64,000 nt of DNA, taken from positions 24,365,399 through 24,429,398 of the forward strand of contig NC_052394.1 of NCBI RefSeq assembly GCF_009389715.1. The letters are read 5' to 3'. This document shows, piece by piece, positions 1-64,000 of the stretch. The position numbers and the translations under genes are program-made. Source of the stretch: Phoenix dactylifera (taxonomy: Eukaryota; Streptophyta; Magnoliopsida; Arecales; Arecaceae). The notes beneath the pieces are model-generated. The model was not told where the DNA came from. It made no database searches and was given only the letters and a program-made list of their open reading frames with translations. How positions within the stretch are numbered: the stretch's first letter is position 1; every line of letters starts with the position of its first letter.

Positions 1-1708
1 AAGATCAAGAGACCATCGAGTCAAAAGATTTCTTCTCCCTCCTTATCAAATTCAAGATTTTCCACACAATTCCATTCTCCCACAAAATCTCTTTGATGCA
101 TATGATACAAAGGTTGCAGTATGAATCCTGACGTGAGACCTCCAGTCACCAGTCCTAGTTTGACTCTCACCATGGCATTTTCTCTCCAGTAACATAGCAC
201 ATATCTTCCAAGACCATATGATAGGTTTTCCTCGTGTTAAAGTTCCAACCTTTCCAGCCACAGTCTCCACCATCCTACCTGCAAAAAAGGTCTGATGTAC
301 TTTAAACCATTTGTACGCATCTCTTCACATTAGACAAGAGTCCAGTACTCTGATAAAAGCAAGTTGGTCCTGCCAATGACAACTTTCAGTCACTTATGAC
401 TATATAAAAGTAAGTTGTGTTGCTATCTCTTTCAACCAAGCCCCTCTAAGATTTTCCCCAGAAAAGACCTTTCCATGCTCTGATCATTGCTGATGTAAAA
501 CTTCCTCTAATTCGAATACTTGCAGTTACTAATTTTAGAGTCAGACAACTCCATTTGGTCCATTACTATTCATTGGTTTGCTACTAACACAAAACTTGAA
601 CATCACTCAAGAGAATCTTAGACTCCCAAAGCCACAAGAAAGAAACTACCTCAGCCTGACACTTTGGTGGCCCTAATCCAAAAAAGTTCCTCATGTCTGT
701 AAGAAAAGAGGAAGAAATATCTTGCTAACCGAACAATCTACCAGCACCATTCTACATTGCTCCACATTTGCTATTATTGACTGCCATCATGGTTATCTGA
801 CTTGCCACATGAATGCCAAAGATCGGGATAATTTTACACAATAAAAGTAAAAGTTGCCAAGGTCAGCATTTTGGGGTGCAAATGAGCTCAAGCTTGATTC
901 ATCTTGTAATCAAGCTGAACTTTAGATTAACTCTTTTTAATTTTGATCCAAACACAAGCTGTCACGAATAACTCATTTCAACTTTCTGGTGAGATCTAGA
1001 GGCCACGCAAGGCTTTGATATAAACTAATTAAGCAAACTTCTGAACTTACATCTTAATCTTCTAGTTTAAATGCATTCCTTTCTTATGTAAAGTATGCTA
1101 ATAAGTAAATTAACTAAATTTTAATATAATAGCAACAATAACATATAATGCATATCTATCACTTATTTGTTCATATCTTGAGCTCAAATTGAGCCACGTT
1201 GGAGCAAGACAAATGTAGCTTAAATCTTGAATTGCTCACAAACATCTTACTTGTTGACAGCCCTATCAGCATCAACCTTCTTTAGTCAGCAAGATAATCT
1301 GTTTTCCATGTCAGCGATCCTTTCACCCAGCTGTGTAAACCACAAACACATCTTTTTCGATGGTTCTAATACACAGTGAAGATCTACTACTACCATCCTC
1401 CCATTTTTGGGGGGTCGGGCACTACCCTCTCAATTATCCACTTCACAACCACTCAATTTGAACAAATTTTCCACCATCACTCTCAAATAGCATACTGATC
1501 ATAATGCCTGACAAGAAACTGTTCCAACATCAGAGAAACAATGAAACCTACTTCATGTTTGGAGAAAACAGAACTGAATCAGGTTATATTTGAGAAAAGT
1601 GACGCTTCAACCAAATCAAAGTAGTGACTGATTCTAGAATTGGGTCAAACAACAAAATAGAAACAGCCAAACCACACGTGTTTGTAGTCTACAAGGTGAG
1701 GGACCTAC
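1..1708. other. NUP62 intron or unassigned 3' region
   Basis: This AT-rich stretch lies downstream (minus-strand sense) of NUP62 exon 4. More coiled-coil exons are expected beyond exon 4, so it is probably intronic, at least in part. I could not identify any exon confidently. A 73-codon minus-strand frame at 52-273 matches nothing I recognise. Confidence 0.4.
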
Positions 1709-4521
1709 CTCAAGCCTAATAAGAACATTTCGGTTTTGCAGAATCCGTCTGTCCCATTCAGCTATTGCAGTTGCCTGCTTTTGAAATTTGGCTGTCCGCT
1801 CTTGTAGCTCAGAATTCCAGTCTTTGAGAATCTGCAACCCCCAAAATAAAATAACTTGGCTAGCAAAATAAAAAGATTTGCCAAAGATGGTTTAAACCAA
1901 AAGCTTTGATAGAAGATAGAAAAAGCAATTATTCCTAATATTATGCAAATTTGTTTTCGAAATAACAACAATGTGCCATCTAGCCAACCAAGGTAAAGAA
2001 GACAAGGGAGAACACATGACAATACTTTTTCTGCTTCTAGGAAATTTACAGCGAAGCAAGTTTCTGTTTGGCCTATTGCTAGAAGAGTAATAACTCTTAT
2101 AAGATCAGTACCTCTCCAGCAGTTTTGCCAGGAATCTCTGATGGTAACTTGGGTGCTTGGGGTGTCAGCGAACTTGTTGTAGAGCTAATGGGCCTACAGT
2201 TCAAATATTGAAGCAAAACAATGGCAAATGTCAGAAGTTAAATTACCTTCAGTAAACCAGCTGCTAAATGTTTCAATGCAAAACTAATATCTAGAGCAAT
2301 TGATCTCTCTCTCTATATATATATAGACACACACAAACCCGCCACTACTAGCTTGAATGCTTGAAGAAGATGCTTGAGTTGTGGTGGAACTGGAACTCGA
2401 TGCACTTGCTGATGCTGTAGTGGAAACACCTGACAAAAAAATGGATTTAAATTTAAGCATCTACATCCTAATAAGCATATTTTGCATGCCCATCTCCAGC
2501 CAACACGAACAGTATATTTACCAATTATCATGTCAAAACAAATCAAAATGGGTGCCATTGGCAAGCACTGACCACAGATACCAAATAACATCACTCAAAA
2601 ACCGATTCTGCATAGGTATGACCTAAATTACCTAAAAAGAATGAAATAGAGATGGCTTGAGTCATTGCACCCGGAAAAGATGAAGTAAATGGAAACCTAC
2701 TGACAATTAGAGAGTACGTGAAACAACATGGAGTGAATTGGATGGCAAAAGACTAAGTCAATAAGTCTCCATATGACATAGCAACAAGAATCAACAGGAA
2801 ATATCAAACAATACATACGAGATGCAAGCCAGCAATGAATAAATGGAAAAGAACGTCATCAGCTGCATCATGTTTGTCAAGTAAGTTTTTTTACTTTTAT
2901 TCCTTTAAGTGCCAAGAGCTATGAAGAAAGCACGACAACTAATAACAGTTAGACAAATGTAGCAGATAATAATAACTAATAATGCAGAACTTTGGGGAGA
3001 GCCTGAAGCTAAGTCACCCCACATATACTAATATAAGCAGCAAATTTTAAGAAACCCGGGCAGAATTCTTCAGATGCAGCACAAAGGGTAAGCTGTGATC
3101 TTTGAGGAAAAAGGTGAACCACAGATCAACTCACCAAATGCTGCAGCAGCAGCTGTGGATTGAAGTGGAGATGATTTTGTTGTCGATGCGGGTGAGGAGG
3201 CAGTAGGTAGAACAAAACTAGGAAAAGAGCTGGACCCTGGAGTGCTGGCAACTGACGTCACGGCTGCGGGCGTAGCAGCCGCTGCAGAAGTCGAGGTGAA
3301 TCCTAAAGCAGGGACAGAGGGTGTAGCTGCGGCGGAAGTGGAGGCTTGTGAAGTGAACAGCGAGGGAATTGAGACAGGAGGAGTCGTGGTTGCTGCTGTA
3401 GAGACTGTGACACTTGTGGCTGCAGCCGTTGCTGCTGCTGAGGATACAGAGGACATGGAAGAAGAACTGAAGGATAAAGTAAAGGATTTGGCACCTCCGG
3501 TGCTGGAGAAGGCTGCTGGAGTAGATGCAGCCGAAGCAGTCGCAGCAGAAGAAGCTGCATGGACGAAGCCAAAGGAAGGCTGGGAAGCCGATAAACCAGA
3601 TGGTGTCGATGACAAGGCAGAGGTCGTGGCTGGTGCGGGTGCTGATAAAGGGGTAGCGGTTGGTGGTGCAGAGCCCTTGGAGAAAGACAAGCCGCTTCCG
3701 AAAGAGAACGAAGGGGTTGAAGAGGAGGAAGATGAAGAAGAGACGGCGGAGGCGGAGGAAGATGATGGGAACAAGGAAGGGAAGGACGGGGCTAATGTTA
3801 TTGCTGAGGAGGAAGAGGGAGCGAAGGAAGGGAAGGATGGAGTGGTTGCTGTCGAGGACGGAGCAGAAGAGGCGGGAGCACCGAACACCGGCGAAGCGGA
3901 GACCGATGGGGCCGCAGCCGAAGAAGAGGAGGAGGAGGAGGAGCTGGCAGAAGAGGAACCGGACCCAAAGAGGGACGGAGACGAAGCGGACACGAAACTA
4001 GGGCTTGGAGCGGAGGAGGCGGAGGATCCGAATCCGAAGGGGGGAGGCGACGAGACTGACCCAAAGAAAGGGCTCGGAGTGGAGGAAAGCGCGGCCGATG
4101 ACGAGGAGGATGCGGAGGATCCGAATCCGAACGGGGAAGGCGACGAGACTGACCCAATGAAAGGGCTCGGAGTGGAGGAAAGCGCGGCCGATGACGAGGA
4201 GGGGGCGGAGCCAAAGGAGAAGGAGAAGGGTTTGGAAGCGGAGGCGGCGGCGGATCCGGGAAAAAAACTAGAAGCGGGGGCAGTTGATGAGGCCGCTGAG
4301 GCGCTGAGAAACGACGAGCCGAAGGGGGAGGAAGGGGCGGAGGAAGGCAAGGAGGAGAAGGAGGAGAAAGGGGCCGAAGAGGATGATGGAGCCTGGGAGA
4401 AGGAAAATCCCTGGTTCTGGGAGGATGAGGAGGAGGAGAAGGAGGACGACGACATCGTCGAGGGACTGAAGGAGAAGCCCGACGACATGGTCGAGGAACT
4501 GAAGGAGAAGCCCGACGCCAT
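1709..4521 (-). CDS. NUP62: Nuclear pore protein NUP62-type FG nucleoporin (partial; 3' part beyond the window)
   Basis: This is a central-channel nucleoporin of the Nsp1/NUP62 family, which builds the permeability barrier of the pore and anchors through a C-terminal coiled coil. I model exons 4521-3135, 2429-2339, 2193-2112 and 1831-1709; every junction is GT-AG and the phases agree. Exon 1 (about 462 codons) starts at the ATG at 4521 (MASGFSFSS). It is a Ser/Ala/Pro/Thr-rich low-complexity region with scattered FG, SFG and GFGS motifs. Exon 4 encodes ILKDWNSELQERTAKF and AIAEWDRRILQNRNVL, the start of the conserved Nsp1_C coiled coil, and this makes the family call firm. The rest of the coiled coil should follow at lower coordinates; I could not identify those exons in 1-1708. 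Exon 1 contains a 93-bp in-frame duplication. The long open frame on the opposite strand of exon 1 is a compositional shadow. Confidence 0.9.
4025..4208. repeat. 93-bp in-frame tandem duplication in NUP62 exon 1
   Basis: The word ggcgacgagactgaccca occurs at 4046 and again at 4139, and the flanking sequence is nearly identical over the whole 93-bp period. This adds 31 codons without changing frame. Both copies encode an AALSSTPSPF(I/F)GSVSS block followed by a PFGFGSSAS block, so the duplication adds FG motifs. Confidence 0.85.
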
Positions 4522-4727
4522 CGCCGATTTCCCCACTCTTCCGCTGCTCCTCTATCTCGCTCGCTCTACCTCCGGTTATGGAGGGTTCAGGTTTGGGGGT
4601 TTTATGTTTTGGAGTTTAGACCCACCGGGTTCGAATTTCGAAACACTACGGCGAGCCGTCTTCGCCAAAAATGGTTAACTGGGACGCTGCGATTTGCTCT
4701 GATCCGTGAAAGATAGATCCATGATTT

Positions 4728-4775
4728 TTTATGGGCCGTTCTTGGGCCCTTTTGGCTTGTCCGGGTGGGCCTAGT
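4728..4775. promoter_or_regulatory. Site II (TGGGCC) cluster upstream of NUP62
   Basis: Three TGGGCC words (4732-4737, 4743-4748 and 4766-4771) lie about 210-250 bp upstream of the NUP62 ATG. TGGGCY (site II) elements are known TCP-factor sites in promoters of plant housekeeping genes. The regulatory role here is inferred from spacing and clustering only. Confidence 0.5.
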
Positions 4776-7700
4776 TTAGTGGCGTCGCTGCAATTTTCTT
4801 GGCGGACGGCGTCTCTTTCATGATTGGAAGTAATCATCACCTGGATGAGAGGGCAAATCACATACGACACAAATTTTCAAATTACGCAAGAGATTTAATA
4901 ATTTAAATGACATGAGATATTTGGTATGAACTTTAGAAGCTCCCCGACGCACAAAAAGAACGAGAACAGCCAGCATTTTCAATCATCAGATGAAACTTTG
5001 TAAGCTCCAAATTATGTAGATGTCCCCTGATATTAATATATATTATCCGTGAATGTTAGATAATTAGCAAATCCACAGTAGCCTTTTTTTTTTTTTTCCC
5101 CTTCCATGCAAGTTCAATGCGAGGCTTCCTTGAGCTAGATTTTGATGGCATTATGAGGATTTTGGATTTGGCGCTGCTTGTGCATTGAAGGATGACTAGC
5201 TGCTGGTGGCTGTCGATCTGATATGTTTCCAAGTGGAGCTCATGGCAGCAAAGGTAGGCATTGTGGCGTTGCAAAATTTTTAAGCTGAAACTAAGAGAAT
5301 TTAGATGGAGGAAGACAATTGAGGCGATTACATGAAACAAGGGTAAGCTAGTGCTTACAGATTATGTTCTTTTTTTTTTGTGAGATTAAGAGAGATAATT
5401 TCTACCCTCCATCCATCCCACACTTTGGGACCGTCTCCCAATCACTTGTCTAAGTGGTAAGAGGCCATACTACTGGAGGAATTTAATCAGGCGAGTTCTA
5501 TTTGCTCCTCCTTGTCATGCTGGACCAAGAACACATCAAGCCGTTGGTTAGAGTGATCAAAGCCTAAGACACCATTCCCATCTCGTGTTATCTTGGCCTT
5601 GGATTTCTTGAGAGCACCACCTCGAAATAGAAGTTGAAGAAGAATCGTGCTCCCTAGATGCTATTGCCTCTCTTGGCGTGCTTGTGAGAACACCAACCTT
5701 GGGGAGGTGCGTAACAACTTCAGTATGATAGACTCGAGAACCAAGGCTAACATCCAAGATGTCACAAAGGGCGGTTTCTTATACCACGTTCTTGCTCAAA
5801 ATGATATGTGGAAGATACATGCTTGATTAGCCATGAGTGAACTGAGAACATGATACGTATAATAGGGTTTTGGATGAATATCCCGATGGGAGCCAAAGTT
5901 GAAGTAATAAACATCATACGAAAGTTGATCAAGTTGTGCAGAAGATATTATGCTAAAGTTTGAAAAGGCAAAAATAATCACGGTAGATTATTATGAAGGA
6001 AATGCTAGCAACAATTTGAGGCCAAATAAGTATACTTATCAGTTTGGCGGAAGGCACTGGATTTGCCCATTTTGATGATTGTGAATAGTGGAAAGATAGG
6101 TGGCAACAATTACCAAACTATTAAAGAAAGTGGAGGTTGAATATGGATAGCAAACTTCAGAAGTGGAAAATTACATACAGTTTCTCATTTAATATAAATA
6201 AGTAGAACTGTAGTTATAAGAGGCTCTTTCGGATCTAGAGCATATCAATCATTTCTATTTTATCTTTATTTATCTTTGCATTAGCTTTACTTTATTCTGT
6301 ACTTTATTTATCAGTGTGACTCTACTTTAGAAGTAGTATTAACTTAGATTTTTCCTATTGTACCTATGCACACTCTATTCTTATCCAAATCCATCTTCTT
6401 CGAATGTGATGTGATAGTTTCTTGAAGGTCAAAGCACCTGGACCCACGCTACTCTTGTATCCCCTTCGATCACTTTCTTTCTGGCTGTACTAATATCCGG
6501 TGGCATGCCCATACACCTATCTACCTCTTACTATTAGACTTATTCTAGAACTTATCTAGCAAACTATATGGGAACACTTGGAGAGATGCCAGCCCAACAG
6601 CGGTGTTCTGATATTGTTGGGGAGGGGGATCGCTTGGTAGAGAGAGGAAGGTTGATGTCGGGCAATCCGGAGAGGGCTATCTATAAGTACTAGATCATTA
6701 GCTTGCGGTCGAAGCAAGGCTAGGCCACTAGATGGGTCCATTGGAAGGAGAGTGGATAGGTGGGGCTCTTTTATGGACAAAGTGGTGAGGAGATCCTCAC
6801 CATGGCTCTATTTCTGTTATCCTTCTGGGCTTTCTAAGGGCCTCCTTCTCATCTTCCTTGGATGCTACTTATCTGGAGGTTTCGAATTCTACCACATTTA
6901 GTGAATTTGTCTCACATAAAACACTCATAGATCCATCACATAAATCCCACCATAGGAATTCCTATCAACAAAAAACTCCTACCCCCAAGCCCAAATCGAA
7001 CAAATCTTCGCCACAAGAAATAAAACAAGATTTTTATGAACAATTTTTCTTGATTTGCTGCCAAGAAACCCCAAAATCCTTCAAAAAGAGGAAAGCGGTA
7101 CCTTCGTTAATTTATTGGAAACCCTTTTCAAACTTTAAAGTAGAAATCTAACAAATGCAATAGATAACTAAAAAGTTAAGAACGTTTGGAGAACTCTCCA
7201 AAATTAGAAAAAAAGCCATAAAATCATTAATTTATTGGAAATCCTTCGCAATTCTTAAACCAAGAATCTAACAAAAGAAAAAAAAGTTAATAAATATTTA
7301 TCAACCATTTGATCACTTTGAGTACATCTACTCAAACTTCTGAAGGAAGATCTACTACATTCATGCTCAATTGGGTGCTGAAAGATCGAGAAGCCATAGC
7401 TTCTAACAGGGAAAATTTTTGATGGTAATTGAAGTTGAAATTAATATAAGAGTCAAGACCTAACTTTTACCCATTTTTATTTTTTTAAATATTTATACTA
7501 TTTTTGACAATTTGTATTCTCTTTTAATCGAGAGAGGAAACTAATCTGATTTTGGCTAGACTTCACTAGTAGAAGGGGGAGAAGATTTTATCTTCTTTCA
7601 ACTAGCAAGAAGCTAATTAAAATAAGGAGGATCTCAATACTATAACGAGAAGGCATATGCAATGGTTTGAGAGAACAAAATATATGTTTTACTTCCATTC

Positions 7701-8900
7701 ATGATATGTATCGCAATTTTTGGATCATGAAAAATTAATAAAAATCAAAGACTTATAGATCCACTTTTTAAAGTTCTAATTATTTATTGTTTAATTTAAG
7801 ATATTCAAGTAGAGCAGATTATTTTTTTTTCTTTCCTATTAGATCACATATCACCAGCTAACCATATGCAAAGATGATTGGTGATTGAGTGACACCAATC
7901 GTCCATGTCTTGTAGGAAAATAGGTGATTTGGTAGGGCATAAACACCCGATAATATGTATCTCATTACCCTCACTTAAACACCAACCATCTAGAATTATC
8001 GAGGTGGATAGTGAGGGCTGTGGGAAAAGAATTTGCAGTCAAATTTTCCTACCGCACCAATATCATTCTAATGCCATATTAAAAGGGAGTTAAAAAACTG
8101 GCACCTTTTTTTAGAAAGAGAAGAAGCGGCACTTTATATTTTAGTACGACCGGTGCTAACGTGCATCGACCATACCGTATTGCAATAATGCCAACTTGAT
8201 ATGTGGTATGAAAAGTATACTAAATACTGATACGCCGAATTGATTGTTGCATTAGGTATATCGGCACTATATCAAGATCCTACTAATATAGGATCAGATA
8301 TCAAAACGGCGATTCTTGCTTTAAATTATTACATTACTCGTGTCTCTAGTCTTTTATAGTAAGAAATGGTTTGCCTCGCTGGTGGCGCTCCTTGGTAACA
8401 CTAGAATCATGGTGCAATTATGGAATTATGTGATCAGAGGAGAAAGAACTGTGTTTCAACATAAATGAATTGGATATGGATGAAACTGTATTAGCTAAAT
8501 ACCGTTTCTGGCATTCTGCTGTTACGATGATCATTGTCTTGAAAACGTTTTTACAAAATAAGAAAAAAAATTCTGAAGAACGATCGAACCGTAGGGAGTT
8601 TTTGAACCGCTTTTATAGAAATCTCCGGCTTGAACCCGTGTTGGATGGTTCATTTTAACCCGCGCTCCATCACATATTTTATTATTATTAATGTTTAACA
8701 AAAGCGGAAGGTGCGAATGGAACACCGCCAGGTGCAGAGCACTCGTTAGGCGTTCTCCTCCGCTCGCTCCTCTATAAATTTCCCTCTCCTGTCTCTTTTT
8801 CTCTCGTTCTCGTCGCCAGCCTCATCTCAAAATCCCTAGAAACTAGAGGGTGAAGAGAGAGTGTGAAGAACTGCTCTTTCTCGTGGTGTCTTGGGCGGCC
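4776..8900. other. Intergenic region between NUP62 and the WIYLD gene
   Basis: About 4 kb of AT-rich sequence with no supportable gene. Short open frames at 5557-5757, 6556-6780 and 6858-7151 resemble no family I know. A GTAC-rich repeat copy lies at about 8140-8290. The last 150 bases (from about 8750) are CT-rich, like a 5' untranslated leader of the next gene. Confidence 0.6.
8140..8290. repeat. Dispersed GTAC/GGTAC-rich repeat, copy A
   Basis: The segment is dense in short near-palindromic words such as GTAC, ACCGGT, ATACCG and GGTAT. The same vocabulary recurs at 39765-39925, 49285-49445, 49615-49815 and about 55200-55335. The copies are diverged and I cannot define their ends. Confidence 0.4.
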
Positions 8901-11900
8901 ATGGCTCCGAGAGGAAGGTCGAGGAAGGTACGCATCTGCACCCACTAGCTGGCTCCTGTGGTTGTGCTCTTTCTCCTCTTCCCATCGCCTCGGTTTCTTT
9001 CTACTTTCCCCACTTTGCTTTCTCAATCGTCTTCTTTGGACATGATATTAATGCAGGTAGGACTGAGGCGGATAGACGCCGCCATCGATGCCCTAACCCC
9101 GTTAGGCTTCTCCCGCGAAATCGTATGCAAAACCGTCAATGATCTTCTGAAGGTGCTGTCCCCAGTCTCTCCTCATTTTTCCTTTTTCCTTCCTTATTTT
9201 CTTGAAATCTTTTCTTGGAGCTCTGATGATAGTTTGGGTTTTGGATTGTAGGTCTATGAGGGAGATGAAGGATGGGTATTTCTTGAGGAAGCTTCATACA
9301 AGATGGTCATCGAAACCATCCTCAACAACCAAGAGGAAGAGGAAGCGCAGGCGGGGAGGGTAACCATCTCTCAACCCCTCTACACATTCCTCCTCCGTCT
9401 CCTTTGCTTTGCTTTGCTTCTCTTCTTTTCTGTTTTGCTTTTCTTCTTCTTCTTCTTCTTCTTCCTCCGTAGATTCCACCTGAAGGTTTATACCTCTTCA
9501 TTTACATGCTATTTTTTTTTGTTGCTCCGATTTCTGTAAACTCTTGGATATCGTATAGTGTGGTTGCTTAATTTTTAAGTCCTCAACGGAGTTCGTTGCG
9601 GCAGAACTTGAGGACACGCCATGCAGCACCTCGATTTGTTAACATCTTTTCTCTTAGATCTTCAATCGATGTGCTCAGTGTGTAATCTGCTCACTTTATG
9701 CCACCAGATCATTACTTTGATGTAAAAACACAACTGGCGTCCGTGTAATATTAGTCGGTTGTTTGTATTTCTGGAGAAGTCAAAATAATTCTACTTGATA
9801 CAAGATGTCCGGTGCTTAGGTCTGAGGTTTTTCAAGTAAAGTGGAGGTTTCGGGTGTTTGTTTAAGTATAATAGAATTGTAGTATATGCTTGTCATGCCA
9901 TCACTGGTGTAAGAATATAGTGTCAACTCTTGGACATGTTACGTGTTCTACCAGGGTTCCTTCATATGTCGCACAAGTTTTTGTTAGCAGCAATTTTTTC
10001 TTTTTTGAACTGATGCATTCAAAAAAACTGTGGTCGGTTCTAGATAAAGCAAAGACTCCTTTAAACATGGTCCCTAACTTAACGGTTTAAGATGATCTTG
10101 GAGCTTGTGTCTATATATTTGAGAAGCTCATATGATAAGATTTCAAGGTATTAGTGTTCTTGTATCAAAGTCCAGAAAAAAACGACTTATGATAATTTTG
10201 CCTGGCAGTTTGGTTAAATAGATGATCTGGTAATATCCATGTTTTAACTTGTATGAATAGGTATTTTTGAACATTCTATTGCAAAACATTCCCATGTCAA
10301 CTATTATGTTGCAAAACTTTTGTATCATATCCTAATTAATTTAGAATTTTTTAAGCAATGTCATGGTTCATAAGGAATTAGTATAATTGGATGTCCACTT
10401 TATAATTGAAACTATGGTGTTTACAGTTGAAATTTGTGTGGAGCATTATGTTAGAAGCTCATGTGGTTCCATAAAATCTATCGTAGAGGATACTTCGGAG
10501 AATCAATTAGACTTTGAGTTTTTTTTTTTTTTTCAAGAAATAAAGGAGGCCAGAGCCACCTCATTTTTTAACCCATCCAACCCCACCTAGGTCAGAATCT
10601 AGGTACTTGGGCTGACCGAGCCTAAGCTCGTAGAAGCAGGATGTATGTAAACGGGGGCTCAGATGATGGCCGATGCCACTCGGAATTGAACTCCACGATC
10701 TCTTGTCTAAGAGGCGAGCTCTAGTACCATCCGAGCTAATGCTTTGTGATGATTAGACCTTGAGAATTTAGGAGCGATGTCTTATAACTTTCTTGTAGCT
10801 AGTGGTTATCGGTTTCTTGCATTTTTTTCCACAATTATCTTCCTCTGCACCTGTGCTCATGCTAATTTGTAGGCAGTAAGTAAACATTACACTGTGGTTC
10901 TTAGAATATCTAGGTTATTGGATCTAAAGGATCTTTTATCTAATCCTTTGTTTGTACAATCTGACATGTATTGTGCTAGTGCTAGGGCTGCGTGCCTATT
11001 GGTGTGCTAGTGCATGCCAAACAGTTGCACACACAGCATATAGGTGCCAACACCAAGCTGTCAAGACACTGGCACATGATGTTTTAATCCAAGAAATTTT
11101 TGTTGTAATTAAGTCCGATTTTGTCTTTAATGTGAAATGAACAGATAAAGCTAGAACTTCTGAACTTTTCCTTTTTAAACCTGGAATGTGAAGCTGTGTG
11201 GAAAAAAAGGGAAAAAAAGGAGAGGATAGTGGGTAAATTTGAGAAAATCACGTGAATTATGAGTATACATCATTGCCTTACTGATTGTCTACCCAAACAA
11301 GTGATTTTACCAGACATCTGCTAGCAAATCACTGTTCTTTTCTCAACCATCTTGCATGTAGAAAGAAAATAGAGTCTGTACTTTTCTGTAAATTCAGTAT
11401 AATTTGTTTAATACACGAGAACGACCCCTTTATATCACATAGGCTCCATCTTAAGATCTCATGTTAAGGCAAATCCTGTTCCCCAACTAGGAATAAATCT
11501 TGTTCCCAGTCAAACTCTTCCATACACACACCCACACACAGAATACATAAAACTGATGTAAATTCAAACAAATAGAAAAGCCAAGACAACGCTGTAGACT
11601 CTCCTCATAAAAGTGACGAGAGGAAAAACTTGATAAAAAGACACCTGTCATTTCAAGCATCCACTCCTTTTTCGACATATCATATACATTCATCTAAAAA
11701 CATTAACCTCTCTACCTTTTAGAAGACGTAGCTTGCTAGAAGCATGGACCCTTTTGATAATGTCCCAAATCCATCTTACTTCTTTATTTTGCATGTTTTC
11801 CAAAGAGAGTTGTGCGCTGCTGCTGGCCCTTCTTCTTATCTACATCTAACAAAATTAAATGATTGTAAGACACAAACAGCGCCCTGCTGATCTTTTTCCC

Positions 11901-14900
11901 TTTTTTAAACCTTATATGTTCATGTGACATGCTTTTTTGACACTATCCTAAACTGCCATAGATGTTAACTTCATATGCTTTAGAAGGAACTGGATTGTTT
12001 CAATTTGATTAATTGCTTGATAGACTTATCATATTTATTTTGTTGTCTATCTTCTTAAAGGAACTTTGACATATTAGTCCTTCTTTCTAAACCAAAGTCC
12101 AAAATGGTTCCCTTTTCTTTTGGGATGGACATCTAATGCCAAATTTTTGGTCATGAGACAAAATAGCAAGGAACGTTCAATTGACCTAAACTGGGTGGTT
12201 CGGCCCGTACTAAACCAAATTGACCCTGGCTTGGGATGGTTCAACCGTTTGTGTCGGTTCATTTATAAAACCTTCCCCACCCTATTCAAGCGAAGGTTTG
12301 AGAAATTTCGACATCCCTCTTGCTCGCCCCCCCCCCCCCCCCCCTCATTGACATTGATCGGTGCCTCTTTCCACTCTTCGACGCCGACCAGTGCCTCTCT
12401 CCTCTCTTCGATGTTGGCCGATATTGTCAGGTAAACCATCGTCTCTCTCTATCTCAATGAGTTCCATTGCTGCTCCCTCTCCCCTCTTCGATGCCGACTG
12501 GCACCGCTCCTCTCTTCAATGCTTTGGTCCCTCTCTCCCCTCTTCAACGTCGCTTGACACCCAAGTTTGCCCCTCCCTCGCTCTCCCTCCCTCTCCTCCT
12601 CCCTCTCCATCGCTCTCTCTCTTCTTCCTTCTCCCCTTCCCTCTCCTTGTTTTGGTAAACACCGGCACTACATGGTACGAACCCCGGTTCCAGTTCCGCA
12701 AACCTTAAAAATAGTGTCCATTGTCCAATTATTAACTAGCTCTTTTAATATTTTCTATTTAATAATGATAATAATCTTGATTTTCCTGCTATTCCAATAC
12801 CAACTTCTTGGATGAATGATGCACTCTCCAGTCTCCTTTCCTTCCAGAATTTTGTGTTATATTCATAGAAAATTAAGGTTATAATTATTGTTAAACAGAG
12901 AGATTTAAGAGATTTAAACAGAATGGCAGGGGCTGCTTTGTCTCAATTTACCAAAAAATAGGAGGTAGATTCTTTTTTCAGACGAAATAGATGTAATCAG
13001 AGATCGGTTTGGAAAGGAGGGACAAATATGTCAAAATTCCTTTCTCATATTGCATCATGTGTGGCTATTTGGACTTCAGAGTTGCATTCTTGTCTAATAT
13101 TGAAGCCTCTTTCATTATATAAAGAACTGCTCACCAGCATTGTGCAAGGAAAATAAGTTTTAGTTGGATCTGGGACTTTTTTAGGTGCAATAGTTTCAAC
13201 TGAAGCTATTAAGTTCAAATCTAATTTTGGACAGTTTTAATGCTTTCAATTAAAGTTGGAATTGACTGAGGTTCCAAGTTTAAAATTGTCATCAAGCAAT
13301 CAATGCCATTTTTGGGCTATTTCTTCATTTGATCGGGTTAAGAGGGGTGATTGATTCTTAGGTGACTTATACAACTTTTGAATATTCTTTTTTTTTTTTT
13401 TTTGTGAGAGAGTGACCCACATAGTTACCCCAGGTCCAGATTTTCAATGATGCACCACCCAATATTCATTCCCTGGCATCTTTGGTTGCTAAATATAAGT
13501 GTTCTACAACTGGAGCAAGCCCCAGTTCATAATCTGAGGGAATGTTTTCTTAAGTTCAAACCTAGATTTTATAGGTTTTGAGAACATTGGTGCCAAGAGG
13601 AATACGAAAAACATATTTCTTCCCCCAAGCTTTAGAGCTTGGAACATGCAGTAGGTGATATTGATTTTATATTGTTCTAGTTGAGTTTCTTAGGTCGAAC
13701 CTGAAAATTTTGGGCTTGCTTTGGACCAGCTTGGTCCAATTCTTGTTCATTTTTTCTTTTGAGGTTTGTGGAAGTTTTTTAGATATTTTTTGAGGATAGT
13801 GAAGAGAAAAGGGATCTATGGTGTATATTAGGCTCTATAGGATTCTAGGTTGCACTTCCGTGCTCAAGTGATATACACATTTATATTCTCATTTTTTAGA
13901 GTGGACACTTATGAATGTTATGGAATTATGCCTTTTCTTGAATATTAAATACTTATAATTTTTTTAGGTTTTTTTGAAGATAAATAATTTTGAGTAGAAC
14001 CATTACCATTTACACCCAATGTCCCAACAGAGCAATATAATATAGTTTGATTCTTTTTCTGTTTGTTTTTTCTAAATATTTCTTCATTCTTCATTTTCCA
14101 TTTTTGATATTATTATGATTGTTAATTTATTATTATTATTATTATTTCAGCTGAAGTTATCGAACCAAGAACTTGAGCACTTGAAATTGTAAATTATTTA
14201 ACCCAATTTAAACCAAGATGTTGGATCTCATATATCACTGACCAGCCAAGTTACCATGCTTGCTCAAGTATAATAAAGGCTCTTTTATTGTCTGAATTTT
14301 GCACAATACAGATTCTTGATTGTAATTACTAGATTTATGAGTCACCCAAATAGAAGCTGGCTTGGCAAATTAGAAACTCCAGGTCACAAAACTGTCCATA
14401 TAAATGTTATTATTGTCCATTCAAGATTCTTTGTAATCATGGGTGCTAAAACCTGAAAAGGTTGTTCTGTGAATTTATTTGTATGTAGGATTCTTGATAG
14501 CCATGGGTGCTCAGATCTGAAAAGGTTGTTTTATGAATTGATTGGTGGGAGAAAAAAGAGTAGCTGAATAGTAGACCAACAACTTATCTTCTTTTTGAGT
14601 CTAATTTACAGTATGAAATGGTAGCCTAGTATATTCGGTACTGGAATGCACTTAACTGCTACAGTACAATCCTTTTAAGAAAGTTACCATGCTTACGAAC
14701 CTCTATTTGCAGATGGAGATGGTGGTGTGGTAGTTGTGCATATGTGCAAATTCAGTTACTGTTCCTTTTTTTCTTCTGAGCTGTAATGCTCTGAAAGTTT
14801 ACGATAAGTTCTGTATATCTTTAAATGTTGAGATCTTTGAAAGAGTGAATACATTTTCTTGTTTTAAATTGTTTCTGATTGTTAATCTGAACAATAGTAT

Positions 14901-15691
14901 AATGGGTTATGTTACCTATGGTGCATGCTGATATGTTTCTTCTTAATTACAAATATTTAATGCTATCAGGAGGAACATAAAGTGAAAAATGAGGAAAGAA
15001 CTGCAGAATATTATGAGGCTGGTGAAACAGTTCCTCATCATGATGTGCTGTCAAACACACCTCAATTTGGTGGGTGTTTTCTTTTTCAGTTCTTTAATGA
15101 CCTCCATGCTTGTATGAAATTATAAACCAATAATGCTTCTGTTTTCCAGGGGGGGATATTGATTGGAAGGATATTTCTTGTGTGGACGGATTAGGGCATA
15201 TCTTGGACGGTCAAAGTCAACCTACTTTGACTTCACATGAAATAGACCAACCCAGTGGTCGTCCCAGGCAAAGGCGTCCATGTTTTGGCTGGTTAAGTGA
15301 AAGTGAGGAGGAAAATGAAGCGGAGGAGCCTGAGGGTGAAGATCAATCAGGGGAGCCTCCAATTAATTCTTCTATTGTTTATCTGGATCAGGAAATGTTT
15401 GAATTTGCTGGGAGCCTGCATCATGAGATGAAGAGGGAGCCTCCACGTAACGCATCTTTAATTTATCAGAAGCAGGAAGGGGTTGACTTTTCTGGAAGTC
15501 CACATCATGAAGTGAAGCAGGAGTCTCCAAGTAATGCTTCTATCATTTATCAAGAAAAAGAATCGGTTGGATTTGCTGGAAGTCTGTATTGTGAAATTAA
15601 ACAGGAGCAGGAAGAAGTTGAATTTGCTGGAAGCCTGCATCGTGGAAGGAAGAGGAGAAGTGGATGGGATGTCAAACATTCTGATATGTAA
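8901..15691 (+). CDS. WIYLD-domain protein with C-terminal tandem repeats
   Basis: Five exons: 8901-8927, 9057-9152, 9252-9359, 14970-15069 and 15150-15691. All have GT-AG junctions and matching phases, giving 290 residues. Residues about 10-70 (VGLRRIDAAIDAL, GFSREIVCKTVNDLL, EGWVFLEEASYKMVIETIL) are a WIYLD domain. That domain is known at the N-terminus of plant SUVR histone methyltransferases, where it binds ubiquitin. No SET, pre-SET or zinc-binding region follows, so this is a stand-alone WIYLD protein and not a methyltransferase. After an acidic stretch (SESEEENEAEEPEGED) the C-terminal third carries about 3.5 copies of a 27-28-residue repeat. It ends in a basic tail, RGRKRRSGWD, so a nuclear location is likely. 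Intron 3 is 5.6 kb and holds a SINE, microsatellites and repeat debris. No partner or pathway can be read from the neighbours. Confidence 0.82.
10519..10751 (-). mobile_element. tRNA-derived SINE in intron 3 of the WIYLD gene
   Basis: Read on the minus strand, the element has an A-box-like TTAGCTCGGATGG (10727-10739) and a B-box-like GAGTTCAATTCC (about 10682-10693). It ends in a 15-base A tail (T15 on plus, 10519-10533). It is flanked by 13-bp target-site duplications, attagactttgag (10506-10518) and attagaccttgag (10752-10764), with one mismatch. An internal pol III promoter, an A tail and a TSD together define a SINE. The TSD mismatch suggests it is not very recent. Confidence 0.85.
12175..12715. 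repeat. Repeat region with C-tract and CT-rich minisatellite
   Basis: The region begins with GGTTCGGCCCGTACTAAACC-like sequence. An 18-base C run follows at 12327-12344, then loosely repeated units of the form CTCTTCGATGCCGAC(C/T)GG (about 12370-12560), then CT-rich sequence. It ends near GGTACGAACCCCGGTTCC. Short open frames here are compositional artefacts. Confidence 0.5.
15330..15670 (+). repeat. Coding tandem repeat (about 84 bp / 28 residues)
   Basis: Successive copies align on the residues E(P/S)P-NAS-IYQ-(q/k)E-V-FAGSLHHE-K(R/Q). The peptide FAGS or FSGS appears four times, followed by H(H/R) or YC, then EMKRE, EVKQE and EIKQE. The last copy is truncated. The repeat keeps the reading frame throughout. 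Confidence 0.85.
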
Positions 15692-17826
15692 AAGGCTATG
15701 AGTTCAAGTCTTGGGTGGTGCATCCCCAAGATTTTGGAATCTGGCTAATTACAATACCAGCTGGTTCTTTTGTTCTTTAAATAAAACAAGACATTAAAAG
15801 GTAAGATGATGTTAAAATTCTTGTTGTTTGTTTGCTAGCAAACTGTTGTAAGATGCTAATCTGCTTCTTGGATAAAGGAAGTTGGTGTATTCAGTGCTGA
15901 AATTCTCTGTTTGTTTTCTTTTATTGCTAATTAATATGTTTGTGGTCTTTAAACTTACTTGGTGCAAGCTGGTTCAACTTGTGTATGAAATATTTCTTGT
16001 TTGTTATTTGTAGAATTGTTTTGTCAGATCATCATATCCTCCTAAGAGAAGAGCAGCTCCTATTATTCTAATACATTTTTTAACTACTGGCAATATTGTT
16101 CTTCTATGTGGTATAAGCAATGAATTGTTTGCTTGATTTATCAAGAGCACACCTTGGTGTACTTTATTACGTTATGCTCTCTCATCTGTTGTTAAGGAAA
16201 CCTCATTCAATGAGTCAGCTACTTGACATATCCAGTTTCGTGGAATGTCAATGTCATATTTTTTGAAACTCAGTAATCTACAAATTTGTGATACAATGTT
16301 GTAAATTGTGATCTTGGTGGATACACAGAAGTAGTGCTTGCAACTGGAGCTCCTGTATGATCCTAGTCCTAGCTGACTACAATACCATTCATCGCCCTTG
16401 TCAGGATCCTATTTGCTGCCAGACTAGTGGTAGGATAGCAACCTGGGAAAAAACCTGCAATACTTTGAGCTAGGAATTAGCGTTTGCCAGATTGACCAGA
16501 CCTGACCTGATCGGCTGATCCTGTTAGAAATTAGGGGTTTTCAGATATGGTTAATTTTGTAGGGACTAGAGCTTTGACTGGACTCAGGTCATGAGGGCAG
16601 AAACTTATTTGGGTTGAGACATTTTGGGTCAGGCTGAGCCATGACCTAACGTGAGGGTCTTGTGAGTGTTTTTTATTTTTCTTTAATATAATAGTGGTTG
16701 TTTAGTTTATCGTGGAAATGAATCATTAGGAGTTGTAAGGATTGGATTAAACACATTAGATTGGTTAGTAAAAACTATTGACACTTCTGAAATGCATCCT
16801 ATGTTTGTATTGAAATTTTAACTCAATACCAGAAGCTCCAATAGTCTATTTGCATAAAATGAAGTAAATGTCAAAAATCTAAGAAGTTTATAGAAAAAAT
16901 AATATGCATGCAAGTTCTCGATGGCTCACATTTTTTCAGCATTTTTGAAAATAAGACAACGTGGTGTGTGAATGTCCTGTGTTCTATAACCATTTGGAGG
17001 ATTTCAGTCATGACTGCTGCTTGGATCCTGGAGAGAAACAAGAGTATTTTCAGATTGTGAAGGGTGAATTGAGTATCTGATTTAGCTGTGCAGCGCTGTC
17101 CCTCATGTTCACCATCCTTGTGTTCTGAATAATGGTAACGAAAGCAGAGATGACAGAAAATTCATCTGTAAGGTACGCAAGAAAAGCTATTCAACTTATG
17201 AATCTAGGCAGGCTGTGCTACAGGAGAACTGATGGTTTATGGCTTGGATTTATTCAAGGGCACCTAGCATGTCAAAGCAATGGCCTTGGAAGGAACAACC
17301 ATTTCTTGGCAAATCAATGGGCCAGTCAGTGATAGAGATTTCCAAGTTTTTGCCTGCATGGTTGAATGGGATCGAAAAACAAAGAGGTTGGTTGTGTTGG
17401 ACTGCTAGGACATGGGACCTGTAGGCAGGTTTATGCTCTTTGCTTGGGTCTTATATTTTTGGATTGTCTGCTTTTCCTCTTCTGTTGCTTGACCATCATT
17501 TTATACAGGGGCTGCTTCTTTTTCTTCTTTTTTTTTTTTTTGCGCGCGCGCGCGCAATTTAACTTGTAGCTTATAGGTGTTTCACATAATAAACAAATAA
17601 CTTTCTTTAGTTTAGTGCAGTCTTGCTCATCTTCTTTTGTTGCTTCACATATTAGCCATCCTATCACTTTGTTTCTAGATCAATTATGATTGGAAATCAA
17701 TGTTTCAAGGCTTATGACTGTTTTGGCAACATTTTTCTTTTCGCAGCATAGATGGCAAGATGGACATGGAATCAACTTAAGCCGAGATACAACCACTGAC
17801 ATAAGACACCAAGGCTACCCAGAATC
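15692..17826. other. Intergenic region downstream of the WIYLD gene
   Basis: AT-rich sequence with no supportable gene. The first 100-200 bases are probably the 3' untranslated region of the WIYLD gene. A (CG)n run follows a T tract at about 17527-17555. Short open frames at 17132-17424 show no recognisable domain. Confidence 0.55.
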
Positions 17827-19021
17827 TTATATCTTGTTCACAAAAGCAGCCTCCGCAAGATCAATAGCTCCAGCAAGAGCTGCAGCCTTGTTTTCACATT
17901 CTCGCTGCCCATCATCTGGAATGCTGTCAGCCACGATGGCAGCTCCAGCCTGGAGGTGCGCCTCCCATTCCTGGTGCATGCCCTTATCCTTGTATGGAGA
18001 CATTGTGTTGTAACGACTTCCAGTCGGGGAAGACGATAGTTCGCAGAGCAAGCGCAATGTCCATGTCACCAGAAAATGACACGCTGCCAAAACCACCACC
18101 ATGGGGACCTCGCCTCTTGACCTCCAACCGATCAATTAACTCCATGGCCCTGACCTGATTCAACATGGAAGCAACATCTTAAGCAGTGAAGGCATTATAA
18201 GAAAAGAGAGGGAGAGGGTGTACTCAGCTGGCGACCAATCAAGACAGAGATAGCTGGATCAAAATTAAATGCTCATGAGCGACAGACTTCTGATGCCGTG
18301 AAACAAACAACAAATACAGATAAAGCCTAGGAAGTGTATGTAGATTGCATTTTTTGCAAAGTTTTTGGTTAAAGATGAATGAGTCTGTATGAGGTCCCAA
18401 GGAGCCCTGGACGACTAAACAACCACAAACATACTGCTGCTGCGTAGAGAGCGACAAGATTAATTTGGTTTTGAATCTGCCACAAGGCACCCTGGAAGAA
18501 TTGGTAGGGTCATTTCTTCATAATCCAGTCAACAAAATATTTGGAGAATGAATGATGGGGAAATTGCTAGACAAATATTTGTATGTTAAATATTGATAAT
18601 CAATTTTATAAAGATGGCCTGACCCAAAGTTGGTGGAAACATCTTTCTAGCATCAACTATTAACTGCAACTAACTTTTTGCAATGAATGGTATAGCACAA
18701 ACTGAAATTAAGATTTCGGAACAATGGAAGTTTAAAAGATGGTGCGTATGAAGTCAGGATGCAGCTTACCCAGCTGAAGTGCTGAGTGGGCCAACGTCTG
18801 AGAATACAGATAGTTACCATGCAGATATAGACATTAACAAGAAGTGGATATAAAGAAGCATAATCCGGTCAACATATTAAGTGCGACAAAAAAAGTGTAC
18901 ACACATAACTAACTGCGAACTGGAATAGAGTACTAAACCAAACCTTTGGTGCACCGCTAAGTGTTCCTACCGGCAGAGCAGCACGCATAGCATCCCGGCA
19001 ATTAAGATGATCACACAACTC
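17827..19021 (-). pseudogene. Anthranilate synthase alpha subunit, 3'-terminal fragment with frameshift
   Basis: Two exons match the C-terminus of plant anthranilate synthase alpha (chorismate to anthranilate, first committed step of tryptophan synthesis, plastid). Exon 19021-18944 encodes ELCDHL..AMRAALPVGTLSGAPK. Exon 18154-17827 encodes VRAMELIDRLEVKRRGPHGG, FSGDMDIALALRTIVFP and LQAGAAIVADSIPDD, ending AAFVNKI. The 789-bp intron between them is intact (GT..AG), so this is not a retrocopy. Three defects are visible. No upstream exon is found. An in-frame TGA (19024-19022) lies immediately before ELCDHL. One extra base in the GGGG run at 18026-18029 shifts frame after RTIVFP; the next frame continues correctly with TGSRYNTM. 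Most likely this is a truncated duplicate. The single-base insertion could be a sequencing error, but the missing 5' exons could not. Confidence 0.85.
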
Positions 19022-19660
19022 TCATAAGACATTCCACAGCATGGTCTAATTGATGCTCATCTGCCTTGTGCACATGAATGCTGCATATGCACATCATATT
19101 TAACCAATTACAGCCACGGTGTTTATTATGATTACCAATAGATAGGACATTTGCACTACCTTTTTTGTATTTCAAGGCCTACCCATACTCTTAATACCAT
19201 ATATTAGATAGGTAGGATAAGAAGCTATCAAAGTTCAGCTGAAATAGACATGTTAGAGAGAGAAGGGATCACCAAAGCCTGGTTGTAACGGGTGTTGGAA
19301 AATTTTGTTATTTTCTTATGAGAAGGTTTAAATTTTAAACCTCTTATTTAATAATCTTATATTGGATGTTTAAATACAAATACACTTGCATTTTTTGAAA
19401 TCCAGAAGTTCCAATCCTAAATAGGCTTCGTGGGCATTGGGCTGGCAACCACACGTGTGTGCTCGCCCGGCTTAGCTCGGCTTTCATGCCATTCATGTAC
19501 GCGTGGCGTGGCATGGGCGATGAGAACTGGCACAATGTACTATCAAAATTTTAAATAATCTAAATTTAACAAATTTAGATTCCAAAGATTTTCAAGATTT
19601 AAATCTAAATTTAAGATTTGTAATATAAGCATTATAGATATCAAGGATTGTAATCGGAGG
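19022..19660. other. Spacer between the anthranilate synthase remnant and the GC-rich leader
   Basis: AT-rich sequence with no recognisable exon of anthranilate synthase or any other gene. A CACTACC word at about 19153 is not followed by the CACTA terminal sequence seen at 24450. Confidence 0.5.
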
Positions 19661-19664
19661 CCCT

Positions 19665-19928
19665 TTCCAAACCCTAGCCCCCCTTTTCCTCCTCTCCGTC
19701 GCCCACCTACCGACCCGAAGCCCCGATAGATTTCCTCCTCCCTCCTCTCCGGCGCGAGCTCCGCCTCCGCCCGAGGTGTTTTCTCCTCCTCCCTCCTCTC
19801 CGGCGCCGACCGACCGGCCCTCAAGCCTCGAGCGAGCTTCGCCTCCGCCCGAGGATCTTCTCCTCCTCCCTTCTCTCCGGCTCCGACCCCGTCCCCGTCC
19901 TAACCGCGCGTCCTGGTCTCGACCCAGG
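19665..19928 (+). promoter_or_regulatory. GC-rich leader / probable non-coding first exon of the transposase gene
   Basis: A sharp switch from AT-rich to CT/GC-rich DNA begins with AAACCCTAG (a telo-box-like motif, about 19669-19677). It runs to a plausible splice donor (CGACCCAG then GTTCG) near 19928. The next good acceptor (ACCAG) is at about 21885, nine bases before the transposase ATG. This is the architecture of a plant 5' UTR exon plus a leader intron. The leader contains three imperfect copies of a unit CTCCTCCCTCCTCTCCGGC...GCCTCCGCCCGAGG between 19733 and 19890. Long open frames on both strands here are compositional. Transcript evidence is lacking. Confidence 0.5.
19733..19890. repeat. 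Imperfect CT/GC-rich tandem repeat (about 3 copies)
   Basis: The words TCTCCTCCTCCC, CTCTCCGGC and CGCCTCCGCCCGAGG recur in order three times, with unit lengths of about 50-75 bp. The repeat lies inside the GC-rich leader. Confidence 0.6.
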
Positions 19929-21068
19929 TTCGTCTCCTTTCCCTCTCGTTTCCATGGATTTCGATCCGTTCCCGAGTATCCAAGGCTTGATTTCGTCTTT
20001 CTTGCCTTCGATCGGGCTCCGAAGCCTCCCCGTTCTCGATCGGTTTGCTCCGATCTCAATTGTTCAGCTGTTTTTGTGTTCCTTTTTCGTTTTTGATTCG
20101 AAATTTGGGCTTCCATTCCGTGAGGCTTGATTGCATCTGTACAGTTTTTAAATCGGCTGTTTCGATTTTGAGTTTTTGGTTTATAATGGTGATTTTGGGT
20201 GGGGGGGGGGGGGGGTGGTGAGGTGGGGGCGTGTGTTAAATTTCGATCTGATGGGTTTAATATTGTTCTTGAGGTTGGTTAGATTGTGAACTGGCTTAAA
20301 TCGTATGTCTCGGACGATTCGATTGTTTTAAGCTCAAGAACATCAAAAAATCCTCCCTCGATTTGACCCTTTTATTAGCACCCGCTTGGATTTCTTTTTT
20401 CTTTTTGAGTGGAGAAGACAAAAGAATTGAAGTGCATTGATATGCAATAAAAATAATTAAAAAAAAGAACCAATACAACCTGGATTTAGGTTACTTCTGG
20501 TTCTTGTCTTTAGATCGTAATATTTCTCTTGAAAACTTTGTTCTATATATTGTTTATTGTTCATTTTGTTATATTTCTGTTACTTCTTGTTGCTCTGTTT
20601 TTTCTTCTTAATTGTTCATTTTCTTCAATGACTTTCTAAGTAGAATACACAGGGAATTATATTGCATATCTATAAACTAAAAGATTGAAGCAGTACAACT
20701 TGGATTTCGGTTATCAGACATCTTACTTTGTTATCTTTGTTTTTATTTGCTCCTCAAAAATTGTAACCTGCCTTTTTGAATGTTTGCGCTCACATCTTCT
20801 CATTCTTTTTGGCACATGCAATGCACGTTTTGAGAGAAGAGAAAGAGTACAAACTGTTTGGGAGTTGAATTAGGGAAAGAGATAGAAGCTAATTTATTTT
20901 GAAGATTTATGAAACGTGTCCGATCTGACTGGAAATAAGAAGAGTGCATGATGGCTGGAAAGTCAGTGATGTAATTAGCTTATTTTTCAGATAATTAGAA
21001 AGCACATTCTCAACATATAAAAAATGACGAATAGAACCAAAGAAAGAAAAATTCTTTAATTTCAAAAC

Positions 21069-21071
<3 letters not shown>

Positions 21072-21130
<59 letters not shown>

Positions 21131-21152
21131 CTATTATATATATATATAGATG
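21072..21152. repeat. (TA)n microsatellite
   Basis: About 58 bases of alternating TA, an interruption (actat), then another short TA run. It lies within the putative leader intron of the transposase gene. Confidence 0.9.
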
Positions 21153-21893
21153 AGACTTATGTTGGGGAGATCTTTGGCTCCCTATGACACCCCAAATTCA
21201 AAAATTTGTCACTTAGATGCATGCTGATGATATATGGTCGTTCAAAAATTATTAGATTTTAATTTTGTATGAAAAATTTCAATGCTCCTCTTCTTGCAGA
21301 AAAACAAAAAAGTTGTTGGAGTGGGTTCAATACCGCTTTGACTTGACAAAAATTCATTCAGACATCTGGGTCTATGCTCCTAGACATTAGACTTAGACCT
21401 GACACTGTCCTAGTCTGAAAAGAAACTTGGTTAAGCTTACCAAGTGAATGAGTCAGAAAGATCTGGCCTACCAGCCAATCGACCACCCTAATTCCTTCCA
21501 TGTAAATGTGAAGTTGATTAGTAAGCCACCCAATATGATGTAAGATAAGGATGAAGGGTATGGAAACGAAGCCAAAACAGATGCTCCAGAGGCTCCCAAT
21601 AAGATCCAAAACAGATGACTCTTCCCTCAGATCATTCTCTCCACATTTTTCTTATCTCATGGCAAAGCATTCAATATCACTCATAGGTTCAATGAATAGA
21701 TATGCTGTCATGCTATTAAGTTCCTTTTTTTAAAAAAAATTCAAATAAACTGAGACTCTGATTTTAATGGTAAGTAAAATTTATGTTATATACATTGAAT
21801 GAATTATTGTGTTCTCTCTTATTAGTAATTCATTTAGTATTGAATTATCATTTAACTAATATTGATTCTTTTTTGTGCATACCAGGTAACAAC

Positions 21894-23773
21894 ATGCGTC
21901 GAGGAAAACGATTCAGAGATGTGGAGTTCCAACAGTCTCAGATGGGATCTTCTTCTGATCAGTCCCTGCAGTCCCAGCAGCCCTGTGAGCACCAGCAGCA
22001 CGAGTCCCAATCTCAGCGGGAGCCTCCTGCTCATTACCCGAGAGAGGAGGTTGTTATGGACGACTTACAGATCCAGGGTAATTCGATTTAAAGTTTATAT
22101 TTTAAGTTCTATTATATCTAATTATTTTAATTTATTTGTCTTTAATGTTTTAATGCATATTCTATTTAATTTTAATAGATAGACAAGGGACGGTGAGGAT
22201 GAGACGGGGACTCACTCGAGCAAGGGATGTCTGGCAGCCTCATGAGGGTGACAAGATCGTCGTCCGATGCAACGAATTGGGGCAGCCCATCAAGAGGGCT
22301 GGAAGTCTTTTATCAAGTTTCTTAGGATCGGTTGTACGCAAGGGTCAGTTGTGTCCGCTCAACTATACGAAGTGGAATGAAATGCTTCCTTCATATAAGG
22401 TTGAGCTTCTTAAATTTATACAGGTAATGAATTAAATTTGTTCTTGTTAATTTGATACATCTTGTATGTTAATTTACTTACTATCATAAATTTAATTTTT
22501 GATTTAATATTATTATAACATTCTGTATCTTGGTGTAGGATAAGTTTGTACTTCCTCCAGAGAGCCATGATTGGGTGCTAAAGTTCCTCAACCGCAAATG
22601 GAAAGCATATAAGGCGAAGTTGAAGACGGACTTCAAGCGTGAGGGTATGACAGAGGAGGAGGTTGCTCGTGTTTGTCCTCCTGATATATACCCCCAGCAG
22701 TGGAGGGAGCTTGTTCACTACTGGTTTTCTGAAAGAGGACAGGTTGTGTATATTGTTTCAATATTTTATATTATATCTTTTAATTAATATGAATTGCAAA
22801 TATATACATTAAATATATTATATTGTTCGCTTTTTTTTGATTTTGACAGGCATATTCCAATATTGGTAGAGCTGCACGAGCATCTCAGGTAGTTCCTCAT
22901 ACTTCAGGCTCGAAGAGTTATGCGAGACGTAGAAATGAATTCGTAATTTTTTTTGAAACTTTTTGAAACTCTACTAACATATAACACGTATCGTAATATA
23001 TAATTTGCCAATATACTCTTCGTGTGTATAGATAGAAGAGCATGAAAGGGAGCCTGGTGAGGTAGAGTTCTATAGTAAGACTTACACCTACCGAGATGAC
23101 AGTTTTGTCCGGAAGGAGGTCAAAGATATAGTTGTATGTATTCATTTTTAATTTGTTCAATTTTTTTATTAGTTTTACTTTTTTTTAAATATTAATGTGA
23201 CTTTTTTTGAGAGAGATAGGACAGGGCTACATCTCTTATTTCAGAGCGTGTCGGAGAGTCATCATCATCCGACGCGACCAGTCGCATCAAAGCTCAGGTT
23301 TTCATTGAATTGATGGGTCCAGAATGTTATGGCCAAGTGAGTGGTTATGGTGTTGGAGTTACTGCCACTCAGTTGTCTGCAGTGAGCCGATATACCCAAG
23401 ATGCCAGACATGTTAGTAGCACTGCAGAGATTTGTAGTCTAAAGACAGAAATAGAGCAGATAAGGCAGAGCTATGAGACAGAGATAGAGAAGATAAGGCA
23501 GAGCCATAAGACCGATATTGCAAAGTTGAAGCAGAGCCAAGAGTTAAAGATACAATCTTTGCAGGATCAGCTTAACCAGATTTCATCTTTATTGCAGAGA
23601 TTTGCCCCTCAGGTAAATAACTAAATTTATTTGAATATTTTATCTAATTATAACATATTTTTATACGAGCATAATGGCTTTTGTATTCTTATTTTCTAAA
23701 GTGTCTTTTTTTTTTCTTGTAGGTTGGTGATACTTCATTTACTCGTGGCGATGATGATGCCATCGACCCCTGA
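21894..23773 (+). CDS. Transposase_24 (Ptta/En-Spm class) plant transposon protein
   Basis: Seven exons: 21894-22077, 22179-22423, 22539-22742, 22850-22942, 23032-23133, 23220-23612 and 23723-23773. All have GT-AG junctions, and the phases sum to 423 residues with no stop. The centre (RARDVWQPHEGDKIVVRCNE, WNEMLPSYKVELLKFIQDKF, LKFLNRKWKAYKAKLKTDF, WRELVHYWFSERGQAYSNIG) fits the plant Transposase_24 family found in CACTA-like elements. Tail segments SGSKSYARRR and EREPGEVEFYSKT also fit. Near the C-terminus are tandem 11-residue units (TEIEQIRQSYE, TEIEKIRQSHK, TDIAKLKQSQE) forecasting a coiled coil. The N-terminus is Gln/Ser-rich. The protein lacks the DDE-type TNP2 domain, so it would be an accessory (TNPA-like) product, not a full transposase. 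A CACTA right end lies 0.7 kb downstream. Confidence 0.82.
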
Positions 23774-24000
23774 TATATCGTAGACTTTTTATTTAGAAAT
23801 TTGATAGGTATGTTTTTAATGTTATCAAAGTACAATATAATCAAATATGATAATATGAATATCTCGAATGAAAAGTTCTTGTCTGTGACGTGACTTTTGT
23901 TATCTGTATGATTTAGGTTGTATATTTGTTGTGTTGGAAGGTAATGTATATGGGTTTAAAAATTGCTTTTATAATTTTTTTTAAAAAAATAATTCCTATT

Positions 24001-24450
24001 GTCGACGCTCGTAAACCGGCATGGCACGGAAAGCGTCGACAAAGGCTCTAGCTTGGGCCGATGCTTTTAAGTGTGTTGGGCTCAAGCGTCGGCGGAAGCC
24101 CAACACGCTTTAGACTCCGCCGATGCTAATAAGCGTCTGTAGAGTACAAAATGGGCCGACGCTTATTAGCATCGGCGAGGTCTAAAGCGGGCCGACGCTT
24201 CTTAGCATCGGCCTATCTTCGGTTTCGGCCGACGCTTATAAGCGTCGACGGACTGCAAAACGGGGTGACGCTTAAAAGCGTATGCATAGAGTCCATTTAT
24301 GCCGAAGCTTTCCAAAAGAGTCGGAAAAAAAAAATTTCTCACCCTTACCTGTTCGGTGCTTTTGGAAGCGTCGACTCGAAAATTATCAACATTTACAAGC
24401 ATCGGTAAAGACTCTAAAAAGTGCCGAAAAATATTATTTCTTTTGTAGTG
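24001..24450 (+). mobile_element. CACTA transposon right end: subterminal repeats and terminal inverted repeat
   Basis: From 24001 to about 24420 the sequence is an array of palindrome-like units built on GCCGACGCTTATTAGCATCGGC and GTCGACGCT/AAGCGTCGAC variants, about a dozen in all and in both orientations. It terminates at ATTTCTTTTGTAGTG (ending 24450), whose reverse complement is CACTACAAAAGAAAT, the canonical CACTA terminus. Dense inverted subterminal repeats are the known binding sites of TNPA-type proteins. I found no matching CACTACAAAAG left terminus in 17-22 kb, so the left boundary is undefined. Confidence 0.85.
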
Positions 24451-24728
24451 ATCGATTACTAGAACGTGAGAAAGGTATTTCATCCCGGGCCAGGCTAGTA
24501 TTAATAGGTGTTCTCCTGTCATCACTAAGTCAAGTTGATGTTCTGCGTTAACCATCCTATGTTGTCCTATTAAGGTCGTAGCAAGGAGAATAGTTGATAA
24601 TCTTAGTTAAATGGAATTTCTTACTTCTGTATTCAAAAAAAAAAGATTAAGTTGAACCGCTGTAGCCATATTCTGTCACTGCCGCAGTTCCAACTCAAGC
24701 GGGCCGTCGTGAATAAACTCCTCTCCCC

Positions 24729-25255
24729 TTTTTTTTTTTTTTTTGCTAATATGGGTGGATCATACCTGACGGGTACAGCTACATCCAATAAAATCAAAAA
24801 ATAGGATACGGGTACCAAAGACAGCTTCCCATCTCCAGTCCATAAGGTGCCTTCGGAATGACGAGCTACATACGTAGCCACTCAATCCGCAGTACCATTG
24901 GCTTCACGATAGATATGCTTGGTCTGAAAGGTCCATCCATCCCTCACCATAGCCCAAATGTCACGGAGCAAGAGATGGTCGCTGCCGTCACCTCTAGGAC
25001 CCCTCCGGATCCAACTGATAATGGTGGTTGAATCATCCTCTAGGATGATAGACCTGGCCTGTAACACACACCGGGCGTGTCGAAGGTCCGCCCAGGCAGC
25101 TCTCAGCTCTGCACTCGGAACCGAAGTGTCAAATAATTGACTACCCCCAACAACCACAACTTTAGCAGACGGGTCCCAAATAACAAAATCCGCGCCTTCC
25201 CTCGTGCCACCATTCAGGACTGGCCCATCAAAGTTGACCTTGAGGAACTAGGACA
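24729..25255 (-). pseudogene. LINE remnant: RNase H-like domain
   Basis: Read on the minus strand, a frame from 25255 encodes FLKVNFDGPVLNGG, then VVVGGSQLFDTS, AELRAAWADLRHA, IILEDDSTTIISWI and HIYREANGTAD. This is the RNase H-like (RVT_3) domain at the C-terminus of plant LINE polyproteins. The pattern includes the D of NFDG, the E of AELRA, the D of LEDDS and the final D of NGTAD. A TGA at 24884-24882 replaces the Trp codon usual after ANxxAD, and coding resumes as VATYVARHSEG. A T tract on plus (about 24730-24745) is the element's A tail. No reverse transcriptase or endonuclease region is present, so this is a 5'-truncated dead insertion. Confidence 0.75.
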
Positions 25256-27412
25256 AGTAGGCGATCTAAGGCGGATTAGAATCGTGTCCTTGCTTTTCCA
25301 AAGGTGATGCAGAAAATAGGAGTTAGAGCCGCAACAAAGAGCTTAATCCTATGGTGAGATAGAAAGTTAGTTCTGTAAACCAATGTTGGTTGCGAGTAGG
25401 TTCTTTTCCCTTCATTAACGAAAGCGATTCTCTCTTCCGTGGTGTTGGTCTTGGCTCTATCTCTATCTCTCCATCTCTTTCTCTCTCTTGCTTGAATTGT
25501 GCCCAAAACCTATTCAGCTTGCCTCTTCCAATCTCACCAACCCATAAAATGGTCAGGTAGTAGGTGAGTAGAGTTTGCTTTTGCGGGCACCAGGTGGTAG
25601 GTGAGTATAGTTTTGCTTTTATGGGCAAGAAGTAACTCCATCGACACAGCTCCAAGGGTACACAAACAACTTATGAAGAGCACAACTCTAACTATCGAAG
25701 TGGGGCGGTCAACTCAGTTGAAAGAGGGGGGCACCGTGGGTATACAACTTTTGGACTTTATTTTTTGCCTGTTGCAGTGCATCATAAAGAAGTTGTATTT
25801 ATTGATCGAATTCAATACGAAAGAAAGGGCAATCCAACTTAAAAAACATTGAGGGACAAAGGTGGCTAATTCTCCATCTCATTTGGGGGCCTCTCTGGGG
25901 CTTACATTAAATGAGCCCGTATGAAGTCTCAAATCAGACCTTATGAGGGTGACCTAGTCTGCCATTCCGAAAGCTTCCATTGCTTTGCTAGCCTTTCTGC
26001 TTTTCAAATTTTGCCCCTATTTTTCCTACTCCCTTCTCATCTTCCTAGGCAGCTGAAGGGATCCGTTGGGTTAGACCTCCACACACTTGTGCCCGTGAAA
26101 GGATGCTTGGAGCTGAGTCGGATTTATTATACCTTAGGTATGATCTCACCATATACCTGCATAATGGGGTGAAATTCATTCGTAGGGCAATGTTTTCACA
26201 CCTCATTCCAGGCACCCCTCTCCAAATCCATCTTAAATTTCTTACATCAATTGTGCAATTATTTCTCATACTATGAATTTTGTGCATGCAATTTCTAGTG
26301 ATTAAGGATGGCAATGCTTAACTAATTAACTTGTTTAACTTGATTCAATCTTTCGTAGATTAGATTAGATTATTTGTTTAACAAAATAGCCAAGTTCGGA
26401 TTTTGACCCATCTAATAAATATATCAAATTCCAGCTGACACTTTTTTGACCTATCTTATATTCGACTTCACCCTTATTTGGTCCGACACGACTACTAGCA
26501 ATTCTAATATAATTTTTAAAATAGTATCCAAAAATGGTTAAAATGGATAGGACAATATCTATCTTACTGCATATGAAGCAATCTAAAAATGGAGATAAAT
26601 TTCAATCACTGATTAATATCCACATTCATATCCATAAACAAAGCAAATAAAAATGTAGATAAATAAATATTCAAAACATATCTGAATATCTGCTTCTGCG
26701 TACAGTTTAATTTTATATAACTTTCATATATATTTTTTGGAAAGTAAGAATGCTAGCACGGTTTTAATTTAAAGTATGTTCTATATAGTAAAATCTTTGA
26801 TTAGGTGGTTCATAAAATTTAACTATCAAATTTATATTCATACATCGATATTTTATTTATATTTTCATCCATTTAACATAAGTATGATGAAGTTTCTGTA
26901 TCTAATTAATATTTGCACCCACACTTGTACCTATGAATATGGATATGGATGCCATGATATCCCAACCATAGAGATCCATTCTCAGCCCTACCTGGTGAGA
27001 AACCAAAATACTTGTTAAGAGTCGTCGTCAGCTTGAGACGAGTGAATTTACAAATTTTGTCGGTTTTTTGATATATTCCCAAAGCACTTGTTGCGTATCA
27101 TTCTTTACATCCTTGTGTTTAGAGTCCTCATTTCTGTGTTCTTAAGAGGGCCCTACATCGTCACTGTTCCATGAATTGCCCATAACACAAATGACAATTT
27201 CTATCCAAGCAACTTACCAGAAAGTACAATTAATTAATAGTATGGTATGGTTCTGCAAATTTTACTACAGATAAACATTCATCAATGATGAAAGAGAGTC
27301 CTAGCCACATGAAACTTTTTTTAAAGTACGTATCAACCCTTACAACACCTTAACAAAAAAAAAAAAACTGTAAAATTGTTTAAATGGAAGAGGCCCAGAT
27401 GATAAATGGCAC
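25256..27412. other. Intergenic, AT-rich
   Basis: No supportable gene. Short frames at 25323-25655 and 26045-26314 show no recognisable domain. The last few hundred bases before 27413 are probably the 3' untranslated region of EGY2. Confidence 0.5.
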
Positions 27413-30400
27413 TCAAAAATCAAAATTCATTCCTTCATTGGTGAAAGGAAAGGGGTAAGGTAGACACACAAGCAGTCCAAACAACAGAACTGCAACACCA
27501 AGGATAGCGTATCTATTTTCAGGTTCGGTGATCTCTTCGGAGAGAGGAGCAATAGGCCCCCTCTGCAAGAAAAATATTAAAACCACCCAATAGAATGCTA
27601 CATCATTGAAAAGTGATGATATCCCCAATAAGGCAAGGGTGACGCTAGTCCAGCGAGCAGATGCCTGTCATACAAGCCAGGTAAGTTATCATTGGTAAGC
27701 AAGCTAGAACAAGTTGAGGGAAAAAAAGTGCGCAATCTCAAATTATCAGCAGAACTGACTGGCACCAATAGCCAAGACATTGGAAACAAGCTCCAGAAAA
27801 CCAAAGTTGGAAACAAAGCGAAAAGAAAGTAAAAGTGCAAATTTAACAGACAACAAGAAAGAACAGATTCAATCAAGCAAATTGCTTTCTTCATGCATAC
27901 CCTTGCTCTAATGCATCTGGTCAAATAGAATGGCCTGTTTGGAAGGCAGCATATTCATGTGATGTCTCCCACATAAGTGGGTGCGAGCGGCAAGGAGGGA
28001 AGATGAAGAAAGTGGAGAGGTTATAGGAAACTATAGATCCTGCTATCTTAAGATTTTGAGGAAACCAGAAATCACCTTTTAATGATCCCGGTATTTCTAG
28101 AAACTTAAGATTGGGAAAGGAATAGCCTCCACTAATTCCTCCCATCTCTCTCTTCATTTCCACTACTTTGTAATTCTCATAGATGCAGGCTATATATATA
28201 TATATATAAGGGATGATGGAACACCCAAGAAGGCCTTAGAGGTAAACCATGTGCTTGGATAAAATTATGCCAGGTAATTATAGGTGAGCTCAAGTTTTGC
28301 ACCTTACTTGTAACTACTTGATTCCTTGCTTTCAGAGTGAGAAGATTAACTAACAGCTTACCATCACCCCCAGATCAATTTATCATTTCTCACGCATTCA
28401 TTCCAGGATATTAAAACATACGATAGTCCCAGAACATTAGATGCTGTAATAAAGATCTAAATACTTGTGAGGGAATCTTATGTGAAATAACAATGATAGG
28501 AGTAAAGAGAGTAAATTAAACTAGAGTAGAGATGTGCCAATAAGGAGGTTATGAATTGACCAAACTAGTATGGGCATGCCAAACAATAAACTGTGGTCAT
28601 AACAAGTAGAGTAGCCCAGATTAGTGAATGTTTGCAAGTGGGAATAGCGAAGCTTAAGGCAATCTCAGCGGAAGTAGCAAGAAAAGATATGCAAAAGTTA
28701 TCAGTAAAGATGTAGTTCTTGAAAGGATTGATTGTTGAAGAAGAATGTATAGATCCCACAGAGTAGATGAGGCTTGCTGGTTATAATTCTAGGCACTTAT
28801 CATAAACTAAAATCTATATCCAGCACAAAATAATGTAGGATTCATAAGGCCATTATGCCACCAAACCATACTGCTGCCCTCCAGAACTTCTCCCTGGTAT
28901 GGTTTTTGGACCATAAGCACAAGGTCAAGATGTAAGCTTGCACACAAGAATATCTGAATACAGAAGGCCAATAAGCAGGCCATGCCCTCAAATCTTAAAG
29001 AGTATACCTTTCTTCCCCATATTGCAAATGAAATCCGGCCACCATCAAGCTCTCCTGCAGGAATGCTGTTGATAGCATTGATAAGAAGCCCAGCCCAAGC
29101 CCAAAGAACAAGTGGGTTGATAGATAATGGAGATCCTTCTTTCAGAACCTCTCCAAGAAGAAGCTTAGCTGCACAACCATATACGAAACAAAAGGTCTTA
29201 GCTCTCACCAAAAGGTTGTCATACGTACAATATGTTTCAATAGTTAACATAAGTACTGCAATTTACTGAAGTGTTTTAGTTTTGACCATTTATCCAAACA
29301 TGAGGGAAAGTACATCTGATGTTCATTTTTGACTAGAAAAGCTCTACATCTATTGAAGAAAATGTTACTTAGTTCGAAGGTCAATGCTTGAATAATTAAT
29401 ACTAGAGCAAAAGGAAAAAAACAGAGAATAATTCTTGTTTTTACTTGGATTCCGAACTCCAGTCAGATAGGAAACAGATTATGCAATATATGTTTGGCCT
29501 TGTGATTCCTAAAGACAATCAACATGAGCATAAAATAGTGGTACTTGCATGTGATACAAAATATATGCAAAATACTAGTCCATCTTTCTCCCCACTATTA
29601 TCATGGAGAAAGACACTGACAAAGGAAAAAAAAATCAGCCATCCAGTGAAAGGGAAGGAATCAGAACCAGATGGCATGAAGCTTAGAAAGCAGATTATAG
29701 CAATATGGCTTGTTTCTGCCAACCCATGCATGCGAACATGAATCATGAACCCAGAAGGGGAAGGAAGGGAAAGAAGGGTGTTGGGGGTGAGGGTGGGATT
29801 GTGTGCAGATGGAGATGATAGAGGGAGTGATTTGGATTGCTGAAATAGGAGAAAGTACTTACCAATACCTCCAGCAAGGAATGATTCATGAAAGACAGCT
29901 GGGTCAACCACAATACCAATGCCATCAGCAGGAGGTAAGATGAACCCCAGTAGCAGAAGAACAAATCCCACAGAGAACCCAGCCAAAGGTCCAGCAGCTG
30001 CCAGCTTGATAAGGTCCTCACGGTTGGCTACGATACTGAGAATCCTTGTGATCGCACCAAAAGATCCTGTCTGCAACCAACCAACTGATGCATAACTTTT
30101 TATATAAGAGGATATTTGAGATTCATGATATTAGATGATCAATGCTTTAAATCCAAACTTGAATTTTAGCAAGCTAGAACTTGAAGGGCAAAAATCATAT
30201 GTATTGAGGGCAAGCAGGAAGTTTTCTGATGAAAGATAGGCAAAATTACTACATTATGTTTGGTATCAATGGCAATAGCCTAGCAAAAGTGACTTGTTGA
30301 CACAAAAAGATGCCAGAGACTTTTTACAGATTGTTTCGAACTTTCAATTCCAGAAGCTTACCTATGACTCGTTTGATTGAAAGTCAAATTACCTAGAGCA

Positions 30401-33400
30401 GCAAAGGCATTTCACACGTGCTCGTTCATGAAAGTTGTAAGCCATCACCAATCAAATATCTGCACTATATTAATACTACATCCAATTAAGTGCAAAAAAT
30501 GTATCATGTTCTTGTCTATGGCTTTCTCAAAATGACATAAGCTCTTTGAGAAGAAAGCATGGTATATCATAAGACCAAATAAATAACTATCAAGCGTAAC
30601 CAAATTCAATAACAAAGGCTGCATTCAGAACTTCTAAAATAAGACTTCTAGAACATGATGTAAAGCCATATTGCTTAGATAGTGCGGCCATTTCATGCAT
30701 CCTATCACTGAAAGACGGGGACAGAATGACAATATCTCACCTGCCAACTAGGAACAAAATATGGTACTCCAAGCTTGATCCCAGTATCTCTAGCAATCAA
30801 AATATGACCAATTTCATGGAACCCTAGAACTAGTGCAGTTACAAGGGCTCCAGGAAGGCCATTTCTCAATAATCCAAGATTGTCAAATGTCGATCTGAAA
30901 AAACAACATAGCTAAGCATTAGTAACAATGTCTTACAAAACGATGCAGATCACCCAAAATTTGATTGATGGTATTCTTTTTTCATCCATGAAATGATATA
31001 TTTTAAATAACAGACTACACGATGGGCAAAGTTCTATTTAGTCATCCAATGTAAGTTCATCCTTTTATTTCCAACTTTTTCCTTAAACTAAAACATGGTG
31101 GTGAAAGCAAAAGCAAAGAAATATTGAGGGAATAGGAGTCAAAATAATCAATCAATATATGATACAAACATGAGAGAAACCTCATACAGCAAGTTGGTTT
31201 GCAGAGCTGGTACATTCCGGAGAAGTAAAGTGAAAATTGTAACCAATCCAAATGCTCCAGCGGCGAACCATTCTGGGATTGCTGCACATTTCACATCCCA
31301 GGCATGACAAAACAAGTCAAGAAAAAAGAAATCATTTAACAAGTTCAGATGCATGATTGTCTTTCTAAATATTATTACACAAATTCAACAAAAGAAATGA
31401 GACGCTAGACCAACTTCTATGAATATTGTGAAGTCACTTACAATTTAGAGACGGAATATTTGACACAAGTGATCTTTCAAACTTTAAAGCATGGCCAGAA
31501 CCACAAAAGGGGGAAGTCTTACCAGTAGATTCTGGCTGTAATGTCTGCCTAGGCACCACTACTGCCACCGGCTTATCATCCTCTGGATTGATGAGAAGAA
31601 AAAGCTTATATTTGTCCCCAAATGTATCCTGTGAGTTACAATACAAAAATATTATGCAAAACCATGCTAAATTGTCCAACTTCTAAGCTAGTCAAGTAGA
31701 AGGAGCAGTCTGAATCACCTGCATCCTCTTTGTTATTTTTCATAACTTTTAGCTGCCTTCCCTCGAAGATTTCCCTTGAATAATACTCCACCCTGTTACA
31801 GAGACAACTGGATGGTAGTGGTTGAAGAACACAATTTTTTTGTCTTATCAAGTTAATTCTTTGTGCTCGTAGGGGTTTGAAAGAAGTTAACTTTTTTTTT
31901 TTTTAAAAAAAAAAAGGGATCAAAATAAGAAAGCAAGGCTATCTGCACAAGCAAGTAAACTACCATGAACATTAATAGAATAAATCAAGGTTTAACACTT
32001 GTTCTCTAACATATACTGTGAAACAGAATGTAGTGATTTTCCATCCATGTACACAGGGCCAAAACATATTGAAACCATGAACCATCTATTTCACATTAAC
32101 ACTTTTCGTGAAATACGCCCGAAAAGATTTGAACTCTTTCTCATGCTAAACTGGAAACAAGAAATAGTTCAGCATGAAAATGACAATTAATATTTTAAAA
32201 GACAATACGAGGAAAGAGAGGGGAGAAGTTACAATCAGCAATCTATGAATAAAACAAAGTCTTCCAAAATAAGAAGAGAAAAAAGGAATAATAAATAACC
32301 TCATAAGGCTCCTGGCTGGTCACGAAGAATGTGTCAAAACCAAAAACTTGGTCCTTTAGAATGTCTATTGTGGCCTTTGGAATCCTGATAGGTTCACCAA
32401 GTTGTTGCTGTAGTTTGTTGACATTTAACAAGCAAGACATATATTAGATGAAGTTGTATAAATTATACAAAAGCAAGAGAAAGAACATAGAACTTGATGT
32501 TTTCTTAATCAAAGTTTTCGCCAAAAGAGAATGGGTGCCATGAAAATTTTCACCTTCATTCCTGGCAAAGGTGATCCACTTGCAACCTCTAAGTCATCAT
32601 TCTTCTCCTATAACAGGTTTATTTTAGAAAAGCTTTAAGATGCAAACACATATATCTGTTATCTAGCAAGTTAGAAAAAAGATCAGTTGCAACAAGTAAA
32701 ACCAGTTCATTAACTCAACTATGAAAACACCTGCTTGTCATTTTGAGTTACAAGATCCACCTCGCTTTTCTCCAGTGTGTTGCCAAGATCCAGCAATCCT
32801 TTGCTACCACCTTCATCCTTGTTCTGGTGAAACATGGTAAAAGCGGCCATATTATTGCTTTTCCATATAATTAACATTTGTTTGTTAATAGCTGACCATC
32901 TTGCATACGTGTTAGCTCATTTTTCTTTTTCAGACAAGGAAGCAGAAAATGCCATGAAGCAAGAAGAGAATGCATGAAGAATAATAAATTTATTCAACTT
33001 CATCTGAACTGTCCATAAAAATGATCAGTGGCATGAAATGTGGATGCAAAATAAAAAAAAAAGAGGGTAACCATAAATAAAGTGTTTATTAGATGCACTA
33101 ATGCTACTAAACGAAAAGTGGAGATGCTTCAAATTTACCTGATCAATATTGAATTCAGCTTTGAGATGTCTATTATTTTGCACTAGGTCATCACCTGAAG
33201 GAGGGGGTGTTTCATCTCCAGACGCATCATTTTCCTACAAAAATAGTTAGGCACTAAACATGACAAAGCCATAATGAGCAAAACCATGCATTTCATGTTT
33301 AACATTACAGTATGTCAAAGCATGATAACAGACAAGCTGCTTAATAGCACAGAAATTGAGCTAATCAAATATATTGGAAAGATGAGTGCTTCAGAAATCC

Positions 33401-35017
33401 GAAGATAACTAGGCATATTCTGACTGATAACAATCAAAAGCACAAGAGAAATCTACTGTTGTGATATAGCGATAAAGAGCAAACTCAGAAAAAACTGCTG
33501 CAATAAGTGCCACATGTGCTTCAATGATGCATTCATATACAAGATAGCCAGATCAAGTCTTTATTTGAATAGCTTTGCTGACAGTGAATCTATGTATATT
33601 ACAAGATACAACTCCATCTGGCATAAAAGAAGAGTGCTGCAAATGGCACGAGATGGAATTATTGACTTAAAGGTACCAGATTCATTTTGTTTTAATTCAA
33701 TTCAACACAAATGGATACATAAGTAGAAAACATGACCTATCATATAGTTCTATACCGCACAAACATGTTTAATTACAAAATGTTTCCTGTTTATAGATTC
33801 CTTGGGGAATTCATTTAGAAGAGTACTCACAATATCTTACAATGACGTGTCAAAATGTGGTTGAAAATTCAATCAATTCGCTAGAGGGATTAGACTCCAA
33901 GAATGCCTTTGTTATCTTACACGTTGTGTCAAAAACTAATTGGAGGTTCCAAGTATTATTAAGGGCTTAAACACCCCAAGTAATCCACAAAACCCTATGT
34001 TTCATAATAAGAGGTACTCGCATGCTGCATCCTACATTTCCTCATATTAACTATTTCAATCAATTGTCTATGCTTCATTGAAATAGGTTTCAACCAATCC
34101 GATGGGGACAAAAGCAGAATGATTGCAAGACCAGTGACTGAGATGGAGAGGTTATAGGATACTTCTTTTTTTCACTTCTTTGGTCATAAGATTATAGGAT
34201 ACTTTGAGGAAGAAATTATATAAAGGTGTACAATACCCAAAAATTATTATCTTTCCAAATGGGATGACGATAACTTGTTACTAAGAGTATTAAAAAAATG
34301 AGGTCGAATACGTAATCCCATTGCAAAAAGTACCGAGAAACTCTTAAAAGGGCACTATGATAGAAGAGAGGGAGTGTGTGAGAAGGAGCAGGATTTATCT
34401 TTTCAACTTTTCTAGCAACATAATTCAAGAAATATTATACAGCTTTCATTTTGGCAAGAAACACATGATAAATCTGAGGAGATTATAATAAGAAAGCAGG
34501 GTATCCAGCAACCAGAGAAGGCAACGCCCGCAGTTATTGAAGAAGCAAATATTCTGAAACAAAGAACGGAGCATAAAGAAGAGTACCGTTTCGTCATTAC
34601 CCTCCGGTTCTGTTTCCGTCATCGCTTGGCAGCGAATTCGAATCCCTCGCCTGCTTGACCTTAATTTGTGTGAGGGAACAGAAAAGGGAAAGGAAAAGAA
34701 TCAATTCAGTGCGGGATAAATCAGAGAGGATTTGAGGAGAGACGAATCCATCCGGAAAGAGGAAGAGACCTGAAGCTATAAATTTGCAAGCAGGGGAAGG
34801 TCTTCCAAAAGCGTCTACGGCTACTTCTCGAAGCAGAAGCAAAAGAAGAGGTGGTGGCGGTGGTGAGGTGAGGGCTGGGACGGGGTCTGTGACAATAGTG
34901 AAGGCATTGCGCGATTACAGGGGAGGAGAGATCTCCGAGGGAAGCCGCCGGGACGATCATATCTCGTGGTGAGGCGAATGCAGAGCTCAGCGCTTCGACC
35001 ATACATCTCACCATCAC
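27413..35017 (-). CDS. EGY2: Chloroplast site-2-type zinc metalloprotease EGY2
   Basis: An intramembrane metalloprotease of the S2P/EGY family, plastid membranes. Thirteen exons: 35017/35002-34770, 34659-34587, 33234-33139, 32823-32731, 32607-32554, 32407-32300, 31792-31719, 31628-31523, 31281-31188, 30894-30741, 30070-29863, 29168-29008 and 27664-27413. The N-terminus is a Ser/Arg-rich plastid transit peptide; I prefer the ATG at 35002, and an in-frame ATG at 35017 adds five residues. An acidic stretch (TETEPEGNDET) follows, then LEVASGSPLPG, DQVFGFDTFFVTSQEPYE, and the EGY signature GNLRGK. Next come the HExxH zinc motif (HEIGH, about residues 337-341), AAAGPLAGF, and SIPAGELDGG with the second metal-ligand region. 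Several hydrophobic membrane segments follow, and the C-terminus is LLVCLPYPFPF. Corrected length would be 568 residues, normal for EGY2. Exon 7 lacks one base (A5 run, 31736-31740), which puts a stop right after SYEK. It is divergent to PSRP4. Confidence 0.93.
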
Positions 35018-35415
35018 CTATATGACAGCCTCGCGAGACAGGAAGGCAGTAGGGAAGGAGGAGGAGGGTTTGGAGCGTTAAAACTGAAACTAGGCGGAGG
35101 GAAGGGAACGGATAGGAGGAGAAACAAAATCTTATCCTCTATCCTTCAACAAAAACGAGAGCGGAGGGACCGTCCGTCGTAGCGATGGATCGCATCCCGC
35201 GACCGAATGCGGGTTCGTGCCGGTGCGGGGTAGCTAATGTTGGCCCAGGTGGCTGCCGGCCCAATAAAATGACTAGATTATGGTCTGGTTGGAGGCCGAA
35301 GCCCATTCAATAGAACCATTAGGCCCTCTCCCCGCTTGCTATATCAAGGCCATGGCGCTGCTCTCAGGTCTTATCCTTCCTGTTTATCCCGTTCGTCCGC
35401 CACCAAATTAATTCC
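35018..35415. promoter_or_regulatory. Shared divergent promoter, EGY2 / PSRP4
   Basis: Only about 400 bp separate the two opposite ATGs. Site II-type words in minus orientation lie at 35242-35247 and 35258-35263 (GGCCCA), 35300-35305 (AGCCCA) and 35321-35326 (AGGCCC). Such elements are known in plant ribosomal-protein and housekeeping promoters. Bidirectional use is inferred from the geometry. Confidence 0.55.
35352..35411 (+). other. Possible uORF upstream of PSRP4
   Basis: ATGGCGCTGCTC here is repeated exactly at the true start (35416). This upstream frame encodes MALLSGLILPVYPVRPPPN and stops four bases before the main ATG. It would act as a uORF only if the transcript starts upstream of 35352, which the sequence cannot show. 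Confidence 0.4.
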
Positions 35416-36073
35416 ATGGCGCTGCTCGCTCTGGGACTGGCGGGTGCTCTTCCTGTAGCTTCCTCCTTCTATCGTGACCCGCGCTCCTCCCACCTCTCCT
35501 TCTCTCGCGCCGAAACGGTATCCCTCTCCGCGACGAATCTTTTCTCGGTTTCCGCGCCCGTCACTGCTCCTCGGGCGCTTCCTTCATTAGGTTAACAAAA
35601 TAAGCACTTCTTCTTCTTCTTCTTCTTCTTCTATTTCTTTCTTTCCTTTCTATTGGCCGGCAAATTGCATCTTTCGGGTTTGTGCCCTGGCTAAACCCCA
35701 TGTCTTCTTTCTGGTTCTGGTGTCAGTATACTGCGGCAGAGGGGATAAGAAGACGGCCAAAGGAAAGCGGTTCAACCATTCCTTCGGAAACGTGAGTGCC
35801 TCTCCAGATTCTCCCTTCTGACTCTTTATGTTTTTCTTTCTTTCTTTCTTTCTTTTTTGTGGCAATCGACTCCTCATCCTTTTCTCCTTTTGTGTTTTCT
35901 TGCGTCTTATTTTTGGCCATGTGATAAAAAATATCCATCAGGCACGGCCTCGTAACAAGAAGAAGGGAAGAGGCCCTCCGCGGGTTCCAGCGCCGCCTTC
36001 ACCTCCCAAGAAAGACCGTTTTGATGATGGAGAGGTCGTCAAGATCGAAATCGACGAGTCCCTCTTCTCCTAG
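35416..36073 (+). CDS. PSRP4: Plastid 30S ribosomal protein S31 / PSRP4 (bTHX type), chloroplastic
   Basis: A small basic subunit of the chloroplast 30S ribosome, homologous to bacterial THX. Three exons (35416-35590, 35727-35791 and 35942-36073) with consistent phases give 123 residues. Residues 1 to about 58 ([18 protein letters not shown]..., Ser/Ala/Arg-rich with few acidic residues) are a transit peptide. The mature start [20 protein letters not shown] and the following [13 protein letters not shown] are diagnostic of this family. The C-terminus [14 protein letters not shown] is the acidic plant extension. I chose the ATG at 35416 because the upstream ATG at 35352 runs into a stop. The gene looks intact and housekeeping in type. 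Confidence 0.93.
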
Positions 36074-38455
36074 CTACGTAGATGCGATGTACGAGCATGA
36101 TCCCCGTTCCGCTCTTTCTATTTAGGAGATGTAATCCCTTTCTGGAACTTTGACATTATGCTTGCTCTCTAACAATTTCACAGTTATGTATCCGTCTTTT
36201 TAAGTTGGCATTTTCACTCTTCCACTTGTCTCTTTTTATTCAGTATATGGGGATGTGATAAAATATCCTCTTTTTTTTTCCTTTCTTTTTATAATTATAA
36301 TTCCCAACCATTCTAGCTGTACATTGGTTGATGCCCTTTTCCCTTCTCTACGATTTTTGGCCAACAAAAAGCTAGTCTCTACGATAGCTTGAGACCTGTA
36401 ACATATGTCATCCTTATTGTATGCAAACAACATTTTAAATCATGGACGCAACTATCTATGCAGGTAGAGAAGAGGGAGGAGGAAAGGAAGAAGAGAAGAA
36501 GAAAAGGGAGAATTTAAAATCTTAAATTGATCTATTTGGAAATAGCCTCTTTGTTCAATAGACTAATTTAGTTATAAACCTTTTAGAGTATACATTGACA
36601 AATCTGATGAAAAATAATCTCCTTCTTTTCGATTTTACGGGGGTCATAAATAAAGTCCATGGTAGATTATGTGGTGCGAAATTTCTTTCTTGGCACTGGA
36701 TGCATCAACCTTCGAGATAGAGAAGTGCATATCCTATCCAAAAATTGTTGCGCCTAAGAAAATATTTTATGCATTTCATTCACAACCAGCAAGGTGCTAA
36801 CTTTTGCCTTTGGATCCAGACTCTTGTGATGACAAGATGTATGTCTCCTTGCTGAATAGAATCTGCAAATCACTCTCTGAGGGTGATTTTCCTGAGGATT
36901 TAAACGAAACATATTCTTCTTCTTCCTCTTCTTGGAATATGTTTGTGCGGTATGCATATCATGTATCAGTTAAATGAGGACATGGGTGACGGGTGAATGT
37001 TTATCTGGAAACAGTGAAGAAGTTTAGGAATAGATTCTTCTTAGGCTGTGTTTGTACAGCATGCCACTATTCTTCTTCTTCTTCTTTCAAATTGCTGATT
37101 ATTGGTCAAGCTCTTAAAGAGTACATTGCAGAGTTTCAGTACATGACGGAGTTTCTTTGGAATCACGGGCATATAGGGGATGTCTTAGCATTTCGGGGGG
37201 ATGTCTTAGCATTTTGGGGGGATAGCCGGGGGCAACTAGGGACAAGTCATTATCTTACCTGATAAAACCTTCATATCATTACTTCGCTTTTTTTTTTTAT
37301 CACCGATGTCGGTAAGACAAGTGGAACACTGGATTTTTTGAAAAAAGATTAGTTGGATTGCTGCCTTTCCCAGTAACCAGCCAGTTGGGACTCATGGGCC
37401 TCAACCACGTCTACCTCGGCCCTCTTTTTTTATTGCCCCCTTCAATTCTCCTTCTTGAGCACTATCGAAACTTTGTGAGTTCTTCCAGCACGAAAAAAGC
37501 AGTTCTTGAACTGGTAGGAACGGGCAGGTCAGTGGTCATCAGAAGTCTGTTGCATCATTCCTCTTCTTTTTTCGTCCTAGTGATCTATTTCTTCTTCAGC
37601 CTGACGGCATATGTTTTCTTCATCAAGTTATAGCAGTAGTTTTGCCTGCTAAAATCGATAAAAGCATCTGGAATGCCTCTTCATAGATCATTTGATATCG
37701 TAGCATTACAACTCCTGACATCCCTCTGCAGGATTTGTAGTGGCTCACAGTAACCAAACCCATAGATCTCTGGGGAAGTGATTTTGTTGATGGATTCCAA
37801 GATATAAATTATTCTTAGTCGCCGGTAAAGGCGTTTGGAAAGACATTCGGTCAGGATTGCAGATTCAGCAGCGCCGACGGATTTGTACCGGAGAGCAGCT
37901 TCACCATGGGGTGGTTGGATTCTACACACACACACACCCCCCAAAAAAAACAAAAAAACAAAAACAAAAAGCAATAAGGAAGCAGGCTGAAGCTGAAAAA
38001 ATATCATAATAGCAATTAGGAGCTTCACCAGGTTTTAGCACGCGGAGCTGCCATGGGTTTCGATTGCTGCTGAGGTGACCACGCTTCAAGCTTATAATCT
38101 GCGGGCAAACTGTTCTATTACCACTTTTAGGCAGCAGTTTCTATAAAGTTTTTCACTTAATGTGAAGTACCGTGATAGCATAAGTGGGAGAAGCTGCCTC
38201 CCTTTTGGACGGAAAGCCTGGTTTAAGATAGGCGCTCTCCCTAACCAGCCCGTTGTTTTCCCTCAGAATCGGCGTGAAAGCAGAAGCCGGCAACGCCATT
38301 TGCCGACTTTAGGATATAAAAGTCCTCATCATAAACGGCCACCGTTTATCGCCCCTCTTTGTTCCGTAGAGAGAGAGAGAGAGGGAGAGGGAGAGAGAGA
38401 GAGCGGCCTGTTCTCGGACCTGCGAGCGAGAGGAAGGAAGACGGAGCAATCCGAG
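36074..38455. other. Intergenic region between PSRP4 and the PH-domain gene
   Basis: No supportable gene. There is a small tandem duplication of GGGGATGTCTTAGCATTT(C/T) with a 21-bp period at about 37176-37223. The last 100 bases form the probable 5' untranslated region of the PH gene, including a GA microsatellite. Confidence 0.6.
38366..38403. repeat. (GA)n microsatellite in the PH gene leader
   Basis: GAGA repeats interrupted by GGGAGAGGG, ending about 50 bp before the ATG. GA-rich leaders can bind plant BBR/BPC GAGA-binding proteins; a role here is inference. Confidence 0.8.
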
Positions 38456-38914
38456 ATGGCGAGCCTGTGGAGGGCGGCGTTGGGGGGATCGCGTGGAGCG
38501 GAGGAGCTGGGCGGGGGCGTGGAGTTCTGGTCGAACCCTGAGCGGGCGGGATGGCTGACGAAGCAAGGGGAGTACATCAAGACGTGGCGGCGCCGGTGGT
38601 TCGTGCTGAAGCAAGGGAAGCTGTTCTGGTTCAAGGAACCGGGGGTGACCCGGGCGTCGGTCTCGCGGGGGGTGATCCCCGTGGCTTCCTGCCTCACCGT
38701 GAAGGGCGCCGAGGACGTGCTCAACCGGCAGTTCGCCTTCGAGCTATCGACCAGCCGCGAGACCATGTACTTCATCGCCGACTCCGAGAAGGAGAAGGAG
38801 GAGTGGATCAACTCCATCGGCCGCTCCATCGTCCAGCACTCCCGCTCCGTCACCGACTCCGAGGTCGTCGACTACGACAACACCCGCCACCACTCGTCCG
38901 TCGATCAGCGCTAG
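38456..38914 (+). CDS. PH1: Pleckstrin homology domain protein 1-like
   Basis: A single-exon gene of 152 residues, similar in size to the small plant PH1 proteins. Almost the whole protein is one PH domain (about residues 25-130). EFWSNPERAGWLTKQGEYIK forms the first strands, followed by the basic loop TWRRRWFVLKQGKLFWF. The C-terminal helix is EKEKEEWINSIGRSIVQHS with its invariant Trp. The basic first hairpin suits phosphoinositide head-group binding, so membrane recruitment is the likely role. The tail after residue 130 (SVTDSEVVDYDNTRHHSSVDQ) is typical of this plant subfamily. The ATG at 38456 is chosen because it starts the conserved MASLWRAALGG block; the open frame extends upstream without homology. 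The coding region is GC-rich compared with its surroundings. Confidence 0.93.
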   Translation: MASLWRAALGGSRGAEELGGGVEFWSNPERAGWLTKQGEYIKTWRRRWFVLKQGKLFWFKEPGVTRASVSRGVIPVASCLTVKGAEDVLNRQFAFELSTSRETMYFIADSEKEKEEWINSIGRSIVQHSRSVTDSEVVDYDNTRHHSSVDQR

Positions 38915-38952
38915 ATGGATGGATCCTCCTCCTCATGAATTGGCTGCGGTGC

Positions 38953-38980
38953 GTCTCTCTCTCTCTCTCTCTCTCTCACC
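38953..38980. repeat. (CT)n microsatellite in the PH gene 3' region
   Basis: A short CTCTCT run about 40 bp after the stop codon. It could pair in the transcript with the GA run of the leader. Confidence 0.75.
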
Positions 38981-39764
38981 CGTCGGATGCATCCTCCCGC
39001 AGCTATTGCGCAATCTAGGGTTTCTCCTCCTCTCTTTCTTTCTTGAGTGTGTTTTTCTTGATCGTGCTGTACGGACTGCTTGCTGTTATAATTGCGCTGT
39101 CTATCTGTACATCTCTAACTGCCGTCGTAATTTGACAGTGCTGGGAATCGATGTATAGGATCTGTTCTTGTTGCTGGGTCTCGATCCTTATAAACTATCG
39201 CATGCTGCATCTTCCTACTCTGCCTCCTTCTTGTTATGTATTCCTGTGATTCATGTGTGAGACAGTTGCTCCTTTGTTATACTATGTTCAATTCTTCTGA
39301 TTTTCTTGTTATTATTAGCAATTATTTATGTTGCAAGATCGTTGATGAGATGTGCGAACACCTCTGGCTCTTTCATTGAACTTCTGTGCAGTTTTTTTTT
39401 TTGATATATATAATTCTAGTTTTTTCTATCTATGGATGTTATCTTTTGGTTTCCAGATCAGTTCTTCTTGCAATATATAACTTGCTTGGTCAGAGAACTC
39501 TTGGCAACTGAATTTGTCATCCCATAGTTGCGATATTCTGTTCAAATTCAAAGCACGCAGGACATCCTTTTTACTGGTTTACAACTCAACTCAACTAAGC
39601 CTTAACCGAGAACTAGTTGGGCCGCCTAGTTTTTACCAGTTTATAGAGTCCTATTTTTTACTTGTCTTAATAATATTAGATTAGGGCTATCGTTTTTGAG
39701 AATCTTGTCTCACCTCTTCAATGTCCATTTTGCTGCACAAAAGGCATCGCATCAAGGTTCGCCA

Positions 39765-39925
39765 TTGGATCCCATACTGGTACTATTCTATTTCGGTATA
39801 CTAATATAAGGGTTGGTTCGGCCTACCAAGTGTTAGTACGCCCTCTGTAGCGCATAACGGTTCGGTACTGCTATGATTCGGTACGGTCGATACATACTAG
39901 TACCAACCAATATAGCAAATCTTGT
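39765..39925. repeat. Dispersed GTAC-rich repeat, copy B
   Basis: The segment contains TACTGGTACTA, GGTTCGGTACTGC, TTCGGTACGGTCGATAC and TAGTACCAACC. It shares vocabulary with copies at 8140-8290 and 49285-49815. Confidence 0.5.
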
Positions 39926-42900
39926 ATGGCATGCTCTTGCATTTATTGAGCTTATATATTGAGAATAATTCATTTGGTGATTTTTTTTTCCAAAATTACA
40001 ATGCAGAATCTATTTTTTATTTAATGTAACTTGCTTACTACGGCTGAAAATTTGTGTACTTGTGTCCTTTATATCCTGATATTATGGATTTCTTTGTTCC
40101 ATAGCACGCTTCTAACAGAATGTGAATTATTCAAATTTTCAAGTAGGTGAATTTCTTTATATGATATTATCTTCTATTGTTTTGGGCCAACATTGTTCCT
40201 GGAAGAGTTCTGAGTACTGGACCTAATAACTAATAATGCATATCTGATCCCAGCAAATTTCACCAGTATTTAATTCCTCTCTGTCCGCGTCGCCTGATTC
40301 CTTTCCAATACAAGAACCTTATCGTCTTCATATCTCATGGTTCCAAAGTTATTGATACACATAAAATGAGGTTTTGCTCTTTCTCCTTTGGGTGGATAGT
40401 CCAATGCCCCTGTTGGATTTTTCGCTACAATGGCACATCAAAGCTCTTCTGAAACTATACGTGTTTCAGAACAATACTACATATGAACCTCAAATATATA
40501 TGAAAGATCAGAGAACTGATTGTCGGCATATTAAGGAGAAGACCATGCTCTTTCAAGACCTGTCATTAATAGCATGCCATAGCACAAATCACGACATGAT
40601 ATCTTAATATTTCAACCAATGTCCTACAATATAGCCATGAGGTAATGTTGTTTTTCTTTTGATACTACATAATCAATCATCAGTTTATAATTCTGTTCAT
40701 CTACATTAACATCAGTTGAAGGTCCAAGGACAAAACTTTAGAAGTAGGCATGGTGTGACAGGTGAATTTCTAGACATGATGGCTTGTACTATAAGGGCCC
40801 TGGTCACTAAGCTTATATCACTTTAAAATTGCATTGGTGCAATATGTTAGATGTGATGAACTTGCTATCGATATTCATACAAGTGAAGATACCAATGTTG
40901 TTGGCATATATTGTTGATATAAAGTCTAGGGTAGATGTAGCTAGTATTCCAGAAGAAAGCTTTATAAAATGAGAGCCTGAACTTTAAAAAAACTGAAACA
41001 GAGTAATGGGATGTGATATTAATGGAAATGAAAATTGATAAAAGGAGACCATCAACATTGATGGCCAGGGGTTATTGCAATAAGATCATAATTCTTATTT
41101 TGCATGAATACATGAATGGAAAAAAAAAGTGAAGGCATATCTGCTAGAACTGGAGCCCAGTGGATTGAAAACTGATTCATGTACCTTTCTGAGAGATGGT
41201 TCAGTTGCTGGAGTTGCGAGTTCGAAAACCAGAGTTGTGAGTAGGCAATAGTCATTTCTCTCCCCTGTTTCAGCTTTTGCTGTCTTCTTATATCATTTCA
41301 GTCTTTTTCATAACGGTATACTAAAAAACTGGCAACCAATGAAGTGGAAGTTTCGTAGCGCTTTAATGAAGATCAGGGGAGCTTTGGGGGCAATATTTTT
41401 AGTACATCTTTTTAATTCTTTATTCCTATTTTATGGTAAATAATGTGCAAGAACAATCTTAGATATTCTTCTTGCTATGCCCATAGCATATTTCCTAGTG
41501 AGCAGAAAACAAACTTTTGAACCTCAGACGGCCAATTTCTAAAATTAGAATACTTCTCAAAACTGACTGCTGTAAAAATAAATTGGATCATGTAGTATTC
41601 TGTCTTGCTGTAAGTTGTGCTCAATATCACACATTTAAATTTCAAAGAGCCAAGGGATATGCTTTGGCAGCCTACAGCAACGCTGATACACACATCCCTT
41701 GTCGCATGTCTCTCATAATTTAGCAAATATAATGAAGCACTTCTCGACTTTGCTTCTTGCAATGTTGGTATCCTCGCATTTCTTGATTAATGTCATCATA
41801 ATCACAATCATCCTCAAGCTATGTGGGTTCTATAATCTATGTTATTTTTCAGGCAAAGCTATTTTAGCAGATAAATAGAATCTAAACAATCATTCAATTC
41901 TTCATTAGTTGGTCTCATGCCTGCTTACATTTCCAACAAGAAGATTTCATGACTATCAACATCTCCTTGTATTGACATAATGCCTCCTGTTCTATACTCT
42001 GCACGCAAAACACCACTTGTCAAACTTAAAAAAGAAATGGTAACTAATCCTTAAATTCATAAAGCATCAATTAGCTATATAGAGGACAAAAATTGCCTTA
42101 AGAGCTAGGGAACGTGGATATGAATATAGAATGTTCATCTATTCTGTGAGATAATCGATATTTTTTGGACTTGTTATCATTGTTGTTTCACTGGTTGATT
42201 TCATAAGAATTCTGGATTTTGTACATAGACTTCGTGAATGCCAAATGCTCATTTGTTTTGTGAGATCAGTGAAATTTGTTGGGAACTTGTTATAGTTGTT
42301 GTTTATATGGTTGATTCCGTCGTAGTTACAGATTTTATGTTTATTAAGCTTGATTATTATTATTATATAGCCTATCCAAATATAGGCTTGGCAGTGTTAC
42401 TTGGTTTGATTTTGAGACATTTGTTGAAGAACTTCTTCGTTGATTAGCAATTCGATTATCTTTTATCTGAGCTTTGCTCCAACGATCTTGATGTGTATCC
42501 AATTGGGGGAATACATCAAACCAGTCTCAAAATTAATTGTTTAAGCTACCGAAATTTTTTTCTTAATTATCATATGTGGAGACATAATTTGGTAAAACAA
42601 TCTCAATTTTTTCTCTTTTGATCTTTTTATATGATTTATTAGGTTACCAAGTCAATTTAATGTTTTCTGTCTGTCTTCTAGAGAAATTCGCAAAACTAAA
42701 GAAAGACCGACAGCCCTCGATACTGCATACCTCGAGCAACATATCTAATAAACTGCTTTATCATCCCTAATTTCGGGAAAACCCCACAGAGCTGGCCTTT
42801 TCCCGCAACTGTAACTGCAGGGCATTCATAGGCATTCCTTGATTTGGCATTTCATAGATATTGTGTCCTTGCTTTCACCTTGAAGAAGTTGTAAGGAGGC

Positions 42901-45900
42901 TGAATTGCTCACACTTGCATTACAGGAATTGGTGAAAGATTCTTCCACAGGTCACATAATTTCAAAATGATAGAACTATAATAATTAGCAGTACAGAGAA
43001 CACTGTATCAAACAAAGAGTGAAAATTGTAAAAGATCAAGTTTTTTTTTTTTCTGTAAGCTTACAAGGATTTTTTTTTTTCCAAGTTCCAGATATTAGGT
43101 TGCGAACATCTTGTATCATGTGTCATTTATCATCGACTCCTTCAAGAAGCCCCTCCCTCTGATAGCATGCATCTTCATGGCGACTTCTCTCATCGCCAGC
43201 CGTGCATTCGGTCGTGCTGCCGAGCAGCATAGATCGACAACAATCATGCCGAAAACTAAGCATTCCTCTGTTCTGCTGCTTTCCACCAGACTACATTTCT
43301 TTATTTCCTGTTAGTACTCGAGTCCTCGCAAGATCCATCGTCGGTTGGTCTCTTACCCCATGCACATTACCGGTAGAAGTATCGCCTTTTAGGGAAGCCT
43401 CACCCCGCCCATTCCGTTCTCTGCAGTTGATGGGGTTCGTTCTCGAACGGTGAAGCCAGAAACTTTTGCTGGTCCATCAAATGGGGGTAAAAAATAATTC
43501 ATGTTCTGTCTTCTTCTACCTGCGACATGGAGAACAGGTAAAAAGAATTCATTTATTGATTAAAAGATTATGTTTAGTTTTTATGTTCTAAATAGTGGTG
43601 GATTCGAGATCCGTTCAATCATTTGATGATAAGCACAATTATAAGTTAGTTGCTAAGTCCTAACGAGATGAAAGTGGATATAGAAAGATACACTGTTACT
43701 TGGAGGAACATAATTGACCCTTTGGTCCCAACAAAGCTGGTTTGAATTTGAGAGTGAGAATTCTCGACGTTGAGATATCTCGGGTAGGCCAAAATCACCC
43801 GCAAGGGGAGTGATCATCCAGAAGAAAGTTGCTTGGCTTCAATGTCGCGGTGAGCCAATGGTGCTTGGCACTCTGTGACCGAGACATCCATTGCGAGGAA
43901 GCCATGTCGATGCTTTTGTCCAGCCCTTGAAAAATGTTGAAAAGATGGTGCTCCCCTGGATCTAGATGTAACCAGTCCGTCCTCTAGACTCCCGTTAGGC
44001 AGGCGAGAAGTCGGTCGAGTCACTCCCAACGGAATCGATGCTCGAATAAGAAGTCGAGATCTTCTTGATATATTGGTAGTAAACATATCTCGAGGAAGTT
44101 GCGATGCCTGATGCGACTTGTTGGGACCTCGCACTGAGCCAGGAAGGTGTTGGAAGCTCGATGCGTTTGAAAGTTGAGGACCGTTACAGCGGCTATGGAT
44201 CCAAAGTTCCTCCATAGAAAAGATCGAAGCATCCTTCGCCGATCAAATTTCTCTAGGAAACAATTCATCAGTCTCTTTCCAAAAAAGAAGGGATGAGTGG
44301 GGGGAGTCTTTCTGGACCTTCTCAATTGGGTCAGTAATTTCGGCTACCTGGCTGCTTGTCGTTGTCTTACAAGTCGAAGCAGGGCATTCTGGCAGCCGTA
44401 ATTCAAGGACGCCTCCACAAAACTGGGTATCTGCTCCTACTGATAGCCCCGACGCTTCCAAACACCTCTTCTTTTGGAAATATACCTTCCAAGTTGTTCA
44501 AAGATTCAATTGCCGCAAAGAATGTAAGCTCCCTAGCTATTCTGGGCTCCATCTTGATATATTATTTCTTGAAAGATCAAGATGCCGGATACGTTTTAAC
44601 TTCAGCTTCCATGCTCTCACAATCACCCATTGCTAGACGAACTTCACAGTCTACATGTAGCTTTGTAAAACTTAATAAAATTTACCTTCCACTTAATAAT
44701 ATTTTTAATTTTATAATCACAAATTTAATTATCGAATTCATATCTATACTTCTAACATTTAATTTGTATCAATAATATAAATTTTTATATCCAAGTGGCA
44801 TCCATATCCATATTAACCAAATAAAACAAATATATCCACACAAGCACACACCAATATCAAATTCTTATCCAATCCAATTTCAGCCCTAACCTAATACATA
44901 ATGGTGCCATTTTGTGTAACAAGTTTGGCTTGGTCATCAACCATGCTAAATTTGTGTTCACGGTAGCCTGCTTTTGAATTATCCGTTATCTGACGGGAAT
45001 CATGTAGCTGTTGTTCTGCAAAATTTGACTGGAAAAAAACACATATCAGGCTGTTGTTTATATGCAGTGACTTGTCGCTAGGGGACATGACATAATTTGC
45101 AAGCTAGATATTCCATCAGTGCAAACCCTAAGACACCACACCTGGATGCAAATCCCAGCACACAAATAACCAAACAAACATTATCTCTAGTACAAAAAAA
45201 AGAAATCGTCATTGACTGACATCATCTCTAGATTACAGAAGTCACTTTCAGGCTCAACATCAAGCCATAAAGAGCTTTACACAACATAGTTGTTAAATCT
45301 CTATTTGAGAATTAGAAATTAGGTTAGCTCTCTCATGGTTAATCTGTGCAGGAATTTCCATACATCGCTATGTGCATCCCTAACTGAGTATGCTTCCAGA
45401 TAAACTGTGCTGCAGATTGTTTGGCCACTCAAGAAAACAAACTCTGAAATTAAACTCCCAAGGAAGAGTTTCCTGTTGAATTTAGAATGCTTTGATCAGA
45501 AGGTGAGATGCTTGAGCTATGATAGTTGGACAAACATAAATCGACCATGGGCCTTCAAACCACTCAAAAGAGAAGTCCCAACGCTGTAATTCTAGTCTGC
45601 TAGTTAGTAGATTGAATTTCCATATTTATCATATTGAGAATATGGTAGGTTCTGTCACCCCTGCATTATTTCTTCCTTGGAGAACTACTGGGAAGAGCTG
45701 GTGGCAACCTGAACAAAAGAGATCAACTGTTGCACTAGAAAGCAGAATAGATACAATTGAATAGTTATCATTGGCAAACTAAAACAAGAAAACATCTCTC
45801 TTACAAGTTAAAATTCAGGTTTGCAGCAACTAGACCAAAGATCTAAAGAGTGGTGAAAGAACAATCAATGAAAATGTCATCAGCAACTTAGCTATCATCA

Positions 45901-48900
45901 TATGGCTTGAAAGAACAAGATAACAGATGCAATAAAAAAAGTGTACAAAACCCAGCTCGGACTCCAAAAGACTTAGAATGGGCATCTTATTAAGGATTTG
46001 ATCAATTTTTAGTTATAGATAATTGTAGTTGTCAAAGGCGCTCACATAGGCGCTCAGGCAAGATGAGGAAGCTCCTAATTTCCAAACATCACATGTTTTG
46101 GCAGTCTCTAGTCTATGCATCAGGTTGCTGTAAAATGAACTATTAAAATGATGTGAGACCATGTTTTACTATGATCTAAGCATCCATGTCCATTGATTTT
46201 CAATCTATATATGTTTTAACATGTGTAGATCATGATCTATAAGATGAATTCTCGATTTGAAAGCTTTATTGGGCATTTTAGCTTGTAGCAAAATGGAAAC
46301 CGTCTAATTTTTGTGTCCACATAATACATAGGTTAGAGACCACTAAGTATGTGATTTTCAGGTTCTAGGAATGTCGAGGTTATATATCACAATCAATAGT
46401 AAGGATTGTTAGCTAGGAAAATCCTTGTTGATTTTGGATTTGAGAGGAAAAGTTACCCTCTCCTCTCAAGAGTAGCGTAATCCATTCCATATATAAAGAG
46501 ATGAATTTTGCTCCTCTGGAGAAGAGAGAGTACATTCCTCTCGAGTCCAAAAAAGAGAAGCAAGGCTACTAGGATTGGAAGAATATATTGGCAAAGATAA
46601 TCATGAAATTATTTATCAACAAAAAGATAATCATGAAATTACATTATATTTCCATAATTGGTGGACGTTTTCTTCTCTCTTCCACAATAGAGGACTAATC
46701 AGATAAGGATGAGAATTCAGCTGCATGGATTGAAAGAAAGAAGAAACCCGAAGTGAAAAGAGGCGCTCTGGGAATGAAATTGACATAAAGAATATTCATG
46801 AAATATAGCCAAAATGCAAAACTATCTCATATATCACATATTCAAAACAATCTCCTTATAAAATAGATGACAATCCTTTTACCATCTACGAGTAGCTGAT
46901 AACATGAAAGTGAAAATGATTTATGAAACAAGCAGTGAAGTTCAAGAATCGGCAGGCTCGTGTATGGCTCGGATGGAGACATTCATGCCATGGCGTCGAG
47001 ACTGGCTCCATTCAAATCCCTCAGGCATCCCAAATTTTTGTTGAGCATATAATACCTCAATTGCCTATGTCTCACCTACCCTCTTCAAGAGATGCATCAA
47101 GACTAGTAAGTTCCTACAGACATTATACTGCCCCTTGTGTGATTCTCTTTTTATCTCCATTTTGCTTAGCTTGTACACATACATAGATTTTGTAATCTTC
47201 CACATAACATTCCTTTCCCATATTTTTCCAACAAGCCATGAAGGGTTGCTCTTCCATTCTACTCTGACCACTTTATTCCACAAGGTTTCTTTTAATTATA
47301 TTCATGTCTACCTCCTATCATCTATATGACCTTTTCTTCTACACCATTCTACTCATAATCATGGAGATTCAATAACCTCTCTCAACAGCCTATCCATAAC
47401 ATGCTCTTCCAACATACTCTATACTAGCAACTAGCACTTAACACGTCACAAAGTCACTCATTATCAGACAATCAACATTTTTTGCATATTAAATAGCGGA
47501 AACCAATTTTAGACATCTGAAGATGGAAGATTTCCGGAAGCAATGTGGAGAAGGTTGCTTAGCATCAAATTGAAGTAGATGAGACAAGAATTCTTCTTGC
47601 TTAACATCGCTAGTAGAACCTAATGACATGGCGGACACATCAGAAAACAAGATTGCCTCTTTCACTAAACCTGCTTCACCAAAAAAGTATAAATTTTAAA
47701 AATTCACCAAAAAAGAAAAGAAAAGAAAAGGTTTAAAAAAACATAAATATCTGAAACAGGTAATGATTAAACAACTAAGCTCTTTCCCACCCCCTGACTA
47801 GACTTTGGACTTTAATTAGAACAATTCACAACTCAAATCCCTACTCAAGTGGTAGTTCTTTTCTCTGTTAAACTGAAATCAATTCAATAACTAGCTATGG
47901 ACAATATAAATAAAAAATTTGCATGCAAAGTTGCAAATATAAGTTTCTACATTTTCTAACCACCTTAGTGAAATCTTGCAAAAGTTTGGCTAAATTAGTG
48001 TTTATTGTATGATGCATCGTGCAAAAAATTCTAACAATGTATAATAAAAGTGGATGCCCCACATGCCAAAAAAATTCTCACCTTCATCAATAATAACATG
48101 TTTTGCCCTTCAGATCATTTTCGGTCAAGTCTGTTGGCTTGACTTCTCTCTTTTCGTGGAAGTTTGAGAATTATTTATAACCTACAATCCTGCACATGCA
48201 GTGCATGTGCATTTTTTTTCCAACCTATGGGGCTCAAGCAAGGAGAGGAAGGGGCGGGCAGTTACCCTTTTTTTCCCTCTCTTCCATATTAAAGAGTGAG
48301 GCTGGAAAAAATTAATGCAGTGGAAGCACAAAGAGGCTTTTGATTTTTTTTTCTTTTATTGAGGTGGGGCCCGGCTTCAGGTATTGGCACCAGCCACATG
48401 AAGCCGGCCTCAAATCCTTGGCCATTGCATCTTAGTAGATTTATGCACTAGACAGGAAATGCTAAAACAATAAAAAAATATGTGGTTACGTGAAGTCTCC
48501 ATTCTCCACCTTATTCTTATCACCATATAAACAATTATTCCTATGAATTTTCATATGGCTTCGTAACAACCCAGGCTGCAATTTCCTGTCTTTCTCTATT
48601 CCATGTCAAACTATACAAAAAGGAATTTTGGTCCCCAAGAACTAATTCAAGAACCATATCTTTTCTGCGAAATGCAAAACAATCAAGAAAAAATGCTTCA
48701 AATTCTTGAGGCAAAGGATCAAAGCTCTCTACTACATGAAAAACTTCTATGTTTTGTGAAATTGAAAGGATGCTACTTGTATCACATGCCGTTTGCTTAT
48801 TATAGCAAATTAAGTAGGCTAATTTTCTCATGATCCAAGGTGACCAGATAGATGTATCATGAAATTTTAAGACCTTCAACATTTGTATATGGGAGTAGTA

Positions 48901-49284
48901 GAAATTGAGCTCCACTATAACATGCCTACAGACAACTAGAAAGCATGGGCACTTCAAATCACATGTCGTGTCCATATCTAATAGGTACAGATACCGGTTT
49001 AAATCAAATTCTACCAAGATATGTGTTTGATACTTATGTTAAGTATCTTATATTTCTTCTTTGAAAGCAGTTAAGTATCTTATATTTCCAAATTGAAAAA
49101 GCACCCCTATACTTCCTAGATAGGGTTCTTTCCTTTTTTATGATTGTGAACCTTTTGATGATAATGCTATAATTTGAGTTGTGATATTGATATTAAAATA
49201 TGAAGCATGGATTGGGATCTATGGGTTAGAATGATAACTAAGTGATAAAGATATTAAGTCAATTCTATTGTGTAAAAGCAAGAA

Positions 49285-49815
49285 TTTACGTACCAGACCA
49301 TACCAATTAATACAAGACATACCATATAGTAAACGTAGGGAACAAGTACACGATACGCCCCCCATACCGACTATTAGTACCAAGAGATGTACCATACCAA
49401 CACTTGGCATAGGGTGTATCGATCGGGTAGTGGTGTGGGTGTCAAAATTGGTACTTAAAAGTATGAAGTTTGTTATTTTGATAGCCAATTGTGCTTTTTG
49501 TATGCTTATATATATATATATATATATATATATGTTAAAAAGACAAATTTAATCATTGTTTTATCCTAGCCGTATTGCATCCAAACTTTTTCAAGATATT
49601 TTGTAATAGCCATGGTCTGTCGTACCACCCTGTAACGCACAGTACGCAGCATACCATACCGTATCAGGAGGAAACTGGTACAAAACTCAACTTCAAGTCG
49701 GTACAAGCCCTGTACTATCCTGTACTGAGTTGTACCACCTCGTACTGAGGTGTGTACGTACTTGCATTGAGGCGTACCAAGATGTGTACTGATTTGTATT
49801 GAGGCGCACCGAGAT
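49285..49815. repeat. Dispersed GTAC-rich repeat, two arms around a (TA)n run
   Basis: One arm (about 49285-49445) carries TACCAGACCATACC, GTACCAAGAG and ATCGATCGGG. The second (49615-49815) carries GTCGTACCACC, ACCATACCGTATC, GTCGGTACAAG and repeated TGTACTGAG/TGTACC words. They are separated by AT-rich sequence with a (TA)n run at about 49506-49533. Confidence 0.5.
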
Positions 49816-50795
49816 AAAAATTGAAAAAAATGATCAGCAAGCTATTTCGGTACATGGTGCCGAGATTGCAGACCTTCGTATTAGCGTATCCATAGTGTCT
49901 TATTGTATCACATACAACTCTATGCTTCATTGACCTACAAAGTTCTCTCACTTGAGCTGTCAATCCAACATAACTTTGTGGCGTTTAGCACTTTCCAAAA
50001 CATATTTTGGGGGAAAAAACTTCTACCCACAAAAAGGAATTAACACAAAAAGGAGATTGATGTCAACCCACAAACTAAAGTCTCCCATTTTGTTGGAACA
50101 GTATTCTGCAATCCGAATTATCAATGAGCTTCACTCTTGAACATATATCAAGTCGTAACTTCATATTGGTAAAAGTGATACCTGCTGGTAGCTAAAAGGA
50201 TAATATTCTCAATGAGATATATATAGCATCAGAACACAAGGCTTGCTTGCATGGATGAGTGAGTAAAGTTGATTACAGGTAAGATTATTAGGTAAGCATG
50301 AATAATTACTTTGAATAAACTGGATTGGCTTCTCTTGTAAAGCAATTTCACTGACACGTCTTTAAGTTTGAGAGTCACCACTTTGTCAATTGTTTTGTCA
50401 TACTATATCTGTCAACTAACCATTCCATTGGAGAAAAACATAATAAGCAGTGCTCAAAGAAAATCACAAAGTACAATTTGTCAAACCTATGTGCTTATAT
50501 CTATGTAATATGAATACTAGCACCTCCACCAAGCTTAATCAGAAGATTAATTATACCTTTAAAGATCAAAACATGATGACAACTCTTGTAGTTTATGCTG
50601 GTTTTCACCCAATGAAGCTACTAAAGGAATGTCTGTACACTTAAAAAAGGTAAAGAACTATTGCCAGATGTTAATAATTAACTGTCAAGATGCTTAACTT
50701 GCCTGTCATCAATTGATGCTATTTGTTCTCACAATCTATCAGGGAGAGCTAAAATGTCCAAATCCGAACAGAGCTGAAGAACAATGATGAGAATA

Positions 50796-53700
50796 TTACC
50801 TTGATGAATTTGAACTTTGCCTTTGTGAACTGTGTGTTGCTTTCAGAGTCCTGAGCGCCTCCTCAGCAGCCTGTGAAGTGTAAACAATTGACTAAAAGTT
50901 AGACATAAACTTGGACATAAGAGGTAAAGCACTTTGTGAGCTAGACGTGTGACAAAACAATACGTGAAGGTTCAATGAGTCGCAAAGTACATGACCTTTC
51001 AATGGAATGTCAATATAAGCTCAATCTTTGCATAAATCAAAATGACATATCAGGTAGAGTATTGCAAGAAATTACTCCTGAGAGATGAGAATGAATGATG
51101 AAAATGGTTGATTCAGACCAATTTTAATTAATGGCCCTAAGTTTCTAGCATGCAAGAGCTCCGTAATACAAACTTGAAGTTGAGAAGTTTGAAGTATTTT
51201 CTCTCCGCTGTCTTATTGAAGATTAACAGCTGATATTTCAGGAGACAATTAACAATGTACTCAGTAGATATGATGATGAAATCTTGTCTATATTTTGCAT
51301 TTGACCTAACTACACATGCTTAAAACACCTCAAAGTGAATGTCATGTGCTTATTGATGCAACTAGAACGGCTTGCAACTTGGCCAGACCCAGATAGATTA
51401 GATCTATGGAGATACTCCTAATCATTAATGTTCTAATCATGCAAACTAACATATTAGCACAAACATACTTAAGAAAATTAACATATTTATGCATTTTGCT
51501 TAAGAAAATTATTAGTACAATAGGATGAAAAATAAACATTAGCATGTACATGTGATGAACAATTCTAGGATGAACTACTATATTAAAAGGACGTAATATA
51601 TTCTGTAAAAAGAACTAATAACGAAATATTTGTTGAAGCTAATGGTTATAATAAAAAAAGGCATCCGGGTACATAAGGGTCCCGACACTACAGAGTCTGG
51701 AGAGGGTCAGATTGAAGCTGATGGTATTAAAGTGCCTAAAAGATACACAGCTGAAACATACTCCACATAGATTGAGCAATGAGAAAACAGGCGACAGCAG
51801 AAGATGATAGTACAACCTGAAGCTTGGCCTCCTCTCTACTCAAACCAACTCCCTTTCCTAAAATTTGTCCTGCTAATTCAACCTACAGAATAGATTACAA
51901 GAACCCACATCTGAAATCAGGTGCACCATAACTAGCATATAAGTATAATATGCATAAGAAAAAAAAACAAATGTTATGAATAGCTGAACAAGGACAATTA
52001 GCAGCATAAAACAACTAAAACCATTAACCTTAAGACAGTTGTCTATAACAATTAAAATTCAGTTGTCTGGATTGATTTACCTGAAAATAGTGCTCTCCTT
52101 TATTTAATGTCATGGAAGCTGGGGCTTGATCTCGGAAGACTATGTTTTGACCCTCCAAACACTAGGCACAGTCATTATATTTGGTTAGCACAATGGGAAT
52201 AAGATGACTGCCGAAGGTGACTCAGAATTATGGTACAGCACAATTTTCATCTCTTACAAGTTCTCTGATACCGAATAGGACAGATGACAATCTTCCTGAG
52301 TCATTTGACTGAGACATTTGTTCTGATGTACTTGCACCTGCAAGGTCTTCTTTCTTAACTGGCTCATCCGGAACAGGATTGATAATTTCGCGTAGAAAGC
52401 CATTTTCAGTTCCAAGTGAAGCATTATCTGATTCTCTATTTGCACCTCCAGAATTTGGTGCAATAAATGATACATAGTTGCCTGCATTTCCACAATAAAT
52501 GGAAAAAAGCGCAACTTAAGCAAATAATCACCTATATTGAACTGAAAAAAGAAGTCTTTGACAAATCTCTCAATGAATACAAATTCATGACGGTGATTCC
52601 ACATTCACCCAACTACTACATTTATAAATAACTCTTTTGTCAAAGAGATAAAGAGACAACAATTTAATACAGTCTTGCATCAACTAAAAGTAGAAGTAAA
52701 TTTACCAAATTAAATGATTTAAAAAAAAAAAGATGAATCAGGAATGGCAGCCATCCATCCAAGATGCTTCACTCACGTGAACAGCGCAAGCCCAGTGATA
52801 TTATAAATAGAATATATGTCATTGTATGTGTTTCCGTGTACCAAAAGCAGAGAGCTCTCATAAAACTACGTTAGCAATCAAATATTATGACAATGAACTA
52901 ATGGTTAAGTCATTAGCATTATGCAAGATAAGGTATCACCAGACATATTGCCAGGCATATGATGGTGATAATTATATCATTCATATGTAGCTGTACATTA
53001 GTTTATTTCACTATTATCAATCTTTACATTATTATTGTTTAGAGAACAAGTAATTATCAAACAGTATCTCTTTAGCATCTTATTAGTTTCAAATAATTTA
53101 TAATTCTTCCTACTTTCATGCTTTCGGTCTAAAAACACAGAAATCATAAAACTGGTCATAATAAATTAAACAGCATGCATCAAAACTATGTGAAACATGT
53201 TGCTGTGACAATTTTCTCTTATTTCTCCTAATTTTTCAATAAATTTTCTTTTTGTGGTTCAAACACTGAAACTTGAGCTGAAAGTGCTGAATGACTGAAA
53301 TTGCCAAAACCTAAACTCTACTTAGGAGGACTGAATCCAAAACCAAAACCAAGTTTTAAAACTTTGGACCATCTATTTCAGCCTCAACTAAAGGTCTATG
53401 TAGGTCAAACGGACCCAAAAGACAGCTCTTGTAAGTGATTTGGTAATAGCCATTAATATGTACCTATCCACAAATTTTATATTGTAAGTGATCAGCTTAA
53501 GAATAAGGCATGATTTGTAGTATTGAAGCAGTTTGCAAATTCATGGCCAAGTCAACTTTGGGCAAGAGTGGGTACTGCTATAAACGAACATGTCTAACTA
53601 GCAGGTGCAGACCTAGCTTATAGCTTAGATAGTTTAAGTTCATGAAACCAAGGAGCAATCTGTAAAGATTCCTCTAGACTTTCAAAGTCCAGATGTAGAT

Positions 53701-56700
53701 GAAAGAAGATAAGATATGACATGGCAAACTACTTCCATCTTTAAGCACAATCGTAAGTCCCAATTATAGCATATTTACCTCCCACCATCGGTAAGGTTAT
53801 TGATTGAGAGAACTTTAAAGAAAGAGATAAAAAAGCATTAATTGAGAGAACTTACATTGCTGAACTTTAAACACTTCTCACACTCATAAAACTAAACAAG
53901 ACCTCTAATGGAATATATGCTGGTCAGGCTAAAAGTTTCTCACAGAAGAATAACTATAGTACCTCAAAAGATCCTGCACAAGCAGAAGATGAGGTAAGAA
54001 TTAGTGATTGGAGAGAGAAAATTTCTGCAATTAGGGGAACTCCAGGATTGCAAAATCCCAGATAATCAGGGATATTGCATTCCTTCTCTAAGGTGATTTC
54101 CAATATCCCAGTTTTCTTAAGATTGTGTAAGTCCGGTTTCTTGATCGAGAGAATTACTTTTGTTCCTACCACCAATGCATTCTCACCACTTGCCATAGAA
54201 AATACTTATTGACAGCTATTTCCGAGACAAGTTGTACGAACCTCAGAAGAGGCCCTCACAGAACAGCATTATATGCACAACACTCGATACATCTGATACC
54301 CCTTCCATTTTGTTTCAAATCTATAGCCTCTCTCTGTTCTTATGGCATAAAAAGATCAAAAAGGCAAGCACACTGTCTAGTAACAATGGCACCAAGCAAC
54401 CCAGTTTTTATACTGAAGGTCTACTAGACATGAACAAACATAGCTATGCAAATTAAAAACAAGGCGAACAAGAGCATTGCTACGCGTACCACAAAAATAT
54501 ACCCAGAATGGGAGCAAACAGGGTCTTCTCCACAATTGCTGGCGTCTGGGACTTTTTTAGGGCCAAATGCCTATTTTGCCCTCAGCAGTTCATCAAAATC
54601 CCATTGTGTCCATTTTAAGTATATTACAGAGTACACAACATCTTCCAAGTGACAGATTATGGCGAGCTCAGTGGCATCTTCAATTTCTTTAATTTTTTCT
54701 TTTTAAGCAATTACCAAGCAAGTGCCCATGAACATAATAAACAACAAAATCTACGAAGTGACAATTCATCAACAAATTGCACACAATTATCAAACTTCAA
54801 GAATATATCAATTCTTACTAGCCAAATTGCGGAGAGCATTCTCAGCAGCTTGTAACTGAGCTTCTTTCCTTGTTCTTCCCATCCCAATTCCGATCCTTTC
54901 AGTGCTAAATAAAACCTGAACCAATAAACCAGAGAGAAAACTTAAAACCTTTGCAGTAACATAGCAAAAGACTGTTTTCACCTTGATGATCAAATTAGAA
55001 ATTGAACAAGCCAGATTAAAGAGAAAACAAGAGAACCAAATTATTTCATAAGCTCCTAACTAAAATAAATGCAAGAGAGAATTGTCTCTGTATTTGCTAT
55101 CTGGAAAGATTTCAAGCCAGCTGTCCAACAAAAAATAATGGCGTCTATCATATTTCAAGTTCCAATTACTAACTACCTTATCCAAAGCTAGGTTTGAAAA
55201 ACTCACCATATCGCAGTACCTGTATATGCGCCACAGGACATACCATGCCATATGCCTCATATCAACAAACGAGAAGAAGATACAGGGGCATACAGAAATA
55301 TGTACCAAGCCAATACATGATCAGTACACCGGTTTCAAACCTTCTAAAGTAGATCCAAATTTGGTTGTTTTCTTAAAACAAATTCATGGCATTACCATCA
55401 GTACAAGGCGAAATTGAAAGGATATAGGCAAATAAAGAAATCTGAGCTCCTAGCTGCTAGATAATATCATATGCTAATCTCCAGAAGAAAGAAGAAAGAA
55501 TGGTTAAACAAAAAGATAGATTAGAAATGACAATGCATGTTCATAAAAATAGACAGGTAATTACAGACCTCAACAGAAAAATGCAGGTCCTTGCTGCTGC
55601 CTATGACGGACCTGAACTCAACCTAAATAGAAATAAAAGAAGTGCCACAAGTCAGAGATTCAACAAACTAAGAGCCCTTGCACACAAATACCACTCAAAG
55701 TACCTTACAGTCACACCTCCGGCCAATTTCTTGCAACACTCCAATAAATAAGGAGGATGGCAGTAGAGTCATTTGACCTGTTTCACTATCTAGACGACTT
55801 CTGTTGTTGGCAGATGTTTGAAATAATGATAGCTCATCATCTTCACCAAAAAATAGGTCAGTTAAGCATTGAAATTTCTAAAAATTATCCATCATATGCG
55901 TCTACAAAAGGCTCCACGAAGCATAACAAACTTTTTTAGATGAACAAATTGCTTATGCAGGTCCTTTTCATATATTGAAATTTCTAAAAATTATGCCCCA
56001 TATGCTTTTACAAAAGGTTACACAAAGCAGAACAAACTTTTTTAGATGAGCAAAATGCTTATGCAAGCCCTTTGCATGTTTACTACATTTCTTCTCTCTT
56101 TTCTTGGATTACAATAATCTCTCTGAAAACTATCACTATAAAGATGCATGCGCATATCCGTGCTTGCAGATACAGATATACTCAGGAAAGAGTCAATACA
56201 ACACCAACATAATTAATGTAAATGGGCTCATATGGGTGTGAATTGCTTATCTGCCTAATTCAAGTGGACGGGAAATCTAATCCATAGAATTATAATTTCT
56301 AACAAGCATGTTTCATGTGAAGCTTTAAGTCCCTGATTTCAAAAGCTAAAAAGTGAAGACTTGCTTCAGCTAAGTGAGGCATCATATACATGAATCTGCA
56401 ACATGAAAAAAAATCCTATATTGGAAGACAAGCATGGGCTAGAACCTATGCTCATAATGCAATATAGTGTAAGCCCAAATTACTATTTCTGCAAATGACT
56501 GCAAGAAGTGTAAGAAACAAAAACGGGAACCAACATTTTAGGCCTGTTTTGCATCACCTTTTTCCTTTTAAAAAAAACAAAATCCAATACAAAAAATATG
56601 TTTGATTCCCATATTTTATTTTTTATGTTTTAAAATGACTTTCAGAATTTATGGAAACAATGGAAGTAACTTTTTGAGTGTGAAACAACTCATCGTATCA

Positions 56701-59700
56701 TGCTCCTAACTTCCTGAATTATTTATATCTTCTCTTCTTCCCTCCTCTCCCCAAACCCTATTCAAAGACATCGACCCTCATAATCTTCGAGATCAGGCAC
56801 ATCGACAAGAAGCATCTTCAGAAAGCCTTTCCTCTCTTCCACACATCCTTTCCATCTCCTTGTTATCTATCATACTCTTGTGTTGTTTTCATGCTGTGAG
56901 GATGCAGATCATAGAAAGGAATGGACGAGCAGGGAAAGGAAAGCGCTAGCAGGAGTTAGAGAGATAGTGAGAGAGAGAGATAGAGGGAAAGGAATATCCT
57001 AGGAAAGGAGGGATTTTTGTGCATGACATTCAAAAGAGAGATGGGAAACAGTGGTCTCCTTGATCCCCTTTTCTTAAAAAATCGCTGCAGTGCTACTTGT
57101 GGAGCGAAAGCAAGCAGGCGAGAGATAGAGGGAGAAATGGAGGAAGGTTCGGCCATGTTTACCAAACTAAGGAATGACCACCGCTAGGCTCTGCCACCGG
57201 TCACCTGCCATCTGAAGTGAGATCAGGAAGTGCTATAATTTAGTCACATACCAATCTGATGTGCTACCATCCTTACTAACGATATTTAGTTTGACTCTTA
57301 GCATATAATTTTGCTTTGAACATGAAAAATGTTCCCCATGCAAAAAGTAATCAGATGTCCCTTTCCTATTAATCAAGACTCTTTTAACACAGAAATTTTG
57401 GGGCATTCTTTTTATAGTCACATGAGCTTAAATTGCAAGAAATAAGGTAGGTCTCCTTGCCCATCAGCCAGTGTTTCTAACTTTAATGGCAAGCCTGATC
57501 TTGGCTACACTAGCCATGGCCAAGAATAGGGCACCGGTTCTGCAGCATGTTTGATGTTGCTTTTGCTTTGTAGAAAGAGAAAAAGAAGCCAAAAATTAGG
57601 TTTCCTAACTTCTTCTAAAAGCCCATTTTTGATTTTTTTTTTTTCATCTTGTACAAGCAATTTTCGGATGATGTTAAGAAACATATTTTTTCTAGGAAGT
57701 CTTTTTTCGTTTTAAAAGTCCAAGAAGCACTTAGGAAACACCTTTTTTTTTTTGCTTTTTCCACTTTAAATATACTTCATTCTCCCATGGAGCCTTTTCA
57801 GCTTAGTGTTATGCGTTCATGCAGACCCATTTGATAGGAAGAAGTTGAATGACATGATAACTAATAAGCTTACGAAAGCAACTCTAAAATACTAGTTGAT
57901 GTTATTATATGGTTAAAATATATACTAATTTATTTGATGCATTTTAAGATATAGGAATTTAAAATATGCTAAAATATTCTTGTTAACAGTAATCTAAATG
58001 ATAAATGATATGTGAAAGTTGAAATGGCACAACATTTTCTACGCTTTCACAAAGAAAGTCCAAAAACTTTGGGTGTATATGTAGAAATTTGTAACATGTA
58101 ATGTATGTTTTGTGTCCTTATATAACTTCCTGATGTCACTAATAGGAAGTTTATTTGACCTTATTCTGTTAACAAAGTTCATACAGAGAAGCCGTTAGAG
58201 AAGGTGCTCAGATACATAAACAAAAACAAATAAGTGATGAAGCAGCAAAATCAAAAATCCGTATAGATCAAGATAACGATACCTGAGAAAGAGGAAAGAG
58301 AGGTCTGTGCTTGATGTTGCATATGTTGCTCATCGCCAAGGTGTACCTTAGATAGCAACATTTGAATAAGCTGGTTTGTATAAAATCTCAAATCAACAAA
58401 TAAAACCATTATGGGAATTTCAAATCACCTATTGCAGCATGAGCCATTCAAATTTTAACTTGAGAAATGTTATTATTAAGCAAATTTTTAACTTCAAGCA
58501 TTCTAAATTTATAAATTACATGGACAATTTTTTTTTGCGCTGATCATTTTCAGAATAGACAAGTGCATAAACACTGTTAAGAAGAATGATTTTGCATGAT
58601 GATAACATGTTGGCTCGATACGGACATCCGAGAAAAAAAAACATACGAGAATAGACAAGTGTCTAGATATTAATAAGAACAATGATTTTGCATGATTATA
58701 ATGTACTGGCTTGACACAAACATCAGTGCGACTCCAAAAAACAGAGAAATTCAGCATGGCTGGAAACATCTGAGAAAGATGAACATATCATGGAAACCAG
58801 GCAAAACCTAAAAATGGAAAACAGTCATCAGTTATCAATGTATCATCAATTTTTGCATTCATCTTATTTTTCGATGTTTCCCATGAAAGCATGAAATTCA
58901 AGAATGACCATCCAACCACAATTTTTGACAAAAAAAGAACCTACCGGTGGACTTAATCTTCTTTCAGCCTCAGAACCATTCATACCCTCTGATATGGGAA
59001 CATCTCTGTTGCTGTTTGGTACAACGTTAGTGTCCTGACAAACCATCAAAACTCAGAATAATTTCTGAACAAACAGATATCTCACTAAAAAAACTGCAAA
59101 TTAATAAAAGAAATATACCTCTGACATCAAGTAGTCACTCACATCTGGAGCATAAGGTAAATCCAGTATATCATTTTCATAACACAATTCAAATATCTTC
59201 CGCAACAGGTTCTCATCAAATTCTCTGCCAATCAATTTCATATATAAGTATATATGTATAACTATAAACAGTGTATATTAGTAATACAATGTAGAATTAA
59301 GGTTTGGCATCCATTCACATACTTGAAAAAAACCACCTCGGACATTGCATGCAACATTTCTTGCAACACACAAAACAGGAACAGTATTGGCCATCTGCAG
59401 AGTAAATTTTAGAACAAAATATGGGTTGGACTTATGATGGACGTTCTACCAATGACTAAAATATAAACAAGGCCAATTTGCAATAAATACCTCTGCTTGA
59501 GGAGCATAGTAAGGAGTAAATGCAGGAACAACATGAACTCGAGGTTGATCCTTATCATCCCAAACCTGCAGCCGGTCATCAATCACCATAGCCATTTTTG
59601 GATGGCAAACCACATCTTGAAAAACATGTTGCAACGACTTCCTTGAACCTAGCAAATGTGAGGAATGGAAGATGGGTATTCAGAAACAAGGAATGCGACT

Positions 59701-62700
59701 TGACAACAGTTTATAAATACTTAAATGAAGTGAACATGTTCAGGCATAACATAAGCTAATAATAATATCAAAGTGAAGTGTTTAAAATTCTTTTTTATAA
59801 AACATTATAACCTAGAGACAAGTAATGTGTCCTATCAAATCTGAGAAACATCTTTCAGTAATTACATAGAAAAATAGAGACATTGTTAACCCATAGAAGA
59901 AGCATGTCTAATAAGCAAACTTGACACACAACTATATAATTTCTGTAGTCTTTTTTTTGGAAGTGATAATTTTTATAGCCATAATATCAAAGTCCCACAG
60001 GTGATAATTTTTTGAAAGTGATAATTTTGAAATTATCATACATGCTTATCAGACAAGAATCCTACAAGTATTAGAAGGCCCACAAAGTGGAAATACATAT
60101 CGAGCAGCAACACCTGAGCAAATTAGAAGAATCAAGGTAACTTAGGACCTATTTGGCATCCCTTTTATTTATTGTTTACTATTTTAAAAATACAAAAACA
60201 AAACATGTTTGGTGCTATTATTTTTATTTTCTATTTTCAAAAATCAGTTTCATTATTTCTAAAAAATAAAACTAAGAAATATTTAATTTCAATATTTTTA
60301 AAAAAAAGAAACTCATATTTTTTGCCACCCCCATCGCCATCGCCGCCTCTACCGCCACCACCATTGTCATCGCCGCCTCTACCACCACAATAATCATCAC
60401 CTCAAGCACCATCACCAACACCATCCCCGCCGCCACCACTGCCTTCACTATATCACCATTATCATTATCGCCGCCTGTATCATAACATCGACACCCCTGC
60501 CACTACCGCTGCCTTCACTATATCACTGTTATCATTATTGCCGCCTCTATCATAACGTCGACACCCCCGCCACCACCATTATAGTTGTCGTCACACCACT
60601 ACCGCCATCATCGCCACGTTCACCATATAGCTGGCACCCCACCACCGCATTCATTTCCACCACCTCCACCCTACAAACCGCCACCATTGTCGTCGCCTGT
60701 GCCACATTGCCTGTGCTCCCACCACCATCGCAGACTTCATCACCACCTCCACTCATGCCACCGTTGCCCCCACCAACAACACCACTAATGTCACCACTAC
60801 TTCTATCACTCCGCCACCATCACCATGTTTATATTTTTTAAGAAAAATAATTGATTATACGAAACATGTTTATATTTTTTTAAAATTTAGAAAAATAAAA
60901 TTTTAATTTTTCAATTTTTGAGTATAGAAAAAAAATGAAAGTGATGTCGAACAGCACCTTAGTGTGTAAAACAAATGTCCAAATTACATGGTCTACAATT
61001 TTCTAATCACAATACAATCATATTCAGATCATAGTCTCTTTTAGCCATTGTATAAGGTGAGCTTACGAGAAAAAGACTGTCATGATGCCAGAAATACAAC
61101 ATAAACAGCAAAATAATGGATACAATACAAGTAACAAAACAAGAGTATATATTATAGGTGCTTTGTACAACTCAGACAATTTCTAGTTAATAGTTCAACT
61201 TAAGAAGTAAAAATCTGCCATGATTCAAATCAAACCTTCTTCATAAAGCTAAAAATTCTTGCCTGACTTTACACATACTACACGATCCAGAAGTTGTCTT
61301 GAGCTGATCAGATGAGCTTCTGGGTCAAGGAGCCTCCACATCTCCAGAGCATAGTCTCTTTCAGCCATTGTACACACATAAACTTCAAATCGTTTGCGCC
61401 CTTTTGCAGTTAAATAGCTCCTCAAATCCTCCCAAGCAGGTCGTAGCCTCACAAACACACTAGTATCACGGATCTGAGAAAAAAAGATGATTTTATCACT
61501 GAATGACAGCAAAACATATACTATCCTTCAAAAAATGGTGAGATCATCTGTCTTTGACAAATCTAAAAGGTTGCACATTGGTTGGAAACAGCTTCAGTAG
61601 AAAAGCAACACTAAATTCTTGGTGAGCTCTAGTGAGCAGCAAATATTTCCAACTTTTGTTTGTCACGATTCTTAGAGATTGCCTGCAGAACATATATTCC
61701 TGGCACAGCTTCTTTTTTTCCATCTCAGACAGATTTGAACGAGAACATACACATACTAACAGCATTAGTGAACTTTTTATTGTGATCAGCAAGAGCAGAA
61801 TCACTGAGACTGAATAAAGCATAAACTTCATATATACATGTGTAGAAAACAAATAAAAAAATAAGAAAAAGCGTCAGTAGTTTGAAATCAACCTCTGGAT
61901 TGATCCGAGTCAAAACAATGTTCCTTTCTTGCAACCTAATGACAGGCCGAACGATGCGCTCCTGGCCACCAGGTAGTCCTGGAACCTCCTCATTCTGAAC
62001 GCCAACCATCTTCCCGTTGTCGGAAACAGCATCGTTCTCTATGTACTGCTTCAACAGATCCTTATCCTCGATGTACCGCTTGAGCTCTGCGGACATTCCC
62101 GAAAACCTAGCACGATCATCCTCGACATCGATCCTGCGGGACAAGGCCTCGATTCTGTCCTCGAATGACTTCATCGTGTTGGCAACGATGAGCGTCTCAT
62201 CAAGATCGAACACGATCGCAAGGCACCGCAGATTGAGCATACCCAGGCACGATGCGTACAGACCAGCCTGCACAGCGCAGCACCAGAAGCAAGGGACCTT
62301 TTGCACCTGGCTCGGCATGGCCACGAGATGCAATTCTTCCTTTCCGACGACTACCACGGCAGTCTGCAGGGAGTAAAGCAAAGCATTGAGAGCAAGGGAG
62401 AAGGTAAGAAAGATAGGATGACAGAAAACGAAGCACGGGGCACAGAGGAAGGAGGACCTTATGCTCTTGGAAACAGGAGAGATAGAGCCGGCGTAGGAGG
62501 GATTGTTCGGTCGCGGACTTGGCCTGGACCTTGCAGCGGACGGAGAAAGGGGAGATGGTCTGTAGGATGGAGAGGGGAGGGCACCTCTCGCTGGGAGGAG
62601 AGAGGTGGCTGATGCGTATCTCGTTGCTGGGGAAGGGGAAGGCGTGGTTGTTGGTGGGGAATACCTCGGCTTCTCCGAGGCACACTTCTCCATGGTAGAC

Positions 62701-62727
62701 CGTGGAGTTGATCCCTGACCGACTCAT
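50796..62727 (-). CDS. CPL2: RNA polymerase II CTD phosphatase-like 2 (CPL2-type), two dsRNA-binding domains
   Basis: A nuclear Ser phosphatase of the FCP1/CPL family acting on the RNA polymerase II CTD. Fifteen exons: 62727-62458, 62363-61893, 61473-61263, 59648-59491, 59394-59323, 59224-59119, 59034-58945, 58346-58283, 55840-55704, 55623-55570, 54915-54819, 52481-52258, 52161-52081, 51882-51817 and 50870-50796. Exon 2 holds the DxDxT catalytic motif ([12 protein letters not shown], about residue 143). Exons 3-4 hold [18 protein letters not shown] and [12 protein letters not shown]. dsRBD1 ([14 protein letters not shown] ... [18 protein letters not shown]) and dsRBD2 ([29 protein letters not shown]) follow. 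The start and exon 1 ([17 protein letters not shown]) resemble CPL2 more than CPL1. Corrected length is 724 residues. Two oddities: intron 3 uses a GC donor, and exon 5 has one extra T (T7, 59326-59332) that breaks the frame before EFDENLL. Exon 8 and the exon 9 acceptor are less certain. The stop may be bypassed by an alternative AG/GTAAT donor. Confidence 0.92.
60145..60958. mobile_element. PIF/Harbinger-like MITE carrying a CCACC-rich minisatellite (CPL2 intron 3)
   Basis: The left end GGACCTATTTGGCATC is matched by the inverted right end GGTGCTGTTCGACATC, about 15 of 21 positions over the terminal bases. TTA flanks both ends (60142-60144 and 60959-60961), the target site typical of Tourist/PIF-Harbinger elements. 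The AT-rich arms enclose a very different core of CCACC/CCGCC repeats (about 60325-60830). No transposase is encoded. Confidence 0.55.
60325..60830. repeat. CCN-rich minisatellite with a 70-bp tandem duplication
   Basis: Trinucleotide-like CCACCA/CCGCCT repeats contain two copies of a 70-bp unit beginning GCCTTCACTATATCA at 60441 and 60511. Open frames here are compositional. Confidence 0.8.
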
Positions 62728-64000
62728 CGGTAGGGATTGGAGATTCGATCCAGAGGGTAAGAGATTGGGAAAATTTAGCAGTGTGGCGTATATGCAAGGA
62801 GAAGAAGAGGATGGTCGAGGCTTGACGAGTAGAGAAATTAGGGCTTCCGGACGAAGGCTTCGGAGAACTCGGGGGGGTGAGAGCGCAAGAATGCCGTTGA
62901 GAAATCGCCGCGCCTGCGGATGTCTTAGGGTTTGGAAAGGTACCAAGAATGCCGTCGCGGTTCTATCCCACCCCACACTTCCCCTCCCTCTCTCTCTCTC
63001 GACTCCGTGCACTGCGTGGCTCGGTGAGAAGGAATAGACGCCCCCCTCCCGCAAAGGGCCTCAGGCGCTACAAAGTAGCCAAAAGGGGGTGCCTTATATA
63101 GACAGAAGAGGGGTGCTTGACAATTACAGACTCGACCTTCTGCAATATTACGAAACTACAACCCGGACCGAACCCGGACGCGCACAGGATTTTCGGCGCG
63201 GACAAAGATCCGTGCCTGCGCGAGTGCTGCGTGTCCCGTTGGGCTGGGTGCGGCCAAATCAAACGGACCGCTGAGCCCAGCCTCGACTCGACCCATCAAT
63301 CTTTCAGGAGACGACGGTGAACCCAGCCAGGCGCCCCTAGATGGTGTGGAAAAACGGTGGCAAGATTGTACCATCAGCCAATCTCTCCATGAATTGCCCC
63401 AGTTAATTTGCGCCATGTGGCAGGTAAGAAGCTAGGGAGAAGGTAAAAATACTGCTGTTGCTGCTAGAGCCCGAACCGAAGTATTGGGGTCACAAGTGTA
63501 CCGAAGTGAATTAGCGAGGTTGGGTGCCCTCCAAGCTAAAATGTTGGGCTGACGGATGGAGCACTGATGACAACTTTAATTGAACTCGAGTTGAGGCTCA
63601 TTTGGTGATCCCAAACAGACCTAAAGTCATAAAAGAATGTCTTTTTGCCGGAGTTTGTCCGACGAGAGGCCCTTCGATATTCAAGTTAGTCGGATTCTAT
63701 GAAAACAATAGAAGAGAGAGAGGCAACAGAGTTTCCGAAAAGGTAGAGTAGAGAGAAGAACTTACCGGAGGATCCTCTGGTCCTCTCTTTATATAAGATG
63801 GGGTCAGTGTCTGTTATCCAGACTAAGGGAACATGCAATAACTGTTAGATAATGGCTCCCACATTACGTACATGGTAACTGTTGCTGGTGGTCCAAACCG
63901 AGAACGATTGACACGACGGTGTGAACGGGGTTCCGCCTGAGTTGTCTTGGTTGGTGCTGGTTGCGCCCCACCTTCCGCCAAGGAACCTGCAAACAAGCCT
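62728..64000. other. CPL2 5' region and repeat-like right flank
   Basis: 62728 to about 63060 is probably the CPL2 5' untranslated region and core promoter. It is GC-rich, with a CT run at 62987-63000 (GA on the sense strand). From about 63600 the sequence is LTR-like in character, with GAGAG tracts, a TATATAAG box at about 63790 and GC-rich blocks. I cannot find termini or a protein domain, so that label is tentative. Confidence 0.4.

Follow-up and report, generated by a model that had tools for sequence, protein, structure and literature searches.

A probably SET-less WIYLD gene of Phoenix dactylifera with an in-frame tandem-repeat tail that could carry SUMO

The closest described relatives of the gene considered here are the SUVR1/2/4-type methyltransferases, in which WIYLD, PreSET and SET are combined. 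With SUVR4, the WIYLD domain binds ubiquitin and aspartate D74 is required, its equivalent in SUVR2 being D52, and SUVR2 carrying either L32A or D52A still restores silencing (PMC4260354). A different type of comparison is with RNF4, which has several SUMO-interacting motifs (SIMs), the likeness being in the idea of several SUMO contacts per chain. For WIYLD proteins that are without SET, no functional description was found in the passages of the WIYLD literature consulted. Of two other papers, one has, among alfalfa flowering-time SNPs, a SNP located in a gene with a WIYLD domain (PMC13291374), and the other places a WIYLD gene of sunflower in the same network module as genes for ribosomal proteins (PMC8974994).

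The window, meaning the whole 64-kb stretch of DNA analysed (C3:24365399-24429398 of a 773-Mb genome in 2391 contigs), contains a five-exon plant gene on the + strand (8901-15691) for a protein of 290 amino acids, all four introns of the spliced model being GT-AG (Table 1). The join across the third intron (5.6 kb, 9360-14969) is a putative one, made from splice sites and frame only. That a WIYLD domain lies upstream of the repeats, as the original prediction had it, is borne out in the spliced gene, where the domain (Pfam E=1.3e-20) scores 73.4 bits against a PF10440 cut-off of 27, covers profile positions 2-61 of 61 and is the sole Pfam domain of the protein. SET-like patterns, sought as regular expressions, are absent from all six frames of the window, and by those patterns no Pre-SET plus SET arrangement of the SUVR histone methyltransferase type lies downstream of the domain within it. 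The plant gene is most likely intact and codes for a WIYLD-only protein without SET. None of eight pattern matches in IMG/VR, and none of 59 in prokaryote genome contigs, was confirmed as a relative, as one would expect with a plant gene. Single-sequence comparison with the PDB gave no WIYLD structure, the one match (E=0.51) being due to chance.

Table 1. Positions of features of the WIYLD gene in the window, with those of its sister gene on another contig
Feature	Position	Strand	Remark
Exon 1	8901..8927	+	MAPRGRSRK; spliced model, GT-AG introns
WIYLD domain, aa 9-70, two introns inside	8925..9338	+	PF10440 E=1.3e-20
Exon 2, WIYLD first half	9057..9152	+	spliced model; Pfam; own-genome profile match
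Exon 3, WIYLD second half and acidic linker	9252..9359	+	spliced model; Pfam; own-genome profile match
Exon 4, linker	14970..15069	+	spliced model
VKNE, psi-K-x-E match outside repeats, aa 82-85	14982..14993	+	
Exon 5 including stop codon	15150..15691	+	open frame 15134-15691; spliced model
RRPCFGWLSESEEE	15272..15313	+	common with the C113 paralogue, which ends there (RRPPCYGWLSEEED, stop)
Repeat copy 1, 28 codons, EPPINSSIVYLDQEMFEFAGSLHHEMKR	15353..15436	+	
IVYL then D, copy 1 patch	15374..15385	+	sole repeat patch matching SIM consensus
MKRE, copy 1 psi-K-x-E	15428..15439	+	
Repeat copy 2, 28 codons, EPPRNASLIYQKQEGVDFSGSPHHEVKQ	15437..15520	+	
LIYQ, copy 2 patch	15458..15469	+	SIM consensus not matched
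VKQE, copy 2 psi-K-x-E	15512..15523	+	
Repeat copy 3, 28 codons, ESPSNASIIYQEKESVGFAGSLYCEIKQ	15521..15604	+	
IIYQ, copy 3 patch	15542..15553	+	SIM consensus not matched
IKQE, copy 3 psi-K-x-E	15596..15607	+	
Truncated copy 4, 17 codons, E-(11-codon gap)-QEEVEFAGSLHRGRKR	15605..15655	+	spacing 51 vs 84 nt
AATAAA, polyadenylation-signal-like hexamer 3' of stop	15780..15785	+	
Sister WIYLD gene on C113	312073-323755	-	exons found 323755-323660, 323576-323349, 312237-312073

Elsewhere in the window, several open frames on the - strand are recognizable to varying degrees. One of 493 amino acids (3073-4551), FG- and Ser-rich and by eye FG nucleoporin-like (NUP62), has no Pfam match at E<=0.01, and a 93-nt tandem repeat (4012-4210) overlaps it. 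A C-terminal piece of a chorismate-binding enzyme (17830-18177; PF00425 E=0.0038, below cut-off), by eye anthranilate synthase-like, is split over two reading frames, and either a pseudogene or an assembly error would account for this. An RNase H-like frame (24885-25247; PF13456 E=3.5e-12) is probably a retroelement remnant, and at 28810-29262 a Peptidase_M50 match (E=3.6e-6, just under cut-off) is by eye like an EGY-type plastid site-2 protease. On the + strand, a weak Transposase_24 match (23220-23621; E=0.0034, below cut-off) stands amid weak matches to coiled-coil families.

In the genome at large, a profile search gave five matches at four WIYLD loci, numbers that are lower bounds in that the search was six-frame and blind to introns. 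Besides the window gene, matched in two exons, the loci are one on the minus strand of contig C113 and two, on contigs C17 and C2, that have the domain in one exon and RFINH downstream, a feature of SUVR genes. With these two SUVR-like loci, the window protein has in common W49, Y57 and L40 of its N-terminal WIYLD domain; it differs from SUVR-type proteins in SET, of which the window has no pattern, and from these two loci in the splitting of the domain over exons. The locus on C113 is the one other split-exon WIYLD gene found, its domain being 73% identical to that of the window gene and split at the same position. The portion of its protein found has 162 amino acids with the first exon not settled, and its join across an intron of ~11 kb is a putative one, again from sequence features. 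Following the WIYLD domain and an acidic linker like that of the window protein, it has DRPRPRRPPCYGWLSEEED and then a stop codon. The strand on which this sister gene lies is without a SET pattern over 52.5 kb; the one NHSC in the same 52.5 kb is on the opposite strand in a short frame and was set aside as chance. Between the split-exon domains of the two genes omega is 0.14 [0.03-0.32], with a dS of 1.38 whose interval runs from 0.76 up to the cap, 5.

As to ubiquitin, translation of the SUVR-like locus on C2 gives L at position 32 and D at position 52, in agreement with the numbering of SUVR2 in PMC4260354. The window protein keeps the leucine, as L40, but where SUVR4 and SUVR2 have the ubiquitin-critical aspartate it has a glutamate, E62, which aligns with the D of the C2 locus and is also E in the sister. 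The profile score gains 1.3 bits when E62 is replaced by D and loses 1.6 when it is replaced by A, so the change between D and E is a conservative one. The score alone, however, does not mark this column out, since D is also favoured at two other tested positions (A55D +1.8 and N66D +1.2 bits). Ubiquitin binding by this WIYLD domain is plausible, the glutamate being a mild change, and cannot be assumed.

Within exon 5, the + strand open frame with its 84-nt (28-aa) in-frame tandem repeat is where the original prediction had placed it, with the hydrophobic patches SIVYL, SLIYQ and SIIYQ and, their lysines 16-20 residues past the patch, the psi-K-x-E sites MKRE, VKQE and IKQE. Three full copies (15353-15604), which align without gaps, are followed by a shortened fourth that was absent from the prediction (15605-15655). 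The latter is 33 nt, or 11 whole codons, shorter, and the codons missing from it are those with the hydrophobic patch. It has RKRR in place of psi-K-x-E and so keeps the lysine, K27 of the unit, without the psi and the following E; patch and psi-K-x-E are thus each present in three of four copies. K and E are included in the 11 of 28 columns that are invariant in copies 1-3, and six residues (E1, E14, F18, G20, S21 and K27) are identical in all four copies. All copies lie in a tail of ~125 amino acids past the motif C[FY]GWLSE. No Pfam model matches this tail, nor does any in NCBIfam, a prokaryote library, match exon 5. By FoldIndex, a crude index, the tail is at -0.10, just under zero and weakly disordered, vs +0.14 for WIYLD. 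Among repeat copies mean dS is 0.69 [0.32-1.76] and omega 0.43, with a bootstrap interval [0.14-1.05] that extends to 1 and leaves constraint on the tail unproven. We infer a largely disordered, mildly constrained appendage.

By sequence psi-K-x-E, the SUMO acceptor consensus, is matched at four sites, three of them in copies 1-3, against 0.65 expected in shuffles of the whole protein (P=0.0025). However, three of these sites descend from a single motif by duplication of the unit and count as one event; when collapsed in this way the chance of a psi-K-x-E per unit is 7-10%. The consensus is also common in proteins without SUMOylation (PMC3443746), and among yeast meiotic SUMO sites only 14.26% match it (PMC7924959). 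The sister protein, in the 162 amino acids found, has no psi-K-x-E. Another candidate reading was rejected. A phosphorylation-dependent form of the SUMO motif, psi-KxExxSP, is known, and copy 2 approaches it with VKQESPSN, in which the final proline is not in the right place.

Such considerations bear on the possibility that the tail grew in neutral or near-neutral fashion, like a minisatellite, with SUMO-like motifs that arose by coincidence and were copied along with the unit, and with the tail serving as a spacer only. The chance of 7-10% for the single event, the reach of the omega interval to 1, the shortened and decayed state of copy 4 and the absence of the tail from the sister are all in keeping with it, but the copies have diverged (dS ~0.7) with the frame still open, over a third of the columns in copies 1-3 have not varied, and mean omega is 0.43. 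On balance neutral growth is rather unlikely.

Pooled pN/pS is 0.30 for the psi-K-x-E columns, 0.40 for the FAGSLHHE core, 0.53 for the patch and 0.86 for the rest of the unit, in a comparison that involves few sites and copy pairs that are not independent; together with the residues identical in all four copies, this gives the unit the look of uneven constraint. Column permutation in copies 1-3 gives P=0.14 with K and E alone, P=0.26 when psi is taken together with them and P=0.37 for the patch, while the lowest value among the six column sets tested, 0.086, belongs to FAGS; by mean column score K and E alone rank above FAGS (5.0 vs 4.5). Neither SUMO-related motif is significantly better conserved among copies than the remaining unit, and F-x-G-S is equally invariant. 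The repeat might instead bind another partner via a core, E-x-V-x-F-[AS]-G-S, to which patch and lysine would be flanks. Its E14, F18, G20 and S21 persist in copy 4, where patch, psi and E are lost, and FAGS has the permutation result just given, yet with so few copies that result falls short of significance, K and E score higher and are also identical in all four copies, and the profile libraries searched have nothing for the tail. A role of this type is unlikely.

For the hydrophobic patches the comparison is with a SIM core of the form hXhh or hhXh, with h being I, V or L and acidic residues often adjoining (PMC8616421 and PMC3443746). The original prediction had taken every patch to be SIM-like, and here it does not hold: a core with an acidic flank is present in one of three patches, IVYL and the D after it in copy 1, and copy 4 is without a patch. 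Copies 2 and 3 still have no match when M, Y and F are also allowed as h. Over the whole protein there are two canonical matches, no more than the 2.25 predicted from shuffled sequences (P=0.65), and the second, LLKV, is inside the WIYLD domain; in the found part of the sister protein there is none outside that domain. The patches, as judged from their residues, are not supported as a SIM array, and copy 1 would provide at most one usable SIM. Compared with RNF4-type proteins with multiple SIMs, the contrast is that one of four repeat copies here matches the consensus.

It follows that a bivalent SIM/SUMO scaffold is not supported either. The original prediction was of a multivalent scaffold, in which every repeat would contact SUMO by way of a SIM and also bear it on psi-K-x-E, with WIYLD reading ubiquitin. 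What stands of this is the repeat itself, the presence of a WIYLD domain and the psi-K-x-E sites; the several SUMO-binding patches do not stand, two of three full copies being off consensus and the fourth patchless. There are features in its favor: the canonical hhXh core of copy 1 with its acidic neighbor, acceptor sites in three of four copies with K27 and E1 identical throughout and the lowest pN/pS of the unit, and a chance in shuffles of ~0.5-1.4% that both motifs fall in one unit. Set against SIM matches that are not above chance, motif columns whose conservation is not significant (P=0.14-0.37) and a sister gene that is without the tail, they leave such a scaffold very improbable.

C[FY]GWLSE is kept in both split-exon copies, with the sister protein ending at CYGWLSEEED, and might represent an ancient C-terminal motif in this family. 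Where the sister has its end the window gene has RPRQRRPCFGWLSESEEEN and the protein continues into the repeats. In a protein search of the genome with the tail (E<=1, four candidates scored), the window gene is alone among the matches listed, in a search that was not exhaustive given that the motif shared with the sister was not listed. When the repeat part of the tail was compared with the sister's 52.5 kb, the best matches had E>=4.2. Sequence 3' of the sister's stop codon, faintly alignable to copies 3-4, was not accepted as a degenerate remnant of the repeat, with P=0.07 in 2000 shuffles and 28 of 806 control windows scoring as high; the tail may be either a gain in the window gene or a loss from the sister. 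By the point estimates of dS the repeat expansion would be later than the split of the two genes, with intervals that overlap. An extension of this would be that one of two WIYLD-only genes gained, after the split, a SUMO-acceptor array of three lysines spaced 28 residues apart, with the copy 1 SIM in cis. In that particular form the proposal is quite unlikely; if true, a single small protein without SET would combine the recognition of ubiquitin with multi-SUMOylation.

The account we favor, with somewhat better than even confidence, is that the gene encodes an intact WIYLD-only protein whose repeat tail, specific to this gene copy and probably disordered, is a possible SUMO acceptor at several lysines. 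Duplication of an 84-nt unit in frame generated the three full copies and the truncated one, SCE1 could conjugate SUMO to the psi-K-x-E lysines K205, K233 and K261, and an adaptor that probably reads ubiquitin via WIYLD could in this way also bear several SUMO tags.

As the evidence stands, one short degenerate motif that is duplicated together with its surroundings can mimic a designed array, and the locus is a modest curiosity and not a new signalling scaffold: the tail could carry SUMO, with little sign of SUMO binding. The window gene and its sister do, nonetheless, document SET-less WIYLD proteins. Were the tail SUMOylated, one gene copy in a ubiquitin-reader family would be a clear example of a tail that accepts SUMO and arose through tandem duplication, for which the tail-less sister would be a natural control.
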